Shown: piece after piece, positions 1-64,000 of the stretch
How positions within the stretch are numbered: the stretch's first letter is position 1
How the letters are laid out: the number at the start of each line of letters is the position of its first letter
NCBI GenBank assembly: GCA_020851635.1
Contig: JADZCJ010000022.1
Span: 1-64,000 of the forward strand
DNA from: Anaerolineae bacterium
GTDB taxonomy: Bacteria; Chloroflexota; Anaerolineae; UBA4142; SHND01
Length of the DNA stretch: 64,000 bases
Direction: 5' to 3'
Position numbers and translations under genes: made by a program
The notes under the pieces: model-generated
Database searches by the model: none
Told to the model about the DNA's origin: nothing
The model's input: the letters and a program-made list of their open reading frames with translations, nothing else

Positions 1-148
1 AGGGCTTGTTCGTAGGTCTTCCAGTTCCGAATGCGATATAATGACTTTTGGCATGAGCGTGTTTTCTTGTTTTGGTTTGGCATAACCCAAGATTATACGC
101 TTATGCCACTTTCATGCACCAACGCCGCATGAGATTGTCAGATTTATT

Positions 149-242
149 GGGGGTAGTTCTGTCCCGGTGGGCGGCGCGGTCTTCAAAATCGTTGCGAGGT
201 GGTTGTGCCATCTTGGGTGGGTTCGACTCCCATCTACTCCCG
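149..242 (+). tRNA. selC: tRNA-Sec (selenocysteine tRNA, anticodon TCA)
   Basis: This is a selenocysteine tRNA that reads UGA during selenoprotein synthesis. The acceptor stem is 8 bp (149-156 with 234-241, one G-T pair). The D stem is 6 bp with a 4-base loop (159-164 with 169-174). The anticodon loop CTTCAAA (181-187) carries TCA at 183-185 on a 5-bp stem. A long variable arm follows, then a T arm TGGG-TTCGACT-CCCA. The 8-bp acceptor, 6-bp D stem and long variable arm are the diagnostic set for bacterial tRNA-Sec. The discriminator base is G242 and CCA is not encoded. No selA, selB or selD lies in the window. Confidence 0.93.
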
Positions 243-333
243 CTTGTAGCAATGCCGGACGCGGACCGAGACGCCCCGGGCTCTGCCGGTGATTCATGTT
301 AACCGTGTCAGAATTGTATCAAACCACGCACGC

Positions 334-358
334 GTTGGGACTTGCAAGTAGTCCCAAC
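334..358. repeat. Perfect 9-bp hairpin between tRNA-Sec and the sigma factor gene
   Basis: The arms GTTGGGACT and AGTCCCAAC enclose a 7-base loop. There is no T-run on either side, so a classical intrinsic terminator is unlikely. It may help end the tRNA transcript or act in the leader of the downstream sigma gene. The rest of 243-512 shows no gene or recognisable RNA. Confidence 0.4.
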
Positions 359-512
359 ACCTACAAATCAATCGGAAAAACGCCGATAGGGTGAATTCTG
401 TCCGGAACGTATAGTAAGGCAAAACGACTATTCGGGCAAAAGTATTCGGACAAGAGTAGGAATTCGCGCCGGAATCCGGCGCAGCCGATTTCGGTTTTTG
501 AAAGCAATCAAT

Positions 513-1121
513 ATGGCAGCACGCTCTCATTCCAACCGGACGCCATCCGATCACGACTCGGACGCGCAATTGATGCTTCAGGTCCGCGCGCGTAAACAAT
601 GGGCGCTCGACATTCTCTATGACCGCTATCTCATGCGCGGGATTCGCCATGCGCGGCGCAGCGGGCTGGATACACAAACGGCAGAGGACATTGTCGCCGA
701 AGCGTTTTTCAAAATCTGGTTCCAGGCAGAAAAATTTCAGAGCGCGCGCGGCACCTTTAGCGGGTGGTTTCACACTATCGTCCACAACCTGGCGATTGAC
801 GAACTCCGGCGACTCCAGTCGCGCACAAATGCCCAGCTCAAGGCATACCTCGACAGATCCCCGAATGAGCACGAGGATAACGAAAACGAGTTCTTGCACG
901 CGCTGGAACAGATCCAACTGCGCGCGGCGCTGGCAGAACTTCCCAAGTCACAGCGGGACTTGCTCGAATTGGCATATGTGCAGGGCATGAGTCGCCGCGA
1001 AATCGCCAAACGGATGGCGCTGCCGCTGGGAACGGTGCACACCCGTGTGCGTCTGGGCAAGGAAAAGCTCAAGCGGCTGCTGCAGGACCCGGCAAGGTCA
1101 TTGAATTATTCGGCGGCTTGA
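513..1121 (+). CDS. ECF-type RNA polymerase sigma factor
   Basis: This is an alternative sigma factor of the sigma-70 ECF type that directs core RNA polymerase to a small regulon. The product is about 202 residues. Region 2 spans roughly residues 25-95 (AEDIVAEAFFKIW, then the FSGWFHTIVHNLAIDELRR segment). Region 4 lies at about 140-195 with the helix-turn-helix MSRREIAKRMALPLGTVHTRV. ATG 513 is chosen over the in-frame TTG at 498 because region 2 starts well downstream and neither has a good ribosome site. No anti-sigma gene follows; the next gene is convergent, 49 bp away. The target promoters cannot be read from the sequence. Confidence 0.85.
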   Translation: MAARSHSNRTPSDHDSDAQLMLQVRARKQWALDILYDRYLMRGIRHARRSGLDTQTAEDIVAEAFFKIWFQAEKFQSARGTFSGWFHTIVHNLAIDELRRLQSRTNAQLKAYLDRSPNEHEDNENEFLHALEQIQLRAALAELPKSQRDLLELAYVQGMSRREIAKRMALPLGTVHTRVRLGKEKLKRLLQDPARSLNYSAA

Positions 1122-1170
1122 TTCCGCAGTCGCTTGCACGCGGCAATGCCTCGCTCAAATCGGTCCATCG

Positions 1171-2943
1171 TCAATCAACTTGAGAGGTGGACCCGCCTAC
1201 CTCCAATGGAACTGTAACCAGAATTATAGTGCCCTGCCCGGGCGCACCTTGAATCTCCAATGTGCCCCGGACATTCTCCGCCCGTTCTCGCATACCCAAG
1301 AGACCGAGCGAACGATTACCCCGCACCTTGTCCACCTCAAAACCCTGACCGTTATCCTGAATGCAAAGGACCAACTCGCCGGCGCGCAGCTCGAGTTTGG
1401 CATTCACCCTGGTCGCGTTTGCATGACGCGCAACATTGGTGAGCGTTTCCTGAAAGATGCGAAACAGCGCTGTCGCCTGGGACTGATCCAGCGCCAGCTC
1501 GTCCTGAAGGATGTCACTTTCAACAATGATGCCGGTACGGGTCTGAAATTCCTGCGCATACCATTCGAGGGACGGTCCCAGGCCGAGGTCATCCAACATA
1601 ACCGGGCGCAGATGGCTCGAGAGACGCCGCACCGTCTTGATGGTTGCGTCAATCTGGTCAGTCATGGCGCGGGCGCGTTCGCGCAAAAGAGCGTTCCGTT
1701 TGGGCAAAAGAGCAGCCAGCGAAACCAAGTCCATTTTAAGAGCGGTGAGCGCCTGTCCGAGTTCGTCATGCAGCTCGCGCGCAATCTCGGTCCGTTCTTC
1801 CTCTCGAATCGTCTGCAAGCGCGCGGCAAGCGCGCGGAGCTGCGTGTATGAATCTTTGACAGCGCCCTCGGCGTCGGAGATCCGTTTGTACGCCTGCGCG
1901 TTCTCTATCGCAATACATGCGATTGGCGAGAGCGCCATCAGAAAATCCACATCGCTCTGAGTAAAAGGCGCCCGACCGGCTTTGTTGCGAATTTCGAAAA
2001 ACCCGACGACCTCTCCCCCCGCACCCAGAATCGGCGTACAGATGGCGTTCCTCACATCGCGATTGAACGGCAGCGCGTGCGGCATGAACGGATCGCGCGG
2101 CGCGTCGTTCGTCACATACGGTGCGCGATGTTCCAGTACCCATCCCGGAATACCGACCCCGGGCGCCCACGTGTGTTCGAGTTCTATACTCTTGCCGTTC
2201 ACGAGAAACCGGCGCATGCACATACCGTGCACAGTGCGTAACCCCGCAAAGCCACTCTCGCCACCCACAAACCTCATCGCTTCGTCAATCAGAATTTCGA
2301 ACGTCGCCTCGACATCCAGCGTCGAGTTGAGCTTGCTGCTGATACGCAAGAGCGCCCGTGTGGTCTCTTCTGCAAGGGTGCGTTCTGTGGTCTGACTGCC
2401 GGATTCACCGGCGGTGAGCTCACTCGTATTCGAGCGAGACTGCTCCAGCGCTTGCGCCTGCTCGACGCGTTTGCGCTCGGCGGTTTCCTCCCGGTCTTGG
2501 CGCGGCGCGGTGACATCGGGTGACACCCCAATGGCGTCCACCACCTCTATCATCGAGATGATACAGCACAATAATCCGCCACCGGGTCCCTTGCAGGGTG
2601 CGGAACTGACGGCAACCTCGCGGCGCGGTTGTCCCTCTTTTTCCAAGAGACAGACTCGGCGCAGGGCTTCGCCTGCCAGCACAGGGTCAAGCGAAAAAGG
2701 CGAGGGCAGCGTCGCCGCGTCATTGTTGCTCTCAGTGCGAGCCCATATCAACCGATAGGCGTTCGAAAACGGTTGACCCAACGGGTCGGCATCAGCAAGA
2801 GCCAGCGCAGCCGGATTTGCCAGCACGACAATGCCCCGGCTGTCGCAGACCACAACAGCCGCGTCCGTCCGGTCGAGCACAAAATGGGCAAGGTCCTGTT
2901 CTGAAATAGAAAGCGGTTCAGCCCAAGTACGCGTGACAAGCAT
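1171..2943 (-). CDS. PAS-GAF sensor histidine kinase, NarX/DegS type
   Basis: This is a cytoplasmic two-component sensor kinase of 590 residues. A PAS-like segment covers about 15-130, a GAF domain about 205-345, the HisKA_3 dimerisation domain about 370-450 with phospho-acceptor His392 (motif EIARELHDELGQ), and an HATPase domain about 485-580 with an N-box (ETLTNVARHA) and G-boxes (DNGQGF, GLLGMRERA). There are no membrane segments, so it probably senses an internal or diffusible signal through PAS/GAF. Kinases of this family normally pair with NarL/LuxR regulators; the NarL-type regulator at 4844-5473 is the obvious local candidate, though the pairing is inference. It is transcribed divergently from the second sigma factor. 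Confidence 0.88.
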   Translation of the reverse strand: MLVTRTWAEPLSISEQDLAHFVLDRTDAAVVVCDSRGIVVLANPAALALADADPLGQPFSNAYRLIWARTESNNDAATLPSPFSLDPVLAGEALRRVCLLEKEGQPRREVAVSSAPCKGPGGGLLCCIISMIEVVDAIGVSPDVTAPRQDREETAERKRVEQAQALEQSRSNTSELTAGESGSQTTERTLAEETTRALLRISSKLNSTLDVEATFEILIDEAMRFVGGESGFAGLRTVHGMCMRRFLVNGKSIELEHTWAPGVGIPGWVLEHRAPYVTNDAPRDPFMPHALPFNRDVRNAICTPILGAGGEVVGFFEIRNKAGRAPFTQSDVDFLMALSPIACIAIENAQAYKRISDAEGAVKDSYTQLRALAARLQTIREEERTEIARELHDELGQALTALKMDLVSLAALLPKRNALLRERARAMTDQIDATIKTVRRLSSHLRPVMLDDLGLGPSLEWYAQEFQTRTGIIVESDILQDELALDQSQATALFRIFQETLTNVARHANATRVNAKLELRAGELVLCIQDNGQGFEVDKVRGNRSLGLLGMRERAENVRGTLEIQGAPGQGTIILVTVPLEVGGSTSQVD

Positions 2944-3046
2944 AGGGTTAGATTATAGCCCGTCCGACAAAAACTCCAATCGGCAAAAGGATATATCCCA
3001 TGTAGGACAAACCCTTACATCCCTTTTGCCCTGTGCGCTTACATCG

Positions 3047-3067
3047 CTATCAGAATTGAACTGATAG
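3047..3067. promoter_or_regulatory. Inverted repeat, possible operator between kinase and sigma factor genes
   Basis: CTATCAG and CTGATAG are perfect 7-bp arms around a 7-base spacer, in the divergent region between the histidine kinase (starts 2943, minus) and the ECF sigma gene (starts 3207, plus). A second imperfect dyad (ATGTAGG ... CCTTACAT) lies just upstream around 3000-3020. The symmetry and position suggest a binding site for a dimeric regulator; its identity is unknown. Confidence 0.4.
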
Positions 3068-3206
3068 AGTTTAGCCGTTGAAAAAGGTATTGTGACTCTC
3101 GATCCACCCTGGCAAGGGAAATATTCAGAGCACGCGAGTCGTGAGACTCGATACTGCGCCAAGAAATTACCGGCTGCTGCACCACCAGGTTAAACTCGGA
3201 GTCAAA

Positions 3207-3788
3207 ATGGTACACAATGAAAAGGAACTCGTTGAGCGCGCAGCTCGGCGCGACCCCAAGGCGTTTGGAGCCCTGTACGAACTATATTTTGATAAAATTT
3301 ACAACTATTTGTATTTCAAGACCATGCATCGCAATGAAGCAGAGGACTTGACGGCGCTGGTTTTTATGAAGGCGTGGGAAGCAATCGGGAATTTTGAGTG
3401 GCAAGGATACCCATTCTCTACCTGGCTGTACCGGATCGCCCACAATCAACTGGTTGACCATTATCGGACCCATCGCCAGGTATTGCCAATCGAGGTGGCA
3501 GAGAACCGTGAGAGCGGCGATGACCCGTTCGAAGCGGTCGAGCGGATGTCCGTGTTGGCGCAGGTGCGTGGCGCGATTGGAAATCTGACGAACGAACAAC
3601 AAAAGGTCGTCACGATGCGCTATTTTGAGGGATACAGCATCCGCGAAATTGCGAACAAGATGGGCAAAGCGCCGGATGCGGTGCGCGCGATGCAGCACAG
3701 AGCGCTCAAAGCATTGCAGCCGCGCATGCGAGCATCAGAACCCCTTGGGGATCCGCGGCGCGGCAAAGTTGCCATGCCGGCGCAGTAA
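3207..3788 (+). CDS. ECF-type RNA polymerase sigma factor
   Basis: This is a second ECF sigma factor of 193 residues. Region 2 covers about 10-80 (ELYFDKIYNYLYFKTMHRNEAEDLTALVFMKAW, then PFSTWLYRIAHNQLVDHYR). Region 4 covers about 115-170 with the helix-turn-helix YSIREIANKMGKAPDAVRAMQHRA. ATG 3207 is preferred because GGAG (3198-3201) sits 5 bases upstream; an in-frame GTG at 3141 has no such site. The C-terminal ~20 residues are basic and poorly structured. No anti-sigma partner is adjacent, and the next gene (a stress-type membrane protein) is convergent. It differs clearly from the sigma factor at 513. Confidence 0.88.
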   Translation: MVHNEKELVERAARRDPKAFGALYELYFDKIYNYLYFKTMHRNEAEDLTALVFMKAWEAIGNFEWQGYPFSTWLYRIAHNQLVDHYRTHRQVLPIEVAENRESGDDPFEAVERMSVLAQVRGAIGNLTNEQQKVVTMRYFEGYSIREIANKMGKAPDAVRAMQHRALKALQPRMRASEPLGDPRRGKVAMPAQ

Positions 3789-3795
3789 TCGGAGA

Positions 3796-3820
3796 GGGGG
3801 CATCGGAATGCCCCCGATTT
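3796..3820 (+). terminator. Hairpin downstream of the second sigma factor gene
   Basis: GGGGGCAT (3796-3803) and ATGCCCCC (3808-3815) pair perfectly around a CGGA tetraloop, followed by only a short ATTT. It begins 7 bases after the sigma stop codon and lies between convergent genes. It is probably a weak intrinsic terminator. Confidence 0.55.
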
Positions 3821-3847
3821 GCCGGTTTTCGGTCGGGGCGACAAACC

Positions 3848-4111
3848 TTACACCGGAGCGCGCCCCGGCAGAGCGCGACCGACTGCGATCAGAATAACTG
3901 CTCCAAGCACAGCGATCACAATGCTGGCGAGATTGATGTCATTCACCGCATCCTGCCCCCCAAACAATAATATTGTCAAAAAACCGCCCAGGACCGCGCC
4001 CACGACACCGACGATAATATCACCAATGACGCCGTATCCGCCTTTTTTTATCGTCATCCCAGCCGCCCAGCCAGCCACCAAACCGACAACGATCCATGCC
4101 AGAATACTCAT
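3848..4111 (-). CDS. GlsB/YeaQ/YmgE-family small membrane protein
   Basis: This is an 87-residue, very hydrophobic protein of the transglycosylase-associated/GlsB family, usually induced in general stress. Three predicted membrane helices lie at about 3-20, 28-50 and 60-80. The Gly-rich pattern (GLVAGWAAGM, GDIIVGVVGAVLGG) is typical of the family, and the length is normal. A strong ribosome site AGGAG lies 8 bases before the ATG on the minus strand. Biochemical function in this family is not established. Proximity to an ECF sigma gene makes stress control plausible but is not proof. Confidence 0.85.
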   Translation of the reverse strand: MSILAWIVVGLVAGWAAGMTIKKGGYGVIGDIIVGVVGAVLGGFLTILLFGGQDAVNDINLASIVIAVLGAVILIAVGRALPGRAPV

Positions 4112-4427
4112 TTTTCCGCACTCCTTGTTAAATCATTTTATTTCGTGAACGGAAATTAATCCGGCTTGCGCGGTGTCTGTGCGCGTTTCCGCGCATGTCA
4201 CTGCAAGATACCATGTCGCTCATTTCGGCTGTATCAGCGCAAGCATGAATCTCTTGTAAGCGTCAGCCAACCTCGACTTGTAAGATATGTCTGACAAGCG
4301 GCGCATCGAAAGGTGAGTTATAATCGTTTATTACAGCGGCAAAGCAGGCGTCAAATTCAGGTGGGTGCGGGATTGCTTGTTCTCAAACGCGCAGGTGACA
4401 AAACAACACGGTACAGCGCGAGGACTC
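4112..4427. other. Divergent intergenic region upstream of GlsB and the response regulators
   Basis: No gene is seen in these 316 bases. A TATAAT box at 4319-4324 could serve the plus-strand regulator gene, but the best upstream match, CTGACA at 4291-4296, is 22 bases away, so the -35 is uncertain. The 8-mer CTTGTAAG occurs twice (near 4254 and 4277) and could be a direct-repeat binding site. Confidence 0.35.
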
Positions 4428-4820
4428 ATGAATGTTTTTGTGGTGGAAGATTCGTCTCTACTACGGGAGCGATTGATTCGAACCTTGAACGAAATACGCG
4501 GAATACAAGTGTCCGGTTTCAGCGACACGGCAGATGAAGCAATTCAGTTAATCGAACAAGCGCGGCCCGATGCGATTATTCTGGATATCCGCTTGCGGCA
4601 AGGCAATGGCTATCAGGTGCTGCAAAAGGTCAAGTCTCCCGGCAAACCCCCGCTTGTGATCATCCTGACTAATTTCGCCTATCCACAATATCGCAAACGC
4701 TATCTGGATGCAGGCGCAGATTTCTTTTTCGACAAGTCCAACGAATTTGACAAGGTAGTGCTTGTCCTCAGCCAATATCTCAAGAGACCAAAATCAAGTA
4801 GCGACGCTTTGGACGCGTGA
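4428..4820 (+). CDS. Stand-alone response regulator receiver domain
   Basis: This is a single-domain CheY-like receiver of 130 residues with no output domain. The acidic pair is E7-D8, the phospho-acceptor D53 (ILDIRL), the switch Thr T81 and the conserved Lys K103 (FFFDKS). ATG 4428 is chosen because GAGG lies 4-8 bases upstream and the receiver fold starts at residue 1. The stop codon lies 24 bases before the ATG of the NarL-type regulator that follows, so the two are probably co-transcribed. It may act as a phosphate sink or a protein-interaction switch in the same pathway; that role is inferred. Confidence 0.85.
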   Translation: MNVFVVEDSSLLRERLIRTLNEIRGIQVSGFSDTADEAIQLIEQARPDAIILDIRLRQGNGYQVLQKVKSPGKPPLVIILTNFAYPQYRKRYLDAGADFFFDKSNEFDKVVLVLSQYLKRPKSSSDALDA

Positions 4821-4843
4821 ACAGAAACGAAAAACGACGCACC

Positions 4844-5473
4844 ATGAAAATTCTCATCGCAGATGATCACGCGGTGGTTCGCCAGGGACTGCGCCTGATT
4901 CTGGCAAACGAATTCAAAAAAGCGACGTTTGGCGAAGCGCAGGATACTCCCGAGCTATTTGACTGCTTGAAACAAGACCAGTGGGACGCGGTTGTGATGG
5001 ACCTCTCGATGCCCGGCGGGAATGGGCTGAGCACCCTCAAAGAAATCAAACACGCGCACCCGCAGATGCCCGTGCTGATTCTGAGCATGTATCCCGAAGA
5101 CCAATACGCCGTTCGCACGCTCAAAGCCGGCGCTTCGGGTTACTTGACCAAGGAAAGCGCGCCGGAGGAGCTCGTCCAGGCGATACAAAAAATCTTGCGC
5201 GGCGGGCGCTATATCAATGCCTCGGTCGCAGAAGAGCTTTTGCTCCAGTTGGGCAACGAAGATGATCGTCCGCCCCACGAACTCTTGTCAGACCGTGAGT
5301 ATCAGGTCCTGTGCATGATTGCATCGGGCAAAGAAGTCGGACAGATCGCCACAGAGCTCTCGTTGAGCGTCAAGACCATAAGCACGTACCGGGCGCGTAT
5401 TATGGAAAAGATGAACATGAAGACCAACGCCGAGCTGACACATTACGCAATTGAAAACAAGTTGGTAATGTAG
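4844..5473 (+). CDS. NarL/FixJ-family DNA-binding response regulator
   Basis: This is a transcription regulator of 209 residues. The receiver domain covers about 1-120 with acidic residues D7-D8, phospho-acceptor D53 (VVMDLSMPGG) and Lys in YLTKES. A LuxR-type helix-turn-helix covers about 145-205 (LSDREYQVLCMIASGK ... LSVKTISTYRARIMEKM). ATG 4844 gives the standard MKILIADDH start. An upstream GTG at 4817 overlaps the stop of the preceding receiver gene and could allow translational coupling. A strong terminator follows directly. It is the likely partner of the histidine kinase at 1171-2943, based on family pairing and proximity only. Confidence 0.9.
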   Translation: MKILIADDHAVVRQGLRLILANEFKKATFGEAQDTPELFDCLKQDQWDAVVMDLSMPGGNGLSTLKEIKHAHPQMPVLILSMYPEDQYAVRTLKAGASGYLTKESAPEELVQAIQKILRGGRYINASVAEELLLQLGNEDDRPPHELLSDREYQVLCMIASGKEVGQIATELSLSVKTISTYRARIMEKMNMKTNAELTHYAIENKLVM

Positions 5474-5480
5474 GAACGAA

Positions 5481-5513
5481 AACGCCCCGTGCGAGACCGC
5501 ACGGGGCGTTTTT
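5481..5513 (+). terminator. Strong intrinsic terminator after the response regulator pair
   Basis: AACGCCCCGTGCG (5481-5493) and its exact complement (5498-5510) form a 13-bp stem around AGAC, running into a T-rich end. It starts 7 bases after the stop codon of the NarL-type regulator. Confidence 0.95.
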
Positions 5514-5633
5514 GTGTCGGCGCAGCAAATTGCCCGGAACGGCTCTCTGCAAGATCCTTGTATAATGCGTTCGATCCTGTTGGCAATTCCGTTTTTATGC
5601 CAGGTTTTATATGCCATTTGACTCTATTTTCCA

Positions 5634-7460
5634 ATGATTCGCGTACGACAACACAACTTGACAGATGAGCACAATCGAACGCTCTTGCTCAGGGGCGTCA
5701 ATCTGGGCGGAAGCAGCAAGATTCCGGCAAGTCCGCGCGTGGACCTGGCTGACCCGCGCTTTTACAACGAACGTATCGTTTCATTTGTCGGTCGTCCCTT
5801 TCCGCTGGACCGAGCGGACGAACATTTGACGCGATTGCGCTCGTGGGGACTGACGTTTTTGCGTCTCGTCGTGACCTGGGAGGCGCTGGAACACGCGGGA
5901 CCCGGAATCTATGATAGCCGGTACATAGAATATCTGCGCGCGCTGCTCAAGAAAGCAGGCGAGCATGGGTTTCACGCGGTGATTGACCCGCATCAGGATG
6001 TGTGGAGTCGTTTCACGGGCGGAGATGGCGCTCCGGCTTGGACCCTCGAATGTCTCGGCTTTGACCTGACTAAACTGGTCGAGAGCGGCGCAGCCATGGT
6101 CTATGACTGGAACGCAAATCGTCCGCCCCTCTTGATCTGGGCGACCAATTACGCGCGCCTTGCGCCCGCCACCATGTTCACGCTGTTTTTTGCGGGCAAC
6201 GATTTTGCGCCCGAGACGCGCGTGGACGGGATGCCCGCGCAAGAATTTCTCCAGCAGCATTATCTTGGCGCATTCACCCATCTTGCCGCAAACCTACGAG
6301 ACCTGGATTGCGTGGTGGGATACGAAGTAATGAATGAACCATCGCGCGGGTATATCGGCTGGAAGAACCTGAAATCCTCGGGTCAATTTCGCTACTGGCC
6401 CACACCCTCCCCCTATCAAGGGATGCTGCTCGGCGCGGGCTATCCTCAACGCGTGTGGCTGCATATGACCAACAAGCAGCGGGCACGCGTCTGGCTTCCG
6501 GGATATGATTGTATCTGGAAGCAAAATGGGGTGTGGGATGTAGACTCGCGCGGCAGACCGCAGCTGCTTCGCCCGTCACATTTTACGCGGGTGCAGGGGC
6601 ACGAGCACAGCTTGCGCCAAGAGTATTATCCGCGTTTTGCCCTTGAATTTGCGCGCGCCATTCGACGAGCAGACCCGGAGGCGATAATTTTTGTGCAGGG
6701 CGAGCCGGGAGAGCGCGCGCCGCGGGTCAGCAGTCAGGCGCTCGAAAACGCCGTGTATGCCCCCCATTGGTACGATGGCATTACGCTGATGGTGCGCCGT
6801 TATTGGAACCATATCGGGGTTGATATGTTGGAAAGACGCATCGTCCTCGGCGCGGGAGCAATTCAACAATCATTCGCAGCCCAGCTGGCGTTTTTTCGAC
6901 ACGAGGCAGAAACGGAAATGGGGGGGATGCCCGTTCTGCTCGGCGAATTTGGCGTTCCATTCGATTTGCACAATCGCCCCTGGCTGCGCGCAGCGGACGA
7001 ACTATTGACGACACGGGCGCTGGACCGGTCCTTTCGCGCGCTGGAAAAGAACCTCATGAGCGGGACCTTGTGGAACTATTCGGCAGACAATACCCACGAA
7101 CGCGGTGACTCGTTCAACGGCGAGGACATGTCCATCTTTAGCGTTTCCGAACAGACGCAACCGCAAAAGATTGATTCCGGCGGACGCGCCCTGCGCGCGG
7201 TCATCCGCCCTTACCCACGCGCCACGGCAGGCGAACTGCTCAGAATTCATTATGATTGGCTCACCCACAAATTCGAGTTTGAGTATCGGCACGATCCGAA
7301 AATCAGCGCGCCGACAGAGATTTTTGTGCCGAACCATCCTTATCCGAACGGGTTTGAAGTAGAGCTGTCGGACGGCGCTTGGCAGTATCGCGAGAACACT
7401 ATATTTTACCAACCGGACACGGGACAACCCGCGCATAAAATTGTGATAACCAAGAGATAG
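5634..7460 (+). CDS. Glycoside hydrolase family 5, glycosylceramidase-like
   Basis: This is a retaining beta-glycosidase of the GH5 (cellulase-fold) family, 608 residues. The N-terminal TIM-barrel carries ILV-rich strands, an IDPHQDVWSRFTGGDGAP motif near 117-134, the acid/base Glu E235 in YEVMNEPSRG and the nucleophile Glu E438 in LLGEFGVPFD. A C-terminal beta-rich segment covers about 500-608. The DPHQD and NEPSRG motifs match the endoglycoceramidase/glucosylceramidase branch rather than endoglucanases. There is no signal peptide, so it probably acts inside the cell on a glycolipid or glycoside; substrate is inference. A TATAAT box lies at 5561-5566. It is followed 67 bp later by the PEP-synthase-like gene. 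Confidence 0.82.
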   Translation: MIRVRQHNLTDEHNRTLLLRGVNLGGSSKIPASPRVDLADPRFYNERIVSFVGRPFPLDRADEHLTRLRSWGLTFLRLVVTWEALEHAGPGIYDSRYIEYLRALLKKAGEHGFHAVIDPHQDVWSRFTGGDGAPAWTLECLGFDLTKLVESGAAMVYDWNANRPPLLIWATNYARLAPATMFTLFFAGNDFAPETRVDGMPAQEFLQQHYLGAFTHLAANLRDLDCVVGYEVMNEPSRGYIGWKNLKSSGQFRYWPTPSPYQGMLLGAGYPQRVWLHMTNKQRARVWLPGYDCIWKQNGVWDVDSRGRPQLLRPSHFTRVQGHEHSLRQEYYPRFALEFARAIRRADPEAIIFVQGEPGERAPRVSSQALENAVYAPHWYDGITLMVRRYWNHIGVDMLERRIVLGAGAIQQSFAAQLAFFRHEAETEMGGMPVLLGEFGVPFDLHNRPWLRAADELLTTRALDRSFRALEKNLMSGTLWNYSADNTHERGDSFNGEDMSIFSVSEQTQPQKIDSGGRALRAVIRPYPRATAGELLRIHYDWLTHKFEFEYRHDPKISAPTEIFVPNHPYPNGFEVELSDGAWQYRENTIFYQPDTGQPAHKIVITKR

Positions 7461-7527
7461 CGCGCGAATTTGCAATTCTGGTCGAACGCGCTAGAGTGAG
7501 AACAAAATCAATTGAAAGTGACGACTG

Positions 7528-8484
7528 ATGACAACAATGATTCGTGCGCTCGGTGATGTATCTCGCGCGGATGCTCCGCTGGTGGGAACAAAAGCGGGCG
7601 CGCTCGGCGAGCTGCACCGGGCAGGGTTTAATGTGCCACGCGGGTTTATTCTGACAACCGAGGCATACAAGGTGTTTCTGGAACCGGTGTGCGCCAAAAT
7701 TCTGGCAAAGTTGACCGACAGTGTGATCATGGACCCGGCAGAGCTGGAGGATATGGCGGAAGCTATACGCGCGGAAATTCACGCACTCGCATTTCCTGAT
7801 TCTTTACACAGCGCGCTCGAAGGGGCGCTGGCGGGCTTGACGCAGGACGAGAAAACATCCCTAATTGCGCGCACCTCAACACCCTCCGATGATCTCGCAA
7901 CCTCGTTTGGCAGCGGGGTCGCCCGCGCATATCTGGGGCTGGTGGGCACCGAGGAGCTCGAACGCGCGTCCGCCAAATGCTGGGGTGCGTTGTGGAATTC
8001 GCGGTCCATGTATTATCGGCACCGCAAAAAGATCGGACAGACCGAAGTGGCGCTGGCAGTGCTGGTTCAGCCCATGATTCGGGCAGAGAGCGCGGGAGTG
8101 ATGTTTACACAAAACCCGATGAGCGGGGCGCGCAATGAAATCCAAATCAACGCAATTCGGGGGTTGGGCGCGCCGCTGATGGGCGCGCGCTTTCGTCCCG
8201 ACCAGTTTCTCGTGGACAAGGCGAGCGTCGAAATCACGGACCGGACGGTTGAGGAACAAACGGTGCAGCTCGTTGTTGGCGCGGACGGACACCTCGAAGA
8301 ACATGGCATCGCGTCAGAATTGACCGAAACACCCGCGCTGACGGATACGCAGGTCAAGACGCTCGCCGCGCAGGGCAATCGTATTCAGGAACTATTTGGG
8401 GCGCCGCAAGACATCGAGTGGGCGTTTGTTGGCGGCGCACTCTATGTGCTACAAGCGCGCCCCATGACTGTGAGAACGGTATAA
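7528..8484 (+). CDS. Stand-alone PEP/pyruvate-binding (PpsA/PPDK N-terminal) domain protein
   Basis: This protein of 318 residues matches only the ATP-grasp nucleotide-binding half of PEP synthase and pyruvate phosphate dikinase. Recognisable blocks are KAGALGELHRAGFNVPRGF near the start, ARTSTPSDDLATSFGSG (~115-132), AGVMFTQNPMSG (~190), a GLGAPLMGARFRPDQFLVDK block (~212-231) and a terminal IEWAFVGGALYVLQARPMTV. The swivelling phospho-His domain and the PEP-binding barrel of the full enzyme (about 800-900 residues) are absent. The next gene is convergent, and a perfect terminator follows, so this is a complete short gene rather than a window artefact. It may work with separately encoded partner domains; the substrate is unknown. 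Confidence 0.8.
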   Translation: MTTMIRALGDVSRADAPLVGTKAGALGELHRAGFNVPRGFILTTEAYKVFLEPVCAKILAKLTDSVIMDPAELEDMAEAIRAEIHALAFPDSLHSALEGALAGLTQDEKTSLIARTSTPSDDLATSFGSGVARAYLGLVGTEELERASAKCWGALWNSRSMYYRHRKKIGQTEVALAVLVQPMIRAESAGVMFTQNPMSGARNEIQINAIRGLGAPLMGARFRPDQFLVDKASVEITDRTVEEQTVQLVVGADGHLEEHGIASELTETPALTDTQVKTLAAQGNRIQELFGAPQDIEWAFVGGALYVLQARPMTVRTV

Positions 8485-8517
8485 GAGATTCAGCGCAGGG
8501 ACCGATCATAGAGCACT

Positions 8518-8558
8518 AACAAAATCGCTCACGAATGAGATTCGTGAGCGATTTTGTT
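8518..8558. terminator. Bidirectional terminator between PEP-binding gene and the ilv/leu operon
   Basis: A perfect 19-bp inverted repeat (8518-8536 and 8540-8558) closes on a 3-base loop. A/T-rich ends on both sides give a T-run in each direction. It ends the long minus-strand ilv/leu operon and the plus-strand gene at 7528. Confidence 0.93.
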
Positions 8559-8575
8559 GGACGTTATGCTGTCCT

Positions 8576-9529
8576 CTATTCCGCCGGAACGGCTGATGCG
8601 CCGCTTGTGACCGGGAGATTGACCGGGTCGAGCCAGTCGGCATAGCGCGGTTCCTGCAACCGCACCACCCGGTGAAACACCTGCTGCAAGTGCCGCGTGA
8701 CCGGTCCTGATTCGCCCGTGCCAATCGTGCGGAAATCAATCTCGCGCAGCCCGATGACCTCAGCCGCCGTGCCGCAGACAAATACTTCGTCCGCCACATA
8801 CAGCTGGTCGCGAGTGATCGGTTGCTCATAAATCTCGTACCCCAAATCGCGCGCGATCGTCACGAGCGAATCGCGGGTGATGCCTTCGAGCACGGTACTC
8901 AGGTTGGGCGAAAAGAGTCTGCCGCCGCGCACCAGAAACAGATTCTCGCCGGTACATTCCGCCACATTTCCGGCGGTGTCGAGCATGATCGCTTCGTCAA
9001 AACCAAGACGCATGCTCTCGGTGCGCGCGAGAAAAGAATTGGCATAATTGCCCGAAATCTTGGCTTTGGTCATCATGACGTTGACATGATGGCGGGTAAA
9101 GCTCGAAATGTTTGCGCGAATGCCCTTTGCCAACGCCTCGGGTCCCATGTATTGATTCCACTCCCAGACGGCAATGCCCACACCCACCTGCGCATAATCC
9201 ACATTGAGATTGAATCCGCCGGAAGCCAGATAGATCAGAGGTCGCACGTAACAATCTTCAAACTTGTTTGCCCGCACTGTTTCTTTTGCTGCTTGGATCA
9301 GAGTTTCCAGGTCATATGGAAACTGCCGCACCCCCAAAATCCGGGCAGAATTGACGAGGCGCGTCATGTGATCGCGGAGCCGAAAGATTGCAGGACCCCG
9401 CTCGGTCTTGTAACTGCGAACCCCTTCAAAAACCGCAGTGCCATAATGCAGGGCGTTCGTTAGGAAGGGGACATTCGCCTCTGCGGTAGGCACGAGCCGT
9501 CCATTCATCCACGTAAATTGTGATTCCAT
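8576..9529 (-). CDS. ilvE: Branched-chain amino acid aminotransferase
   Basis: This enzyme transfers the amino group between glutamate and the keto acids of Leu, Ile and Val, using PLP. It is a 317-residue fold-type IV aminotransferase with the PLP lysine at K157 (AKISGNYANS), the motif EAIMLDTAGNVAECTGENLF (~178-198) and a TRDSLVTIARDLGYE segment. A clear ribosome site (GGAGAA) lies just before the ATG on the minus strand. It is the last gene of the ilv/leu operon, 23 bp after pheA, and is followed by the terminator at 8518. The length and motifs are normal for IlvE; D-amino acid transaminase is a less likely alternative given the operon. Confidence 0.93.
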   Translation of the reverse strand: MESQFTWMNGRLVPTAEANVPFLTNALHYGTAVFEGVRSYKTERGPAIFRLRDHMTRLVNSARILGVRQFPYDLETLIQAAKETVRANKFEDCYVRPLIYLASGGFNLNVDYAQVGVGIAVWEWNQYMGPEALAKGIRANISSFTRHHVNVMMTKAKISGNYANSFLARTESMRLGFDEAIMLDTAGNVAECTGENLFLVRGGRLFSPNLSTVLEGITRDSLVTIARDLGYEIYEQPITRDQLYVADEVFVCGTAAEVIGLREIDFRTIGTGESGPVTRHLQQVFHRVVRLQEPRYADWLDPVNLPVTSGASAVPAE

Positions 9530-9552
9530 AAATTCTCCTTTACCGGTCGCTT

Positions 9553-10398
9553 TTATGCGCCCATGCCATCATTCTTGCCGTTCCATGTCGCTCGCGGGTA
9601 CGAACCAAAGACACGCAGGGTTGTGGTGATTTCTCCGAGATGGTCCAGCGCGCGCCTGCCGCGCTCTTGATAGACGCTCTCGCAAAAATCCAAATAGAAA
9701 CTATACTCCCACGGCGACCCGGGAATGGGGCGCGATTCAATCTTGGTCAAGTCAATATCGCGCAGGGCAAACACACTCAGCGCCTTGAAGAGCGCGCCGG
9801 GAGTGTTTTTGAGCGTAAAGACAATCGAGGTCTTGTACGGAGGTTTGGGCTCGATCGGCTCGCGCGCGAGCACCAGAAACCGCGTATAGTTTTCGGCATT
9901 GTCTTCGATATTGGATTCAAGAATCTCCATCCCATAGACGTCCGCTGCGCGTCGCGGCGCAATCGCAGCCGCATCCCGTCGCCCCGACGCCTTGAGTAAT
10001 TTTACCGAACCTGCTGTGTCATACGCCGCCTCACGCTCCCAGCCCCTGGCGCGCAGATAGTGTTCGCACTGGGCGAGCGCGGGCGGTTGAGAGATGACCG
10101 TCCGAATATCAGTCAGCTTGATGCCCGGTGCGGCAATCAAAAAATGCTCTATGTGTAATATCTCTTCACCGACGACATGCAGGTTGTGCCGCGCGAGCAG
10201 GTCAAAATTCGGGATGATGCTGCCCGCCAACGTATTTTCAATCGGCGTCATGGAATAATCAGCCGCGCCGCGGGTCACGCGTTCGAACATGACATCGAAA
10301 TTCTCGCACGGGATCGTTTCAACCGGTTCGCCAAAGTGCTTGAGGGCGGCGGCTTCAGAATTGGCGCCCGGCTCGCCCTGGAATGCGACGCGTATCAT
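9553..10398 (-). CDS. pheA: Prephenate dehydratase
   Basis: This enzyme converts prephenate to phenylpyruvate in phenylalanine synthesis. It has 281 residues, with a dehydratase domain from 1 to about 180 containing the catalytic TRF motif (T172-R173-F174), and an ACT regulatory domain from about 188 to 268 with the Phe-binding ESRP motif (starting E221). There is no chorismate mutase domain, as in other monofunctional forms. Its ATG overlaps the leuB stop (ATGA), so the two are translationally coupled. An aromatic pathway gene inside a branched-chain operon is unusual; ilvE, the next gene, could also transaminate phenylpyruvate, which would give the arrangement a rationale (inference). Confidence 0.93.
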   Translation of the reverse strand: MIRVAFQGEPGANSEAAALKHFGEPVETIPCENFDVMFERVTRGAADYSMTPIENTLAGSIIPNFDLLARHNLHVVGEEILHIEHFLIAAPGIKLTDIRTVISQPPALAQCEHYLRARGWEREAAYDTAGSVKLLKASGRRDAAAIAPRRAADVYGMEILESNIEDNAENYTRFLVLAREPIEPKPPYKTSIVFTLKNTPGALFKALSVFALRDIDLTKIESRPIPGSPWEYSFYLDFCESVYQERGRRALDHLGEITTTLRVFGSYPRATWNGKNDGMGA

Positions 10399-11465
10399 AT
10401 TCTACGAATCACCTCGTCGGTCATCTGCATAGTGGTGAGGACGGTCTCGCCGGGACGGGCAATGTCGGCGCTGCGACAGCCGGCAGAGAGCATCTCATTA
10501 ACGGATTGTTCGATGACCGCCGCCTCCTGTGCGAGGTCGAGCGAATGACGCAGCAGCATGGCGGCGCTCAGGATCGAGCCGAGCGGATTGGCGATGCCTT
10601 GACCCGCAATGTCGGGGGCAGAGCCATGAATGGGCTCATACAGCCCCATTTTCCCTTTTCCCAAAGATGCCGATGGGAGCAGCCCCATGGAGCCAACCAG
10701 CACGGCGGCTTCGTCCGTGAGGATATCGCCAAACGTGTTTTCGGTGACGACGACATCAAAGGACGCGGGCGAGGTGACAAGCCGCATCGCGGCGGTATCC
10801 ACCAAAACATGGTCCAACTTGATGTCGGGATAGTCCGCGTGCATCTCGGTTGCGATCTCGCGCCACAGCCGCGAGGAAACGAGCACGTTGGCTTTGTCCA
10901 CGCTCGTCACGTGTTTTTTGCGCGGCGCAGCCAGTTTGAATGCCAAATCCATGATGCGCCGAATCTCGTAATCGTGATATTCCATCGTATCCACCGCGCT
11001 GACATGGTCTCCATGCTGACGCCGTTCCTTGGGCGTGCCAAAATACAAGCCGCCCGTCAGCTCACGCACGACGATAAAGTCCACGCCCTTGATTTTCTCC
11101 TCACGCAGGGGCGAAGCAAACGCCAGTGCCGGATGCGGTTTTACGGGTCGGAGATTTGCATACAATCCCAACCCCTTGCGAATCGCCAACAGACCTTCTT
11201 CGGGGCGCGTCTTGGCACGCGGATCGTCCCATTTGGGTCCCCCGACCGCACCGAGGAGCACCGCGTCCGCCTCGAGACACGCATCCAGCGATTCCCGAGG
11301 CAGCGCCATGCCGGTCGTATCAATCGCAATCCCGCCGATCAACTGCTGTTCGAACGAAAAGGTGTGTCCAAACTTGCCTGCGATCACTTGCAAGACACGG
11401 ACGGCTTGTGCGGTCACGTCAGGACCGATGCCGTCACCCGGAAGCGTAACTATGTGTGCGTTCAT
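10395..11465 (-). CDS. leuB: 3-isopropylmalate dehydrogenase
   Basis: This enzyme oxidises and decarboxylates 3-isopropylmalate to 2-oxoisocaproate with NAD+, and in the citramalate route acts on methylmalate. It has 356 residues, the usual length. Visible motifs are GDGIGPDV near the N-terminus, LLGAVGGPKWD (~70), the ELTGGLYFG substrate-loop (~137), VDKANVL (~190), and NTFGDILTDEAAVLVGSMGLLPSASLG followed by EPIHGSAPDIAGQGIANPLG. It lies 37 bp after the transporter gene and overlaps pheA by ATGA. Confidence 0.95.
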   Translation of the reverse strand: MNAHIVTLPGDGIGPDVTAQAVRVLQVIAGKFGHTFSFEQQLIGGIAIDTTGMALPRESLDACLEADAVLLGAVGGPKWDDPRAKTRPEEGLLAIRKGLGLYANLRPVKPHPALAFASPLREEKIKGVDFIVVRELTGGLYFGTPKERRQHGDHVSAVDTMEYHDYEIRRIMDLAFKLAAPRKKHVTSVDKANVLVSSRLWREIATEMHADYPDIKLDHVLVDTAAMRLVTSPASFDVVVTENTFGDILTDEAAVLVGSMGLLPSASLGKGKMGLYEPIHGSAPDIAGQGIANPLGSILSAAMLLRHSLDLAQEAAVIEQSVNEMLSAGCRSADIARPGETVLTTMQMTDEVIRRI

Positions 11466-11502
11466 GGATGGGAGACGAGAGACACGAGAACGGAATCAAG
11501 TT

Positions 11503-12765
11503 CTACAAAGAAGCGGCAAGTTGTTGTCTTTTGCCACGGCGGATGCTCAGTGAAAAACCTGCCGCGATAAATCCGAGAGCGGCGGCAGAGAAAAAAGCAT
11601 AGGTGTAATCGCCGAACGATTCGCGCACCACTCCGGCGAGATACGCGGCGGCGGCGGCCCCGAACATGTGCGAGAAAAAGATCCACCCGTATACTTTGCC
11701 TACGGATGCTTTGCCAAACGCCTGCGATGTGAGATTGACGGTCGGCGGCACTGTCGCGACCCAGTCGAGCCCGTACAAAAACGCGAAACCAAAAAGCCCG
11801 AGCGATTCACCGATAAACGGCAACAAGAGCAGCGAGACGGCGCGCCCACTATAGTAAATCGCGAGCAGCACGCGGTTGTCATACCGGTCGCTCAACCAAC
11901 CGGATGCCAGCGTCCCGATGACATTCATCGCCCCCATCAGACTGAGCGCGCTCGCCGTGACCACATCCGCAAAGCCATGCTCCGCCGCATGCGGCAACAG
12001 ATGGGTGCCAATCAACCCGTTTGTCGTGTAACCGCAAATGAAAAAGCTGGCAGCGAGAAACCAAAAATCGCGCACACCGAGCGCGGCGCGCATGGGAACG
12101 GATATTCCGAGCGGTGCCGCCTCGACCGCTTTGGTTTTACTCTCGCTCCCAATCGGACCAAGCCCCATCTCTCGCGGCGTGTCGCGCAGGAACAAATAGA
12201 CGAGCGGCAGCACGACGAGGATCGCCAGCGCCAGAGCCTCGATCACCATCCGCCAGCCTTCGGTCGCGTTCAACGAAATGAGCAACGGCAAAAAGAGCAA
12301 TTGGCCCGCCGCACTCGCCGCGCTAAAGAGCCCGACGATAAAGCTGCGATTCTTGTCGAACCAGCGGATCGCAATGGTGGCTCCCAACACGTTGGTCGCT
12401 GCACCCGTTCCGATGCCGACGACAATGCCCCAAAAGAAATGCAAACCATAAAGTGTGGTAAAAGCCAGCATCCCCCATAAACCAATTTCGATGACGGCGA
12501 GGGCGACGAGCATTACCCGCTTCGGTCCGTGTTTTTCTACGAGCATCCCACCCAGCGGTGCGCCCAATCCGAACCAAATCAGACTGACGGCGACCGCGAG
12601 CGAAATCGCAGAGCGGCTCCAGCCAAATTCGGCCTCCAACGGTCGAATAATAACCGCGGGAGCGGTGCGGACGCCTGCCGACGCGAGCAGCGCGAGAAAC
12701 GTGACCGCCGCGACAATATACGCGTAATGTATCGGGAAGCGGGACGCACGCGCATTTAGATTCAT
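11503..12765 (-). CDS. MFS transporter inside the ilv/leu operon
   Basis: This is a major facilitator superfamily permease of 420 residues with about 12 membrane helices. It resembles the oxalate/formate antiporter or monocarboxylate branch: the N-terminal helix is followed by PLEAEFGWSRSAISLAVAVSL and an intracellular loop GGMLVEKHGPKRVM (motif A). Start overlaps the cimA stop by ATGA, so it is coupled to citramalate synthase. The location suggests transport of a branched-chain keto acid, citramalate or another pathway organic acid; neither substrate nor direction can be read from sequence. A transporter in this operon position is not standard. Confidence 0.85.
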   Translation of the reverse strand: MNLNARASRFPIHYAYIVAAVTFLALLASAGVRTAPAVIIRPLEAEFGWSRSAISLAVAVSLIWFGLGAPLGGMLVEKHGPKRVMLVALAVIEIGLWGMLAFTTLYGLHFFWGIVVGIGTGAATNVLGATIAIRWFDKNRSFIVGLFSAASAAGQLLFLPLLISLNATEGWRMVIEALALAILVVLPLVYLFLRDTPREMGLGPIGSESKTKAVEAAPLGISVPMRAALGVRDFWFLAASFFICGYTTNGLIGTHLLPHAAEHGFADVVTASALSLMGAMNVIGTLASGWLSDRYDNRVLLAIYYSGRAVSLLLLPFIGESLGLFGFAFLYGLDWVATVPPTVNLTSQAFGKASVGKVYGWIFFSHMFGAAAAAYLAGVVRESFGDYTYAFFSAAALGFIAAGFSLSIRRGKRQQLAASL

Positions 12766-14348
12766 CGGGCGTGTTGTTCATCCTTTGCCGCCACCATGAC
12801 GCCATATTCGATAGCATCCTGTAATGCGAGCCAGCTGGCGTCAATAATGTTGGTGCTTGCGCCGACGGTGCTCCAGCGACGTTTGTGATTCGCCGTCTCG
12901 ATCAACACGCGCGTCGTCGCGCCGGTTGCGGCGTGTCCGTCCAGAATGCGGACCTTGTAATCCACCAGCGAAAAGTCAGCGAGCGCGGGAAAATGCTGTG
13001 TCAGCGCTTTGCGCGTCGCGATATCCATCGCGTTGACAGGACCGTTCCCTTCGGCAGCCGTATGAACAATTTCGCCTCGCACGCGGAGTTTGACGCTCGC
13101 TTCTGCCACCATGCCCCTACCCTGCCGGTGCTCGACGAGCGTCATATAATCAATCAACTCGAAGGGGGGAGTGTAATTCGGGTCGGCGCGCAAGAGCAGC
13201 AACTCTACCGACGCATCCGCGCCTTCATAATGATAGCCCGCCGCTTCCTTGTCCTTGATTTGCTGGAGCACGTGCGCGATCCGCGGGTCGCGGTCATCGA
13301 GTTTCAGCGAGAGCTCGTCCGCTTTGCTCAAGAGATTGCCGCGCCCGGACAACTCGGAAACGACGACGTGCGTTGCATTGCCAACCCAGATGGGATCAAT
13401 GTGCTGGTATGCCATCGGGTTGCGCCGCTGTGCCGCGACGTGAATCCCGCCTTTGTGAGCAAACGCGTTGCGCCCCACATACGCCGCAAAATCATCCGGC
13501 GCAATATTGGCAATTTCGGATACACTGCGCGCAATGGTGGTGAGTTTTTCCAGGTTGCCTTCGGGCAGACACTGATAGCCCATTTTGATTTCCAGATCAG
13601 CAATGATCGCAATCAGGTTCGCATTTCCGCAGCGTTCGCCATATCCGTTGATGGTGCCCTGCACCTGTGACGCGCCCTGCTTGACCGCCGCCAGCGAGTT
13701 GGCGACCGCCAATTCGCCGTCGTTATGCGTGTGAATGCCAATGGTCGCGCCGGGAAAACGCCCCTTGACCTGATTCACTGCGTCCTGGATTTGCCAGGGC
13801 AGACTACCGCCATTTGTGTCACAGAGCACGATCGAGTCTGCGCCGCCTTCCAGCGCGGCATTCAAAGTTGCCAGCGCATAAGCGGCATTGGCGCGGAATC
13901 CGTCAAAAAAGTGTTCGGCATCATAGATCACCTCTTTGCCGCGTGTCTTGAGAAACGCCAACGAATCGCGAACGAGCCGCAAATTCTCCTTGTGCGTCGT
14001 CCGCAGCACTTCTTCGACGTGCAGAGTCCACGTCTTGCCGACCACCGTGCAAACGGGCGTCTTGGCTTCAATCAACGCCAATAGATTGGCATCGTCCTCG
14101 GGACGACCGCCGACGCGCATGGTGGAACCAAAAGCCGCGATTTTCGCATTTTTCAAATCCAGCGTCTTGGCGCGCTGAAAGAACTCGACATCCTTGGGAT
14201 TGGAACCGGGCCATCCACCCTCGATATAAGCGACTCCCAGCTCGTCCAACACTTGTGCCACATGCAGTTTGTCGTTTGCGGTCAGAGACAGCCCTTCGCG
14301 TTGTGTGCCGTCGCGCAGGGTTGTGTCATAGATTTGAATGTATTTCAT
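12762..14348 (-). CDS. cimA: (R)-citramalate synthase
   Basis: This enzyme condenses pyruvate and acetyl-CoA to citramalate, the first step of the threonine-independent route to 2-oxobutyrate and isoleucine. It has 528 residues. The HMGL-like barrel begins YDTTLRDGTQREGLSLTAND, with CDTNGGSLPW, IGIHTHNDGELAVANS and the metal-binding H-x-H and N residues. The LeuA-type allosteric dimer domain covers about 400-520. GTQREG rather than GEQSPG, and the length, place it with CimA and not 2-isopropylmalate synthase, which is separately encoded by leuA at 16445. It follows leuD by 68 bp and overlaps the MFS gene. Confidence 0.93.
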   Translation of the reverse strand: MKYIQIYDTTLRDGTQREGLSLTANDKLHVAQVLDELGVAYIEGGWPGSNPKDVEFFQRAKTLDLKNAKIAAFGSTMRVGGRPEDDANLLALIEAKTPVCTVVGKTWTLHVEEVLRTTHKENLRLVRDSLAFLKTRGKEVIYDAEHFFDGFRANAAYALATLNAALEGGADSIVLCDTNGGSLPWQIQDAVNQVKGRFPGATIGIHTHNDGELAVANSLAAVKQGASQVQGTINGYGERCGNANLIAIIADLEIKMGYQCLPEGNLEKLTTIARSVSEIANIAPDDFAAYVGRNAFAHKGGIHVAAQRRNPMAYQHIDPIWVGNATHVVVSELSGRGNLLSKADELSLKLDDRDPRIAHVLQQIKDKEAAGYHYEGADASVELLLLRADPNYTPPFELIDYMTLVEHRQGRGMVAEASVKLRVRGEIVHTAAEGNGPVNAMDIATRKALTQHFPALADFSLVDYKVRILDGHAATGATTRVLIETANHKRRWSTVGASTNIIDASWLALQDAIEYGVMVAAKDEQHAR

Positions 14349-14416
14349 TTATATTGACGGCGGAACGCGGACAATCAAGGCAGTCGCTGCCCGGTCTGTT
14401 GTTCGCGCCCTGCCAT

Positions 14417-15007
14417 CTATTTTGCGTTTGCTGTTTCGTATTGTTCGATCTCGTTCTCGCGCCGCAAAAGATAGCCCAGTTCATCAACACCATTGAGCAG
14501 ACATTCCTTGCTAAACGGGTCAATCGGGAACTCGACGCGTCGTCCGTCGGGCAAGCCGAGCGTTTGGGTTTCCAAATCAACGCTCAGTTCCAATTCGGGG
14601 TCTTCGGCAGCCAGGTCGAGCAGCTGTTCGTGGGTCTCCTTGTCCACCACGATCGGGAGCAGCCCGTTCTTGAGCGAGTTGTTGCGAAAAATATCGGCAA
14701 ATTGTGTGCTTATAATTGCCTGAAAGCCGTACCCTTGCAGCGCCCAGGGCGCATGTTCGCGCGAACTGCCGCAGCCGAAATTGTTGCCCGCGACGAGAAT
14801 CGTCGCGTTCTGCGAGTGAGGTTGATTGAGAATGAACTCGGGTTTGGGGTCGCCGTTCTCGTCATAGCGCCAGTCGTAAAACAGGACCTCACCCATCCCC
14901 TTTTTATCCGTCGCTTTGAGATAGCGCGCGGGAATGATCTGGTCGGTATCAACATCCGTGCTGGGCAAGCCCACTGTCTTGCCTGTGAATTTTTTGATCG
15001 GTTCCAT
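14417..15007 (-). CDS. leuD: 3-isopropylmalate dehydratase small subunit
   Basis: This is the small subunit of isopropylmalate isomerase, working with LeuC to interconvert 2- and 3-isopropylmalate (and citramalate with methylmalate). It has 196 residues, the typical bacterial length. Motifs are GLPSTDVDTDQIIPARYLK near the N-terminus and the swivel-domain GNNFGCGSSREHAPWAL (~73-90). ATG 15007 is chosen because MEPIKKFTGKTV is the family N-terminus; the 18 codons upstream in frame lie across the leuC end and carry no ribosome site. It begins 7 bp after leuC. Confidence 0.95.
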   Translation of the reverse strand: MEPIKKFTGKTVGLPSTDVDTDQIIPARYLKATDKKGMGEVLFYDWRYDENGDPKPEFILNQPHSQNATILVAGNNFGCGSSREHAPWALQGYGFQAIISTQFADIFRNNSLKNGLLPIVVDKETHEQLLDLAAEDPELELSVDLETQTLGLPDGRRVEFPIDPFSKECLLNGVDELGYLLRRENEIEQYETANAK

Positions 15008-15014
15008 AAATATA

Positions 15015-16448
15015 TCAAGAGAGAACTGAACGCGGGTCTGTGACAACGCCAGACAAAGCACTGGCAGCGGCTGTCAATGGGCTCGCAAGCATTGTTCTGC
15101 CGCCTTTGCCCTGACGACCTTCAAAATTTCGATTACTCGTCGAGATAGAATACTCACCGGATTTGAGTTCATCTCCATTCATGGCGATACACATGCTGCA
15201 GCCCGCCTCTCTCCACTCTGCACCCGCTTGGCGGAAAATCACATCCAGTCCTTCTTGTTCCGCCTGGCGTTTCACCTGCTGCGAACCGGGGACAACCATC
15301 ACGCGCACATTGTCGGCAACCCGTTTGCCTTTCATGATATTGGCGGCGAGCCGCAAATCGCCGATGCGCGAATTTGTGCAACTGCCAATAAACACAACAT
15401 TGACGGGATGACCGATCAATGACTTGCCGGGCTGCAAATCCATATATTGTAATGCCTTGCGCAGCGCGGCTTTTTGGTGATGGTCGCCCATCGCGTCGGG
15501 GTCGGGCACGCGCCCGGTGATCGGAATGCCCATACCGGGATTGTTGCCGTAGGTGATCATCGGTTCCAGCGCGTTTGCGTCCAGTTCTACCACCGCGTCA
15601 TATTCCGCGCCATCATCCGTCGGCAATTGTCGCCAGCGCGCAACCGCCGCGTCCCAGTCCGCCCCTTTTGGCGCAAACTCGCGTCCCGCGACATAGTTGA
15701 ACGTCGTCTCATCGGGAGCGATCATGCCCGCCCGTGCGCCGCCCTCGATAGACATGTTGCAGATGGTCATGCGTCCTTCCATCGTTTGCGCGCGGATCGC
15801 AGAGCCGCTGTACTCTACCGCGTGCCCCGTGCCGCCATCTACGCCAATTTTGGCAATCAGCGCAAGGATGATGTCTTTGGCAGTTACGCCGTTGGCGAGG
15901 ATGCCATCCACGCGAACGTTCATAGTCTTTGGTTTTCTCTGGAGCAGCGTCTGGGTCGCCAACACCATCGCCACTTCGCTCGTGCCGATGCCGAACGCGA
16001 GCGTGCCGAACGCCCCGTGCGTGGATGTGTGCGAATCGCCGCACACAATCGTCATTCCCGGCTGTGTGAGTCCCAGTTCGGGACCGATGACATGGACAAT
16101 GCCCTGCTTGTCGCTCATGCGGTCATAGATGCGGATTCCAAAATCGCGCGCGTTCGCATACATCATGTCGAGCTGTTTTGCCGCCAGCGCGTCCTGAATC
16201 GGCAGGGTGCGGTCGTAGGTGGGAATCGAGTGGTCTACCGTAGCGACCGTGCGGTCAGGACGGCGCACCTGCAAGCTGCGATTTCGCAGCTCGGTAAATG
16301 CCTGCGGCGAGGTGACTTCGTGCACCAGTTGAAGGTCAATATAGAGTATGGCGGGAGCGTCTTGCGCTTGGGAAACGACGTGGGCGTCCCAGATTTTTTG
16401 AAAAAGTGTTCGTGGGCGATTATTCATTGACTGATATCCACTTGTCAT
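15015..16448 (-). CDS. leuC: 3-isopropylmalate dehydratase large subunit
   Basis: This is the large, 4Fe-4S-bearing subunit of isopropylmalate isomerase, an aconitase-family enzyme. It has 477 residues, as usual for the bacterial heterodimeric form. Cluster ligands are the Cys of FIGSCTNSR and the CSMC pair near the C-terminus (GCSMCIAMN). [24 protein letters not shown] is the N-terminal aconitase block. The start at 16448 overlaps the leuA stop (ATGA), which supports it; an ATG 21 bases later ([10 protein letters not shown]) is closer to the family N-terminus and remains possible. Confidence 0.95.
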
Positions 16449-18070
16449 GCGCTCAACGCCAGCTCACTGCTTGAGACATTCTCTTGTGCTTGTGTAACTA
16501 TGAGCAATTTGTTGAGGGCGGCGAGATATGCTTTCGCAGAGGCGACAATAATGTCGGTGTCAGCGCCGTAACCGCCGAACGTGCGCGTGCGTTCCATTTC
16601 ACGCTGCACGTCCATACGTGTTTGCGCGTCTTTGGCTTGAATGCGAACGGTCACTTGTCCGAGCGCGTCAATCCCTTCCGTGACCGCGTGAATGTTGAAT
16701 TCGAGCAGTGTATTTGGCACCTTTACGATCGAGTCAATCGCTTTGTAGACCGCGTCAACGGGTCCGGTGCCAATCGCCGCGACCGTGTGCGTTTTGCCTT
16801 CGGGATCTTTTAGACGAACCGTTGCAGTGGGCATTCCCATCGTGCCGCAGGCAACCTGCATCCCGACCAGCGAAAACAGATCGTTCAGCGAAGCGATTTC
16901 GTCAGACACCAACGCTTCCAGATCGGCGTCGGTAATGACTTTTTTCTTGTCGGCGAGTTCTTTGAACCGCGCAAACGCCTGGTCGAGTTCGTCGTCCGAC
17001 AGGTTATAACCCAATTCCACAAAGCGCGCCTTGAGCGCGTGTCGTCCCGAATGTTTGCCCAGCACCAAACGCGAGGCATTGACGCCAACCGTTTCGGGTT
17101 TCATGATTTCGTATGTCATGTTGTTTTTCAACATGCCGTCCTGATGAATACCCGCTTCGTGCGCAAAGGCGTTTGCGCCGACAATCGCCTTGTTGGGCTG
17201 AACGGGAATACCAGTGAAATTGGAAACCATACGTGAGGCACGCGCAATTTGCGTCGTGTCAATCCCGTGCTGCAAGCCAAACAGCGCGGGACGGGTGTGC
17301 ATCGCCATCACCACTTCTTCGAGCGATGTGTTGCCCGCGCGTTCACCGATGCCGTTGATGGTGACTTCAACCTGACGCGCGCCGCTCGTCACGCCTGCCA
17401 GAGTATTGGCTGTCGCCAGTCCCAAATCGTCGTGGCAATGCACCGACCAAATCACCTTGTCGCCGTCCGGGGTGTTTTCAATCAAGCCCTTGATGAGCGC
17501 GCCAAACTCTTGCGGCGTCGTGTATCCGACCGTGTCGGGTATATTCAACGTGGTCGCGCCCGCTTTGATTGCCGTCTCAAGCACTTCGAGCAAATATTCG
17601 GGGTCGCTGCGTCCCGCGTCTTCCGGTGAAAACTCCACGTCATCGCACAAGGACCGGGCATAGCTGACCATGTCACGCACGCGCTCCACCACTTGCTCGC
17701 GCGACATTTTCAATTTGTATTTGAGATGAATGTCGCTCGTCGCAAGAAAAGTATGAATGCGCGGTTTTTTGGCATGTTTGACCGCCTCCCAGCACCGGTC
17801 TATGTCATTCTTGTTGGCGCGCGCAAGCCCCGCAATAATCGGGACCCGCGCGTTGGGCGTGTGCGAGTTTCCCACATCAAGAGCGATTTGTTTCACCGCT
17901 TCCAGATCATCGGGCGACGCGGCAGGAAAGCCCGCCTCGATAATGTCCACACCGAGTTTGGACAACTGCCGCGCAATTTCCAGTTTTTCGGGACTCGTCA
18001 GCGATGCGCCGGGCGATTGCTCGCCGTCACGCAAGGTGGTGTCGAAAATACGAACATAGTCGGATGACAT
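16445..18070 (-). CDS. leuA: 2-isopropylmalate synthase
   Basis: This enzyme condenses acetyl-CoA and 2-oxoisovalerate, the committed step of leucine synthesis. It has 541 residues. The HMGL-like barrel starts [16 protein letters not shown]; the metal site is in [18 protein letters not shown] and [12 protein letters not shown]. The C-terminal allosteric (Leu-binding) domain covers about 395-515 with [33 protein letters not shown] and length separate it from the citramalate synthase encoded downstream. It overlaps leuC by 4 bases. Upstream, 75 bp away, is ilvC, with a large inverted repeat between them. Confidence 0.95.
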
Positions 18071-18080
18071 TTTGAATTTC

Positions 18081-18133
18081 GATTTTCGATTTTCGAATCG
18101 GGCAATGGAAAACCCAATCGAAAATCGAAAATC
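18081..18133. repeat. Inverted repeat between ilvC and leuA
   Basis: GATTTTCGATTTTCGA (18081-18096) and its exact complement (18118-18133) form a 16-bp dyad around 21 bases. Each arm is itself a tandem of GATTTTCGA, and a further partial copy (AATCGAAAAC) follows. It lies wholly in the 75-bp gap between ilvC and leuA. In mRNA it would fold into a stable stem that could be an internal attenuator, a processing site or a stabiliser. No clear T-run follows on the minus strand. Confidence 0.7.
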
Positions 18134-18145
18134 ACCAATCGAAAA

Positions 18146-19159
18146 CTAATCGCCCGGCTTGATAGTAACAGGATCGAGGAACGGCATCAGCGCGCGCAGT
18201 TCGGCGCCCACCTTTTCCATCGGATGATTGCGTTCTTCCTGACGTTTCGCCTCAAACCACGGGCGCCCCTTTTCGTTTTCCTCGATCCATTTTCTGGCAT
18301 AGGTGCCATCTTGGATTTCCGTCAACATCTGGTGCATGGCGCCATAGGTCTCTTCGGTCACGATACGGGGACCGCCCGTATAATCGCCGTGCTCGGCAGT
18401 ATCGCTCACCGAATAGCGCATATAGTTCAGTCCGCCGCGATACATCAGGTCTACGATCAGCTTGAGCTCGTGCAAACACTCAAAATAAGCGGCTTCGGGC
18501 TGATAACCCGCCTTGACCAGCGTCTCGAACGCCGCCTTGGTCAGCGCGCTCACACCGCCGCACAGCACCGCTTGCTCGCCAAAAAGGTCGGTTTCGGTCT
18601 CTTCTTTGAATGTGGTTTCCAGAACTCCGGCGCGCGTGCCTCCGATTGCTTTGGCGTATGCCAGCGCATTCGCGTGGGCATTGCCGGTCGCGTCCTGTTC
18701 GACGGCAATCAGCATGGGGACCCCGCCGCCATCCACAAAGACCTCGCGCACGCGATGTCCCGGAGCTTTGGGCGCGATCATCGAAACATCAACATCTTGC
18801 GGCGGCACAATGCGTCCGTAACGGATATTAAAGCCGTGCGAGAACATTAACGTTTTGCCCGATGTGAGATGGGGCGCGATTTCCTTTTCGTACAAATCTT
18901 TTTGTCCGACATCGGGTGTAAGAATCATAATGATGTCGGCTTCTTGTGCCGCTTCGGCGACCGGCTTGACCGTCAGACCCGCCGCCTGCGCTTTGGCTTT
19001 GGACTTGCTGCCCTGGTGCAAGCCAACGACCACGTCCACGCCACTGTCTCTCAAATTGAGAGCGTGCGCGTGCCCCTGACTGCCAAACCCGATCACCGCG
19101 ACCTTTTTGCCCTTGAGCCGATCAAGGTCAGCGTGCTTTTCGTAATAAATGGTTGCCAT
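18146..19159 (-). CDS. ilvC: Ketol-acid reductoisomerase
   Basis: This enzyme isomerises and reduces acetolactate and acetohydroxybutyrate to the dihydroxy acids of valine and isoleucine synthesis. It is a class I enzyme of 337 residues. The dinucleotide-binding loop is [22 protein letters not shown]. The Mg-binding region includes [12 protein letters not shown] (~191-202) and a following helical Glu-rich block, ending [21 protein letters not shown] 19159 is chosen because AGGAG lies 5 bases upstream on the minus strand and [11 protein letters not shown] is the family start. The 201-bp gap from ilvN contains no other gene. Confidence 0.96.
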
Positions 19160-19360
19160 GAGACTCCTCAAAAGATGTTTTCAGTTTGACAATTTGAGCA
19201 GGGCAAGAACGCTCGCCCTCTTCAAGATGACAAACCGACATGACGATAGCGAGACGTCGGGAGCCAAGTCGCGCATTCGACCCGTCGTTCGCCCGCATCC
19301 GTCCCGCTATCAAGCCAGCAATCAATGCAATCCCCACATCACACGCGCACAGTCAAAACG

Positions 19361-19924
19361 TCAGACTGAGCTTGGCGCGGCGTCGCGGGGGGGCTGTCCG
19401 TTGGCATTTCCGTTGTAATGCCCGTTGCCGTTCGACTCTTTGCGCGCCTGGTTGCCGCGAAGCATCGAAATGCGCCCCGTGCGCACCATTTCGAGAATAC
19501 CTTTGGGGCGCAGCAGCTCGACGAGACCATCAATCTTGTCCTCGTCGCCCGTCACCTCGACCACAACCGAATCCGCGCCCACGTCCACGATTTTGGCGCG
19601 GAAAATCTCTGCCAATTGGGCAATCTCGGCGCGTCCTCCCGCATCAACCCGCACCTTGATCAACGCCATGTCGCGCGAGATGGTCTCTTGATGGGTAACA
19701 TCCTGAATGTCAATCACATTCACCAATTTGGCGAGATTCGCCTCGACGATGTATGCGTTTGTGTTGTCCGAATCAATAACAATCGTCATGCGCGAGATCT
19801 GTGGCTGGTCGGTGTGCCCGACCGTCAACGATTCGATATTGAAATTGCGACGGCGAAAGAGTGACGCGACGCGGTTGAGCACGCCGGGTTTGTCCTCTAC
19901 CAGCGCAACGAGTGTATGTTTCAT
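19361..19924 (-). CDS. ilvN: Acetolactate synthase small (regulatory) subunit
   Basis: This is the regulatory subunit of acetohydroxyacid synthase, which confers feedback inhibition by valine. It has 187 residues. The ACT domain is at about 4-75 (VALVEDKPGVLNRVASLFRR and FNIESLTVGHTD) and the ALS_ss_C domain at about 83-157. The tail after about 160 is Asn/Gly-rich and beyond the usual end of the family. ATG overlaps the ilvB stop (ATGA), so the subunits are translationally coupled. The symbol ilvH would be equally acceptable. Confidence 0.95.
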   Translation of the reverse strand: MKHTLVALVEDKPGVLNRVASLFRRRNFNIESLTVGHTDQPQISRMTIVIDSDNTNAYIVEANLAKLVNVIDIQDVTHQETISRDMALIKVRVDAGGRAEIAQLAEIFRAKIVDVGADSVVVEVTGDEDKIDGLVELLRPKGILEMVRTGRISMLRGNQARKESNGNGHYNGNANGQPPRDAAPSSV

Positions 19925-21624
19925 AGCGGCTGAACCACCTTTTCACGTTTGATCATGTCCTGCAGATTTGCGCCCGCGGGGACCATCGGAAAGACAGCGT
20001 CCTCCATCTTGACGCGGAATTCGATGAGCGCCGGTCCGGGCGATGACCGCACCTCATCCAAAACGCCCGCCACGTCCGCGCGCTTGTCTATGACATATCC
20101 GGGAATGCCATACGCGTTTGCGATTTTTGCAAACTCGGGCGAGAAAATCGGGGTTGCCGCATAGCGCGCCCCATAGAAAAGCTCCTGCCATTGACGCACC
20201 ATGCCGAGATAGCCATTGTTCAGAATCATGATGTTGATTTTGAGTTTTTCCTGCACGATGGTGGCGAGCTCTGCCATCGTCATTTGAAAACCGCCGTCAC
20301 CCGCAATCACCCACACTTCTGCATCGGGGCGCGCCATTTTGGCTCCGATCGCGGCGGGCAGCGCATAACCCATTGTCCCCAATCCACCGCTCGTGATGAG
20401 GGTATGCGGCTTGTTGTGGAGATAATATTGCGCCTCCCACATTTGATGCTGTCCCACATCCGTTGCCACAATCGCCTCGCCCTGTGTCGCCGTCCACAAA
20501 TCGTGGATAACATGCTCGCTCATCAACCCATCGGGCGACTCCCAATCGAGCACGTCGCGAATCGGGTCTTGCTCCATCGCCGCGCGCAATTGTTCCCACC
20601 ACGCATCGTGCTTGTTCGGTTTGACGAGCGGGGTCAGTTTTTGCAGCGACATTTTCAGATCGCCCAAAAGCGGAATATCCACCTTGACGTTCTTGTTGAT
20701 TTCGGACGGGTCAATTTCAAAATGGATTTTCTTGCTGTTTGGCGAATAGGTTTTCAGATTGCCGGTGACGCGGTCGTCAAAACGCATGCCCATCGCGAGC
20801 AGCAGGTCCGCGTTTTGGATCGCCTCATTCACATACACCCCGCCGTGCATACCCATCATGCCGAGACACTGCGGGTGCTCGGCGGGAAACCCACCGATTC
20901 CCAAAAGCGTCAGCGCGACCGGCGTATTTGTCTTTTCGGCAAACGCCAACAGCTCGTCCATCGCACCGCTCAACAAGACGCCATGTCCCGCAAGGATCAA
21001 GGGGCGCTGTGCCTGGTTAATCATTTCAGCCGCGCGCGCAATATACTCGTCGGGAGCGTATTTTTTGAGCAGCCGTTCATTCGGGAGTTGAATCGGGTTG
21101 GTCGGATATTCAAACTCCATCGTGGCAAGTTGAACATCTTTTGGAATATCAACCAACACAGGTCCGGGGCGACCGTGTCTCGCAACATAGAATGCCTCGC
21201 GCAGAATGTGCGGCAGGTCCTCGACGTTCGAGACCAGGTAATTGTGCTTGGTGACGGGCAGCGTCACGCCGGTCACATCCGTTTCTTGAAAAGCATCGCT
21301 GCCGATCACTTTGGTGCCCACCTGCCCTGTGATCGCCACAACCGGGATCGAATCCATCATGGCGGTTGCCAGCCCCGTGATCATGTTGGTCGCGCCGGGT
21401 CCGCTGGTGCTCATGCACACGCCGACACGCCCGGACGCGCGCGCATAGCCGTCCGCCATGTGACTCGCGCCTTGTTCGTGACGGACGAGCACATGGTGAA
21501 TGGGGTATTGGAGCATGGCATCATACGCCGGCAGGATCGCTCCTCCGGGGTAACCAAAAATCACATCAACGCCCTCGCGGACGAGACATTCAAACAGAAT
21601 TTGTGCGCCTGCTAATCTGGGCAT
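19921..21624 (-). CDS. ilvB: Acetolactate synthase large (catalytic) subunit
   Basis: This is the ThDP- and FAD-dependent catalytic subunit that forms acetolactate from two pyruvates, or acetohydroxybutyrate with 2-oxobutyrate. It has 567 residues. Visible are the catalytic Glu in VRHEQGASHMADGYARASG, a central FAD-binding domain (~190-340) and the ThDP motif GDGGFQMTMAELATIVQEKLKINIMILNN in the C-terminal third. An in-frame TAA lies just upstream, so ATG 21624 is the first possible ATG. It has no good ribosome site of its own. It is the first enzyme gene of the operon, downstream of the leader peptide and terminators at 21955-22243. Confidence 0.96.
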   Translation of the reverse strand: MPRLAGAQILFECLVREGVDVIFGYPGGAILPAYDAMLQYPIHHVLVRHEQGASHMADGYARASGRVGVCMSTSGPGATNMITGLATAMMDSIPVVAITGQVGTKVIGSDAFQETDVTGVTLPVTKHNYLVSNVEDLPHILREAFYVARHGRPGPVLVDIPKDVQLATMEFEYPTNPIQLPNERLLKKYAPDEYIARAAEMINQAQRPLILAGHGVLLSGAMDELLAFAEKTNTPVALTLLGIGGFPAEHPQCLGMMGMHGGVYVNEAIQNADLLLAMGMRFDDRVTGNLKTYSPNSKKIHFEIDPSEINKNVKVDIPLLGDLKMSLQKLTPLVKPNKHDAWWEQLRAAMEQDPIRDVLDWESPDGLMSEHVIHDLWTATQGEAIVATDVGQHQMWEAQYYLHNKPHTLITSGGLGTMGYALPAAIGAKMARPDAEVWVIAGDGGFQMTMAELATIVQEKLKINIMILNNGYLGMVRQWQELFYGARYAATPIFSPEFAKIANAYGIPGYVIDKRADVAGVLDEVRSSPGPALIEFRVKMEDAVFPMVPAGANLQDMIKREKVVQPL

Positions 21625-21710
21625 AATCGTCGGGTTCGCCGGTTAACCGGGTTTGCCCCGGTCTGCCGCTCACCATTCTCCTCTCGAATAAAAAAAAGCG
21701 ACCGAATGTT

Positions 21711-21935
21711 TTAACCGTTGTAACAGTCAAATAAACATTCGCTCGCCGAATCTTTGTGCCATGGGTCTTGCGCCGCAGCATAGGCAGTACGAGTTTGCTT
21801 TTGGTCCGCCTGACCTTTTGCCGCAGAGGCGCGCGTGCTGTTGTGACGCGACGCGGCATTGTCACAAGCCATGGGATTAGGACAGGCATCCTGCCACTGC
21901 TGCATTTCTGAATCGGAATAACGTGAACTAGACAT
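21711..21935 (-). CDS. Small hypothetical protein between the leader terminators and ilvB
   Basis: This is an unrecognised 74-residue ORF. It is supported by a strong ribosome site, AAAGGAG 4 bases before its ATG on the minus strand, and by its position as the first ORF after the second leader terminator. The product is hydrophilic, rich in Ser, Ala, Asp and Gln, with four Cys (in CPNPMAC and ECLFDC) and no membrane segment. There is no Ile/Val enrichment, so it is not another attenuation peptide. It could be a real small protein co-transcribed with ilvB; function unknown. Confidence 0.5.
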   Translation of the reverse strand: MSSSRYSDSEMQQWQDACPNPMACDNAASRHNSTRASAAKGQADQKQTRTAYAAAQDPWHKDSASECLFDCYNG

Positions 21936-21954
21936 TGCGCTCCTTTATGTGGAG

Positions 21955-21989
21955 AAAAAACAAAAAGGTAGGCATTCCCTGCCTACCTT
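21955..21989 (-). terminator. Second intrinsic terminator in the ilv leader region
   Basis: On the minus strand AAGGTAGGCA (21989-21980) pairs with TGCCTACCTT (21974-21965) around a 5-base loop, followed by TTTG and six T. It lies between the attenuator hairpin at 22071-22099 and the small ORF at 21935. It would have to be read through, or bypassed by a promoter I cannot identify, to express ilvB. Confidence 0.88.
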
Positions 21990-22070
21990 CCGCATCGAAG
22001 GACATCCGGGTCCAAACTATCTTGTGCAGCAGACGCACGACGCCGGGCGTTGACAAGCACCAGACCTAAC

Positions 22071-22099
22071 AAAAAACCCGCCTGTTGGTTCAGGCGGGT
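22071..22099 (-). terminator. Attenuator-type terminator downstream of the ilv leader peptide
   Basis: On the minus strand ACCCGCCTG (22099-22091) pairs perfectly with CAGGCGGGT (22084-22076) around AACCAA, followed by a T-run (22076-22071). It begins 24 bases after the leader peptide stop codon. The 5' arm also matches CAGGCG at 22175-22170, inside the leader coding region, giving a mutually exclusive antiterminator pairing. Confidence 0.85.
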
Positions 22100-22123
22100 C
22101 CGATTCGCTGCATTTCTGCTCGC

Positions 22124-22243
22124 TTATCGTCGTCGGGGGCGGTTCCCGATTTTCGCCAAAACCAAATTACGCCTGTTGCTAAGGACGATGACCTCAACAA
22201 GGCTAATAATGCTGACGACGACAATAACACCAAGGGCGAACAT
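22124..22243 (-). CDS. ilv operon leader peptide (candidate attenuation peptide)
   Basis: This is a 39-codon ORF upstream of ilvB. Residues 4-21 (L-G-V-I-V-V-V-S-I-I-S-L-V-E-V-I-V-L) contain 14 Ile/Val/Leu out of 18, followed by S-N-R-R and a basic tail ending RPRRR. This is the composition expected of a ribosome-stalling leader that measures charged tRNA-Ile, -Val and -Leu, as in the enterobacterial ilv leaders. There is no Shine-Dalgarno; the extended -10 at 22252-22260 would start the transcript within a few bases of ATG 22243. Downstream is the terminator at 22071-22099. A short membrane peptide is the main alternative reading, but the operon position favours attenuation. Confidence 0.78.
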   Translation of the reverse strand: MFALGVIVVVSIISLVEVIVLSNRRNLVLAKIGNRPRRR

Positions 22244-22251
22244 TAAACGAA

Positions 22252-22260
22252 ATTTTACCA
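22252..22260 (-). promoter_or_regulatory. Extended -10 promoter of the ilv leader
   Basis: On the minus strand TGG-TAAAAT (22260-22252) is an extended -10 element. The -35 position (ATGTTT at 22280-22275, 17-bp spacing) is weak. The predicted transcript start falls near 22245, making the leader ORF essentially leaderless. Confidence 0.55.
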
Positions 22261-22372
22261 CAGCGGGAGTACGAAAACATCATACAAAATGCACATTTTC
22301 CCTCGCCCGCAGCTGTGCGAATTGCCCATCCGCGATCGTCATGTCACGACGTCAAATTTCCCTACACGATGC

Positions 22373-23623
22373 TCAGGAGTCGAGACGCGTCAATTCATAT
22401 GCGCGCAAAGCCAACTGTAGTTTGAGCCGCGTTTCGGCATCGTCCAAATCAAACTCGCCCAACTCGCGGATACGATCGAGGCGATAGAGCAGCGTGTTGC
22501 GGTGAATATAGAGCTCGCGCGCCGTCTGCATGACGTTGCCGTTGCACCGAAAATAGGCGTTCAGGGTCTCGAGCAAATGACCCTTGTCGCCTCCATCTTC
22601 CCGCGTCAATTTGCCCAACACCTGATCAGCAAACGGCCGCAGTTCGCCCGTTTCGGCAAGCGGCAAAAGCAGACGGTAAACGCCCAGATTGGAATAGACC
22701 AGCGGTCTCCCGTGCCGCAAGCGGCGTTCCAAATTCATAGCCTGCGCTGCCTGATGATACGACGCGCGCACATCCAAAAGGCTTGACACGACGCGCCCCA
22801 CGCCCACGGCAAGATGCGCGCGCGGAAATTCGGTGTGCGCCAAATGCATAATGCCTGCGGACCACTGCTCCGCTTCGCTTGTGCCGCGTTCGGGACTCGT
22901 CGCGTAAAGCGCGACGATTTCCTTGTCGCGCGCCGACACCAACACTCGCCCGCGCTGGCGCTTGATTTGCCCGCTCACGATCGTTTCCAGACGACGCAGG
23001 GACGGCGTCTCGCTGCCGACCCACTGCATCGCCACCGCCACATAGGGTCCTGTCTTGCGAAAGCCCGACCTTTCCGCCCAACCGAGCGCATCCGCTTCGG
23101 AAATGACGTTGGCGAGCACGGCTTGGATCAAATCGCCGCGCAGTTTCTTTTCCGCAACGCTTACAGCTTTGACTTTTGCCATCTCGATGGCACAGACCAG
23201 CGCGCCCTGCACCACGACCATCCTATCGCGCGCGTCGAAATTGGCGGTTTTGGCAAGGAGCGAAAGATAACCGCGCGCCACATTGCGTGTCACAATCGGC
23301 AGGACCAAACGCGCACAGGTCTCGAACGCCTGGGTAATCGGTTCGCGCACCTGATGTGCCTGTTTGCGGTCAGCCAGCTCTTTGGGCAGGTAATCGGTCT
23401 CGTGGAGCGCATCAACGATTTCGTCCCAATTCGACAGTTCCGGCGTGGCACATTGGGCGAGAGGCAGCAAACGCTTGTCCTGAATCAAAACGGCGCGTTT
23501 TGTCGCTTTTGCAATGGAGCGCGCAAGTTCCTCCAGCCCCGCGCCGTCGGCGCAAAGGCGCGCCAGGTGCTGATAGATTTCGGCTTGACTCGCCAAAAGC
23601 TGTTGTTCGGTAATGCTGTCCAT
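22373..23623 (-). CDS. PucR/CdaR-family transcriptional regulator
   Basis: This is a transcription factor of 416 residues. An N-terminal sensory region covers about 1-150 (GAF-like, HLARLCADGAGLEELARSIAKATKRAVLIQD at its start), a central GGDEF-like module about 165-290, and the PucR C-terminal helix-turn-helix about 350-410 (LNAYFRCNGNVMQTARELYIHRNTLLYRLDRIRELG). ATG 23623 is used because the sensory domain starts there; in-frame ATGs at 23677 and 23704 would add 18 and 27 poorly conserved residues. It is divergent from the trmI-type gene and on the same strand as the ilv operon, whose leader promoter begins about 110 bp after this stop. Effector unknown. Confidence 0.85.
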   Translation of the reverse strand: MDSITEQQLLASQAEIYQHLARLCADGAGLEELARSIAKATKRAVLIQDKRLLPLAQCATPELSNWDEIVDALHETDYLPKELADRKQAHQVREPITQAFETCARLVLPIVTRNVARGYLSLLAKTANFDARDRMVVVQGALVCAIEMAKVKAVSVAEKKLRGDLIQAVLANVISEADALGWAERSGFRKTGPYVAVAMQWVGSETPSLRRLETIVSGQIKRQRGRVLVSARDKEIVALYATSPERGTSEAEQWSAGIMHLAHTEFPRAHLAVGVGRVVSSLLDVRASYHQAAQAMNLERRLRHGRPLVYSNLGVYRLLLPLAETGELRPFADQVLGKLTREDGGDKGHLLETLNAYFRCNGNVMQTARELYIHRNTLLYRLDRIRELGEFDLDDAETRLKLQLALRAYELTRLDS

Positions 23624-23710
23624 CAGAAAAAAAATTGCCCGGCAATACGCCGAGCACGCTCTCGTGACTGCCGCCATGTTAACATATTTAGGGTCCAACC
23701 CCAAACGCTA

Positions 23711-23719
23711 TGCTATAAT
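23711..23719 (+). promoter_or_regulatory. Extended -10 promoter for the tRNA methyltransferase gene
   Basis: TGC-TATAAT is a perfect extended -10. The expected transcript start (about 23726) coincides with the ATG at 23727, so the mRNA is probably leaderless. No consensus -35 is present. Confidence 0.7.
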
Positions 23720-23726
23720 CCCGCGT

Positions 23727-24644
23727 ATGAATAAACCCCGGTTCGGCGACATGATTCTCTTGCTCGACCCCGAAGGCAAACGTATCGTCACGCGGCTCAC
23801 GCCGAATCAGCGCGTGGACTCGCACCTCGGTTTTATCAGGCACGAGACGTTTCTCGAGCATGAATATGGCGCTAAAATCCCGACCCAATTGGGCGAAGGT
23901 TTTGTGATGCTCGAGCCGTCCACTCTGGATTTGGTCATGAAGGTGAGCCGCGCCACCCAGATACTGTATCCCAAAGACATTGGCTATTTGCTGATGCGGA
24001 TGAACATTTATTCGGGGAGACGCGTCGTCGAAGCGGGCACGGGCAGCGGCGCAATGACACTGGCGCTCGCGCGGATGGTGCAGCCCGGGGGCAAAGTCTA
24101 TACGTATGAAGAGCGCGCCGAGCACCAGGAAAATGCGCGGAAAAACATCGAACGAGCAGGATTGTCGGATTTTGTAGAGTTTCGCGAGCGCGATATCCGC
24201 GGCGGGTTTGACGAACGGGATGCGGATGCCCTCTTTTTGGATGTGCGCGAACCCTGGCTTTTCCTGGCGCAGGCACATGCGGCGCTGAAACCGGGCGGAT
24301 TCTTTGGCTCGTTCGTGCCGACGACGAATCAGGTGAGTGAAATGCTGGGCGAGTTTGACCGGCTGATGAATTGGGTCGAGATTCAGGTGACAGAGCTGTT
24401 GCAGCGCAACTACAAGATAAACGCAGAGCGTCTGCGTCCGGAGGACCGCATGATCGGGCACACCGGCTATCTCTTGTCAGCACGCGCGGTCCCATATGAG
24501 ATCGAGCCGCTCCGGACCAAGCGCGAGAAAAAGCATTTTCAAAAAGTGCGTCAGCTCGGGAATGAGGAGCGCACGCGAGAGAAATTAGAATCCAATTCTG
24601 AAATCGCGGTGGACGCGCCAGAGGAGCAAAAAGCGGATGAATGA
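23727..24644 (+). CDS. trmI: tRNA (adenine-58-N1)-methyltransferase, TrmI type
   Basis: This enzyme uses SAM to methylate adenine 58 (and in some organisms 57) in the T-loop of tRNAs. It has 305 residues. An N-terminal beta domain (~1-85) is followed by the Rossmann methyltransferase domain with motif I VVEAGTGSGAMTLALARMV (~100), the acidic VYTYEERAEHQENARKN and LDVREPW. The C-terminal 35 residues are charged and probably disordered. ATG 23727 is chosen from the family N-terminus and the extended -10 directly upstream. The stop overlaps the following DUF2007 gene by 8 bases. Confidence 0.88.
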   Translation: MNKPRFGDMILLLDPEGKRIVTRLTPNQRVDSHLGFIRHETFLEHEYGAKIPTQLGEGFVMLEPSTLDLVMKVSRATQILYPKDIGYLLMRMNIYSGRRVVEAGTGSGAMTLALARMVQPGGKVYTYEERAEHQENARKNIERAGLSDFVEFRERDIRGGFDERDADALFLDVREPWLFLAQAHAALKPGGFFGSFVPTTNQVSEMLGEFDRLMNWVEIQVTELLQRNYKINAERLRPEDRMIGHTGYLLSARAVPYEIEPLRTKREKKHFQKVRQLGNEERTREKLESNSEIAVDAPEEQKADE

Positions 24645-24891
24645 GCCAAAATTGGTCGAGGTATACACCACTTATGGGGAACTGCAGGCACAAGTAATCC
24701 GGACTCGCCTGGAATCAGCAGGGATTCGCGCGATTTTCAAGAACGATGCGCTGGGCACCCTGGGCTTTGTGGTTGACGGTCTGGGAGAATTCAAGATTCT
24801 CGTAGATGAAAAAGACGAACAAGCCGCGCGCGAGGTCCTGGAGCAAGACCAACAGGACGGGGGTGAACAGCACGAGCATGATCAAGAATAA
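24637..24891 (+). CDS. DUF2007-family small protein
   Basis: This is an 84-residue protein whose first ~68 residues match the DUF2007 (putative signal-transducing, PII-like) pattern: KLVEVYTTYGELQAQVIRTRLESAGIRAIFKNDA, then FKILVDEKDEQAAREVLEQ. The tail is Gln/Glu/His/Asp-rich (QDQQDGGEQHEHDQE). It overlaps the end of the tRNA methyltransferase gene, so it is co-transcribed and probably coupled. The molecular role of the family is not settled. Confidence 0.8.
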   Translation: MNEPKLVEVYTTYGELQAQVIRTRLESAGIRAIFKNDALGTLGFVVDGLGEFKILVDEKDEQAAREVLEQDQQDGGEQHEHDQE

Positions 24892-24900
24892 TCCTGCCCG

Positions 24901-25632
24901 TCACCGCTTGACCATCACGACTGCATAGCCGTCATCCGCGGCTCCTTGTCCAAAAATCTCTGCGACGCGCCAGCCCGTGTCCCACGCGACCTCGACCAGT
25001 GCGGACGGAGCGATCCAGTACCACTCGATCTCTCTGGCGCTCGACCCAAATTCGAGGCGCAGCCGAATCACGCCAAACTCTTGACCGCGCGCAAGACGAC
25101 GGTGCCAATACTCGCGATGTTTGCGGTTGACCGTACCGGGAGCGCGCGTCGTCGCCAGAATTCTTGCCTCGGCGTTCGTGACACGTCGCAGCTCGCGCAG
25201 CATCCTGATCAACCCGGTGCGACTGCCGCACACGCCCAGATTATTGCCAAACAGAACCACAGTTTCAAATTCGCCGCGCTTGAATGGCAATCGTTCACAA
25301 GCCGATGCCACGCGCACGTCACGCACACCACGAGCGCTGGCGAGGGCGGCAACGCGCGGCGACGAATCAATTCCCGTCACGCGCAGCCCCTTGCGCTGTA
25401 AATACAACGCGATCCGCCCCGCCCCACAACCCACATCCAGCACGCGCCCGCGCGCAAATTTGAGCGCGGGTTTTTCAATCGCCCAAAAATCGCGATAGGT
25501 CGAAAAATACCATGCCACATCTTCCTGATTGGCATAGCCGTCATCACGGATCAGCGTCAGCCGAGCGCGCCCCTTTTCCAAATAGGCATCCAGCGCATCG
25601 GCGAACGGGTCGGGTTCAGTGAGATGCTGCAT
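24901..25632 (-). CDS. Class I SAM-dependent methyltransferase
   Basis: This is a 243-residue methyltransferase with a Rossmann core. Motif I is VLDVGCGAGRIALYLQRKG (~65-83), followed by VTGIDSSPRVAALASARGV and LPFKRGEFETVVLFGNNLGV. The C-terminal ~80 residues are a substrate-side cap with several Trp. Its start overlaps the end of the epimerase gene by 17 bases, so the two are one operon. The substrate is unknown; linkage to a sugar-nucleotide epimerase points to glycan or glycolipid modification, but that is inference. Confidence 0.85.
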   Translation of the reverse strand: MQHLTEPDPFADALDAYLEKGRARLTLIRDDGYANQEDVAWYFSTYRDFWAIEKPALKFARGRVLDVGCGAGRIALYLQRKGLRVTGIDSSPRVAALASARGVRDVRVASACERLPFKRGEFETVVLFGNNLGVCGSRTGLIRMLRELRRVTNAEARILATTRAPGTVNRKHREYWHRRLARGQEFGVIRLRLEFGSSAREIEWYWIAPSALVEVAWDTGWRVAEIFGQGAADDGYAVVMVKR

Positions 25633-26560
25633 GAGGGAGTTGAAAGCGCGGGTCCAGCTTGATTATGTTGTCTAATCCCTGCTGAAGCGAAATGCGGGGC
25701 GACCAGTCAAGGAGTTGTGCCGCAAGAGATATATCGGCGACGAGACGCGAGACCCCTGACGCTTCTTCCTGGTTATAGAGCCGATGAACGCGCGTTTCCA
25801 CCAACGTTTCAATTGCATCCACCAGCTGGGTCATGGTCGTCCCCACGCCCGAGCCGATATTGATGCAGGTCCGATCAATGTTTTGTGACGTTGCCGCGCG
25901 CTCAAGGGCGCGCACCGCGTCGTCAATATAGACGAAATCGCGCGATTGGTTGCCGCTGCCGTGAATGACCAGCGAACCGCCATTGAGCGCCTGCATCAAA
26001 AAGCGCGGGATGACCGGCGCATGCGAGGGCGGCAGTTGTTGATGCGGACCATAGGCGTTGAAAATGCGGAGAACCACCGATTCAATTTTCCAGAGCGCGC
26101 CAATTGACTGCACATAATATTCGGATGCCAGTTTGCTGACTGCGTAAGGTGAAGTTGGGCGCATGACTGCGCTTTCAGGGACGGGTTGGCTCAATTGTTC
26201 GCCATATGCCGCGCCGGAGGATGCGAGAATCACGCGCCTGATGCCCGCATCACGCATGGCGGTCATGAGCGAGACCGTGCCGCCCACATTGACGTCATTG
26301 TATTCAACGGGATAGAGGATTGATTCGGGGACAGAAACACGCGCCGCGAGATGATAGACACAGTCCACACCGCGGAGCAAGCCCCAAAGTTTTGGGATGT
26401 CGCGCACATCGCCCCGCGTAAAAACCACGCGCGGGTCCAATCCCTTGTTATCGCCCGCACTTAAATCATCCAAAACACGGACGCCGTGTCCCGCGTAGAC
26501 CAGATAGTTTGCAAGCGCTTTGCCCATGAACCCCGCGCCGCCAGTGATGAGAAAATTCAT
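25616..26560 (-). CDS. NAD-dependent sugar-nucleotide epimerase/dehydratase
   Basis: This is an extended short-chain dehydrogenase of the UDP-glucose 4-epimerase-like group, 314 residues. The NAD motif is ITGGAGFMGKALANYL at the N-terminus; the catalytic Ser region is LASSGAAYGE and the Tyr-Lys pair YAVSK (~140). DFVYIDDAVRALERA (~209-223) is the usual sugar-binding-side block. Exact sugar specificity cannot be assigned. It lies upstream of and overlaps the methyltransferase gene. The divergent side is separated from the secreted-protein gene by a terminator. Confidence 0.85.
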   Translation of the reverse strand: MNFLITGGAGFMGKALANYLVYAGHGVRVLDDLSAGDNKGLDPRVVFTRGDVRDIPKLWGLLRGVDCVYHLAARVSVPESILYPVEYNDVNVGGTVSLMTAMRDAGIRRVILASSGAAYGEQLSQPVPESAVMRPTSPYAVSKLASEYYVQSIGALWKIESVVLRIFNAYGPHQQLPPSHAPVIPRFLMQALNGGSLVIHGSGNQSRDFVYIDDAVRALERAATSQNIDRTCINIGSGVGTTMTQLVDAIETLVETRVHRLYNQEEASGVSRLVADISLAAQLLDWSPRISLQQGLDNIIKLDPRFQLPHAASH

Positions 26561-26585
26561 TTACGCACCCGCAACGAGATGTAGA

Positions 26586-26621
26586 AAACCCCGTTCCGAT
26601 ATCTTGATCAGAGCGGGGTTT
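26586..26621 (-). terminator. Intrinsic terminator of the secreted-protein gene pair
   Basis: AAACCCCG (26586-26593) and CGGGGTTT (26614-26621) pair around a 20-base loop. On the minus strand it ends in TTTTC. It is 13 bp beyond the stop of the gene at 26634. Confidence 0.7.
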
Positions 26622-26633
26622 GCATACTCTATT

Positions 26634-27776
26634 TTAGCGTCCTCGACGGTCGGGGTTATAAGCCGGGTCAAGCGCGTCGTCCACCTGACGGACAAAGAGT
26701 CGCCAGATAACAAACCCGCCAATCAGTAAAATACCAAGCAAACTGATCCCAATCACCCCGATTGACCCGGCGATTACGGCAAATGAAAAAACGCTGCCGC
26801 CATCGCCGCCCGGATTGCCCGCAGCCAGCTCGGATGAATTGCTGCTCCGGCTCGCGCTGTTTCCACTTCCGAGTTGGGGGATTGCGGCGCGTTTTTCCGG
26901 CGTTGGCGACGCAGCCAATCGGGCAACTTGCTCGGGGGTGGCGGTAAAGACCTGCGCCGGTTTGAGCGTTGGGGGAACCTCTGTGGGTGTCGCCGTCGGA
27001 GGGACCGCTGTCGGAGGGCGCCGCGTCGGCTGAATCGCCGCCGCAACCGCGACAGGCGCTTCAGTTGGTAAAGGACTGGGCGTGGGGGTCGGCTCCAGGA
27101 CCTCGACAGGGATGTCGCCGCGCGGCAGCAGACACATTACATCAAAAAAAACCTTGTCGCTCGGCGCCGAACCATTGTTCTTGACGCGCAAAAAGAGTGT
27201 CACCTGACTCGCCCGCGCCATAAACGTCATTTTCATGTTGGGGTGATAAAAACCCCCGCCCCCCCAGTGTTCGGGTCCCCACACCACATTTGGCGAAAAC
27301 GGGTCGGTCCCACCGGTGGGGTCCGCGCCCGTCTGGCGCATGATTACATCATCAAATTTCTTGTTGTTGCCGCCGCCGATATCGCGCAGCATGGCTGCCC
27401 AACCCACGGAAAATTCGTAGGATGCGCCGGGCTGTGTGCCCGAGACCACCTGATAAATGCCGGCATCAAACTCGATTCCGTCGCCGTGAATGTATTGGGA
27501 GGACGACCCGCCAACATCTCCGTTGGCGCTTTCATTGTCTGCAAGGTCATATTGGGGCCATTCGCCGCCCATTAAAAAAGCATTCCAAGCATTGATTACG
27601 ACGCCGTGCGCGGTGTCGTAACCCCCATCTGTGACAGAGCCGTTGCGAGTGAGATTATCACCGCGAGTGGTACACGGCTCGTCGGCCCGGGCAATCCGGG
27701 GAACAGATACAATAAATTGCAGCCCCAGTGCGAGAACCAGCGCGGCGAAAAGGACGCGAGATAAAACGAATCGCAT
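26634..27776 (-). CDS. Secreted, C-terminally membrane-anchored protein (paralogue A)
   Basis: No named family is recognised. The protein has about 380 residues: a signal peptide (MRFVLSRVLFAALVLALG ... ARAD), an extracellular domain (~30-195) rich in Gly, Asp and aromatic residues that looks like a carbohydrate-binding jelly roll, a long Pro/Thr/Ala stalk (~200-285), a Ser/Gly segment, and a C-terminal transmembrane helix (~330-355) with a short cytoplasmic tail. A TACAAT box just upstream fits ATG 27776 better than the in-frame ATG at 27791. It is a diverged paralogue of the next gene, sharing a GTDP-x-SPN-x2-W motif and the same layout, and probably is co-transcribed with it. Confidence 0.8.
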   Translation of the reverse strand: MRFVLSRVLFAALVLALGLQFIVSVPRIARADEPCTTRGDNLTRNGSVTDGGYDTAHGVVINAWNAFLMGGEWPQYDLADNESANGDVGGSSSQYIHGDGIEFDAGIYQVVSGTQPGASYEFSVGWAAMLRDIGGGNNKKFDDVIMRQTGADPTGGTDPFSPNVVWGPEHWGGGGFYHPNMKMTFMARASQVTLFLRVKNNGSAPSDKVFFDVMCLLPRGDIPVEVLEPTPTPSPLPTEAPVAVAAAIQPTRRPPTAVPPTATPTEVPPTLKPAQVFTATPEQVARLAASPTPEKRAAIPQLGSGNSASRSSNSSELAAGNPGGDGGSVFSFAVIAGSIGVIGISLLGILLIGGFVIWRLFVRQVDDALDPAYNPDRRGR

Positions 27777-27803
27777 GATGTTTTCTTGCATGAATTGTAT
27801 GCC

Positions 27804-28838
27804 TTATTTGCGGCGAAGCAACATAAAGGCAGCGGCGCTGACCATCAAAATCGCGCCCGAAATGCCCACGAGTCCGAGCACGCCCACAACGCCGAGCGTA
27901 ATGGCGGACGTCTGGCTGTCGTTGAGACCGGATGCGTTCGATGCGGATCTCTGGGCAGCTGCAACGCGTGTGCGGGACGGACGCGAGGTCGGTTGCGCCT
28001 GAGCGAGCCGCTCCTGCGTAGCAGGGGGAGCTTGCACCTGTTCGGACACTGTCGCGGTCGGTTCAATGACAGATTCCTCAGTGGGAGGGACCTCTGTTGG
28101 AGGAACGTCTGTAGGCAGAACATCCGTCGGTGGGGGCACTATGGTAGGTTCTGGGGGCGGCGGCGGATCGGTGGGCGGTGGAGGGGGCGGAGTTACCGTC
28201 GGAGCGGACACCTGAATCGGAGCCATGTCGTTGTTATCAAACAACGCAGGCGAGTCCAGATACACCTCTACAACCTTGTCGCCATAGGGGTTGATCACGC
28301 GCAAAAACACCGTAATCGTATCGGCGCGCGCATATTCATCCACGCGAATTTCTTCGGCGGCAAATTTGCCGCTGTCAAAATAATCATTTGACCATTTTAT
28401 ATTTGGCGAGTTCGGGTCCGTCCCCCCAAACGGGTCAATACCGACCTTGCGATTGATTTGATAACCGTCTTGATATGCAACGGCGTTAATGCGTTCAACT
28501 GCCCAATGCAAAGATGCGGTGTATCCTTTGCCCGGCGTCACGGCAACCTGCTGATAAAGCCCCGAATCATAGGCAAGATTGGTGCTTCTAAACATGACCG
28601 AGGGGACACGCGGACGACCTTCGTGGTCCGCCAGTGAGATGCCTGGACGCTGGGGACTGATCGTAAAGCATTTCCAAACGCCGCTACATGCGCCTTCCGG
28701 CTCGTAGAACTTGTCGAATTGACAATCAATCAGGTATCCGCAGTCGCCTTCATCGGCATACAGCCGCTGTCCGGAACCGGCAAAAAACAAGAGCGCCAGC
28801 AGGACCGCCGCGCTCACCGCGAACATTTTTCTGACCAT
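27804..28838 (-). CDS. Secreted, C-terminally membrane-anchored protein (paralogue B)
   Basis: This is a 344-residue cell-surface protein with the same architecture as the gene at 26634. It has a signal peptide (MVRKMFAVSAAVLLALLFFAG ... YADE), an extracellular domain of ~165 residues with several Cys (CGYLIDCQF, CSGVWKCF), a Pro-rich stalk (~200-275, with PPPPPP and repeated PPTEVPPTE), and a C-terminal helix (~310-335) ending LLRRK. Shared blocks with paralogue A are GTDPNSPNIKW and the YDSG-LYQ / FDAG-IYQ segment. ATG 28838 starts the signal peptide; the in-frame GTG at 28859 is less likely. Surface binding or adhesion is a guess. Confidence 0.8.
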   Translation of the reverse strand: MVRKMFAVSAAVLLALLFFAGSGQRLYADEGDCGYLIDCQFDKFYEPEGACSGVWKCFTISPQRPGISLADHEGRPRVPSVMFRSTNLAYDSGLYQQVAVTPGKGYTASLHWAVERINAVAYQDGYQINRKVGIDPFGGTDPNSPNIKWSNDYFDSGKFAAEEIRVDEYARADTITVFLRVINPYGDKVVEVYLDSPALFDNNDMAPIQVSAPTVTPPPPPPTDPPPPPEPTIVPPPTDVLPTDVPPTEVPPTEESVIEPTATVSEQVQAPPATQERLAQAQPTSRPSRTRVAAAQRSASNASGLNDSQTSAITLGVVGVLGLVGISGAILMVSAAAFMLLRRK

Positions 28839-28905
28839 CGCCGGTAAATATAGCCGCACTATATGGGCTTGTCAAACTTTTTCGACATGCCGTCCTGCCA
28901 AAGGT

Positions 28906-28934
28906 TTTTGATCCTGCCGTTTTTCCGCTACAAT
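28906..28934 (+). promoter_or_regulatory. Promoter for the carbamoyltransferase-like gene
   Basis: TTTTGA (28906-28911) and TACAAT (28929-28934) are separated by 17 bp, giving a plausible sigma-70 promoter about 60 bp before ATG 28994. Confidence 0.5.
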
Positions 28935-28993
28935 CGCGCCGCTTGACCATTTGCAAGACCGAATCCTATCAACAACAAGGCCGCCTATCACCT

Positions 28994-29812
28994 ATGAAAC
29001 TGCTGTCCCCTACCGATTTGACTCGCACCCAAATTCAAGCGCTTTACGCCCGCGCCGACGAGATCGCAGCCGGCGGTGCGCCGAATACAACCAACGCGAG
29101 CGTCGCGCTCGCGTTATTCAACACCGCCTTTCCTCTCCCCCTAAAATCCGAGCCGGTCTTGAACACGGCAGGCGTCACAACCAAAATATTAACGTCACCG
29201 GAACAGATCAGAACCTCAAGAGCCAAGACCATCTTGTTCAGCCATCCCACGAACGGAGCTGCAATCGAGCACAGCCGCGCTACCGACGCTTCGTTCTTGA
29301 ATGCGGGTGATGGGACAGGGGAAAACCCCGTGCGCGCGTTGATGGATGGGCACGCCATCTATACGCTCAAGGGCGATTTGAGCGATATCCGCGCGGCGAT
29401 TCTGGGGAATCTGAAATTCAGCGCGGAAGCGCACTCGTTGGCGCGCCTGCTCGGCATTTTTGGCGCGCGCATTTCGTTCGTCACCCCCGCCGCGCTTTCA
29501 ATGCCCTATGACTTGACCGACGAGGTCCGCCTGGACGCATACGAAGTGGAAGAAACCAACGACCTGGTCACAACCCTGCGCAAAACCGACGCGCTCTATC
29601 TTGCGAACATTGATTCGGTCCGCGTCGAAAAAAAGATCTTTGACAAGATGAAAAGCTTTTATACGCTCGCCCCGGACACCTTTGCGCAGGCGAAAGAGGG
29701 GCTCGTGATTTTGGGCGAATGGGACGGCGCGGCAAGCTTGCTCGGCGCCACCCGACGTCAGGTCGAAACCTCCGCGCGCGCCGTTCTGCTAGCGCTGGTC
29801 GAATTGGCTTGA
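28994..29812 (+). CDS. Carbamoyltransferase-like protein lacking the catalytic motif
   Basis: The 272-residue product resembles aspartate/ornithine carbamoyltransferases in its second half: GDGTGENPVRALMDGHAIYTLKG aligns with the substrate-side GDGxxxHPTQALxD segment, and LKFSAEAHSLARLLGIFGARISFVTP with the start of the second domain. The carbamoyl-phosphate loop (S-T-R-T-R) should lie near residue 45-50 but reads FNTAFPLPLKSEP, without the Ser-Thr-Arg residues. The H-P-x-Q of the ornithine/aspartate site is also changed. The reading frame is intact, so it is not a simple pseudogene. It is probably a non-catalytic or repurposed paralogue. ATG 28994 begins the family-like MKLLSPTDLTRTQI. Confidence 0.7.
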   Translation: MKLLSPTDLTRTQIQALYARADEIAAGGAPNTTNASVALALFNTAFPLPLKSEPVLNTAGVTTKILTSPEQIRTSRAKTILFSHPTNGAAIEHSRATDASFLNAGDGTGENPVRALMDGHAIYTLKGDLSDIRAAILGNLKFSAEAHSLARLLGIFGARISFVTPAALSMPYDLTDEVRLDAYEVEETNDLVTTLRKTDALYLANIDSVRVEKKIFDKMKSFYTLAPDTFAQAKEGLVILGEWDGAASLLGATRRQVETSARAVLLALVELA

Positions 29813-29863
29813 CGAGGTCTCGACCCGGCGGGCTTGCGGCAGCCGGAACAATTTCCCCGGTGG

Positions 29864-30553
29864 CTATTCAAATTTCAGTTCCGCGCCTCCCGCAACCAGA
29901 TGCGCATACCGCGTGGTTTCGGGCACACGATACCCTTTGCAGCATCGCAGGACATATTCGATGGAACTCGCCAGCGTGATACGATGCCCGGGCGACACAT
30001 AGACGGGATTAGCCACACGTTTCGTATTGAGTTTGGTGCGAACGGCGGCGCCGATGGTTTCGCCGTTGTGAATCAAGGGCGTCCACGCGCCGATGACGTT
30101 TTCGGGTGTTTCAGCGTGTCCGACGAGAATGGACTTGGCGCAACCGATGGTCGGTTTGTCCAGCAGGACGCCGAGCTGACTCGTCATGCCAAAACGGCGC
30201 GGGTGAGCGCGCGCATGCGCGTCCGCGATGATGAGGTCCGGCTCCAATTCCAAATCTCGGAACGCATCAAGGATGGCCGGTAACTCGCGATACGCCAAGA
30301 GTCCCGGCACATATGGAAATGTGACCGGGCGGCGGACGACGGCGACAGCGGCGGGCGTCAGCGCAGGAAATGTCAGCACGACTACCGCTGCCCGCGCAAT
30401 CGTCTTGTCGCTTTCAAACCCCACATCCACCCCCGCCACAAAATTCACCTCCCCAAAATCATCCTCGAGGCGGACCCGCTGCGCGTCGCGCGCCTGTGCC
30501 GCGATTGCCTCTCGCGGCGTCAAATTCCAGTTCAGGTTTTGCGGTATTTTCAT
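29864..30553 (-). CDS. nfi: Endonuclease V
   Basis: This DNA repair nuclease cleaves near deaminated bases such as hypoxanthine. It has 229 residues, close to the family norm. Catalytic acidic residues are D43 (VAGVDVGF), E90 (FPYVPGLLAYRE) and D111 (IIADAHARAHPRR). The common DGHG is DAHA here, a modest departure. CAKSILVG and a GAAVRTK motif complete the fold. ATG 30553 is used (AGGGA 8 bases upstream); an in-frame TTG at 30574 is less likely. It is convergent with the carbamoyltransferase-like gene and divergent from the ArsR gene. Confidence 0.88.
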   Translation of the reverse strand: MKIPQNLNWNLTPREAIAAQARDAQRVRLEDDFGEVNFVAGVDVGFESDKTIARAAVVVLTFPALTPAAVAVVRRPVTFPYVPGLLAYRELPAILDAFRDLELEPDLIIADAHARAHPRRFGMTSQLGVLLDKPTIGCAKSILVGHAETPENVIGAWTPLIHNGETIGAAVRTKLNTKRVANPVYVSPGHRITLASSIEYVLRCCKGYRVPETTRYAHLVAGGAELKFE

Positions 30554-30624
30554 TTTTCGTGTCCCTTGTGCCAAATCAGGCGTTTTGAAATTCTCGCGAA
30601 TGAATATACTATGGAAAAAGAGCC

Positions 30625-30933
30625 ATGCTCACCAAACCACGCCGACGCCCGGCGCCTTCCATTCAGGAGTTTCCCGCATACTTTCGTACGCTGAGTGATT
30701 CGGCGCGCCTCGAAATCCTCGAATTGCTGGCAAGCTCCAATGATTTGACCGTGGGCGATTTGGCGCGACGTCTAAATATCAGCCAACCGCTCTGCTCCTG
30801 GCACATTCGCCGTCTCGTCAAACTGGGCATTGTGCGTATGAAGCGCGTGGGGCGGGAAGCGCGCTGCTCGCTGGACCGTGCCCGATTGCAGCAGTATCAA
30901 CGGGCGTTCAAAAAGTGGCTCGCGTTACATTGA
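30625..30933 (+). CDS. ArsR-family winged-helix regulator
   Basis: This is a 102-residue DNA-binding protein. The winged helix covers about 18-85: FRTLSDSARLEILELLASSNDLTVGDLARRLNISQPLCSWHIRRLVKLGIVRMKRVGREARCSLD. The C-QPLC-x-WH recognition helix has one Cys, but there is no CxC metal motif, so a non-metal signal is likely. It sits divergently from endonuclease V and 108 bp upstream of the inositol-phosphate synthase gene, making the inositol-lipid operon a candidate target. Confidence 0.83.
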   Translation: MLTKPRRRPAPSIQEFPAYFRTLSDSARLEILELLASSNDLTVGDLARRLNISQPLCSWHIRRLVKLGIVRMKRVGREARCSLDRARLQQYQRAFKKWLALH

Positions 30934-30969
30934 CCCGATTCGGACGTAGAAGCATTATGGTATTCAGAG

Positions 30970-31004
30970 AACAGAGTTGTGGCGGCAGTCCGCCCAACTC
31001 TGTT
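30970..31004 (+). promoter_or_regulatory. Long hairpin upstream of the inositol-phosphate synthase gene
   Basis: AACAGAGTTGTGGCGG (30970-30985) pairs with CCGCCCAACTCTGTT (30990-31004) around a CAGT loop: 15 bp with a single bulged T. It ends 38 bases before the start codon. The 3' side has only three T, so it is either a weak terminator for the ArsR gene or a 5'-leader structure of the inositol operon. Confidence 0.6.
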
Positions 31005-31041
31005 TCCAATACCTGTTGAAAATCGTATACAGGAGCATTTC

Positions 31042-32166
31042 GTGGCTATTCAGAAATCTTCCGCGCGCGCCCTCGGAAAAAAATCCGGGCGCGGCGCACG
31101 GAAAAAAGTTCGTGTGGGCATCATTGGAGTCGGCAACTGCGCCTCCAGTTTCGTCCAGGGCGTCGAGTATTACAAGAACGCCAAATCCGACGAGGACATT
31201 CCCGGCTTGATGCACCCCGTGCTCGGTGATTATCACATCAGCGATATCGAGTTCAGCGCGGCGATTGATATTGACGTAAACAAGGTGGGCCAAGACCTGA
31301 GCGAAGCGATATTTGTGTCGCCAAACAACACCTATACTTTTTGCAAGCCGCCCAAAAGCGGCGTCAAGGTCGAACGCGGCATGACGCATGACGGTATCGG
31401 CAAATATCTGTCACAACTCGTCAAAAAAGCGCCCGGCGCAACCGCCGACATTGTCGGCATCCTCAAAGACACCGGGACGGATGTGGTCGTCTCGTATTTG
31501 CCGGTCGGCTCGGAAGAGGCGACCAAGTGGTATGTCGAGCACATTCTGCGCGCGGGTTGTGCCTTTGTAAATTGTATACCCGTCTTTATCGCGCGCGAAA
31601 AGTATTGGCAAAAACGGTTTGAAGATGCCGGCGTCCCCGTGATCGGCGACGATATCAAATCGCAGGTCGGCGCAACAATTACGCACCGCGTGCTCACACG
31701 ACTCTTTCGTGACCGCGGCGTGCGCCTCGATCGCACATATCAATTGAATTTCGGCGGCAACACCGACTTTCTCAACATGCTCGAACGCGAGCGCCTCGAA
31801 TCGAAAAAGATTTCCAAGACGAACGCCGTGACCTCGATGCTCGAATACAATCTGCCGCCCGACAACGTGCATGTGGGTCCAAGCGATTATGTGCCGTGGC
31901 TGTTGGACCGCAAGTGGGCGTATATCCGCCTCGAAGGCACAACATTTGGGAATGTGCCCTTGAACGTCGAGCTCAAGCTCGAAGTGTGGGACTCGCCCAA
32001 CAGCGCGGGGGTGGTGATTGACGCCGTGCGCTGCGCCAAGATCGCGATGGACCGCGGCCAGTCCGGCGCGATTTTTGCTCCCAGCTCGTATTTTATGAAA
32101 TCGCCGCCAAAACAATATCCCGACGACCAGGCGCGCGAAATGGTCGAGAAGTTTATTGCCGGTTAG
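31042..32166 (+). CDS. ino1: Inositol-3-phosphate synthase
   Basis: This enzyme converts glucose 6-phosphate to 1L-myo-inositol 3-phosphate, the source of inositol for inositol lipids. It has 374 residues and uses NAD. The Rossmann motif is [18 protein letters not shown] (~24-41). The catalytic [15 protein letters not shown] (~197-211) and [11 protein letters not shown] (~235) are signatures of the bacterial/archaeal branch. GTG 31042 is chosen because AGGAG (31031-31035) lies 6 bases upstream; the start is preceded by a basic ~20-residue N-terminus. It is the first gene of the inositol-lipid operon. Confidence 0.93.
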
Positions 32167-32225
32167 CTGAACTGACCTGACAGGGTGTCTCGTTCTCCGC
32201 TTCCTGTCAGGTCTCGTTTTGTTGC

Positions 32226-33125
32226 GTGGAAACGTTGACCGTTTGGGGCTACCGTTTTGCCATCTGGCTCGCCCCCCGTTTGCCTCAGCAATTTGGTTTT
32301 TGGCTCTTTGCGCGCCTGGGCGATCTGGCATATCTCTTGAATCGCGCCGGACGCGCCAATTACATCAAGAACCTCAAACACGTCATCGGTCGCGACAAGC
32401 CGCAGAACGAATATAATCGGATCGCGCGCCGCGCGTATCAAAACTCGCTCAAAAACTATTTCGATTTGTTTCGCGGGCACGCGCTCGACGAGCAAGGGGT
32501 GTATGCCCAGCTCGAATCGGCGCAGGGACTGGAATATCTCGACCAGGCGATTGCGCTGGGCAAAGGGATTGCGGGCGGCAGCGCGCATTTTGGCAATTTC
32601 AACATGTTTGTGCATCTGACGGCAGTCCATCTGCACAAACAGCATGAGGTTGTAGTGCCCGTCGAGCGTCTGAAACCTGAAGCGGTATTCGAGATTGTGA
32701 CCCGACAGCGCGCGGCGCAAGGGATCGAGCTGGTCCCTTCCGACACGGCAGGACGTGTGCTCTTGAAAAAATTGCGCGCGGGCGCGATCCTGGGACTGGC
32801 GATTGACCTGGACCCCACCCGCACGGGACCCGTCGTCAATTTTTTTGACGCACCCGCTCAGCTTCCCGACGGCGCGGCGGTCCTTGCGCTCAAGTTCAAT
32901 GCGCCGTTGATTCTTGCGTTCAACCGGCGCCTGGACAACAACAAGTGCGCCGTAGTGATCGAGCCGCCGCTCGAACTGGAGCGCACGGGCGACCTGCAAG
33001 CGGATTCGCGCGCCGCCGTTGAGAAAATTGCGCGGCGCATGGAATTTTGGATCCGCCAATATCCCGAGCAGTGGATCCTTTTCAGTCCCGTCTGGCAAGA
33101 GGACATTGACGAAACCCGGCAATGA
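32226..33125 (+). CDS. PatA-like lysophospholipid/inositol-mannoside acyltransferase
   Basis: This is a membrane-associated acyltransferase of the LpxL/HtrB family, 299 residues. In an operon with inositol synthesis, a PimA-like glycosyltransferase and a CDP-alcohol transferase it most resembles the PatA class that acylates phosphatidylinositol mannosides. The family H-x4-D motif reads H121-F-G-N-F-N126, so the acidic residue is Asn here. Other conserved blocks are GIELVPSD, GAILGLAIDLDP and FFDAPAQLPDGAAVLALKFNAPLI. The GTG start at 32226 lacks a ribosome site. The stop overlaps the next ATG (ATGA). Confidence 0.82.
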   Translation: METLTVWGYRFAIWLAPRLPQQFGFWLFARLGDLAYLLNRAGRANYIKNLKHVIGRDKPQNEYNRIARRAYQNSLKNYFDLFRGHALDEQGVYAQLESAQGLEYLDQAIALGKGIAGGSAHFGNFNMFVHLTAVHLHKQHEVVVPVERLKPEAVFEIVTRQRAAQGIELVPSDTAGRVLLKKLRAGAILGLAIDLDPTRTGPVVNFFDAPAQLPDGAAVLALKFNAPLILAFNRRLDNNKCAVVIEPPLELERTGDLQADSRAAVEKIARRMEFWIRQYPEQWILFSPVWQEDIDETRQ

Positions 33126-34315
33126 AAATCGCGCTCGTAACGCCCTACGATTTCCCCTTTCCCGGCGGCGTCACCGAACATACCTGGCAGTTGGACCGCG
33201 AGTTTCGGCGACGCGGGCACGACACACGGATCATCGCCGCCTCCTCGACGGACGACGAGACGCTGGACGACCACGTCATCAAGGTCAGCGGCGCTGTCTC
33301 TTGCTTTCCTTTTAGCGGTTCCACCGTGCGCGTCACGATTTCACCGCAGGTGTTTCAACGAGTCAAGAAAATTCTCAAGCAAGAACAGTTTGACATCGTC
33401 CACGCGCACGAACCCGCAGCCCCCCCCCTCTGTCCGATCGTGCTCTATCATTCACGCGCAATAAACATCGGGACTTTTCATGCGTATCGCGAGACCAACA
33501 CCGCCTACCAGATTACCCGCCCCATTCTGGACCCACTCTACAAGAAACTGGATGGGCGCATCTTTGTGTCGCAAGCGGTGCGCGATTTTACGTTGGCGAA
33601 TTTCAAAGGCGATTTTCGAGTGATTCCCAACGGGATTGATGTGGGTCATTTTTCGGGACCGGGCGTGACACCCATCGAGCGTTTTGCGGATGGGCGTCCC
33701 AACATTTTGTATGTAGGACGACTTGATAAACGTAAAGGGTTTGAACACCTGCTCGCCGCGTTCCCAGAGATTCAAGCCAGCTATCCCGATGCGCGACTGC
33801 TCGTTGTAGGCGCGTTTGATGCGCAGGACAAGGAACCGTATGTCCGCCGCGTGCGCCAAGAGCGCATTCGCGGAGTGCACTTTATCGGCTTTGTCTCGCG
33901 CGACGAACTGCCGCGCTATTATCGTACCGCGACAGTCTTTTGTGCGCCGTCCACGGGATTCGAGAGTTTTGGCATCGTGCTACTGGAAGCTATGGCATCC
34001 GGCGTGCCGATTGTAGCTTCGGATATTGCAGGATATCGCCAGGTCTTGAAAGATGGCTGTGAAGGGACCCTGGTTCCTCCCTCGGACCCGACGGCAATCG
34101 CGCAGGGTTGCATTCGTTTATTGCAGGACGGGCGTGCGCGCGCCCGTATGGGGGCAGCCGGGCACGCAACGGCGGCAAATTATGATTGGACCCAAATCGC
34201 CGATAGGGTCCTCGCCTATTACGACGAGCTCGTGTCGGCGCGCGCGCGTTCGGCAAAACGCAGGTCCTGGACGCGCTGGGATTGGCAGAGCATGTCTTTT
34301 AGTGTGGGTGAATGA
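33122..34315 (+). CDS. GT4-family glycosyltransferase, PimA-like
   Basis: This is a GT-B glycosyltransferase of 397 residues, closest in pattern to phosphatidyl-myo-inositol mannosyltransferase PimA. The N-terminal acceptor domain starts VTPYDFPFPGGVTEHTWQLDREFRRRGHDTRII. The donor-side domain carries ILYVGRLDKRKGFEHLL and the retaining E-x7-E motif in FESFGIVLLEAMASGVPIVASDIAG. Its ATG overlaps the acyltransferase stop and its stop overlaps the next ATG. The same acyltransferase-PimA-PI synthase grouping occurs in actinobacteria; use of GDP-mannose and PI is inferred from this. Confidence 0.85.
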   Translation: MKIALVTPYDFPFPGGVTEHTWQLDREFRRRGHDTRIIAASSTDDETLDDHVIKVSGAVSCFPFSGSTVRVTISPQVFQRVKKILKQEQFDIVHAHEPAAPPLCPIVLYHSRAINIGTFHAYRETNTAYQITRPILDPLYKKLDGRIFVSQAVRDFTLANFKGDFRVIPNGIDVGHFSGPGVTPIERFADGRPNILYVGRLDKRKGFEHLLAAFPEIQASYPDARLLVVGAFDAQDKEPYVRRVRQERIRGVHFIGFVSRDELPRYYRTATVFCAPSTGFESFGIVLLEAMASGVPIVASDIAGYRQVLKDGCEGTLVPPSDPTAIAQGCIRLLQDGRARARMGAAGHATAANYDWTQIADRVLAYYDELVSARARSAKRRSWTRWDWQSMSFSVGE

Positions 34316-35436
34316 AACAAATCCGTGATGCCATTGTTATCGGTTCGGGCATCATCGGCAGCGCGATTGCGCTGGCGGTGGTGCGCGCGGGTGTTCGGCG
34401 CGTGACGCTCATTGAAAAAGGCCCCCTGGTTTCGGGCATGACGCGCCGTTCTGCCGGGCTTGTCCACCCGTTTCAGGCAGACCCGTTGTCAACGGAGCTC
34501 GCTGCCATGAGCTATGATCTTTATCGTCAGTGGGCGATCACTTTGCCCGGCAAGAGTTCTTTTGTCGAGACCGGCGCGGCGGTCCTGGCGAGACAAGCAT
34601 CCGACGCAAGCGCATCGTTTGCGACCTGGAAACAGTCGCTTGCAGAAGCAAACGAGATCGGACCGGGCGGGCTTGCTGCCGTCTTTCCCGGAGTGACGAC
34701 GCACACGCGCGGCGCCTTGTTCACCCCTCACGCGGGATATGCCGATGCTGTGCTGACAGCGCAGGCAATCGTCAAAGCCGCCAAAGATCAGGGTCTGGAA
34801 ACGCAAACGGGGACACAAGTCAAACAAATCCTTGCCAGGTCGCACCAGATTCACGGAGTCAAGACGACGACGGGCGAACTCGAAGCGCCGATCGTGATCG
34901 TGGCGGCGGGAGGGTGGACCGAGCGACTGCTCGCGCCGCTAGGGGTGGCGCTGCATTTGCGCGCTCGGCGCGGTTCGCTGTTGTTTTACGAGCAGCCGCG
35001 CGAACAGACAACCGAATTTCCCATGCTGCTCGACGCCGGCGGCAGCTATTTTGTGCGCCCTCATCCGTATCGCATGCTCAGCGCGGGAAGCATTTCCGCC
35101 GAAACCCAAACGCAGGGCGTGGACGCGCTTGACGAATATGTTCCGGCGACCGAAGCAGCCGCCGTGAACCGTGTGATTGGCGAGTGGGTCTCTCCTTTTG
35201 CCAATCTGACCCCCAAGCGTTCACACACGATGTTGTATTTTGCGGCGAACGACGGCTTGCCCGCATTTGGGCGCGTGACGACCATGACGGGGTTGTATGT
35301 CGCGGCGGGGTTTGGACCGGGCGCGTTCTCGGTTGCTCCCGCCGTTGGGGAAACCCTTGCCCGGATGGTCGTTGACGGAGAGTCTCCGCGCGATATATCA
35401 TCTTTTGATCCACTTCGCGCCACATTGAGGACCTGA
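34312..35436 (+). CDS. FAD-dependent oxidoreductase (DAO family) in the inositol-lipid operon
   Basis: This is a 374-residue flavoprotein of the D-amino acid/glycine/sarcosine oxidase family. The FAD motif is AIVIGSGIIGSAIALAVVRAGVRRVTLIEKG at the N-terminus; SGMTRRSAGLVHPF follows, and the C-terminal FAD loop is PAFGRVTTMTGLYVAAGFGPGAFSVAPAVGETLARM. Its ATG overlaps the glycosyltransferase stop, and its TGA overlaps the phosphatidyltransferase ATG. The substrate cannot be called. Its tight coupling on both sides suggests a functional link to the lipid pathway, perhaps glycerol- or amine-related, but this is not a known component of PI-mannoside synthesis. Confidence 0.83.
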   Translation: MKQIRDAIVIGSGIIGSAIALAVVRAGVRRVTLIEKGPLVSGMTRRSAGLVHPFQADPLSTELAAMSYDLYRQWAITLPGKSSFVETGAAVLARQASDASASFATWKQSLAEANEIGPGGLAAVFPGVTTHTRGALFTPHAGYADAVLTAQAIVKAAKDQGLETQTGTQVKQILARSHQIHGVKTTTGELEAPIVIVAAGGWTERLLAPLGVALHLRARRGSLLFYEQPREQTTEFPMLLDAGGSYFVRPHPYRMLSAGSISAETQTQGVDALDEYVPATEAAAVNRVIGEWVSPFANLTPKRSHTMLYFAANDGLPAFGRVTTMTGLYVAAGFGPGAFSVAPAVGETLARMVVDGESPRDISSFDPLRATLRT

Positions 35437-36032
35437 TGCTGACCCAATTTGCACGCGCACAAGCGAAACAATTGTTGGATGCCGTGGCGATGTTTTTCCA
35501 TCGTCTCGGTCTGACGCCAAATACCTTGACCTTGATCGGGCTTGGGCTTGTCGGCGTGATTGCAGTCGTCATTGCCGCCGGATACGAGGCGCTGGGCGCA
35601 GTCTTGCTGATTTTCGGCGCGGGGTTTGACGCGACGGACGGCTCGCTGGCGCGGTTGACGAACAAGGTCACCAAGTTCGGGGGCTTTTTGGACTCGTCGC
35701 TCGACCGTTATGCGGATGGTATCTTGATGCTTGCGCTCGTCTGGCGCGGGATCGAACTAGACAATCGCTGGATGATCGCCCTCGCCGTCGTCGCGTTGAT
35801 CGGCATGTTCCTGACGAGCTATACGCGGGCGCGCGCCGAGGGGATTGGGCTTGAGCTCAAAGAGGGCTGGTTTACGCGGCTGGAGCGAATGCTTGTGCTG
35901 GTGCTGGGCTTGCTTGCAACGCTCGTTATCGGGCAGACGGGCTTGATCATTGCGCTCGCAATCATCGCCGTGCTGTCGAACGCGACAGCGGTCCAGCGAA
36001 TACTTGTCACCAGACGAAAATTGGGAGAATAA
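35436..36032 (+). CDS. CDP-alcohol phosphatidyltransferase, PI-phosphate synthase type
   Basis: This is an integral membrane enzyme of 198 residues. It joins CDP-diacylglycerol to an alcohol phosphate; the operon makes inositol 3-phosphate the likely acceptor, giving phosphatidylinositol phosphate. The signature is complete: D65-x2-D68-G69-x2-A72-R73-x8-G82-x3-D86-x3-D90. Several membrane helices surround it (~35-60, ~95-125, ~150-185). The start codon overlaps the preceding stop (TGATG). Phosphatidylglycerol-phosphate synthase is the alternative, but gene context favours the inositol lipid. A strong terminator follows. Confidence 0.85.
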   Translation: MLTQFARAQAKQLLDAVAMFFHRLGLTPNTLTLIGLGLVGVIAVVIAAGYEALGAVLLIFGAGFDATDGSLARLTNKVTKFGGFLDSSLDRYADGILMLALVWRGIELDNRWMIALAVVALIGMFLTSYTRARAEGIGLELKEGWFTRLERMLVLVLGLLATLVIGQTGLIIALAIIAVLSNATAVQRILVTRRKLGE

Positions 36033-36079
36033 CTCGTCACCAGACACTCGCCGGAAACAGGTGAGAGCCATTCTTGCAT

Positions 36080-36122
36080 AAAACGGAACGTCGCACCCGA
36101 TTTGGATGCGACGTTCTGTTTT
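36080..36122. terminator. Bidirectional terminator between the inositol-lipid operon and etfA
   Basis: Arms 36080-36098 and 36104-36122 pair over 19 positions with one mismatch and one G-T pair, closing on GATTT. A-run and T-run ends allow termination in both directions. Confidence 0.92.
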
Positions 36123-36125
36123 CAT

Positions 36126-37097
36126 TCAACCAAGTTTCTTGATTTCGCCATTCAGCGCCGGAAGCACCTGGAACAAGTCGCCAACAACGCCGTAGTCCGC
36201 AATTTTGAAAATCGGGGCATCGGGGTCCTTGTTGATCGCCACAATCACTTTGCTTGACGACATACCGGCGAGATGTTGAATCGCGCCGCTGATGCCCGCC
36301 GCGATATACAGTTTTGGCGCAACGGTCTTGCCCGTTTGACCGACCTGGTGGGTATAGTCAATCCATCCTGCGTCCACTGCCGCTCGCGATGCGCCCAGCG
36401 CGCCGCCGAGCGTATCCGCCAATTCCTGCACGGGCGCAAATCCTTCGGGTCCTTTGACGCCGCGACCTCCAGAGACGACGATGTTGGCTTCGCCCAGGTC
36501 CACTTTGGATTTTGCCTTGACAACCGTCTCGACCACTTTGGCGCGCGGTTCCTTGAGCGTAACCGCCACCTTTTCAATCGGCGCAGCAGGGTTGTTCGCT
36601 TCAACGGGGGGAACGATGTTCGGTCGTATACTGACCATGACCGGCAAACTCTTGGCGCGCACTTGAGCGATCGCTTTGCCCGAATAAATCGGGCGCGTTA
36701 GCACCAGAGCGCCGTTTTCAACATGGGCGGCGATACAGTCGGTCACCAGCCCCCAATCGAGCTTGGCGGCGGTGCGGGCGCTCACTTCTTTGCCCCACCC
36801 CGTCGCGCCAAACAAAACAATTGCGGGCTGCGCGAGCTTGATCACTTGCGCCAGCGCGTCCGCAAAGCTTTCGGGAGCGAACGCGCCAAGCCCTGCGTCA
36901 TCTGCCACATAAACTTTGGCGAGACCCGCTTTCACGAGCGCTTCTGCCCACGCACCGACGTTACTTCCAATCACAACGCCTTCTACGGCTCCCCCCAGTG
37001 CGGCAGCGAGTTGCTGCGCGGTATTCACCAATTCGAAACTGACTTTTTTCAGTCCTTCGGCCCGCCCTTCGGCGACAATCAAAATGTTGTTGGACAT
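36126..37097 (-). CDS. etfA: Electron transfer flavoprotein alpha subunit
   Basis: This is the FAD-binding subunit of ETF, which carries electrons from acyl-CoA and other dehydrogenases to the quinone pool. It has 323 residues. An N-terminal domain is followed by the FAD domain with GGRGVKGPEGFAPVQELAD, a GASRAAVDAGW block, QVGQTGKTVAPKLYIAAGISGAIQHLAGM and a VIVAINKDPDAPIFKIADYGVVGD end. It starts one base after the etfB stop, so the two subunits are coupled. Confidence 0.95.
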   Translation of the reverse strand: MSNNILIVAEGRAEGLKKVSFELVNTAQQLAAALGGAVEGVVIGSNVGAWAEALVKAGLAKVYVADDAGLGAFAPESFADALAQVIKLAQPAIVLFGATGWGKEVSARTAAKLDWGLVTDCIAAHVENGALVLTRPIYSGKAIAQVRAKSLPVMVSIRPNIVPPVEANNPAAPIEKVAVTLKEPRAKVVETVVKAKSKVDLGEANIVVSGGRGVKGPEGFAPVQELADTLGGALGASRAAVDAGWIDYTHQVGQTGKTVAPKLYIAAGISGAIQHLAGMSSSKVIVAINKDPDAPIFKIADYGVVGDLFQVLPALNGEIKKLG

Positions 37098-37098
37098 T

Positions 37099-37890
37099 TC
37101 AAATCACCTTTGCCTCTTCATGCAAGAGTCGCGCCAATTCCTTGGCGGCCGTCTCTGCATCGCCGGGGATGATCTTGCCGGGAGGACGCGCGGGCGGCGG
37201 TTCCAGTTTCAAAATTTCCACGCGTGCGCCTGCTTTTCCTACTTGCGCCGGATCAATGCCCAGTGCTGCAGCATTCCAGTCCGTGATCGGTTTCTTTTTT
37301 GCGCCCATAATGCCCTTGAGCGACGGGTACCGAACTTCACCCAACCCCTGCTGTGCTGTAAAAACGGCGGGCAGACTTGTGACCATCACATCGCGTTCGC
37401 CATCCACCTCACGGACACAGCGCGCCGCTTTGCCGTCCGCCGCGGGTTCGAATTCGATGACGCTGTTGACGTGCGGCAAGTCCAGCAGTTCCGCCACGCG
37501 CACGGGCACCTGAGCATTGTCGTCGTCCACGGCTTGCTTGCCCGCCCAGACCATGTCAAACGGAATCTTTTTCAAGGCAGCCGCCAGAACTCGTGCGGTC
37601 GTCCCGGCGTCGCCTCCCTCAAGAGCGGGGTCAACGATATGAATCGCCTCATCCGCGCCCACTGCCAGCGCCTTGCGAATGGTCTCTTTGGCATCTTCGG
37701 GTCCAAACAGCACAGCGGTCACCTTGCCGCCGTGTTGTTCGACCAACTGCAGCGCTTTTTCCAGCCCGTATTCGGCATACGGGTCGAGCACAAAATTCAG
37801 CCCATCGGTCACGACGGCATTGTCACGCAGTGTGATCTTGCTCTCGGTGTCGGGAACGCGCTTGAGCAAAACAACAATGTTAAAAGCCAT
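37099..37890 (-). CDS. etfB: Electron transfer flavoprotein beta subunit
   Basis: This is the AMP-binding partner of EtfA, 263 residues. The family signature appears as VKRVPD-like VVLLKRVPDTESK, NPYAEYGLEKAL-like DPYAEYGLEKALQL, and the ETF beta signature segment VREVDGERDVMVTSLPAVFTAQQGLGEVRYPSLKGIMGAKKKPI. GGAG precedes the ATG on the minus strand. A perfect palindrome lies about 60 bp upstream at 37950-37968. No dehydrogenase gene is adjacent, so the electron donor is elsewhere. The lutABC operon nearby is a separate lactate-oxidising system. Confidence 0.95.
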   Translation of the reverse strand: MAFNIVVLLKRVPDTESKITLRDNAVVTDGLNFVLDPYAEYGLEKALQLVEQHGGKVTAVLFGPEDAKETIRKALAVGADEAIHIVDPALEGGDAGTTARVLAAALKKIPFDMVWAGKQAVDDDNAQVPVRVAELLDLPHVNSVIEFEPAADGKAARCVREVDGERDVMVTSLPAVFTAQQGLGEVRYPSLKGIMGAKKKPITDWNAAALGIDPAQVGKAGARVEILKLEPPPARPPGKIIPGDAETAAKELARLLHEEAKVI

Positions 37891-37949
37891 GCGAAACTCC
37901 TCTGATAAAAGGGTGATCGTCCAAACGAAATGTCATCACCGCTCGCGAT

Positions 37950-37968
37950 CATGACGCATTGCGTCATG
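37950..37968. promoter_or_regulatory. Perfect 9-1-9 palindrome in the etfBA / CYTH divergent region
   Basis: CATGACGCA-T-TGCGTCATG is a perfect dyad of 9 bp arms about 60 bp upstream of etfB and about 60 bp upstream of the CYTH promoter. It has the form of a site for a dimeric repressor of the TetR or GntR kind. The regulator is not encoded nearby. Confidence 0.6.
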
Positions 37969-38026
37969 CGGCACAGTAATTATCTCACGAATTCAATGGA
38001 ATGCAAGCAGAACGAACTTTTCCACC

Positions 38027-38055
38027 TTGACAGAATTTGACCCAGACAATACTAT
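38027..38055 (+). promoter_or_regulatory. Sigma-70 promoter of the CYTH gene
   Basis: TTGACA (38027-38032) and TACTAT (38050-38055) are separated by exactly 17 bp. The predicted transcript starts near 38062. Confidence 0.75.
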
Positions 38056-38100
38056 GCAGGCGTCGCATCACACAACGTGATGAGACGTTTTCACCTTGCT

Positions 38101-38733
38101 ATGGAAGTCGAAGCCAAGTACATTGTGCCGGACCCGGATGCTGTCAGGCGTCTGGGCAGAATCGAGCGGATTGACCGTTTCAAGTTGAGCGCGCCAACCC
38201 GTTATGTTGCGCAGGACACTTTTTTTGACACGCGCGCAAACGATTTGGTCGGCTCACGGCATGTCCTGCGCTTGCGCCGGAGGAGCGATGGACGCGCCTT
38301 GCTCACGTTCAAAGCGCCCGCGGAAAAATCGGGCGCGATACACCAACGCCCCGAGACCGAAGTAGAGGTCTCGTTTGCGCGCACACCGCGCGTTCTATCC
38401 GTTGGCGCATTGCCGCGCCGTGTCAGAAAACTGGTTGCGCCGCTTGTCCGGTCCGATGACCTTTATCCGCTATTTTCGATCTCGCAGCGTCGGATTGTGC
38501 GAAACGTGCGCGACGGACGCAAGACAATCGGGGAATGGAGTTTGGACCACGTTCGTTTTCGCGCGGGAGAACGCAAACACGAATTTTATGAATTGGAAAT
38601 TGAACTAAAAAAAACGGGAACGGACAACGAACTGTCCATCATTGCCGATTGGATCGAGCATGAATTGGGACTGGAAGCGCAAACAGAGAGCAAATTCAAA
38701 CGGGCGCTTGACTTTTGGCAAATGAACATTTAA
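38101..38733 (+). CDS. CYTH-domain protein (triphosphate tunnel enzyme)
   Basis: This is a 210-residue protein of the CYTH superfamily, whose members hydrolyse inorganic triphosphate or thiamine triphosphate or make cAMP. The start MEVEAKY carries the metal-binding E-x-E-x-K. Other charged strands of the tunnel are RLRRRSDGRALLTFKAP, ETEVEV and EFYELEIELKK. No CHAD domain follows. ATG 38101 is preferred from the motif; an ATG at 38080 would add seven residues. It ends tail-to-tail with lutC, overlapping by 4 bases. Inorganic triphosphatase is the most likely activity. Confidence 0.85.
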   Translation: MEVEAKYIVPDPDAVRRLGRIERIDRFKLSAPTRYVAQDTFFDTRANDLVGSRHVLRLRRRSDGRALLTFKAPAEKSGAIHQRPETEVEVSFARTPRVLSVGALPRRVRKLVAPLVRSDDLYPLFSISQRRIVRNVRDGRKTIGEWSLDHVRFRAGERKHEFYELEIELKKTGTDNELSIIADWIEHELGLEAQTESKFKRALDFWQMNI

Positions 38734-39410
38734 TCCACCAGCACCACATGCACGAACTTGGGTCCGTGAACACCGCGCTGCAACGTCAGCTCTATGTCCG
38801 CCGTGCGGCTGGGACCCGTGACAAATACGAGATTGCTTGCATCACGGGTAACATGAGGATTCGCAGCAAAAAAACAAGCCATATCGGGAAACAGGTCTGA
38901 GGTCCGCAGAATGGCAATGTGTGTGGGCGGAAGCAGCGAGGCGAGGCGCGAGCGCGTGGCTGACGTGCCGAGCGCGACAGACGCTGTATCCGCAAACCCC
39001 GCCATCGCTCCCGTAATCCCCGCCGCCGCGCTTGCCAGTTCGGCAAGTTTTCTTTTGCGCCCCTCGGCGTCCGCCGGCAGATTAACATCCAGTCTCGCGT
39101 AATTATTCAAACTGAGCGCAGCTCCCAAACCGCGCACCGGGATATCCTCATCCGCCCACGTCAGCACCTCGCGCCCATCCCCCTGTCCCAATATCTGCAA
39201 CACAACCGCTATGGCTTGCTCGTCGTTCCGCGCCAAATAGCTCGATCCGCCCAGCGGCTCGAGCTCGCGTCGAAAATTCTCGATCAGTTGTGCGCGGTCG
39301 CCCTGCGCGATTGCCGCGCGCGGCGGGACCAAAGCACGCGCGGCGGGCAGATGCGCGGTCCTCAATGATTCCCGGATTTGGCTCAAAACCAGAGTCTTGT
39401 CATCTCTCAT
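38730..39410 (-). CDS. lutC: LUD-domain protein, lactate utilisation subunit C
   Basis: This is a 226-residue LUD (DUF162) protein of the LutC/YkgG type. With LutA and LutB it forms the L-lactate oxidase system that feeds electrons to the quinone pool. ATGs further upstream lie inside lutB; ATG 39410 overlaps the lutB stop (ATGA) and starts with a family-like helix (DDKTLVLSQIRESLR). Core blocks are AGITGAMAGFADTASVALG and the closing HVVLVD, with GTSATRSRLASLLPPTHIAIL between them. It is the last gene of the lut operon. Confidence 0.9.
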   Translation of the reverse strand: MRDDKTLVLSQIRESLRTAHLPAARALVPPRAAIAQGDRAQLIENFRRELEPLGGSSYLARNDEQAIAVVLQILGQGDGREVLTWADEDIPVRGLGAALSLNNYARLDVNLPADAEGRKRKLAELASAAAGITGAMAGFADTASVALGTSATRSRLASLLPPTHIAILRTSDLFPDMACFFAANPHVTRDASNLVFVTGPSRTADIELTLQRGVHGPKFVHVVLVD

Positions 39411-40825
39411 TTTTTGCGGGATGCCTCGAATTGTTCGCTGAACGATTTTTGAGCAAAAGCGGGGAAATCGCGCGACTGTGTCCAACCGTTCAATGGCGGC
39501 GGCAGAGACCTGATCCATCCTCCGGAGGACGCGCCCACAAGACGCGAGCCCCATCGCCCGGCGGTAGTGGCAAGCTTGAACAAAGTCGGTCGTGTGACGG
39601 TGAACGAATACATACGCAGTCCCAGACGGAGCCACCACTGCAGCTTGCCCGCCCGCGTCGCCCAATCTCGCTCAACGAGCAACATGCGCGGAATATCAAT
39701 CCGCACGGGACACACCTGACGGCAGGCGCCGCACAACGAACTTGCGTGGGGCAGATCGCTCCATGGCGCGATGCCTTCCAGCGCGGGCGTCAGAACCGCC
39801 CCGACAGGACCGGTATAGACACTGCCATACGCATGCCCGCCAATTTCACGATACACGGGACAGGCGTTCAAACACGCGCCACAACGAATACAATAGAGGA
39901 TCTCGGCAACCTCTGTCGCCAAAACCTTTGAGCGTCCGTTATCGAGCAGAATCACGTGCAGTTCATCAGGACCGTCCCCTTCGTCGTCCTGCCGCGGTCC
40001 CGTGATCAGATTGGTATAGACGGTGATTTTTTGTCCCGTTGACGAGCGCGCCAGCACCTGCAACATGACGCTCAAATCATCGAGGTTGGGCACAAGACGC
40101 TCAATCCCCATCAACGCTACGTGAATGCGCGGCGCGGTGGTGGTCAAGCGTCCGTTGCCCTCGTTCTCGACCAGGCAAATACTCCCCGTCTCTGCCACGC
40201 CGAAATTTACGCCGCTGATGCCCATGTCCGCGTCCAGAAATTCGCGGCGCAGGACGTGGCGCGCGGCAGCCGTCATCAGCGCGGGGTCATCCGTATACGG
40301 AATATTTATTTTCTGATGAAATAGCTCGCCAATCTCTTCTTTTGTCTTGTGAATGGCGGGCGCAACGATGTGCGAAGGCGTTTCTCCGGCGAGCTGAACG
40401 ATATATTCGCCCAGATCGGTCTCGACGACGCGGATGTGTTCCGCTTCGAGGGCGTGGTTCAAATGCGTTTCCTCGCTGATCATTGATTTGCCCTTGACCA
40501 CGCCCCGCACGTTTCGCGTCCGCGCAATCTCGTTCACAATCTCATTCAACGCGTTCGCATCCCGGGCGAAATGAACATGCCCGCCCGCCTTTTCGACATT
40601 GGCGACAAATTGTTCCAGATAGGTATCGAGTTTTGACAAGGTATGGGCGCGAATCAACCGGGCGCGGTCGCGCACAACGTCCGCATCTTGAAGCTCGGCA
40701 AGCGCGTTTGCGCGCAGAGATTGAAACCGCCCGGTCGCGCGGTCGAGCGCGGTGTGCAGTATTTGATTGCGGAGCGCATCATCCACACGGTCGTGGAACG
40801 TCACGTTCGAGATGTGTTCAGACAT
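39407..40825 (-). CDS. lutB: Iron-sulphur lactate utilisation protein B
   Basis: This is a 472-residue LutB-type protein: an N-terminal LUD domain followed by a ferredoxin-like region. The two 4Fe-4S sites are CIRCGACLNACPVY and CGACRQVCPVRIDIP. Conserved LUD blocks include GVNFGVAETGSICLVENEGNGRL and GDGPDELHVILLDNGRS. A C-terminal amphipathic or hydrophobic stretch follows the clusters. ATG 40825 is the family start (the upstream in-frame codons run into lutA). It overlaps lutC and lies 28 bp after lutA. Confidence 0.92.
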   Translation of the reverse strand: MSEHISNVTFHDRVDDALRNQILHTALDRATGRFQSLRANALAELQDADVVRDRARLIRAHTLSKLDTYLEQFVANVEKAGGHVHFARDANALNEIVNEIARTRNVRGVVKGKSMISEETHLNHALEAEHIRVVETDLGEYIVQLAGETPSHIVAPAIHKTKEEIGELFHQKINIPYTDDPALMTAAARHVLRREFLDADMGISGVNFGVAETGSICLVENEGNGRLTTTAPRIHVALMGIERLVPNLDDLSVMLQVLARSSTGQKITVYTNLITGPRQDDEGDGPDELHVILLDNGRSKVLATEVAEILYCIRCGACLNACPVYREIGGHAYGSVYTGPVGAVLTPALEGIAPWSDLPHASSLCGACRQVCPVRIDIPRMLLVERDWATRAGKLQWWLRLGLRMYSFTVTRPTLFKLATTAGRWGSRLVGASSGGWIRSLPPPLNGWTQSRDFPAFAQKSFSEQFEASRKK

Positions 40826-40853
40826 GGGTGATTCGGTGGCAGCATCGTGCCTG

Positions 40854-41603
40854 CTATGCGCGAGTGCGCTCCACCAACAGCTCTGCCAAATGTTTTGTTT
40901 CGATTTTGTCGCCGCGACGATGCAAGCCGCCGCCAATATGCAGCAAGCAGCTCACGTCACAGCCCACAACCGTTTGCGCCTGCGTTGATTCAATGGCATT
41001 GAGCTTGCGATCGAGCATGGCAGACGAAATATCCGCCATCTTGATAGCAAACAGACCGCCAAACCCACAACACTCGTCTGCGTGTGGCAACGGCACCACC
41101 TCACCGCCCTGCAGGTTCTCCAAGAGCGCAGCGGGCTGGCGCGTGATCTTGAGACCGCGCAGCAGATGGCAGGACGGGTGATAGGTGATGCGTCGGTCGA
41201 GCTGCGCGCCCAGATCGCTCACACCCAAAACATCCACCAAAAACTGCGAAAACTCATAGGTGCGCGCGGCAATTTCCTGGGCGAGCGGTCCGTATTTCGC
41301 GTCGGCGGCAAGGATTTCGGGATAGTGATGCACTATCATATCGGCGCACGAACCGGACGGCACAAGAATGGGCGCGTCGGATTTGGACAGGACATCGAGG
41401 GTGTATCTAGCCATCGCGCGGGCGTCATCCCACGCGCCGCCGTTAAAAGCGGGCTGCCCACAGCACGTTTGACCTCGCGGGTATTCGACCTCGACGCCGA
41501 GTTTTTCCAGCACATTCACGACCGCCATTCCCGCTTGCGGGCGCAGGGTTTCGATAAGACAGGTTGCAAAAAGCTGTATGCGACGCGGGGCATTTGCATT
41601 CAT
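40854..41603 (-). CDS. lutA: Lactate utilisation protein A
   Basis: This is a 249-residue LutA/YkgE-type protein with two CCG (cysteine-rich) domains, the heterodisulfide-reductase-like fold. Motifs are GQTCCGQPAFNGG and DECCGFGGLFAIKM; further Cys residues are ATCLIE, SGSCADM, HPSCHLLR and GCDVSCLLH. ATG 41603 begins the normal LutA N-terminus (RRIQLFATCLIE). It is the first gene of lutABC and is divergent from the ROK kinase gene. No LutR-type GntR regulator is adjacent. Confidence 0.92.
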   Translation of the reverse strand: MNANAPRRIQLFATCLIETLRPQAGMAVVNVLEKLGVEVEYPRGQTCCGQPAFNGGAWDDARAMARYTLDVLSKSDAPILVPSGSCADMIVHHYPEILAADAKYGPLAQEIAARTYEFSQFLVDVLGVSDLGAQLDRRITYHPSCHLLRGLKITRQPAALLENLQGGEVVPLPHADECCGFGGLFAIKMADISSAMLDRKLNAIESTQAQTVVGCDVSCLLHIGGGLHRRGDKIETKHLAELLVERTRA

Positions 41604-41785
41604 GAAAAATAGAGTATCCCTTGACTTTTGAATCTGATAAACGATAATTCTTGCCTTGCTGTGCGGGGCGTCCGTTTGACGCTGATTCATTGTAAGCCAG
41701 TCCGCGCATTTTTCCCAATACGGTAAAAATGCGCCCGCGTTCGGTGAGCTCATAACAGAATGGATGACACACGGAAAACTCTCTT

Positions 41786-42712
41786 ATGAATGACTCGTGG
41801 TGTATTGGCGTGGATTTGGGCGGAACGTCCATCAAGTGCGGGCTCGTGTCTCCCGATAATCAAATTGTGGAGCGTAATTCGGCGCCCACCCTCGCGCTGC
41901 AAGGACCCGAACAAGCTGCAGAACGGATCGCGCAGAATGTGCGCGTGCTGCTCGAGTACGTGCCTGCGGGAAAACACGCGCAAGCCATCGGTATTTGCAG
42001 TCCGGGTCCGATGGATCACGCTACCGGAGTGCTCATCGAGCCGCCCAATCTTGGCTGGAAAAATGTGCCGTTCGCCAAAATGGTCAGCGAACGATTGAAT
42101 TTGCCCGTGACGCTGGAGCACGACGCGAAAGCATCCGCGCTGGGAGAGTATCACTTTGGCGCAGGACGGGGGAGTGATGCAATGGCGCTCATCATCGTCG
42201 GGACGGGTGTTTCGGCGGGGATTGTGATAAAGGGCGAATTGTATCGCGGGGTTCACGGCACGGCGGGTGAGCTGGGGCATATTACGGTGGATGTGGATGG
42301 ACCCGTGTGTCGCTGTGGTTCGAACGGTTGTGTCGAGCTGTTTGCGGCGGGTCCGGGCATCGTCAGCGCATATGAATATGCCGCGCATACGCGCGTGGAA
42401 TCGGCGAAAGCGGTTGCCCTGGCAGCACAAAACGGCGACGAACTTGCAGTCCGCGTTTTCGAGCGAGCGGGGCGCGCGCTGGGGGCAGGCATGGGCGCGC
42501 TTGCAATGTTGATGGATATTTCGACCTTTGTCATGTTTGGTGGAGTGGTTTCGGCGGGCGAGCTCTTGCTCACGCCCGCGCGGAACGCGCTCAAGCACTA
42601 TACCTACAAATCTGTTGGGGCGCGTGCGCGTATAGTTGTGGGCGAACTGGGGAGCGATGCGGGCATTTTGGGCGCAGTGTATTCAGCGCGCGCAAAGGGG
42701 CGTGGCGGGTGA
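41786..42712 (+). CDS. ROK-family sugar kinase
   Basis: This is a 308-residue ATP-dependent sugar kinase of the ROK family, probably glucokinase-like. The ATP site is GVDLGGTSIKCGLV; the catalytic Asp is in LEHDAKASALGEYHFG; the zinc motif is GELGHITVDVDGPVCRCGSNGCVE. Length and motifs are normal for single-domain ROK kinases and there is no DNA-binding domain. Glucose versus N-acetylmannosamine specificity cannot be settled. The GTG start of the following transporter overlaps this stop (GTGA). Confidence 0.88.
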   Translation: MNDSWCIGVDLGGTSIKCGLVSPDNQIVERNSAPTLALQGPEQAAERIAQNVRVLLEYVPAGKHAQAIGICSPGPMDHATGVLIEPPNLGWKNVPFAKMVSERLNLPVTLEHDAKASALGEYHFGAGRGSDAMALIIVGTGVSAGIVIKGELYRGVHGTAGELGHITVDVDGPVCRCGSNGCVELFAAGPGIVSAYEYAAHTRVESAKAVALAAQNGDELAVRVFERAGRALGAGMGALAMLMDISTFVMFGGVVSAGELLLTPARNALKHYTYKSVGARARIVVGELGSDAGILGAVYSARAKGRGG

Positions 42713-43632
42713 CGGATCAGAATGGATTCAAACAAGAAGTTGGCTTTATCCTGATAGCTGTCGGAGCGGTATTGTTTGGAACGATCGGTGTGGCGACCAA
42801 AGGGTTATTTGCGGTATCCAGCGTCAACGCGATTTCCATCACGCTGTGGCGCGCGCTAATCGCCCTCCCCGTGCTGTTTGTCATCGGACTGTATCTGCTG
42901 CGTGGGAGGTTGTTTGTGATCCCATGGCGCGATTTGCGCCTGATGATCGTAGCAGGAATTCTGATGGCGTTCTACCAGGTTGTCTTTGTCGTCGCGGTGC
43001 AATTGGCAAATGTCACAATCGCCACCCTGGTGACCCTTTGCACCGTGCCAATCATTGTCACCATCCTCGCCGCCGCGTTTCTGCGCGAAGCGCTGCACCG
43101 CGGGCTATTTTTGGCGATGGGGTGCGCCCTTGCAGGGGTAATTTTGCTCGTCGGATTCTCACCAACCGGGAATCTCGGCACAAATGTCCTGCTGGGTGTC
43201 GTGCTGTCGCTTTTAACTGCGCTGGCGAATGGCATCTTTCAAATCACGACGCGCGCGCTGGCGGGGCGCTATCACCCGATCCAGACGCTCACCGTCTATT
43301 TTCTTGTCGCCGCGCTCGCATTTATTCCCATCGCGGTCATAAACGGATTCGTCACCACATTCCCACCTCTGGGCTGGGCGCTGCTCTTTCATCTCGGCAT
43401 CATTGTTTCTGTCATCGCCTATTTGTTGCTTTTGACGGGTCTGCGCACAACACCCGCGACGATTGCAACCATCATCGGATTTTTAGAGCCGCTGACCGCC
43501 ACTATCCTCGCCGTCGTCATCTTTGACGAGCAGTTGGGTCCTACGGGAGTAGTTGGCGTGATACTCTTGTTGGCAGCGATGGCGATCGTGTGGCGGCTCA
43601 ATTCGCGGGTCCAAAAGCTGGTACCCGAATAG
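42709..43632 (+). CDS. EamA-family (DMT) transporter
   Basis: This is a 10-helix membrane permease of the drug/metabolite transporter superfamily, 307 residues, with two EamA repeats (~10-145 and ~160-300). Typical sequences are LWRALIALPVLFVIGLYLLRG in the first repeat and FLEPLTATILAVVIFDEQLGPTGVVGVILLLAAM at the end of the second. It starts with GTG overlapping the ROK kinase stop, so the two are coupled. The substrate is unknown. Confidence 0.87.
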   Translation: MTDQNGFKQEVGFILIAVGAVLFGTIGVATKGLFAVSSVNAISITLWRALIALPVLFVIGLYLLRGRLFVIPWRDLRLMIVAGILMAFYQVVFVVAVQLANVTIATLVTLCTVPIIVTILAAAFLREALHRGLFLAMGCALAGVILLVGFSPTGNLGTNVLLGVVLSLLTALANGIFQITTRALAGRYHPIQTLTVYFLVAALAFIPIAVINGFVTTFPPLGWALLFHLGIIVSVIAYLLLLTGLRTTPATIATIIGFLEPLTATILAVVIFDEQLGPTGVVGVILLLAAMAIVWRLNSRVQKLVPE

Positions 43633-43652
43633 TCATAGGAGGGATTCTCGTC

Positions 43653-44786
43653 ATGCAGCACCAACCTCAACGCGAGCAGACTCACGAACTCTTGAAATCG
43701 CGCGGCATCGAGCGCGCGCTTTTTGCCAATTATGCAAGCGTCAAATGGCTGACCGGTTTCAATCCCCCGCTTCATACGGGACCCAGCGTATTTTCAGGCG
43801 GTCCCCCCATGGTGTGGTACGAGAACGGCGCCTGGACGTTGCTGACGCTTGACTGGCACGCCGCAAATGCGGGCGCGTTTGGACAGCAGCCAAACTGCGC
43901 GCTGGTCACCTACACGGGCTATACGGTTGATCAGCCATTAGCGGGTCAGGTGAAATTGCGCGGCTTGTTCCGCCGCGTCGTTCAAAACAATCTTTCCGGA
44001 AAAATCGCAGCAGAGCTGCGGGATGTGCCTGCAGATATAGCGCTGTCTCTACACGAAATCGGCGCGGCGGACATTATTCCGATTGATACCTGGATCGAAC
44101 CGTTTCGACGCATCAAAACTACCGAGGAATTGGGCAAGCTGCGCGACAACTTTCGGCTGACGGATATCGGACATGCTGCCGCGCGCGCGGCGCTGAAACC
44201 GGGCGTCCGCGAAATTGACCTCTGGCACGCCGCGCACAATGCCATTGAAAGCGCAGCCGGACAACTCGTGCCCATGGGGAATGATTGTGTTGTCGGCAGT
44301 CGCCAAGAAAATATCGGCGGCTTGCCGTTGGACCTGGCGGTGGGTGAGGGAGATTCGGTCATTTTGGACCTGGGAACGATTCTACACGGTTATTGGAGTG
44401 ATTCTTGTGCCACCCTGTATGCCGGTGAACCGTCCGCCAAGCAGCGCGCGATCCATCAAGCCGTCGGGCGCGGGCTGGATTATGCGATTTCGCTCACCAA
44501 GCCCGGCGCAATCGCGCGCGACATTGACGCCCAAGTACGCGAGTTTATGCGACGAGAGGGTTATCCCGTTTATCCTCATCACACCGGGCACTCGCTCGGC
44601 GTGACCTCACACGAAGACCCCCGCATTGTGCCTTATAACGACATGGTCCTGCAGGAAAACATGGTCGTCATGCTCGAACCTGGGGTCTATTTCCCCGGTG
44701 AAACGAGCGTGCGCCTCGAAGATGCCGTGCGCGTCACAAGCGATGGCGCAGAAATCCTGACGCATCACGACAAATCGCTGCCCTGA
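43653..44786 (+). CDS. M24-family metallopeptidase (Xaa-Pro aminopeptidase-like)
   Basis: This is a 377-residue peptidase of the pita-bread fold. An N-terminal creatinase-like domain covers about 1-130 and the catalytic domain about 150-375. Metal ligands fit DLGTILHGYWSDSC (two Asp), HHTGHSLGVTSHE (His) and two C-terminal Glu residues (MLEPGVYF and VRLED). ATG 43653 is chosen because AGGAGG (43637-43642) lies upstream; the ORF extends further only through the preceding gene. Xaa-Pro aminopeptidase or dipeptidase cannot be separated. A terminator follows. Confidence 0.88.
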   Translation: MQHQPQREQTHELLKSRGIERALFANYASVKWLTGFNPPLHTGPSVFSGGPPMVWYENGAWTLLTLDWHAANAGAFGQQPNCALVTYTGYTVDQPLAGQVKLRGLFRRVVQNNLSGKIAAELRDVPADIALSLHEIGAADIIPIDTWIEPFRRIKTTEELGKLRDNFRLTDIGHAAARAALKPGVREIDLWHAAHNAIESAAGQLVPMGNDCVVGSRQENIGGLPLDLAVGEGDSVILDLGTILHGYWSDSCATLYAGEPSAKQRAIHQAVGRGLDYAISLTKPGAIARDIDAQVREFMRREGYPVYPHHTGHSLGVTSHEDPRIVPYNDMVLQENMVVMLEPGVYFPGETSVRLEDAVRVTSDGAEILTHHDKSLP

Positions 44787-44794
44787 GAAAATGC

Positions 44795-44822
44795 AACCGC
44801 CGCACAGAATGCGGCGGTTTTT
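44795..44822 (+). terminator. Intrinsic terminator between the M24 peptidase and citrate synthase genes
   Basis: AACCGCCGCA (44795-44804) pairs perfectly with TGCGGCGGTT (44810-44819) around CAGAA and runs into T5. The two flanking genes are convergent. Confidence 0.93.
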
Positions 44823-44829
44823 GATTGCT

Positions 44830-46164
44830 CTATTTGCGGGCAGACATGGGGACATAATCCCGTTGGGCAGGACCTGTATAAATTTGACGCGGGCGCGTGA
44901 TCTTTTGCTCTGCATCAATCAAGCCCTCCTGCCACTGGGCGAGCCAACCCACCGTGCGAGGAATCGCAAAGAGCACGGGGAAAAATGCCATCGGGAATCC
45001 CATCGCCTGATAAATCAAGCCCGAATAGAAATCAACATTCGGGTAGAGCTTGCGCTTGACAAAATACTCGTCCTGCAAGGCGATCCGTTCCAGTTCGAGA
45101 GCGATTTCGAGCAAGGGATTCACTCCGGTTGATTCAAACACTTGATAGGCGGTCTGTTTGACGATCTTGGCGCGCGGGTCATAGTTTTTATAGACGCGGT
45201 GCCCAAACCCCATCAATTTCCCTTCGCCCTTTTTCACCTTTTCTACAAATTCGGGCACATTTTTGATGCTGCCGATCTGGGTCAGCATACGAATGACTTC
45301 TTCATTTGCGCCGCCGTGCAAGGGTCCGTATAACGCCGCCGCCGCGCCCGCCATCGCCGAGTACGGGTCTACATGCGTCGAACCGATGGCGCGCATCGCA
45401 TTTGTCCCCGCGTTTTGTTCGTGGTCGGCATGCAGAATAAACAACACATCCAGCGCGCGTTCCCACGCCGGGTCGGGCTCGTATTTCACCTGCGTCATCT
45501 TGTCGAGCATGTTCAGAAAATTGCCCGTATATGACAGGTCATTGTCGGGATAGACATAGGGCAGCCCGCGATGGTGGCGATATGAATAAGCAGCGATCGT
45601 CGGCGTTTTGGCGACCAGCCGCACGATTTGCTTCATTCGAATCTCGGGATTCATGATCTGATTCGCTTCCGGATAATACGTCGAAAGCGCCGCCACCGTG
45701 CTGATAAACATGCTCATCGGGTGCGCGTCATAGCGGAACGCCTGCATCAGAACTTTGATATATTCCTTGACCATTGTGCGATGCAGCACCTTGTCCTGCC
45801 ACTCGTGATACTGCTGAGCGGTCGGCAGCTCTCCAAATAGAATCAGATAGGCGGTCTCGAGAAAGTTGCTGTGCTCGGCAAGTTGCTCGATCGGAATCCC
45901 GCGATATTCCAGGATGCCTTTGTCGCCGTCAATATAGGTAATCGAGCTGCGCGTCGCGGCAGTATTCAGCAGCGCGGGGTCATATGTCATCATGCCAAAA
46001 TCCGCGTCGTTGACTTTGATCTGCCGCAGATCCATGGCGCGGATGGTATCATCGGTGATGGGCAATTCATAGGTCTTGCCCGTCCGATTATCGGTTATGG
46101 TAAGAGTGTCACGGGGCGCATCCCCCTTTGTTTTGTCGGGTATATCCATCGTCTGGGTGATCAT
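44830..46164 (-). CDS. gltA: Citrate synthase
   Basis: This enzyme condenses oxaloacetate and acetyl-CoA at the entry of the TCA cycle. It has 444 residues. The catalytic region contains GPLHGGANEEVIRM, MGFGHRVYKNYDPRAKI and, upstream, LHADHEQNAGT. The N-terminal extension before the core (LNTAATRSSITYIDGDKGILEYRG) is of the GltA kind. ATG 46164 is preferred: GGAG lies 5 bases upstream, while the GTG at 46170 would overlap that site. Convergent with the M24 peptidase gene. Confidence 0.95.
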   Translation of the reverse strand: MITQTMDIPDKTKGDAPRDTLTITDNRTGKTYELPITDDTIRAMDLRQIKVNDADFGMMTYDPALLNTAATRSSITYIDGDKGILEYRGIPIEQLAEHSNFLETAYLILFGELPTAQQYHEWQDKVLHRTMVKEYIKVLMQAFRYDAHPMSMFISTVAALSTYYPEANQIMNPEIRMKQIVRLVAKTPTIAAYSYRHHRGLPYVYPDNDLSYTGNFLNMLDKMTQVKYEPDPAWERALDVLFILHADHEQNAGTNAMRAIGSTHVDPYSAMAGAAAALYGPLHGGANEEVIRMLTQIGSIKNVPEFVEKVKKGEGKLMGFGHRVYKNYDPRAKIVKQTAYQVFESTGVNPLLEIALELERIALQDEYFVKRKLYPNVDFYSGLIYQAMGFPMAFFPVLFAIPRTVGWLAQWQEGLIDAEQKITRPRQIYTGPAQRDYVPMSARK

Positions 46165-46214
46165 GCTCACTCCTTTGTGAAGAATCCGCCTACTATCCTT
46201 TGCAACAATTTTAA

Positions 46215-46223
46215 TGCTATAAT
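46215..46223 (+). promoter_or_regulatory. Extended -10 promoter upstream of the membrane protein gene
   Basis: TGC-TATAAT is a perfect extended -10, 50 bp before ATG 46274. No consensus -35 is seen. Confidence 0.65.
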
Positions 46224-46273
46224 TTTTTCAATCCCTTGCGGGGCTGGCAAAACAGCTTTTGCAACTGCATCCT

Positions 46274-46927
46274 ATGTTCGAACCGCCGCTCGTCACCCTC
46301 GTCCTGGTCATTCTGCTCGCGCTGTTGCTTTGGTATTTGCTCGGGATGCAGTTCAACATTCGCCGGGGCCGCCGCGCCCTGCGCTGGCTGGAGCAGGGAT
46401 TACCTATCGTAGGTGAAAAAGCGGCATTGAACTGGTCGGGCGTTTCTCACGTCGAAATTCAGGTCCACAAAGCCAAAGAGCCGTTTCGCGCCGCCGATGT
46501 GATCATAGACCTTGTGCCGCGACAAGCTCCATTTTGGTGGCTCTGGAAAAAGAACGCGAGCGGGCGAGACACGGTCATTGTCCGCGCCCAACTTCGCACT
46601 GCGCCGCGCTTTGATCTCGTTTCGCACAGTCCGCATGTCCGCGCCGACGAACAATTGAAACGGTCAGGCACGGGTCAATGGACTGCCGTCCAGGGAGGTC
46701 TGGCGAACGCGATGGTCGCCGATATTCGCGGCAATATCTCGCCGTATGCGGTCAACCGCCTGATCATGCAAACCACCCTCGAGGGGATGACGCTGACCCG
46801 GCTCGTCGTGCACCGCTCCGCGCCAAATCTCGAAGTCCACTATCTCTTGCCTCAATTCGAACAAGTCTCGTCCCAGCGCGTTTTTGTCGGCATTCACCAA
46901 TTGGGCGAAGAGGTGGCACAGGTCTAG
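46274..46927 (+). CDS. Membrane-anchored hypothetical protein
   Basis: The protein has 217 residues and no recognised family. A single N-terminal membrane helix (PLVTLVLVILLALLLWYLLG) is followed by a cytoplasmic basic patch (RRGRRALRWLEQG) and a soluble domain of mixed strands. ATG 46274 is preferred to an in-frame TTG at 46259. Its last codon is followed by TAG of a CTAG sequence that flanks a 94-bp inverted-repeat element, so the element abuts the stop codon. It is possible that the original C-terminus was longer. Confidence 0.7.
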   Translation: MFEPPLVTLVLVILLALLLWYLLGMQFNIRRGRRALRWLEQGLPIVGEKAALNWSGVSHVEIQVHKAKEPFRAADVIIDLVPRQAPFWWLWKKNASGRDTVIVRAQLRTAPRFDLVSHSPHVRADEQLKRSGTGQWTAVQGGLANAMVADIRGNISPYAVNRLIMQTTLEGMTLTRLVVHRSAPNLEVHYLLPQFEQVSSQRVFVGIHQLGEEVAQV

Positions 46928-47021
46928 TAGTGCAACAACATGAGGTTGCGGGGTTGAGTATTGAGTTTTATAACTCGCGTGCCATCACTTGACTTGGCAA
47001 TTTCATCATGTTGTTGCACTA
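46928..47021. mobile_element. 94-bp miniature inverted-repeat element, copy 1
   Basis: Perfect 16-bp terminal inverted repeats TAGTGCAACAACATGA (46928-46943) and complement (47006-47021) enclose a 62-bp core with a small inner dyad (GAGTT-TTAT-AACTC). It matches copy 2 at 55496 at 83 of 94 positions. CTAG lies immediately left (46924-46927) and also ends the element on the right (47019-47022), compatible with a CTAG target duplication. It carries no ORF, so it would be a non-autonomous (MITE-type) element. Confidence 0.85.
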
Positions 47022-47041
47022 GTCCAAACGCTCTGTCCCCG

Positions 47042-47533
47042 CTAATGCGTCGCGATTGACAGCGTCAATTCCTTTTCCCCGGTCGTCGAATCGGTTGCCA
47101 ACACCATCAAGAGCGATTGGTCCACACGCACCCAGATCGCTCCTTGCATGTTTTTGACCTGTGAGTTGGCATTGTTGGTAAATTCACGCATGGCGGCGTC
47201 CTCGCGCCAGCCACCCGCGAGCAATTTGTCGGCATAGAACGCCTTGATATCGGCAAACGTGGTTTCCGGAGGCACGCGGAAATTGCGTTGTGCCTTGTCC
47301 ACTTCGATGCCCAACCCGATGAACGGCGGCGTTTCTCGCTGCGCCGGACCAAACAATGCATCAATCACTTGACTTTCGCCCGCGCTCAATTCCACCGCGC
47401 CGGGATAAGTCGGCAGTTCGCTGATGGCAATGGGCTGACCGCCAATCACGCGTCCACCGGTGGGAACAGCGCACGCCGCCAGGACGAAAATCCCGACAAG
47501 CCCCATTACCCCGATACCTATTCGATACAACAT
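47042..47533 (-). CDS. Putative lipoprotein
   Basis: This is a 163-residue predicted lipoprotein. The signal peptide LYRIGIGVMGLVGIFVLAAC ends in a lipobox LAAC, with Cys as the likely lipidated residue, then a short AVPTGG linker. The mature domain has ~135 residues with LPTYPGAVEL near its start and ends in a strand-rich segment. ATG 47533 gives the correct signal peptide; the longer frame adds 52 unlikely residues. The family is not recognised with confidence; the fold resembles small conserved surface proteins of unknown function. Confidence 0.78.
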   Translation of the reverse strand: MLYRIGIGVMGLVGIFVLAACAVPTGGRVIGGQPIAISELPTYPGAVELSAGESQVIDALFGPAQRETPPFIGLGIEVDKAQRNFRVPPETTFADIKAFYADKLLAGGWREDAAMREFTNNANSQVKNMQGAIWVRVDQSLLMVLATDSTTGEKELTLSIATH

Positions 47534-47592
47534 GATGTTTGGCAAAGCGACGACACTAAATAAAAACTGCCGTCCGTCCGCCATCCTCCATC

Positions 47593-48681
47593 TCAGCGTA
47601 TTTTGCCGCGCCCCTGGATTTGAAACTCGCCGATCACCTCGTCCTTGCTCACGGCAACAAAAGAGTCGTGCAGATTCATTACCGCGCACGCGTGGTTGGG
47701 AATGATTTCGACCTTGTCGCCAATTTCCGGCAGAGGTCCTTTTCCCGCAAAGCGCACGGTGGCATGTTCTTCACTCAACCGCCAGATTTCCAGGTTGGGA
47801 TAACCTTTGACCGTGCCATATAGACCATTTGGCGCGCCGTCAGAAGAGAGCGTTTTACTCCCGCAATCAAAAATGAGACGATCGGGATGCTTGACCACCA
47901 CCGTCGCCAGAACCGTCTGGGCACAGTCATCCCAACCGCACGCGAATTTCAAGACTTGCGTTGTATCATAAAAAACGTATGTGCCCGGTCGCATCTCGGT
48001 CACACCTTTGACCTGTGACGAAAATCGCGCGGTTGGCGTAGACCCCACGCTCACCTCACGCACCTCGATTCCGTCCGCGCGAATGAGGTCGGCGGTCTCG
48101 ACCATCCACTCGCCTTCTTCACGCCCCAACTGCTGAATCTCCTGGACCGTCCTGGCGTTGTATGTGTGACCTGCATGAGTCATTATGCCAAGAAACTCGA
48201 TGCCCGGCAGCACGACGATTTCGCGGACAAGATCGCGCGCGCCCAAGTGGTGACCGGCGCCAACGCGACCCAATCCCACATCAACCTCCACATAGACGCC
48301 GATTCTCATCCCGCGCGCTTGCGCGGCATCAGAGATATCCTCTGCGACCTTGCGCGAGTCGAGCGAAACACGTATCTTGGCGCGGCGAGCGAGATAAAGC
48401 AGTCGCTGCAGTTTGGATGCGCCCTGAAGCGGAAACGCGACGAGAATGTCATCCACCCCGCCTGCGTTCATCACCTCCGCTTCGCCCAATTTGGCGACCG
48501 TGATTCCTTTTGCGCCCGCCTTTATCTGAAGATGCGAGATCAGAGGGGTCTTGTGCGTCTTGGTGTGCGGTCTAAGCTTGATGCCCGCCTCATCCGCGAC
48601 CTTTTGCATGTTGGCAATGTTCTGCTGCATCCGGTCCCAATCTATGATGAGCGAAGGGGTGTCGAGTTCGAGTTTGTGCAT
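47593..48681 (-). CDS. PLP-dependent D-threonine aldolase/D-serine dehydratase-like enzyme
   Basis: This is a fold-type III PLP enzyme of 362 residues. The PLP lysine is K41 in LRPHTKTHK. The C-terminal metal site is in IPNHACAVMNLHD, with H-x-C as in the D-threonine aldolase/D-serine dehydratase (DSD1) family. The alanine-racemase-like barrel spans about 10-240 (YVEVDVGLGRVG, GIMTHAGHTY). It either cleaves D-beta-hydroxy amino acids or dehydrates D-serine; the sequence does not decide. It follows a strong terminator and is probably independent of pdhC. Confidence 0.85.
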   Translation of the reverse strand: MHKLELDTPSLIIDWDRMQQNIANMQKVADEAGIKLRPHTKTHKTPLISHLQIKAGAKGITVAKLGEAEVMNAGGVDDILVAFPLQGASKLQRLLYLARRAKIRVSLDSRKVAEDISDAAQARGMRIGVYVEVDVGLGRVGAGHHLGARDLVREIVVLPGIEFLGIMTHAGHTYNARTVQEIQQLGREEGEWMVETADLIRADGIEVREVSVGSTPTARFSSQVKGVTEMRPGTYVFYDTTQVLKFACGWDDCAQTVLATVVVKHPDRLIFDCGSKTLSSDGAPNGLYGTVKGYPNLEIWRLSEEHATVRFAGKGPLPEIGDKVEIIPNHACAVMNLHDSFVAVSKDEVIGEFQIQGRGKIR

Positions 48682-48746
48682 CTCTATTCTCTGGAGGTGT
48701 GAATTCCCTAACTTGAAGAATTATACCTGAAAACCAGGATGCGTCT

Positions 48747-48793
48747 ATTCAAAAAAGCGGGCGACAGCCAAACTGTCGTCCGCTTTTTTGAAT
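48747..48793. terminator. Bidirectional terminator downstream of the pdh operon
   Basis: Arms 48747-48767 and 48773-48793 pair over 21 bp with a single G-T wobble, loop CCAAA, with A6 on one side and T6 on the other. It separates pdhC from the D-threonine aldolase-like gene. Confidence 0.95.
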
Positions 48794-48818
48794 CCGATGA
48801 TTCACATTCTCAGCGCGC

Positions 48819-50174
48819 TCAACTCAACAAGAGGTTGACGGGGTTTTCAAGCAGCTTTTTAAGGTCCCGGAGGAACTTGGCGCCGAGCGCCCCGTCCACA
48901 ATTCGGTGGTCCGCCGAGAGCGTCACCATCATGACCTGGGCGATTTGAATTTGGTCGTCAACGACAACAGGAGTTTTGCGTACGGCGCCCACCGCGAGAA
49001 TGCTGGATTCGGGTGGGTTGATGATCGCTGCAAATTCCTGAATGCCATACATGCCGAGATTGCTGATGGTAAATGTGCCGGGTCCCAAGTCCTCGGGTCG
49101 CATCTTGTTGGCGCGCGCGCGCGCCGCCAGCTCTTTGGTCTCGACTGCAATTTGCTTGAGCGTTTTCTTGTCGGCATTGGGCAGCACGGGCGTCAACAAC
49201 CCATCATCAACCGACACCGCGATCCCGACATTGATCTCCTCGCGCATCTCGATCCGGTCACCCTTGAAATAGGCGTTCACGTCAGGAAAGCGGCGCAGGG
49301 TTTGCGCCGCCGCGGCGATGATGAGATCGTTCACAGACAACTTGTCGGCGTCATCCTCTGCCATCGCATTGAGTTGTTCGCGCAATTTCATGGCATCTCC
49401 CATGAGAATTTCCATGGTGAGATAGTAGTGGGGAATTGTGGTTTTTGATTCCAAAAGGCGACGTGCGATGACCTGGCGCATTTTGCTCAACGGGCGTTCG
49501 CCGCTGACCGGTTTGGCGGGAGCAGCAGTCGGCGCAGGCGCGCGTTCTGCGGCAGACGGTTTCGCCACCGGAGCTTGAGGCGCGGTTGCGGGGACGGCGG
49601 TCTTGACACCACCGCGTGCTTTGACGGCAGCAGTCACATCACGTTCGACAATTCGCCCCTTGGGTCCCGTTCCCGCAAGCGAACTCAGATCAATTCCTTC
49701 CGCCTTGGCCATGTTGCGCGCAATAGGGGACGCCTTGATTCGCCCGTCGGAATCTCCGACAGAAACAGGGGCGGCGGAAGCGGATGTGGCTTGGGTTGCA
49801 GAGACGCCCGTGTCTTGTGTGGGGGTTTCCATAGCCGACGGCGGCGCGGTCTCTTGCTTGGCGACAGTCGGCTTGGGAGTTTGCGTTTGTGTTTGCGCCG
49901 CCGCGGCCGGCGCCGTGGGCGCGCCAACCACTTCGCCCTGCGCGGCGATGACAGCGATCGGGGTATTGACCGCAACTATTTCGCCCGGCGGCACAAGGAT
50001 TTGAGCAAACACCCCATCCATGGGCGCGATCAGGTCAACCGTCGCTTTTTCGGTTTCAATCTCGCCGATTGTCTCGTTGCGTGTAACCGGGTCACCGACA
50101 TTTTTCAGCCAACGCGAAACCTTTCCTTCGGTCATGTCAAAGCCCATCGAGGGCATCGTGACATTGGTGGACAT
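48819..50174 (-). CDS. pdhC: Pyruvate dehydrogenase E2, dihydrolipoamide acetyltransferase
   Basis: This subunit transfers the acetyl group to CoA in the pyruvate dehydrogenase complex. It has 451 residues. The lipoyl domain is at about 1-77 with lipoyl-lysine K43 (IETEKATVDL). An Ala/Pro/Thr-rich linker is followed by the E1/E3-binding domain (~145-185, IKASPIARNMAKAEGIDLSSLAGTGPKGRIVERDV), a second linker, and the catalytic domain ending with the active-site LSADHRIVDGALGAKFLRDL. It is the third gene of the pdhABC operon. A branched-chain 2-oxoacid E2 cannot be excluded by sequence alone. Confidence 0.92.
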   Translation of the reverse strand: MSTNVTMPSMGFDMTEGKVSRWLKNVGDPVTRNETIGEIETEKATVDLIAPMDGVFAQILVPPGEIVAVNTPIAVIAAQGEVVGAPTAPAAAAQTQTQTPKPTVAKQETAPPSAMETPTQDTGVSATQATSASAAPVSVGDSDGRIKASPIARNMAKAEGIDLSSLAGTGPKGRIVERDVTAAVKARGGVKTAVPATAPQAPVAKPSAAERAPAPTAAPAKPVSGERPLSKMRQVIARRLLESKTTIPHYYLTMEILMGDAMKLREQLNAMAEDDADKLSVNDLIIAAAAQTLRRFPDVNAYFKGDRIEMREEINVGIAVSVDDGLLTPVLPNADKKTLKQIAVETKELAARARANKMRPEDLGPGTFTISNLGMYGIQEFAAIINPPESSILAVGAVRKTPVVVDDQIQIAQVMMVTLSADHRIVDGALGAKFLRDLKKLLENPVNLLLS

Positions 50175-50250
50175 TTCGGGTTTTCAATTCTTGCCGGACT
50201 TGGGTTTCCGAGTGCGTGACCGCCGGAACGCGCCAATCCGGTCACAAAAG

Positions 50251-51231
50251 CTACGCCAGCATCTTTTTGAGCTGTTCGATCACCCTGGCTTCATCGGGGA
50301 ACGAAAGTTTTTCCAGATTTGGCGCGTATGGCAAGGGCACTTCGAGCTGGGTCAGGCGTTCGACAGGCGCATCGAGATAGTCAAACATCTCGTGGCTGAT
50401 GCGCGCTGCGACTTCGGCGCTGATCCCATAGGTCATCCAGTCTTCAGTGAGGACAAGAGCGCGATGCGTCTTTTTGATCGAGCCGTACACCGTCTCCCAA
50501 TCCACGGGACGGAGCGAGCGCAAGTCCACAACTTCGACCTCGATCCCTTCTCTTGCCAATTCATTCGCCGCGTTCAGCGCCACATGCACCATGCGCGAAT
50601 AGGTGATAATGGAAACGTCCTTGCCCGCGCGCTTGACATCCGCCACACCGAACGGGACGCGGAATTCGCCCTCCGGGACAGGACCCTTTTCGCCATAGAG
50701 TCGCGAGTGCTCGATAAAGATGACGGGATTTTGTGAATACATTGCCGTCGTCAACAAGCCCTTGGCGTCATACGGCGTCGAAGGCATCACCACGATCAAG
50801 CCCGGCACGTGCGCGAACCACGCTTCAAACGACTGTGAATGTGTGGCGGCGAGTTGACCCCAACCGGCGGCGGTCCGAATCACCACGGGGGCGCGCATCG
50901 TTCCGCCAAACATAGAGTGTATTTTCGCCGTATTGTTGACGATCTGATCAATCGCGACAAGCGCAAAGTTGATGGTCATGATTTCGGCGATCGGCTTGAT
51001 TCCGCCCATCGCCGCGCCCGTGGCAACGCCGATAATTCCCATTTCGGCGATCGGCGTATCAATCACGCGTCTGTCGCCAAACTCGTCATACAGCCCGCGC
51101 GTCACGGCATACGTCCCGCCCCACACGCCGACCTCTTCGCCCATGATCACAACATTATTATCGCGTTTTAATGCCTCGCGCATGGCTTCTTTGAGCGCAT
51201 CGCGTAAAGTCATCTGGATTACGTCAGCCAT
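50251..51231 (-). CDS. pdhB: Pyruvate dehydrogenase E1 beta subunit
   Basis: This is the transketolase-like E1 beta subunit, 326 residues. TMGEEVG-type VVIMGEEVGVWGGTYAVTRGL, PIAEMGIIGVATGAAMGG and RTAAGWGQLAATHSQSFEAWFAHVPGL are typical. The C-terminal domain includes VDLRSLRPVDWETVYGSIKKTHRALVLTEDW. ATG 51231 is chosen: GGAGGAG lies just upstream and the E1 alpha stop is 4 bases before. It works with pdhA and pdhC. Confidence 0.93.
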   Translation of the reverse strand: MADVIQMTLRDALKEAMREALKRDNNVVIMGEEVGVWGGTYAVTRGLYDEFGDRRVIDTPIAEMGIIGVATGAAMGGIKPIAEIMTINFALVAIDQIVNNTAKIHSMFGGTMRAPVVIRTAAGWGQLAATHSQSFEAWFAHVPGLIVVMPSTPYDAKGLLTTAMYSQNPVIFIEHSRLYGEKGPVPEGEFRVPFGVADVKRAGKDVSIITYSRMVHVALNAANELAREGIEVEVVDLRSLRPVDWETVYGSIKKTHRALVLTEDWMTYGISAEVAARISHEMFDYLDAPVERLTQLEVPLPYAPNLEKLSFPDEARVIEQLKKMLA

Positions 51232-51235
51232 CAGT

Positions 51236-52249
51236 TCACTCCTCCACCAGGATATCGGTATAAAGCTCGCCCGGATCGGGGAAGGGACTGTCTTCGGCAA
51301 ACTGCACGGCTTGAGCGACTTGCTGGTCCACGCGCGCAAAGATTTCCTTGATCAAGGTGTCATTCGCCCAGCCGCGTTCGATCAATTTCTTTTCCCAGCG
51401 ATTGAGCGGGTCGTCGGGACGACGACTTTCGACTTCTTCTTTGGTACGATAACGCTGGGGATCGCCCATCGAATGACCTTTGAAGCGATACGTCATGGCT
51501 TCGATCAACTGCGGACCTTCGCCGCGACGGGCATGCTCGGCAAATTGATGAATCGTGCGATAGACCAACTCGATATCATTCCCGTCAATTTGCGTAGCAG
51601 GCATCCGGTATGCCTGACCCTTTTCATAGATATCCGACGTAGCAGACGCGCGCTCGACGGCAGTGCCCATGCCAAACATATTGTTCTCGACCAAAAACAC
51701 AACGGGCAATTTCCAGACGGCTGCCATATTCAATGCTTCATGAAACATGCCGATATTGGTCGCGCCTTCACCCATCACGCAAAAGGCAATGCGGTCGCGT
51801 CCGAGATACTGGTGCGAGAATGCCATGCCCGCCGCCAGGGGAATATGGCCGCCGACGATCGCATAGCCGCCCCACATGTGGTGCTCGACGCTGGCAAAAT
51901 GCATCGAACCGCCCTTGCCCTTGACCAGCCCGGTCGCCTTGCCGTAGAGCTCTGCCATCGCCGGTCTCGGGTCAACGCCGCGCGCCAGCACCCAACCGTG
52001 ATCGCGATAATGAGTGAAAATGTCATCGTCGGGACGCAGCCCTGCAACTGCGCCGACCGCAATGGATTCTTCACCGATATACAGGTGCAAAAACCCGCCA
52101 ACCTTTTTCTGGGTGTATGCGTATTCCGCCGCCTCTTCAAAGCGGCGAATCAACATCATCTGTTCGAGCCAATGCAGACCCATTTCGCGTGTAATCTCCA
52201 AAGGGTCCTCGTGTGTAACAGGCGCTGCCACTGTAGCAGGTGCAACCAT
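51236..52249 (-). CDS. pdhA: Pyruvate dehydrogenase E1 alpha subunit
   Basis: This is the ThDP-binding E1 alpha subunit, which decarboxylates pyruvate. It has 337 residues. The core contains LHLYIGEESIAVGAVAGL, GKGGSMHFAS, and the ThDP motif GEGATNIGMFHEALNMAAVWKLPVVFLVENN. A conserved phosphorylation-type loop YRFKGHSMGDPQRYRTKEEVE follows. It is the first gene of the operon; a TGT-TACAAT extended -10 lies about 225 bp upstream. The 298-bp gap to speE (52250-52547) holds no other gene. Confidence 0.93.
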   Translation of the reverse strand: MVAPATVAAPVTHEDPLEITREMGLHWLEQMMLIRRFEEAAEYAYTQKKVGGFLHLYIGEESIAVGAVAGLRPDDDIFTHYRDHGWVLARGVDPRPAMAELYGKATGLVKGKGGSMHFASVEHHMWGGYAIVGGHIPLAAGMAFSHQYLGRDRIAFCVMGEGATNIGMFHEALNMAAVWKLPVVFLVENNMFGMGTAVERASATSDIYEKGQAYRMPATQIDGNDIELVYRTIHQFAEHARRGEGPQLIEAMTYRFKGHSMGDPQRYRTKEEVESRRPDDPLNRWEKKLIERGWANDTLIKEIFARVDQQVAQAVQFAEDSPFPDPGELYTDILVEE

Positions 52250-52474
52250 AACTCGCTCCTCAAATAGAGTTGTACAAAGAAAACGCCGCGCTGTCGAAAG
52301 ACGAACGAGGTCTATCGCAGCCGACGCTTGAACATCAGCTCCAAGGCAATCGGCAAACGCAGAATGCGTTTGGAACGGTTGAGCTTACGCCGAAATCTGG
52401 GACAAAGCGGGCGCCTGCCCCGTTCGCTTGACACTCGCTTGCGAAATTCGCCGCGTCACTCGGAAACGGGCGGG

Positions 52475-52483
52475 ATTGTAACA
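52475..52483 (-). promoter_or_regulatory. Extended -10 promoter upstream of pdhA
   Basis: On the minus strand TGT-TACAAT (52483-52475). It would give a 5' leader of about 220 bases before pdhA. No consensus -35 or obvious riboswitch is visible in that leader. Confidence 0.5.
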
Positions 52484-52547
52484 TTCTTTTACGAAAAGCG
52501 GGAATCGAAAAAAATACAGACACAAACGCGCTCTTGGTCCGGCACAA

Positions 52548-53378
52548 TCAATCTTGCGCGCCGAGCGCCTTTTCACTCGTCTTTTTTGGAAGCATGAACC
52601 ACGCGTGGTCCTCGCGCGAATAAATACGGGTCGGCGGGCAAAAATAATTGCGCACCACACGAGGGTCAAGCGATTTGGAAGCCACCGTGAATGTCCACCA
52701 GTTGCCGGGATACATTGCCAGCGGCATCGTTACCAGTTCAACATACTCGAACAACCCTCGCAGCGCCCGCAGCACGCCTTTGACCGTTGCGGCGTGAAAA
52801 TGGAGCGATTCCGTCTGCGCGGACAAAAAGCCGTCGGGCGCGAGACGCGCGGCGCATAGCTTGTAAAAAGGACGCTCAAACAGCGGCTTGGCGGGTCCGA
52901 TTGGGTCCGTCAGGTCGAGAATGATCGCATCCCACTGTCTGCCGCTCTCTTGAAGATATTTTGCGCCATCCTCATACAGCACCTGCGCCCGCGCGTCTTT
53001 GTAACCAACCGCCAGTTTTGGGAAAAACTCTTTGGCAATGGCGACGACCTGCGGGTCCAGCTCGCATTGGACCGCGCTCTCGACCGACGGATATTTCATG
53101 ACCTCACGCAACGTTCCACCGTCGCCTCCCCCAATAATCAAAACGTTCCGCGGGTTGGGATGTGACTGCAGAATCGGATGCACCAGCATTTCGTGATAGA
53201 AATGCTCTTCGCGCGTCGTCAGCTGGACGATATCATCCAGCGCCAGCACGCGCCCGTGAAATGGCGAGTCAAAGACGAGGATTTTTTGGTATTTACTGCG
53301 CCCGCGATACAGAACACGTTCGACCTGATAACGCGCGTTGATTGGCGAGGTGGGTTCGTTTTCCGTGAATATTTTCAA
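52548..53378 (-). CDS. speE: Spermidine synthase-family aminopropyltransferase
   Basis: This enzyme transfers an aminopropyl group from decarboxylated SAM to putrescine or a related amine. It has 276 residues, normal for the family. Motifs are YQKILVFDSPFHGRVLALDDIVQLTTREEHFYHEMLVHP, the nucleotide motif VLIIGGGDGGTLREVMKY and DAIILDLTDPIGPAKPLF (catalytic Asp). Thermospermine or agmatine aminopropyltransferase activity is possible. It lies 84 bp after the oxidoreductase gene and in the same direction. Confidence 0.9.
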   Translation of the reverse strand: MKIFTENEPTSPINARYQVERVLYRGRSKYQKILVFDSPFHGRVLALDDIVQLTTREEHFYHEMLVHPILQSHPNPRNVLIIGGGDGGTLREVMKYPSVESAVQCELDPQVVAIAKEFFPKLAVGYKDARAQVLYEDGAKYLQESGRQWDAIILDLTDPIGPAKPLFERPFYKLCAARLAPDGFLSAQTESLHFHAATVKGVLRALRGLFEYVELVTMPLAMYPGNWWTFTVASKSLDPRVVRNYFCPPTRIYSREDHAWFMLPKKTSEKALGAQD

Positions 53379-53462
53379 ATTAACGATCCTGCAATAATCG
53401 GTCCCGCGCTCCGCTGCTGCTCACTTTTGAGAAACGGCGCCAAGTTTTCTGTTACAAACAAC

Positions 53463-54851
53463 CTAACTGCTCCAACCCCCGCTCTTGACATCCACATCAA
53501 TCAATCGCGTAATGTCCTGCCCCAGCCGCACCGAATAATTCGTCCCGCGGTCTTCGGGGTATATCTGAGTGGTGTTCCCGAGATAAAAATTACGGATGGG
53601 CGTCCGGAACGGCGGAATCTTTTGTGAATAATGCAACGGAAACACCGGCTGTGCCGCCGCCTCTTTGAAATGCCAATATTCCTCGACCCAATCAGGGGCA
53701 AAGTCGGGATTGAGTTTTTTCAGGTGCGGGAGATACGCTTCAAACAATTCCTCGCGCGACATCTGGAAATAGGGACTCGATGCATCGAGATAATTCGACA
53801 CATACATGATGCGTTTATTGTTATAGACCTCTGGCGGGATAAAGTTGGTCTGTTCGATGGTCGCGACAAACGGGATCGAGCGGTCGGCAATGTTGAGCCA
53901 ATACCACGGCGTCATTTGCCGTTTCAATTTCAAAATCAACAGCACCGCGCCCATGTATTTTGCCTCGTTCATTTTCGCCACATAGTCGCCGGGCAGTTCA
54001 TGCACAAATTTCAGGGTTGCAAATGAAGGGGCGCTGGAATAGACGCGGTCAAACGGGACGTATCCGGATTGATTCGGGCTGATGCCTCTCCGCGTCAGTG
54101 CCGCGCGCGTGTTCTCGCCTTCCGAAGGTTCAAGCCCCACCGCCGTATTGTCCTCCACTACCAGACGTTTGACCGTCGCGCCCTTGAGAATAACCCCGCC
54201 CTGCTGCACTATCGCTTTTTCGAGAGCATCAATCAACACCTGAAACGAGCCGCGCGGGTAGCCGAGCTCTTCCTTGTTCAACCCGCGCCGTGAGCCGATA
54301 CGCAGCACAATCTTGAACCAGTGCCAGACCATTGGGACCTCTTCCGCCCGCGCGCCAAACTTGCCTCGAAACATGGGACCCCATACCTTGTCCCAAACAT
54401 TGTCACCGGTATGCCTTTTCCACCAGTCGTGCGCCGTAATGCTTTCGTATTTGGGCAGATTATTTTTGTTTTGCTGTAAATAGGTCAGGTAGCCCGTGGC
54501 TGCGCCGAGCCGCACACGGTCCAACAACGGAATGGTGCCAAGACGCATCAGGTCGCCGGGCGTGACCATGTTCCAGATTTTCCCTTGCTCAAACCATCCC
54601 GTCTTGGAGGGAATCCACTGGACGCGGTCGCCCAGACCCAACTCGTACATCTGCGCCACGACATGCGTGTCCGAGGTGAACCAGTGGTGATAACCGCGTT
54701 CGAGCGGCACACCCGGCTCGACCTGAAAGGTGCTCGCCAACCCGCCCAATTCCGTCATCCGCTCAAAAATAACGGTTTGGTAACCCAGTTTGCCAAGCTC
54801 GTAGGCGGCTGTCATGCCCGCAAACCCGCCGCCGATAATTCCGATCTTCAT
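53463..54851 (-). CDS. FAD-dependent amine oxidase/desaturase-family protein
   Basis: This is a 462-residue flavoprotein of the protoporphyrinogen oxidase/phytoene desaturase group. The FAD motif is MKIGIIGGGFAGMTAAYELGKLGYQTVIFERMTELGGLAST. GYHHWFTSDTHVVAQMYELGLGDRVQW and SFQVLIDALEKAIVQQGGVILKGATVKRLV are typical, and the C-terminal FAD loop is NFYLGNTTQIYPEDRGTNYSVRLGQDI. ATG 54851 starts the FAD motif. The pattern GYHHWF and this size are shared by proteins linked to polyprenol or glycan metabolism, but the substrate is unassigned. Confidence 0.82.
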   Translation of the reverse strand: MKIGIIGGGFAGMTAAYELGKLGYQTVIFERMTELGGLASTFQVEPGVPLERGYHHWFTSDTHVVAQMYELGLGDRVQWIPSKTGWFEQGKIWNMVTPGDLMRLGTIPLLDRVRLGAATGYLTYLQQNKNNLPKYESITAHDWWKRHTGDNVWDKVWGPMFRGKFGARAEEVPMVWHWFKIVLRIGSRRGLNKEELGYPRGSFQVLIDALEKAIVQQGGVILKGATVKRLVVEDNTAVGLEPSEGENTRAALTRRGISPNQSGYVPFDRVYSSAPSFATLKFVHELPGDYVAKMNEAKYMGAVLLILKLKRQMTPWYWLNIADRSIPFVATIEQTNFIPPEVYNNKRIMYVSNYLDASSPYFQMSREELFEAYLPHLKKLNPDFAPDWVEEYWHFKEAAAQPVFPLHYSQKIPPFRTPIRNFYLGNTTQIYPEDRGTNYSVRLGQDITRLIDVDVKSGGWSS

Positions 54852-54924
54852 GGCTAATAGCAAATCGCAGATAGCATATGACTGAAAAATCTTGACCTAT
54901 CAGCCATATGCGATCCACTATCCG

Positions 54925-55449
54925 CTATTTATATATCCCCTTCCAATAATTCCTGGCGCGTTCGATATATGTTTGCGCCCCGTCGGTAATCCGTTTGATT
55001 TCGTCTTCTGTAACCTCGCGCACGACTTTGCCCGGAACGCCCATCACCAGCGAACGCGGTGGAATCTCTTTGCCCTCCGGCACAAGCGAACCGGCGGCGA
55101 TGATCGAGTATTCTCCAATCCGCGCCCCGTTCAGCACAATCGCGCCGATGCCGATCATGACATTGTCCGCAATCGTCGCCCCGTGAACCACCGCGCGATG
55201 TCCGATCACCACGCGCTTGCCAACCGTCGTTGGCAAGCCCGCGTCACAGTGAATGATCGCGCCATCCTGCACGTTCGTGCCTTGACCAATCACGATCTTG
55301 TCGGCATCGCCGCGAATCACCGCGCCAAACCACACCGACGCGTCCGGATAGATCGTCACGTCACCCAGAATCGTCGCCGTCTCGGCAACAAACACCGTCG
55401 GATGGATGCGCGTGGGCGAAGTGGAAGTTTTCTTGTCTCTGAGGTGCAT
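54925..55449 (-). CDS. Gamma-class carbonic anhydrase-family protein
   Basis: This is a 174-residue left-handed beta-helix (hexapeptide repeat) trimer protein of the gamma carbonic anhydrase/YrdA/PaaY group. Metal-ligand histidines fit GAIIHCD, IGHRAVVHG. The hexapeptides run through ~25-130 (VFVAETATILGDVTIYPDASVWFGAVIRGDADKIVIG and onward), followed by a C-terminal helix. It either hydrates CO2 or acts as a thioesterase or stabilising factor; members of this family are often annotated without proven activity. A miniature element lies just upstream. Confidence 0.85.
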   Translation of the reverse strand: MHLRDKKTSTSPTRIHPTVFVAETATILGDVTIYPDASVWFGAVIRGDADKIVIGQGTNVQDGAIIHCDAGLPTTVGKRVVIGHRAVVHGATIADNVMIGIGAIVLNGARIGEYSIIAAGSLVPEGKEIPPRSLVMGVPGKVVREVTEDEIKRITDGAQTYIERARNYWKGIYK

Positions 55450-55495
55450 GGAAAAGTGAGACTGGAGACTTGGCTCTCCGGTCTTGTATCTCTAG

Positions 55496-55589
55496 TAGTG
55501 CAACAACATGAGATTGCATGGTGGAGTATCCAGTTTTATAACTCGCGCGCCAGCGCATGACTCGGCAATTTCATCATGTTGTTGCACTA
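55496..55589. mobile_element. 94-bp miniature inverted-repeat element, copy 2
   Basis: It has the same 94-bp length and the same perfect 16-bp terminal repeats as copy 1 (46928): TAGTGCAACAACATGA at 55496-55511 and its complement at 55574-55589. Eleven differences lie in the core only. CTAG flanks it on the left (55492-55495) and spans its right end (55587-55590). The TAG stop of lpdA (minus strand, 55589-55587) is supplied by the right end of the element. Confidence 0.85.
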
Positions 55590-56978
55590 GATATGCAGCG
55601 CCTCGCCCATCGTCGCCAGCGCCGCTTCACCAATGACCTCGGTCAGCGTCGGGTGTGCGTGAATCGCGTGCGCGATTTCGAGCGGCGTCAATTCGTTGTT
55701 GATTGCAAGTGAGAGTTCGCCTGTCAGATCCGTCACTTCGGGTCCCACCATGTGCACGCCCAGGATTTCACCAAACTTTTTGTCCGAATAGATGCGAATA
55801 AACCCTTCATACTCGCTCAGCGCCAGGGCTTTGCCATTCGCAATGAACGGAAACTCGCCAATGTTGTATTCAATGCCCGCTTCCTGGACCTGCTGCTCGG
55901 TCTTGCCAAACGAAGCAACCTGAGGATTCGAATATGTGCAGCGGGGGACTGCATCATAGTTGATCGGGCGCACCTCGCGCCCCGCCATATGCTCAATTGC
56001 CAGCACCCCCTGCGCCGATGCGACGTGAGCGAGCGCCAGTTTCATGTTCACATCGCCAATCGCATAAACGTTCGGCACATTCGTCTGCGAATAATCATTC
56101 ACGTCAATTGCCCCGCGCGTGGTTTTGACGCCCAGACCCTCCAAACCCATGTCATTGGTGTTGGGCGTCACCCCGATGGCGACCAGCACTTTATCCGCCG
56201 TCACCTGTTCCGTCCCCTGTGCGGTCTTGACATGCAGGACGGTCTTGCCGTCCGCTTTTTCGGCGCGTTCGACCATCGCGCCCGTCTTGAAATTGATGCC
56301 CGCCTTTTGGAAGCTCTTTTCGACGACGCCGCTGATCTTGGCATCTTCCTTGGGCAGCAAGTGCGGCAGTCCTTCCAACACGGTCACGTCTGCTCCGTAA
56401 GAGCGATAGATCGTGGCAAACTCGCAGCCGATGGCGCTCGCGCCAACGATTACAATCGGATTCGGCACGGTTTTGAGCTCGAGCGCTTCGCGCGAACTAA
56501 TCACATTCACCTCGTCGAATTCCAGACCGGGGATCGTCCGCGCGCGTGCGCCTGTGGCGATGATGATATGCTTGCCCGACAGTTTCTGTCCGCCGCCCTT
56601 GAGTTCGACTTGATTTTTGCCGTTGAGCACGCCGGTGTCCATAAAAACGTCAATCTTGTTTTTCTTCATCAAGAAATTGACGCCGCGGACGAGGCGAGCA
56701 GAAACTTGCCGACTGCGCGCTTGCGCCGACGCATAATCCAGCGTGTATGTGCCGTTGATGGTGATGCCCCACGCTTTGGCATCGGCAAAATTGCGCGCTA
56801 TATGCGCGTTCGCCAGGAGCGCCTTTGATGGAATGCACCCAATGTTCAAACAGACGCCTCCCAGCCATTCACGTTCGACGACTGCGGTTTTCATCCCCAA
56901 CTGCGCGGCGCGAATCGCGGCAACATAACCACCCGGTCCACCGCCGATAATAATCACGTCGTACTGTGTGTCTGCCAT
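55587..56978 (-). CDS. lpdA: Dihydrolipoamide dehydrogenase (E3)
   Basis: This flavoprotein re-oxidises dihydrolipoyl groups of the 2-oxoacid dehydrogenase complexes with NAD+. It has 463 residues. The FAD motif is VIIIGGGPGGYVAAIRAAQLGMKTAVVE, the redox-active disulfide GGVCLNIGCIPSKALL, the NAD motif IVGASAIGCEFATIYRSYG, and the C-terminal active-site pair HAHPTLTE. ATG 56978 is used (GGAG 8 bases upstream). It probably serves the pdhABC complex located 4 kb downstream on the same strand. The stop codon TAG coincides with a CTAG end of a miniature element. Confidence 0.95.
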   Translation of the reverse strand: MADTQYDVIIIGGGPGGYVAAIRAAQLGMKTAVVEREWLGGVCLNIGCIPSKALLANAHIARNFADAKAWGITINGTYTLDYASAQARSRQVSARLVRGVNFLMKKNKIDVFMDTGVLNGKNQVELKGGGQKLSGKHIIIATGARARTIPGLEFDEVNVISSREALELKTVPNPIVIVGASAIGCEFATIYRSYGADVTVLEGLPHLLPKEDAKISGVVEKSFQKAGINFKTGAMVERAEKADGKTVLHVKTAQGTEQVTADKVLVAIGVTPNTNDMGLEGLGVKTTRGAIDVNDYSQTNVPNVYAIGDVNMKLALAHVASAQGVLAIEHMAGREVRPINYDAVPRCTYSNPQVASFGKTEQQVQEAGIEYNIGEFPFIANGKALALSEYEGFIRIYSDKKFGEILGVHMVGPEVTDLTGELSLAINNELTPLEIAHAIHAHPTLTEVIGEAALATMGEALHI

Positions 56979-57031
56979 TCTGGTTGCTCCGTAAATTTGA
57001 ATTGACTGTGCAGCATGCAAGCCGCGCTCGC

Positions 57032-58372
57032 TCAACAGTTGCTCACCCGAAACAACTGCCAATCACCCGGCACACCTTTGAGCGAATGCGCGCCGCGCGG
57101 CTCGAACTCGATGCCGGAACCCGCCACCAGGTCCTTGACCGTGCTCGAAACCCAAACCTGGCTGGCTCCTGCGTTGGACATGACACGCGCGGCAATATGA
57201 ATCGCAACTCCCGCAATTTCCTTGCCGATAATTTCATATTCGCCCGTATGCAGCCCAACACGAATTTCGATTCCCAATTCCCGAACGGCGTTGCGCATGG
57301 CACAACCGCAGCGGACTGCGCGCGCAGGACCATCAAATGTTGCAAGCAAGCCGTCGCCCGTTGTATTGACTTCATGTCCGCGAAATCGAACAAGCTCGTT
57401 TCGCAGGATCTGAAAATATCTTGCTATCACTCCCGCCCAACGCATATTGCCCAGCTCCTGCGCCCGCGGTGTAGAACCGACAATGTCGGTAAAAAGTAAT
57501 GTGCCGAGCACCCGATCAAGCAAAATCTCTGCGCGTTCTCCGGTCAAAAATTCCTGGACCTCGTCCAACACGGCACCCGAATTGCCAACCCACGGAAAAT
57601 GGTCGCGTCCGGGCAATTCAACGAATCTTGCGTTGGGGATGCGCGATGCAATGTATCTGCCCTCCTCAATCCTGGCATCCATATCATCCTTGCGGTTCAT
57701 CACCAGCGTAGGGACGCGAATGGTCGGCAAAATCTCTCGGATATCAATTTCCGTGTTCATCTTGGCAAGCGCTAATGCATCGCTTGGGCTTGCGCCCCGG
57801 CGCAGGTAGCTTGCCCACCATCGCACAAAACTCTCATCATTGCTCATGCTTGGAGCAACCGTATCCAGACCAACTGCACTGCCCCACCCCCCCAAAATGT
57901 CGTCAAAGAATTTCTGCCGTTCTTCCGGCGTTGGCGCCCAGGGATAATCCGGCGCCCAGACTCGTTTGGCAAAACAACCAAACGTGACGAGCGCTGTTGT
58001 TCGATGGGGGTAGGTCGCGGCAAACAACACCACCATGTTGCCGCCTTCGGAATGTCCAAACAGCGCAGCTCGTTCCGAGCCAACCGCCTCCATCACAGCA
58101 CGCACATCGTCCATCCGTTGTTCCAACGTCGGCAGGTCGGTCACCGAGACCTTGTCAGAGAGTCCCGTTCCGCGCTTGTCAAATAGAATGAGACGCGAAA
58201 AAGAGGCGAGCCGCTCGAGAAATCGCGCGTGGCTCGGGTCTTCCCACATCATCTCGATATTCGACACCCAACCGGAGACAAACACCAGATCAAACGGACC
58301 CTTGCCGACCACTTGATAGGCAATATTCACGTCGCCACTGCGTGCGTATCGGGTCTCGGGTACGATAGCCAC
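57032..58372 (-). CDS. Alpha/beta-hydrolase fused to a class III nucleotide cyclase
   Basis: This is a 446-residue two-domain protein. An alpha/beta-hydrolase domain covers about 10-275 with the nucleophile motif G-H-S108-E-G-G and a catalytic His region LPGRDHFPWVGNS. A class III adenylate/guanylate cyclase domain follows from about 285 to 440, with the two metal-binding Asp residues in LLFTDIVGST and NTTGDGLLATFDGP. The hydrolase would sense or bind a small molecule and control cAMP or cGMP production. Such fusions are known in mycobacteria and Chloroflexota, but the ligand is not established. It lies 6 bp after the OmpR-type regulator. Confidence 0.85.
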   Translation of the reverse strand: MAIVPETRYARSGDVNIAYQVVGKGPFDLVFVSGWVSNIEMMWEDPSHARFLERLASFSRLILFDKRGTGLSDKVSVTDLPTLEQRMDDVRAVMEAVGSERAALFGHSEGGNMVVLFAATYPHRTTALVTFGCFAKRVWAPDYPWAPTPEERQKFFDDILGGWGSAVGLDTVAPSMSNDESFVRWWASYLRRGASPSDALALAKMNTEIDIREILPTIRVPTLVMNRKDDMDARIEEGRYIASRIPNARFVELPGRDHFPWVGNSGAVLDEVQEFLTGERAEILLDRVLGTLLFTDIVGSTPRAQELGNMRWAGVIARYFQILRNELVRFRGHEVNTTGDGLLATFDGPARAVRCGCAMRNAVRELGIEIRVGLHTGEYEIIGKEIAGVAIHIAARVMSNAGASQVWVSSTVKDLVAGSGIEFEPRGAHSLKGVPGDWQLFRVSNC

Positions 58373-58378
58373 TTGGAA

Positions 58379-59074
58379 TTACTCTGGTTTCTTGAACAAA
58401 TACCCCACTCCATGCTCTGTCAAGATAAACTTGGGGTGCGCAGGGTCTTGTTCGATCTTGTTGCGCAGGTAATTGATATACACGCGCAAATACTCGGTTT
58501 CGCCGCCGTATTCGGGTCCCCACACCTTGCGCAGCAAGTCCTGATGCAGCATCACCCTGCCCGCGTTTTGGACGAGCTGCGACAACAGCTTCCATTCGGT
58601 AGGACCCAGTTTAATTTCCTTACCGTCCACAATCACGCGACGCTTTTGAAAATCCATCGTAAAATTGCCCGCCACGAACGGCTTTTGGGTCATGACGTCG
58701 TCGCTCGGCGCGCTTCGGCGGAGCACCGCCTCGACCCGCGCCAACAACTCGTGGACGCTGAATGGCTTGCGGACATAATCGTCCGCTCCGTGCTTGAGCC
58801 CCTTGACCACATCAACTTCCTGGTCCTTGGCGGTCAGCAAAATCACAGGGACAACCGAGTTTTCGCGGATTCTTTGAAGCGCTTCATAGCCATCCATCTG
58901 GGGCATCATGACGTCGAGAATGACCAGGTCAGCGCCTTCTTTGTCGAGCATCTGGAGGGCGCTTGCCCCGTCCATCGCAGAAATAACTTTGTAGTGGGCG
59001 GCTTCCAGATTGGAGCGGAGGAGTTTCAACAGGTGGGGTTCGTCGTCAACGATCAAAATTTTGGCGGGGCGCAT
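58379..59074 (-). CDS. OmpR-family response regulator
   Basis: This is a 231-residue DNA-binding response regulator. Receiver domain ~1-120: ILIVDDEPHLLKLLRSNLE, phospho-acceptor Asp in LVILDVMMPQMDG, and Lys in YVRKPFS. Winged-helix OmpR domain ~135-228: VDGKEIKLGPTEWKLLSQLVQNAGRVMLHQDLLRKVWG, ending FILTEHGVGYLF. No partner kinase is adjacent, but the cyclase fusion gene is 6 bp downstream, so both are probably co-transcribed from the promoter at 59193-59220. Confidence 0.9.
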   Translation of the reverse strand: MRPAKILIVDDEPHLLKLLRSNLEAAHYKVISAMDGASALQMLDKEGADLVILDVMMPQMDGYEALQRIRENSVVPVILLTAKDQEVDVVKGLKHGADDYVRKPFSVHELLARVEAVLRRSAPSDDVMTQKPFVAGNFTMDFQKRRVIVDGKEIKLGPTEWKLLSQLVQNAGRVMLHQDLLRKVWGPEYGGETEYLRVYINYLRNKIEQDPAHPKFILTEHGVGYLFKKPE

Positions 59075-59192
59075 GATAGTTTCCTTGGGGGTCAGCCGCT
59101 GACATCAAGCCGGTCGCTCAAAAGCAAGAATCCGCTCACACCTGCGCGGCGCGACCGCGAGCCGGTGTCAGAAACCGACGCGCAACAGCGCG

Positions 59193-59220
59193 ATTATAGC
59201 CGTAATATTGGACGCGTCAA
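59193..59220 (-). promoter_or_regulatory. Sigma-70 promoter of the OmpR-regulator/cyclase operon
   Basis: On the minus strand TTGACG (59220-59215), 16-bp spacer, TATAAT (59198-59193). The predicted leader is about 110 bases. The 366-bp divergent gap 59075-59440 contains this, the nuo promoter and no gene. Confidence 0.75.
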
Positions 59221-59350
59221 AGAACCAGCCGGAACTCGTTCTAATATTTGTTTAATACCCGCGCGCATCGGGTTGACATCGGCGCACTCTGTTCCAATCG
59301 AGCGATTCTGCTCGTTCCTCTAAAAGTTAAAACGAATTTTCGAGTCTGGT

Positions 59351-59380
59351 TTGATGAGATCAACTAATCTGTGGTATAAT
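59351..59380 (+). promoter_or_regulatory. Promoter of the nuo gene cluster
   Basis: TTGATG (59351-59356), 18-bp spacer, extended -10 TGG-TATAAT (59372-59380). The predicted transcript starts near 59387, about 54 bases before nuoB. Confidence 0.75.
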
Positions 59381-59440
59381 TCACAATCGAAATTCACTCG
59401 GCATCAGGATTCTTTTTTCGAGTATGGCGCGGAGGATATT

Positions 59441-60478
59441 GTGAGCGAGTACGACAAGAGCGCACCACTTTTGGTGCTCGAAAGCGATGACGCTTGGATG
59501 GATGAGCAAGTCAAACAAAAAGTCTGGACAGGCCCGCTCAATCAAGCCGTCAAAATGGTGGATGCCATCTACAACTGGGGGCGGCGCTCGTCAATTTGGC
59601 CCATGCAGTTTGGGCTTGCCTGCTGCGCGATTGAAATGATCAGCGCGGGCGGCGGACGTTTTGATATTGCGCGCTTTGGATCGGAATTATTTCGCCCCTC
59701 GCCCCGTCAAGCAGATTTGATGATCGTTGCCGGCACCGTGACAAAAAAGATGGTCCCGGCAATCGTGCGCCTATACAACCAGATGGCGGAACCCAAATAC
59801 GTCATGGCGATGGGCGCGTGTGCCAGCGCAGGCGGTCCATTCAAAGAGGGCTATAATGTCGTGTCCGGCATTGACAAATTCCTGCCCGTTGATATCTATG
59901 TGCCCGGCTGTCCTCCTACCCCACAGGCATTACTGTATGGATTCTTGATGCTGCACAAAAAGATAAACGGGCAATCTGTGCGTAACGCGCCGTGGTATCA
60001 AGCCGAAGCTCACCTCGAAGTCCCCGAACCCATTCTGGGTCCCGATATTTTCGACCCGCGCCGCGCCGTAGAAATCAAAGCGGTCCTCGCGGACGAACAA
60101 GAAATGCAAGCGCGCTATATCCATCTCGCGTCGCGCGCGGATATGAAACACGGCGCAGAGGGTGGCGCGGCTGCCAAACCGGCGGCAAAACCCGCAGTTG
60201 CAGCAAAACCGACGGGCGCAGCGGTCCCCAAGCCCGCGGCGGCAGGCGCAGTCAAGCCGGTGGTCAAACCCGTCGCGGCTGTGGCGCCAAAACCGGTTGC
60301 GCCCTCTGTCGCAACGACACCCGCCGAACTGAAATTGGAAGAGAACAAGGCGGATGCAAATTACGCGCAGCAGGCGGAGCAGCACCACGAAGAAATCGCT
60401 TCGAGTCAACCGCCCGGCGCCGAACCTTCCGCGCCGGAGAACCCTGTGCCCGATGCGGACGACACGACGCAAGCATGA
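59441..60478 (+). CDS. nuoB: NADH-quinone oxidoreductase subunit B with a C-terminal Ala/Pro-rich tail
   Basis: This is the respiratory complex I subunit that carries the terminal cluster N2 near the quinone site. It has 345 residues. Cluster ligands are C61, C62 (GLACCAIEM), C127 (GACASAGG) and C157 (VPGCPPTP). The conserved core ends near 200; after about 240 there is a ~105-residue tail rich in Ala, Lys and Pro, then acidic. Typical NuoB is 160-220 residues, so the tail is extra. GTG 59441 is chosen because GGAGG (59431-59435) lies 5 bases upstream; upstream in-frame ATGs overlap the promoter. Confidence 0.92.
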
Positions 60479-60535
60479 ACGAATGGCTCGATAGGCGTGA
60501 TACTGATTTCAGCGATGTGACCCCAAGGAACAATC

Positions 60536-62317
60536 ATGGCAGTTTTATCACCTGAGCAAGTGAAACCGGCAGAATATTCAAAGGCGTTCGACCCGGAAAG
60601 CGTTGGCGCGCTGCTAAAAGAGGGCGTTGCCGGGGCGGTAACCTCAGCGACCAGCGCGGGAATCGTTGTGGATGGCGACAAGCTGGTTGATGCGCTGCAA
60701 TGGCTCAAGGACTCGCCCGATCTTGTGTATGACTATTTTAGCGGGGTCACGGCGGTGGACTGGCCCGACAAATTCGAGCTGGTCTATCACCTCGCCTCGA
60801 CCGTGCGCGGGGGTCCGACATTGACCGTCAAGGTCAATTTGAACGACAAGGAAAACCCTCTCGTTTCGACCGCGGCATCGGTCTATCGCGGCGCGCTCCA
60901 GCAAGAACGAGAGGTGTATGATTTCTTTGGGATCAAGTTTGCGGGGCATCCGAACCTGCGTCGCATTTTCATGTGGGAAGGTTTTGAGGGTTTTCCGCTC
61001 CGCAAATCGTACCAGGAAGCATACTACGAACAAGACCGCAAACCGTTCGAGACGCGTTGGGACCAGGGGCATCACATCATCATCGAAGACCGCGTGCCGT
61101 GGCACGACAATGTGATTTACCCCAAGGATTTTGATCCCACCGCTTTTAAACAAGTTCGTGAGATCGTGCGCGTCGCGCCACAGATCAGCGACGGCGATCA
61201 CAAGGCGCTCAAAACACAGCCGATTGTAGTCAGCGTGGGGCCTCAACATCCTTCCACCCACGGCGTGTTCCGCATGAACGTCACGCTCGACGGCGAAACG
61301 GTCATGGCGCTGGAACCCGTATTTGGCTATCTGCACCGCAATCACGAAAAGATCGGCGAGCGGAATACATATTATATGAACGTTCCGTTCACGGACCGGC
61401 TCGACTATTTGTCCGGTATGGCGATGGAGACGGGGTATGTCATTGGCGTCGAAAAAATGATGAACCTCAAGCCGCCCGAACGGGTCGAGTATATTCGCGT
61501 CATCATGAACGAATTTACGCGCATCGTTTCGCACATGTTTGGCGGCATCGGTCAGGTCTATTCGGACCTCGGCGCCTTTTTTACCCCCATCGTGATCTAT
61601 GGGCTGGAGGAACGCGAACTGGTGCTGGATTTGTTTGAATCGGCGTCGGGTTCGCGGATGATGTGCAACTATATGCGCTTTGGCGGCGTGTGGAGGGATT
61701 TGCCCGAGGGCTGGCTCGAAGTCGCACACGAACTGGCGTTCAATCGTTTTCCGCGCGTGGTGGATGAGATGGAGACCTATCTCGTCCATAACGAAATCTT
61801 TGATGTGCGCGCCAAGCATGTGGGCGTCCTGCCCCCCGACCTCGCGATCAATTACGGCGTCTCCGGTCCCATGCTGCGCGGTTCGGGCGTCAAGTATGAT
61901 ATTCGCCGCGCCGACCCGTATTCGATCTATGATCGTTTCGATTTTGATATTCCCGTCGGCAAGAATGGCGACATTTACGACCGCATGTGGTGCCGCATCC
62001 AGGAGATTCGCGAGTCCATCAAAATTCTCCAGCAAGCTATCAAGGGCATTCCATCGGGCGAGACCATGGCGGGCAAAAAAGCGTACTCGTTCAAGGTCCC
62101 CAAAGGCGAAGTATATTCGCACATTGAAGCGCCGCGCGGCGATTTCGGCTGGTATCTGGTCAGCGACCACAACACGACGCCGTATCGCTATCACGTTCGC
62201 GCGGCGGACTTTATCAATCTCGCCACGATGGACCAGATGTGCATCGGACACAAGATCGGAGACATGGTCGGCGTATTGGGCAGTGTAGACATTATCATGG
62301 GCTCGGTGGATCGGTAA
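60536..62317 (+). CDS. nuoCD: Fused NADH-quinone oxidoreductase subunits C and D
   Basis: This is a 593-residue fusion of the complex I connecting-module subunits C and D. NuoC part ~1-190: YHLASTVRGGPTLTVKVNL, VYDFFGIKFAGHPNLRRIFMWEGFEGFPLRKSY. NuoD part ~205-593: VGPQHPSTHGVFRMNVTLDGETVMALEPVFGYLHRNHEKIGE, then RAKHVGVLPPD and C-terminal GSVDIIMGSVDR. Fused nuoCD is known in several bacteria. AGGA lies before the ATG. It follows nuoB and precedes nuoI, so the order is B-CD-I; the other complex I genes are not in the window. Confidence 0.93.
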   Translation: MAVLSPEQVKPAEYSKAFDPESVGALLKEGVAGAVTSATSAGIVVDGDKLVDALQWLKDSPDLVYDYFSGVTAVDWPDKFELVYHLASTVRGGPTLTVKVNLNDKENPLVSTAASVYRGALQQEREVYDFFGIKFAGHPNLRRIFMWEGFEGFPLRKSYQEAYYEQDRKPFETRWDQGHHIIIEDRVPWHDNVIYPKDFDPTAFKQVREIVRVAPQISDGDHKALKTQPIVVSVGPQHPSTHGVFRMNVTLDGETVMALEPVFGYLHRNHEKIGERNTYYMNVPFTDRLDYLSGMAMETGYVIGVEKMMNLKPPERVEYIRVIMNEFTRIVSHMFGGIGQVYSDLGAFFTPIVIYGLEERELVLDLFESASGSRMMCNYMRFGGVWRDLPEGWLEVAHELAFNRFPRVVDEMETYLVHNEIFDVRAKHVGVLPPDLAINYGVSGPMLRGSGVKYDIRRADPYSIYDRFDFDIPVGKNGDIYDRMWCRIQEIRESIKILQQAIKGIPSGETMAGKKAYSFKVPKGEVYSHIEAPRGDFGWYLVSDHNTTPYRYHVRAADFINLATMDQMCIGHKIGDMVGVLGSVDIIMGSVDR

Positions 62318-62378
62318 GAGACAGCGCGGCGCCGAGTCGGGCGTGACCGCCGTCCGCTGTCTTGCAACCGGAGGACGC

Positions 62379-63128
62379 ATGAAACTATTTCCAACAGGTA
62401 CTCTTACGGGGATGTGGCTTGTGCTCAAGCGCTTGCTCCGTTCGTACCCTAACGATATTCAGGAAAACCTCAAGGCGGGTTCGTTGTTTAGGCGGACCGG
62501 ACCCAAGGTCGGCAGTGAACGCGCCTCGGTGACCCAACAGGGCTTGATTACGGTCGAGTACCCCGAAGTCAAACTCAAACCGCCGGAAAATTTTCGCTTT
62601 ATTCCCTTTTTGATTTATGAGCCGGTGACCGACGCGGCGGGCAAGCCGATCGTGGATGCGGCAACGGGCAAGGAACAAATCGGAGTCGAACGCTGTACTG
62701 CGTGTGGCATTTGCGCCAAAGTGTGTCCGCCGCAGTGCATTTGGATTGTTCGCGCGGTGGGCGACGACGGCAAGCCGAAACCAAGACCCTCCGAGTTTTT
62801 TATTGACATTGACGTTTGCATGAACTGCGGTTTGTGCGCCGAGTTCTGCCCGTTCGACGCGATCAAGATGGACAACGAGTATGAGCTGGCAGGGTACGAG
62901 CGGCACGTCAATCACATTTACGATTACCCGACGCTGTTGAAATCCACAACGTATTACGAGTCTATCAAACCGACGGATTACGCGGCAGAGGAAGCGGCGC
63001 GCCAAGCCAAAGAGGACGCCAAAACCAAGAAACCCGCTGCGGCTGCCAAAGAGGCAACTACAGCTGCTGCCGCAGTTAAAAAGGTGGCGCCAACAATATC
63101 CGATTCGCCCGGAATCGAAAAGGAATGA
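62379..63128 (+). CDS. nuoI: NADH-quinone oxidoreductase subunit I with a C-terminal Ala/Lys tail
   Basis: This is the complex I subunit with two 4Fe-4S clusters that pass electrons toward N2. It has 249 residues. Cluster ligands are C106-x2-C109-x2-C112-x3-C116 and C147-x2-C150-x2-C153-x3-C157. An N-terminal amphipathic helix (~8-22) sits at the membrane side. The last ~50 residues are Ala/Lys-rich and not part of the normal subunit, echoing nuoB. ATG 62379 is chosen because GGAGG lies 5 bases upstream. Its stop overlaps the next ATG (ATGA). Confidence 0.9.
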   Translation: MKLFPTGTLTGMWLVLKRLLRSYPNDIQENLKAGSLFRRTGPKVGSERASVTQQGLITVEYPEVKLKPPENFRFIPFLIYEPVTDAAGKPIVDAATGKEQIGVERCTACGICAKVCPPQCIWIVRAVGDDGKPKPRPSEFFIDIDVCMNCGLCAEFCPFDAIKMDNEYELAGYERHVNHIYDYPTLLKSTTYYESIKPTDYAAEEAARQAKEDAKTKKPAAAAKEATTAAAAVKKVAPTISDSPGIEKE

Positions 63129-63613
63129 GTATCCTAAAAGCGGGCACGCAAGCGCCGGAATTTTCCCTCCGCGACGTTCAAGGCGAAACGCGAACGTTGA
63201 ACGCAAGCACAAGTCCGCTGTCCCTGGTCATCTTTTTCAAGACGTCGTGCCCGACCTGTTGCTATGCCTGGAAATATTACGAACGCCTGCACACCGCATA
63301 CGCCGACGCAGGTTTGCGCGTGCTGGGCATTTCGCAGCATGATTCGGAACGCACAGAGCATTACCGTGTCCAAAATGTCGCAACGTTCCCGCACCTGCTC
63401 GATGCTGATTTCACCGTCTCGCGCGAATATGACCCGGCATTCGTCCCGACGGGGTTTTTGATTGATTCGAACGGGACGATTGTCGAAACCTTCGAGTCGT
63501 GGAACAGTCGGGCGCTGACTGATTTTTCAGAGCGCGTCGCAGACCGTCTCGGCATCGCCGCCCAGCCGATTATATTCCCCGACGACAACGCGGTCCCTGC
63601 GAAAATCGGGTGA
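63125..63613 (+). CDS. Redoxin (AhpC/TSA-TlpA fold) with a CxxC motif
   Basis: This is a 162-residue thioredoxin-fold protein with GTQAPEFSLRDVQGE at the start and C42-P-T-C45 in KTSCPTCCYAW. CxxC favours a TlpA/ResA-type thiol-disulfide redoxin over a peroxiredoxin; there is no signal peptide, so it is probably cytoplasmic. The cis-Pro region is YDPAFVPTGFLIDSNGTIVETF. It overlaps the nuoI stop by ATGA, so it is co-translated with complex I, perhaps in cluster or thiol maintenance (inference). Confidence 0.85.
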   Translation: MSILKAGTQAPEFSLRDVQGETRTLNASTSPLSLVIFFKTSCPTCCYAWKYYERLHTAYADAGLRVLGISQHDSERTEHYRVQNVATFPHLLDADFTVSREYDPAFVPTGFLIDSNGTIVETFESWNSRALTDFSERVADRLGIAAQPIIFPDDNAVPAKIG

Positions 63614-63713
63614 GGCGCAAATCAATGGCGCTTCGGTGGAGCGTCGTCCTGATCCGGACTCGCGTGACCGCGCGAGATTCACGGACTTTTGATTCGTTAG
63701 GCAGCATACAGAT

Positions 63714-64000
63714 ATGGCAGTTCGAGAAATTTTGACATCAGAGCATCCGGCGCTCCGACAAAAAGCAAAAAAAATCAAGAAAATAGACGCATCCCTCCAG
63801 AAACTGATTGACGACATGATAGAAACCATGGAGGACGCGCCCGGGCAAGGTCTCGCCGCCCCTCAACTTGGGGTCGGCTTGCGTGTAATTGTGATAGACG
63901 CCAAACCCGGCGACACCGATGACGAGGACCAAGAAAAACCCGTCAAACTACAGCTCGTCAATCCCGAGATCGTGAGCAAGAGCGGCGAACAATTTGGTGA
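63714..64000 (+). CDS. def: Peptide deformylase (truncated by the window end)
   Basis: This enzyme removes the formyl group from the N-terminal methionine of new proteins. The first 95 residues are visible, starting [21 protein letters not shown]; the metal-enzyme motif [11 protein letters not shown], is present at about residues 44-53. Motifs II and III (EGCLS and HExDH) lie beyond base 64000. The loop [19 protein letters not shown], between ~63 and ~81, is a common insertion site. It starts 100 bp after the redoxin gene; no ribosome site stands out. Confidence 0.93.

Follow-up and report, generated by a model that had tools for sequence, protein, structure and literature searches.

The ilv/leu gene row in this stretch of DNA from an Anaerolineae bacterium (64 kb, taken whole and referred to below as the window) is preceded by what, judged from its sequence and that of its relatives, is a ribosome-mediated transcription attenuator, a reading to which we assign a probability of about 0.87. 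The region comprises a short leader ORF rich in Ile, Val and Leu codons, an intrinsic terminator (T1) between this ORF and ilvB, the first gene of the row, and an antiterminator helix that excludes T1. Complementarity, covariation and computed stall folds agree that this helix would be available while a ribosome is stalled at the cognate codons and would be masked once the ribosome has moved beyond them. The ORF, T1 and the two alternative pairings stand at the head of ilv/leu genes and are conserved together in relatives.

Leader ORF, promoter and operon

The leader ORF (22243-22124, minus strand) has 39 codons, translates as MFALGVIVVVSIISLVEVIVLSNRRNLVLAKIGNRPRRR* and is conserved in the genus, the order and the class. 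At codons 4-21, 14 of the 18 residues are Ile, Val or Leu compared with 22.8% in seven of the operon proteins, an enrichment with a binomial P of ~1e-6 for the stretch taken alone and uncorrected for the choice of stretch. As in attenuators of the ilvL type, a short translatable ORF is thus rich in codons for the products of its own operon. Translation and a terminator scan confirmed this ORF, the composition of residues 4-21 and the strong terminator that follows, all of which had been described in an earlier note on this DNA. The leader is one of four short ORFs in the 64 kb window with at least nine Ile, Leu or Val per 12 residues and one of the two among these that have a terminator after them, the other being a plus-strand frame of 75 aa. 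By eye, GUCGUC codons and a GACGAC at the end of the leader ORF are a candidate long-range pairing.

An extended -10 promoter element, TGGTAAAAT (22260-22252, minus strand), lies 8 nt upstream of the leader ATG. Such an element (TGn TACAAT or TGn TAAAAT), ending 7-8 nt before the leader ATG, was found in five of six members of the genus, and no Shine-Dalgarno-like motif was detected before the ATG in the same five, such that the leader mRNA in the genus is probably leaderless or nearly so. A promoter scan found no TTGACA/TATAAT pair at threshold at the leader of the window. Many other families have a perfect TTGACA and a TATACT-like -10 just upstream of the leader, the distance from the -10 to the ATG being mostly 24-45 nt. 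The transcription start reported for C. glutamicum ilvBNC is one nucleotide away from the start codon of its leader (PMC11857589).

The genes downstream (21624-8576, minus strand) are arranged as ilvB-ilvN-ilvC-leuA-leuC-leuD-cimA-MFS-leuB-pheA-ilvE, the row of eleven including a citramalate synthase and an MFS transporter between leuD and leuB. The 11-gene content proposed previously is therefore correct from ilvB to ilvE, and the row probably forms one operon. Directly upstream of the leader lies a gene for a PucR-type regulator (23704-22373, minus strand) with HTH_30 and GGDEF_2 domains and syntenic counterparts in several f1 and f2 genomes. A selenocysteine tRNA is encoded elsewhere in the window (149-241, plus strand; Rfam RF01852, 69.5 bits).

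Alternative pairings in the leader RNA

T1 (22101-22071, minus strand) consists of a stem, a 6-nt loop and TTTTTT, with the terminator scan placing the hairpin at 22101-22074 ahead of the U-tract, and is conserved. The 5′ arm of the antiterminator, TTGGTTTTGGCG (22165-22154, minus strand), occupies codons 27-30 of the leader ORF and pairs with CGCCTGAACCAA (22096-22085), which is the 5′ arm and loop of T1. Two further hairpins were identified on the same strand. P1 lies inside the leader ORF (22203-22170) with the arms GCCTTGTTG (22203-22195) and CAACAGGCG (22178-22170), and P3 (TCGGG-N7-CCCGA, 22149-22133) occupies the last part of the ORF, the antiterminator helix closing around it. For P1, seven to nine of nine pairs were formed in all 15 sequences with a compensatory change in L121, while pairing in the antiterminator helix stood at 95% in the f1 and f2 alignment (A2), where L122 carries compensatory substitutions (CGTT opposite AACG), and one pair of P3 was AU in seven sequences and GC in seven. 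The window's own antiterminator contains one mismatch and was not significant alone (shuffle p=0.10), so comparative tests were used.

Stall folding was carried out on the window RNA downstream of the ribosome with the 3′ arm of T1 still unmade. In these computed folds the full antiterminator was the minimum at all A-site positions tested between codons 5 and 22, the antiterminator and its inner hairpins amounting to ~-30.7 kcal/mol with the upstream RNA covered. Four inner pairs of the antiterminator were all that was left with the ribosome at codon 24, and from codon 26 there were none. The full antiterminator thus survives stalls as far as codon 22 but not those at codon 24 or later, which places the switch point at the end of the Ile/Val/Leu run at codon 21. 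With the whole RNA made, the T1 fold exceeds the antiterminator in stability by ~7.5 kcal/mol, and the choice between the folds must therefore be kinetic rather than one of equilibrium.

We infer ribosome stalling, a response to amino acid supply, termination in vivo and a kinetic choice of fold as follows. Transcription, to go by the promoter, would start at or beside the leader ATG and a ribosome would translate the Ile/Val/Leu-rich peptide, stalling within codons 4-21 on a shortage of charged Ile-, Val- or Leu-tRNA. The codon 27-30 arm, left uncovered, would then pair with T1 (its first arm and its loop) in a helix enclosing P3, such that T1 is blocked and RNA polymerase continues. In good supply the ribosome would cover the codon 27-30 arm while T1 is being made, T1 would form and transcription would stop near 22071.

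A leader ORF may also regulate its operon by other means, as is the case for S. coelicolor ilvB, a precedent for leader regulation without codon-specific stalling in which codon changes had no effect and the response was unlike that predicted by classical attenuation (PMC1262725), or the leader may be bound by a protein. The conservation of the C-terminal leader codons (SNRRN..WAK...RRR), which exceeds the needs of a simple stall site, would fit a regulator of this kind, but it is accounted for by the pairing of P1, the antiterminator and P3. In addition, the run always consists of Ile, Val and Leu across families despite its varying sequence. Regulation without stalling is accordingly regarded as unlikely here.

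Within the attenuation model, the earlier note had proposed a different antiterminator arm, CAGGCG (22175-22170), pairing with the CGCCTG of T1. The motif and its complementarity to the 5′ arm of T1 are both present in the window, the complementarity being perfect over 6 bp, and 97.8% of cells in the f1 and f2 alignment are paired. This pairing showed zero covariation in the same families, however, and the motif is disrupted in L120, which has CACGCG, and L017 carries a mismatch. Both the stall folds and the comparison with other families, in which the antiterminator arm is the later one, favour 22165-22154, and CAACAGGCG, which contains CAGGCG, is better explained as the 3′ arm of P1. The assignment of CAGGCG as the antiterminator arm is thus probably wrong and holds little promise, with the conserved arm being TTGGTTTTGGCG. 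What stood of the earlier reading was leader-peptide attenuation itself, in keeping with conservation, family-specific complementarity and folding, together with the existence of alternative antiterminator and T1 folds.

Conservation of the probable attenuator in the Chloroflexota

The closest named relatives of the window are Anaerolineae/Chloroflexota MAGs, bearing out its previous placement as a probable member of the Chloroflexota. Upstream regions were screened class-wide for an ORF with at least nine Ile, Val or Leu in 12 residues and a terminator within 90 nt, and such an arrangement before ilvB, expected in related genomes on the attenuation reading, was found in 44 of 105 regions and in none of the 105 when the opposite strand was screened. 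Approximately half of the ilvB upstream regions in the class are without such a leader, some of these having ilvD upstream. The leader and T1 are present in all six genomes of the genus, and in the sister family f2, where the operon is often ilvD-first, they precede ilvD in 7/7 such operons examined. Outside the class, an Ile/Val/Leu-rich ORF with a terminator was seen in single representatives of four families of the same phylum (f61, f70, f72 and f106). An Ile/Val/Leu-rich ORF and terminator before ilvB were also noted in Myxococcales and Schekmanbacteria MAGs (L162, L201, L158, L164).

The pairing is family-specific. Across 53 leaders with 19 family labels, the segment just past the run is complementary to the 5′ arm and loop of its own T1, with the best leader:T1 duplex averaging -17.8 kcal/mol compared with -13.2 kcal/mol when T1 arms were taken from other families. 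For 19 family representatives, the matched set was equalled by 0 of 20,000 permutations, giving the lowest P that the test allows (5e-5). In almost every family the duplex follows immediately on the run, and the sequences differ by family with the pairing following them, as in the antiterminator segments CGGTTGGAAGGC (f16), CGCGTTGGGAAGGCC (f35), AGGGGGCGTTT (f45) and GGTTTGGGCG (f1/f2).

These comparisons also bear on whether the product of the ORF is a small membrane peptide with a function of its own, as its hydrophobic run followed by a basic tail might suggest. Within the genus, dS was 0.07-0.35 for the leader as against 0.57-1.19 for a second small ORF (ORF2, below) in the same genomes, indicating that the leader nucleotides are constrained beyond the peptide alone. 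Such low synonymous divergence points to constraint at the level of RNA, and the peptide itself differs widely between families, making a membrane peptide very improbable. It is scarcely credible that T1 is merely the terminator of the PucR-type gene, directly upstream and syntenic as that gene is, with the ORF there by coincidence, since ORF and family-specific pairing are conserved and other families with the leader and T1 had no PucR match in the upstream stretch examined.

Additional terminators and a second small ORF

Two further terminators lie between T1 and ilvB. The earlier note had mentioned a second terminator at 21955-21989 as complicating the model; this terminator, T2 (GAAGGTAGGC...GCCTACC), is located at 21991-21961 on the minus strand, with the terminator scan giving 21991-21963, and is conserved in six of six genus members. 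The possibility that T2 is a genome-wide repeat was rejected, one exact copy being found in each of four genomes, at this locus. A conserved CCTTC...GAAGG pairing in the T2 region (22000-21961, minus strand) excludes the T2 stem and may represent a second switch.

Beyond T2 lie two features that had been missed previously, ORF2 (21935-21711, minus strand) and a third terminator hairpin, T3 (about 21747-21690, minus strand; z of -5.7 to -7.6 in five genus members). ORF2 encodes a conserved 74-aa small protein ending ...SECLFDCYNG*, is preceded by AAGGAG at 21945-21940 and has no Pfam match. Its dN/dS is below 1, indicating that ORF2 is under purifying selection, and its C-terminus is conserved as W..E[RC][LM][TSF][DE]CYN[DGN]*. 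ORF2 is found again in f2, where it separates T1 from ilvD or ilvB and where, in some genomes, its stop overlaps the ilvD start codon; the model search for it covered order-level genomes. Besides the window, members of the family stand between the attenuator and ilvB/ilvD in L015, L117, L118, L120, L122, L123 and L274. In the f2 genome L274, which was matched independently through ORF2 only, the leader, ORF2 and ilvD follow in a row. Outside the order, a motif search of class upstream regions found no ORF2.

In f1, the 5′ arm of T3 is the end of ORF2 with the ORF2 stop codon inside T3, and ribosomes translating ORF2 would presumably open T3. Transcription must pass T2 and T3 as well as T1 to enter ilvB, which counts against a simple attenuator model, and the arrangement of serial terminators with ORF2 is unusual and is left unexplained by the standard model, such that the genus may have a variant of it. 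One tentative and rather doubtful suggestion is a two-layer device in which T1 reads Ile/Val/Leu supply via the leader peptide and T3 reads the translation of ORF2. A ribosome reaching or held at the ORF2 stop would melt T3 and allow transcription into ilvB, with the ORF2 C-terminus (W..E[RC][LM]..CYN[DGN]*) acting as a nascent-chain sensor or ORF2 serving as a translational-coupling ORF.

Relation to known leaders

The arrangement resembles ilvL of the E. coli ilvXGMEDA operon, with an Ile/Val/Leu-rich ORF, an antiterminator arm in the ORF after the run and a terminator past the stop. As a positive control, the same script recovered the ORF, the terminator and a -18.2 kcal antiterminator duplex at E. 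coli ilvL. The system described here differs in phylum, peptide, RNA sequences, P1/P3 layout and an apparently leaderless mRNA in the genus, as well as in having two extra terminators and the 74-aa ORF2. E. coli has a small ORF, ilvX, between the attenuator and ilvG, and here ORF2 follows T1, no relation between the two being claimed.

The likeness to enterobacterial leaders drawn in the earlier note holds for E. coli, and the comparison extends to the ilvB leaders of the Actinobacteria (PMC1262725, PMC10272879, PMC11857589). The Corynebacterium ilvB leader (ilvB-II motif) likewise has a short BCAA-rich ORF, a transcription start beside the start codon and a terminator/antiterminator (PMC11857589, PMC10272879), although in C. 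glutamicum the peptide has 15 codons (MTIIRLVVVTARRLP), a single terminator is described and the structures are terminator, antiterminator and antiantiterminator. In Streptomyces and Mycobacterium, leader ORFs with Ile/Val/Leu runs and a terminator also precede ilvB (Seliverstov 2005, PMC1262725), but there the run overlaps the terminator, whereas here run and terminator are separate and the antiterminator covaries (PMC1262725).

T-box leaders likewise control amino acid genes by antitermination, unlike which this locus had no match to the T-box covariance model (RF00230). Rfam searches at the gathering score and at a relaxed E-value returned nothing relevant at the locus, the ilvB-associated motifs in Rfam included. 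Seven T-box-like matches below the curated cut-off (E of 1e-14 to 1e-18) occur elsewhere in the genome (G000; contigs C1, C9, C23, C15, C25, C144 and C10). In f68, another Chloroflexota family outside the class, the ilvB upstream stretch has a T-box match.

A search of the openly accessible literature found no leader peptides described for Chloroflexota or Anaerolineae. The core of the attenuator is of a known kind and is apparently unreported in the Chloroflexota. These observations would extend ilv leader-peptide attenuation to this phylum, with dozens of leaders in which the pairing has been rewritten by family, and highlight a conserved small ORF and terminators in series that lie outside the standard model. 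For annotators they add a class of short unannotated genes, and they predict where branched-chain amino acids may be sensed in the Anaerolineae.

Follow-up and report, generated by a model that had tools for sequence, protein, structure and literature searches.

The systems closest to the repeat described here come from other bacterial groups. RUP of pneumococcus, associated with IS630-Spn1, is a 107-bp non-coding repeat of about 108 copies with IS630-like ends, which has TA at its insertion point and often lies within or adjoining insertion sequences (PMC2229807). MITEPsy1 of Pseudomonas syringae is 100 nt long with 18-nt arms, and duplicates 4 nt on insertion at its target, CTAG or YTAA (PMC3189936). 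IS630 and ISY100, of the IS630/Tc1/mariner group, duplicate TA (PMC2170065), and IS630 prefers TA within CTAG according to the title of Tenzen and Ohtsubo (1991) as it stands in the reference list of PMC2170065. A further pneumococcal repeat, BOX, contains the gene's stop codon in 36 of its 58 overlaps, and strong signs of truncation are lacking (PMC3049150). In each of these respects the systems resemble family A, a repeat of an Anaerolineae genome. We propose that family A is very probably a MITE derived from an IS630-family insertion sequence and moved to CTAG by an IS630-type transposase. Seen directly are its spread in many copies, the empty sites, the flanking CTAGs and, in the same genome, a CTAG-bordered IS630-family element with matching ends.

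Two copies in the window and a family across the genome

The window, meaning the whole stretch of 64,000 nucleotides that was analysed, holds two repeats of 94 bp whose 16-bp arms are perfect and which have CTAG on either side (46924-47022 and 55492-55590 with their borders; Table 1), just as the earlier note had described. No other perfect 16-bp inverted repeat with a loop of 30-120 bp exists anywhere in the window. The arm TAGTGCAACAACATGA occurs exactly at four places, where shuffled sequences lead one to expect 0.43 matches at up to three mismatches and reached four in 0 of 100 shuffles. Each copy has one CTAG ahead of its left arm and a second straddling its right edge; relative to these CTAGs the perfect arms are displaced by 3 bases (left CTAG-TAG-TGCA, right TGCA-CTAG). 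In a 94-bp copy, the unit enclosed by the two CTAGs measures 91 bp, the longer figure including the right CTA, and the distance from CTAG to the inner TTGC, read from the sequence, is 22 bases on both sides alike.

Table 1. Positions of the family A copies, the adjoining open reading frames (ORFs) and a tRNA in the window
Feature	Positions	Strand	Remark
Selenocysteine tRNA	149-241		RF01852, 69.5 bits
222-aa ORF	46259-46927	+	hydrophobic N-terminal stretch; stops at left CTAG of copy 1
Left CTAG border, copy 1	46924-46927	+	TAG at 46925-46927 ends the 222-aa ORF
94-bp repeat, copy 1	46928-47021		
Family A element, copy 1	46928-47018	+	91 bp between CTAGs
Left arm TAGTGCAACAACATGA, copy 1	46928-46943	+	
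Right arm, copy 1	47006-47021	-	extends 3 bases into right CTAG
Right CTAG border, copy 1	47019-47022	+	
Left CTAG border, copy 2	55492-55495	+	
94-bp repeat, copy 2	55496-55589		
Family A element, copy 2	55496-55586	+	91 bp between CTAGs
Left arm, copy 2	55496-55511	+	
Right arm, copy 2	55574-55589	-	
Right CTAG border, copy 2	55587-55590	+	supplies TAG stop of the minus-strand ORF
491-aa ORF	55587-57062	-	lipoamide-dehydrogenase-like (lpd-like), named by eye without a family search; stop is right CTAG of copy 2

Across the genome (5.8 Mb, 144 contigs), the arm with at most two mismatches is found 59 times per strand, against 15 and 17 for a reversed control pattern. A BLAST search with copy 1 gave at least 41 long matches (40 of 80 first-look candidates scored), and pairing of arms in the retrieved loci resolved 48 copies, most of 94 bp with variants of 109-112 bp. 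A sequence-only model gave at least 101 matches at E <= 0.01, corresponding to at least 68 distinct places carrying family A, counted by eye above the first opposite-strand duplicate among the listed matches. Family A is short and non-coding (94 bp with 16-bp arms and without room for a transposase) and is dispersed in many copies at unrelated sites of its own genome, as a MITE should be. The earlier note had suspected a non-autonomous element and had proposed a search of the genome and its relatives for arm pairs; the multiple copies uphold the suspicion, and the search returned many more of them in the same genome.

The set of 48 copies was chosen via the arms, and arm conservation within it is thus partly selected. 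CTAG flanks both sides in 17 copies, the left side in 21 and the right side in 31. Outside the arms, conservation computed on the 44 copies in normal orientation is confined to the left C-T-A-G (89, 75, 80 and 75%) and the right G (80%). Four copies (L003, L027, L033 and L055) have the extra TAG on the opposite side. A short palindrome at L057:2001-2026 is made up of two end pieces from family A placed back to back (TAGCGCAACAACATGATGTTGCACTA) and is perhaps a collapsed copy.

Exact arm pairs were present in this genome alone of 99 (0 of the 98 others), and no stretch in the genome_contigs and viral_contigs databases contained them. The family A model gave weak matches (E 1e-4 to 1e-2) in five other genomes of 40 (G005, G007, G014, G016 and G019). 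Eight full-length relatives, four in G007, two in G019 and one each in G014 and G016, have the family A plan and the same 3-base shift; CTAG stands at both ends in five of them and one end is altered in three. Related miniatures with this shift between arm and CTAG occur in four other genera. A pattern of the family A plan retrieved five stretches, four in an Anaerolinea sp. MAG and one in a groundwater Chloroflexi MAG.

Empty sites and gene ends

The CTAG target with apparent duplication, which the earlier note had deduced from the borders, is corroborated by a sister species (G005) that lacks the element at both window sites. At copy 2 this species reads ATCTCTAAATATGCAGCG where the window genome has ATCT-CTAG-element-CTAG-ATATGCAGCG, a clean empty site; the same site in G004 and G003 has diverged too far to be read. 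At copy 1, where the alignment is only fair to the right of the insertion site, G005 has GCGCAAGT-ATAG-TCGCACTCGC and the window genome GCACAGGT-CTAG-element-CTAG-TCCAAACGC. G005 therefore provides the empty sites with target duplication expected of a MITE, clean at copy 2 and fair at copy 1. Orthologues were compared at eight sites plus that of copy 1. Those at L039 (G005, G004 and G002) and L032 (G003) span the site without CTAG, and a readable empty target was recovered at two of the four sites with spanning orthologues. We also rejected a 7-bp target, CTAGTAG, in which TA would be duplicated, both empty sites being about 3 bases too short.

At copy 1 the left CTAG does form the TAG stop of the 222-aa ORF, the gene that the earlier note had read as a membrane protein. 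The second copy likewise sits on a stop codon, that of the lpd-like ORF, which the first reading had missed. The 222-aa ORF ends in GEEVAQV*, and its orthologues end at the same final residue (GEEIAQV* with TAG in G005, GEEVAQV* with TAA in G003). The lpd-like ORF ends in ALHI* at the right CTAG of copy 2, with the same final residues in G005 (TAG) and in G004 and G003 (TGA). Since the orthologues stop at the same residues, the insertions preserved existing stops and made none. Hence, of two possibilities raised earlier, tolerance of the element where CTAG overlaps a stop agrees with both window copies, which adjoin stops of whole genes, and creation of stop codons by insertion has to be abandoned at both sites. 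An element that inserts at a gene end restores the stop, TAG being part of CTAG, and the protein stays whole.

No tetranucleotide is rarer in the window than CTAG, which has 10 sites against about 35 expected from trinucleotides and 241 from base composition, and element borders make up four of the 10. Both window elements, and none of the six other CTAG sites, lie at the end of a long frame (at least 150 codons). Genome-wide, an open frame of this length ends directly beside 15 of 41 family A copies, compared with 11 of 65 other CTAG sites (Fisher p 0.036, a single uncorrected test on an element-centred sample); the 41 are those of the 48 copies with at least 450 bp on each side, and the controls are CTAG sites in loci of the same genome. 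By a looser measure, which is not a stop test, 930 of 4000 randomly drawn positions fell at the end of such an open stretch. Thus, any genome-wide preference of family A for stop codons is weak. Separately, GGCC in the window is more depleted relative to expectation (0.09) than CTAG (0.29), perhaps a restriction signature.

The transposase family and its rivals

A search of the genome for DDE_3 (PF13358) returned seven places. At L171 (contig 107) the element is about 1.17 kb long and bordered by CTAG at either end; its two frames score 122.3 bits (C half) and 73.6 bits (N half) against NF033545 (IS630; cut-off 100) and exceed the cut-offs for both HTH_32 and DDE_3. Its ends agree with those of family A at 23 of 30 and 21 of 30 positions, where the best other CTAG flank outside family A and L171, among 375 distinct flanks in loci of this genome, reached 17 of 30. 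The family A consensus used for this scoring was built from 31 of the 48 copies, with L016, L054, L058 and mirrored copies excluded. The likeness continues inward beyond the arms (GCGGGGTTGAG), and family A consequently has ends in common with an IS630-family element. The hunt for a transposase with the same ends, advised in the earlier note, therefore leads to an IS630-family element whose ends match best without being identical; the accompanying hint at an IS5-type element was right about a CTAG-targeting transposon and probably wrong about the family.

The C-half protein of L171 has matches in 17 of 60 genomes, its own included (E <= 1e-10), and a relative in G005 (L177) is 88% identical with the same ends and one internal TAG. 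When borders of IS630 relatives were compared, CTAG was found on both in L177, L178, L179, L183, L185 and L194, and at one end or none in the remaining loci. No full element with ends identical to those of family A (TAGTGCAACA / TGCAACAACA) was found; those of L171 depart from them at 7-9 of 30 bases, and the 3-base shift of the arms against CTAG in family A is absent from the IS630 relatives. Two further counts tell against an IS630 origin: no more than 21 of 48 copies retain an intact left CTAG, and sister species are without CTAG at two of the four spanned sites. The L171 transposase requires a frame change, and the element may therefore be inactive. The change falls at L171:1380-1402, at an A-run followed by CAAACT(T/C)AAACCTTGG, a motif kept in four IS630 relatives (L177, L178 and L179 among them), and this may possibly be a -1 programmed frameshift site.

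The 4-bp CTAG repeats are in themselves compatible with a MITE of another DDE family that makes a true 4-bp duplication, whether IS5-type, as proposed for MITEPsy1, which duplicates CTAG or YTAA (PMC3189936), or IS701-type (YTAR). An IS701-type insertion sequence in the same genome uses CTAG, CTAA or TTAG, and its end TACTACAACGTTA agrees with TGCAACAACATGA at 9 of 13 bases by hand count. Nevertheless, we regard such an origin as unlikely: YTAR duplications other than CTAG (CTAA, TTAG or TTAA), matched on both sides, occur in 0 of 48 copies, and over 30 bases the IS701-type end attains only 12 agreements against 23 and 21 for the IS630 element. A REPIN-like repeat, mobilized by a single-strand HUH/RAYT transposase that recognizes CTAG as its tetranucleotide, would explain a palindrome of about 94 bp with a constant tetranucleotide at its foot, but is highly improbable given that the ends match an IS630 DDE element.

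The faintest prospect of all is a selected RNA or 3'-end element (hairpin terminator or stabilizer) retained after stop codons: the predicted hairpin is strong (z -7.4, + strand), a stop precedes both window copies and pair counts exceed column shuffles (covariation score 0.075 vs 0.064, 0/500), but the RNAalifold covariation term is only -0.12 kcal/mol over the 31 of 48 copies aligned (A1), one arm pair holds five of the eight double changes, which touch four of 31 stem pairs, an Rfam match is absent at the element, empty sites exist in a sister species, and only 15 of 41 copies abut the stop of a long frame. Matching arms are expected of any transposon. An RNA function of family A thus finds little support.

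For an IS630-derived MITE, the course of events can be outlined. An IS630-family element would lose its inside, giving rise to the family A miniature; an IS630-type transposase would then bind both ends of the miniature, excise it and insert it at CTAG. With joining at TA and duplication of TA, the known chemistry of IS630, the copy would come to lie between two CTAGs. We infer that the L171 transposase or a close relative may have acted in trans in this way. TA sits inside CTAG on both sides, which renders a duplicated TA and a duplicated CTAG inseparable by sequence; the unit duplicated would be TA, not all four bases.

Neighbouring elements and known systems

Another mobile element touches 21 of the 48 family A copies. 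In 15 cases this is family B; the other six adjoin an IS701-type insertion sequence, IS-Y, IS-Z, another family A copy or a repeat of about 190 bp. Family B is a 92-bp element, CTAG-CAGGTTGTCGGAG ... CTCCGACAACCTG-CTAG, with perfect 14-bp arms (e.g. L091:658-755), which with at most two mismatches occur 97 and 93 times against 29 and 34 for the control. It gives at least 22 near-full BLAST matches, in its own genome only among 40 (22 of 86 candidates scored there), and its strictness for CTAG equals or exceeds that of family A. A parent insertion sequence of family B was not found. A B-like end lies immediately right of the L171 element.

The IS701-type insertion sequence, with ends TACTACAACGTTACTTTG and CTAG, CTAA or TTAG flanks, stands at about a dozen contig ends (L028:1-127, L134:1-127 and others), and its body is absent from the assembly. 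Its assignment runs through a homologue in G017 that is 71% identical over 35 residues and itself scores 201.5 bits against NF033540. IS-Y is multi-copy, has ends TGCATC(A/T)TTAACAAAG and adjoins CTAG in every copy seen (L126, L127, L129, L130 and L145); two short IS-Y peptides have no Pfam match. A repeat of at least 190 bp ending in CTACACGGAATAG, present at about 35 places in the genome, adjoins two family A copies (L054 and L022, left flank). Contigs that break about 127 bp off family A were considered as a sign of presence/absence polymorphism, and this was rejected, the flanks being ends of multi-copy repeats, mostly IS-like.

It is tempting to speculate, tentatively and with more doubt than confidence, that CTAG-using elements (families A and B, IS630- and IS701-type) keep renewing places, at gene ends and along the edges of elements, where they can land safely. 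Each insertion would add a second CTAG, so that the families would land on one another's edges. Natural CTAGs that tolerate insertion would often be stop codons, and a CTAGTAG end would present two in-frame stops. Family A offers a simple test of whether a rare CTAG target steers small elements to stops and to one another's edges, and it illustrates an insertion that leaves the gene intact. Furthermore, a little-studied group of bacteria gains an IS630-derived MITE family whose likely parent type is present in the same genome. Within the literature searched, nothing united MITE, IS630 and Chloroflexi, and among the papers listed none placed a miniature inverted-repeat element with CTAG target site duplication in Chloroflexi.

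Set against the known systems, family A differs from RUP in sequence and host and in its longer arms, those of RUP being given as 9 bp; its fixed CTAG borders and gene-end sites have no counterpart in the available part of the RUP account (PMC2229807). MITEPsy1, in contrast, is tied to the IS5-type ISPsy2, accepts YTAA and is unrelated in sequence by eye (PMC3189936). BOX is larger, modular and without CTAG borders, whereas the stops at family A pre-existed in the target. IS630 and ISY100 are autonomous, and family A has no transposase gene. Family A is therefore best filed as a new IS630-derived MITE family of a kind already known, exemplified by RUP with IS630-Spn1 and, for CTAG, by MITEPsy1.
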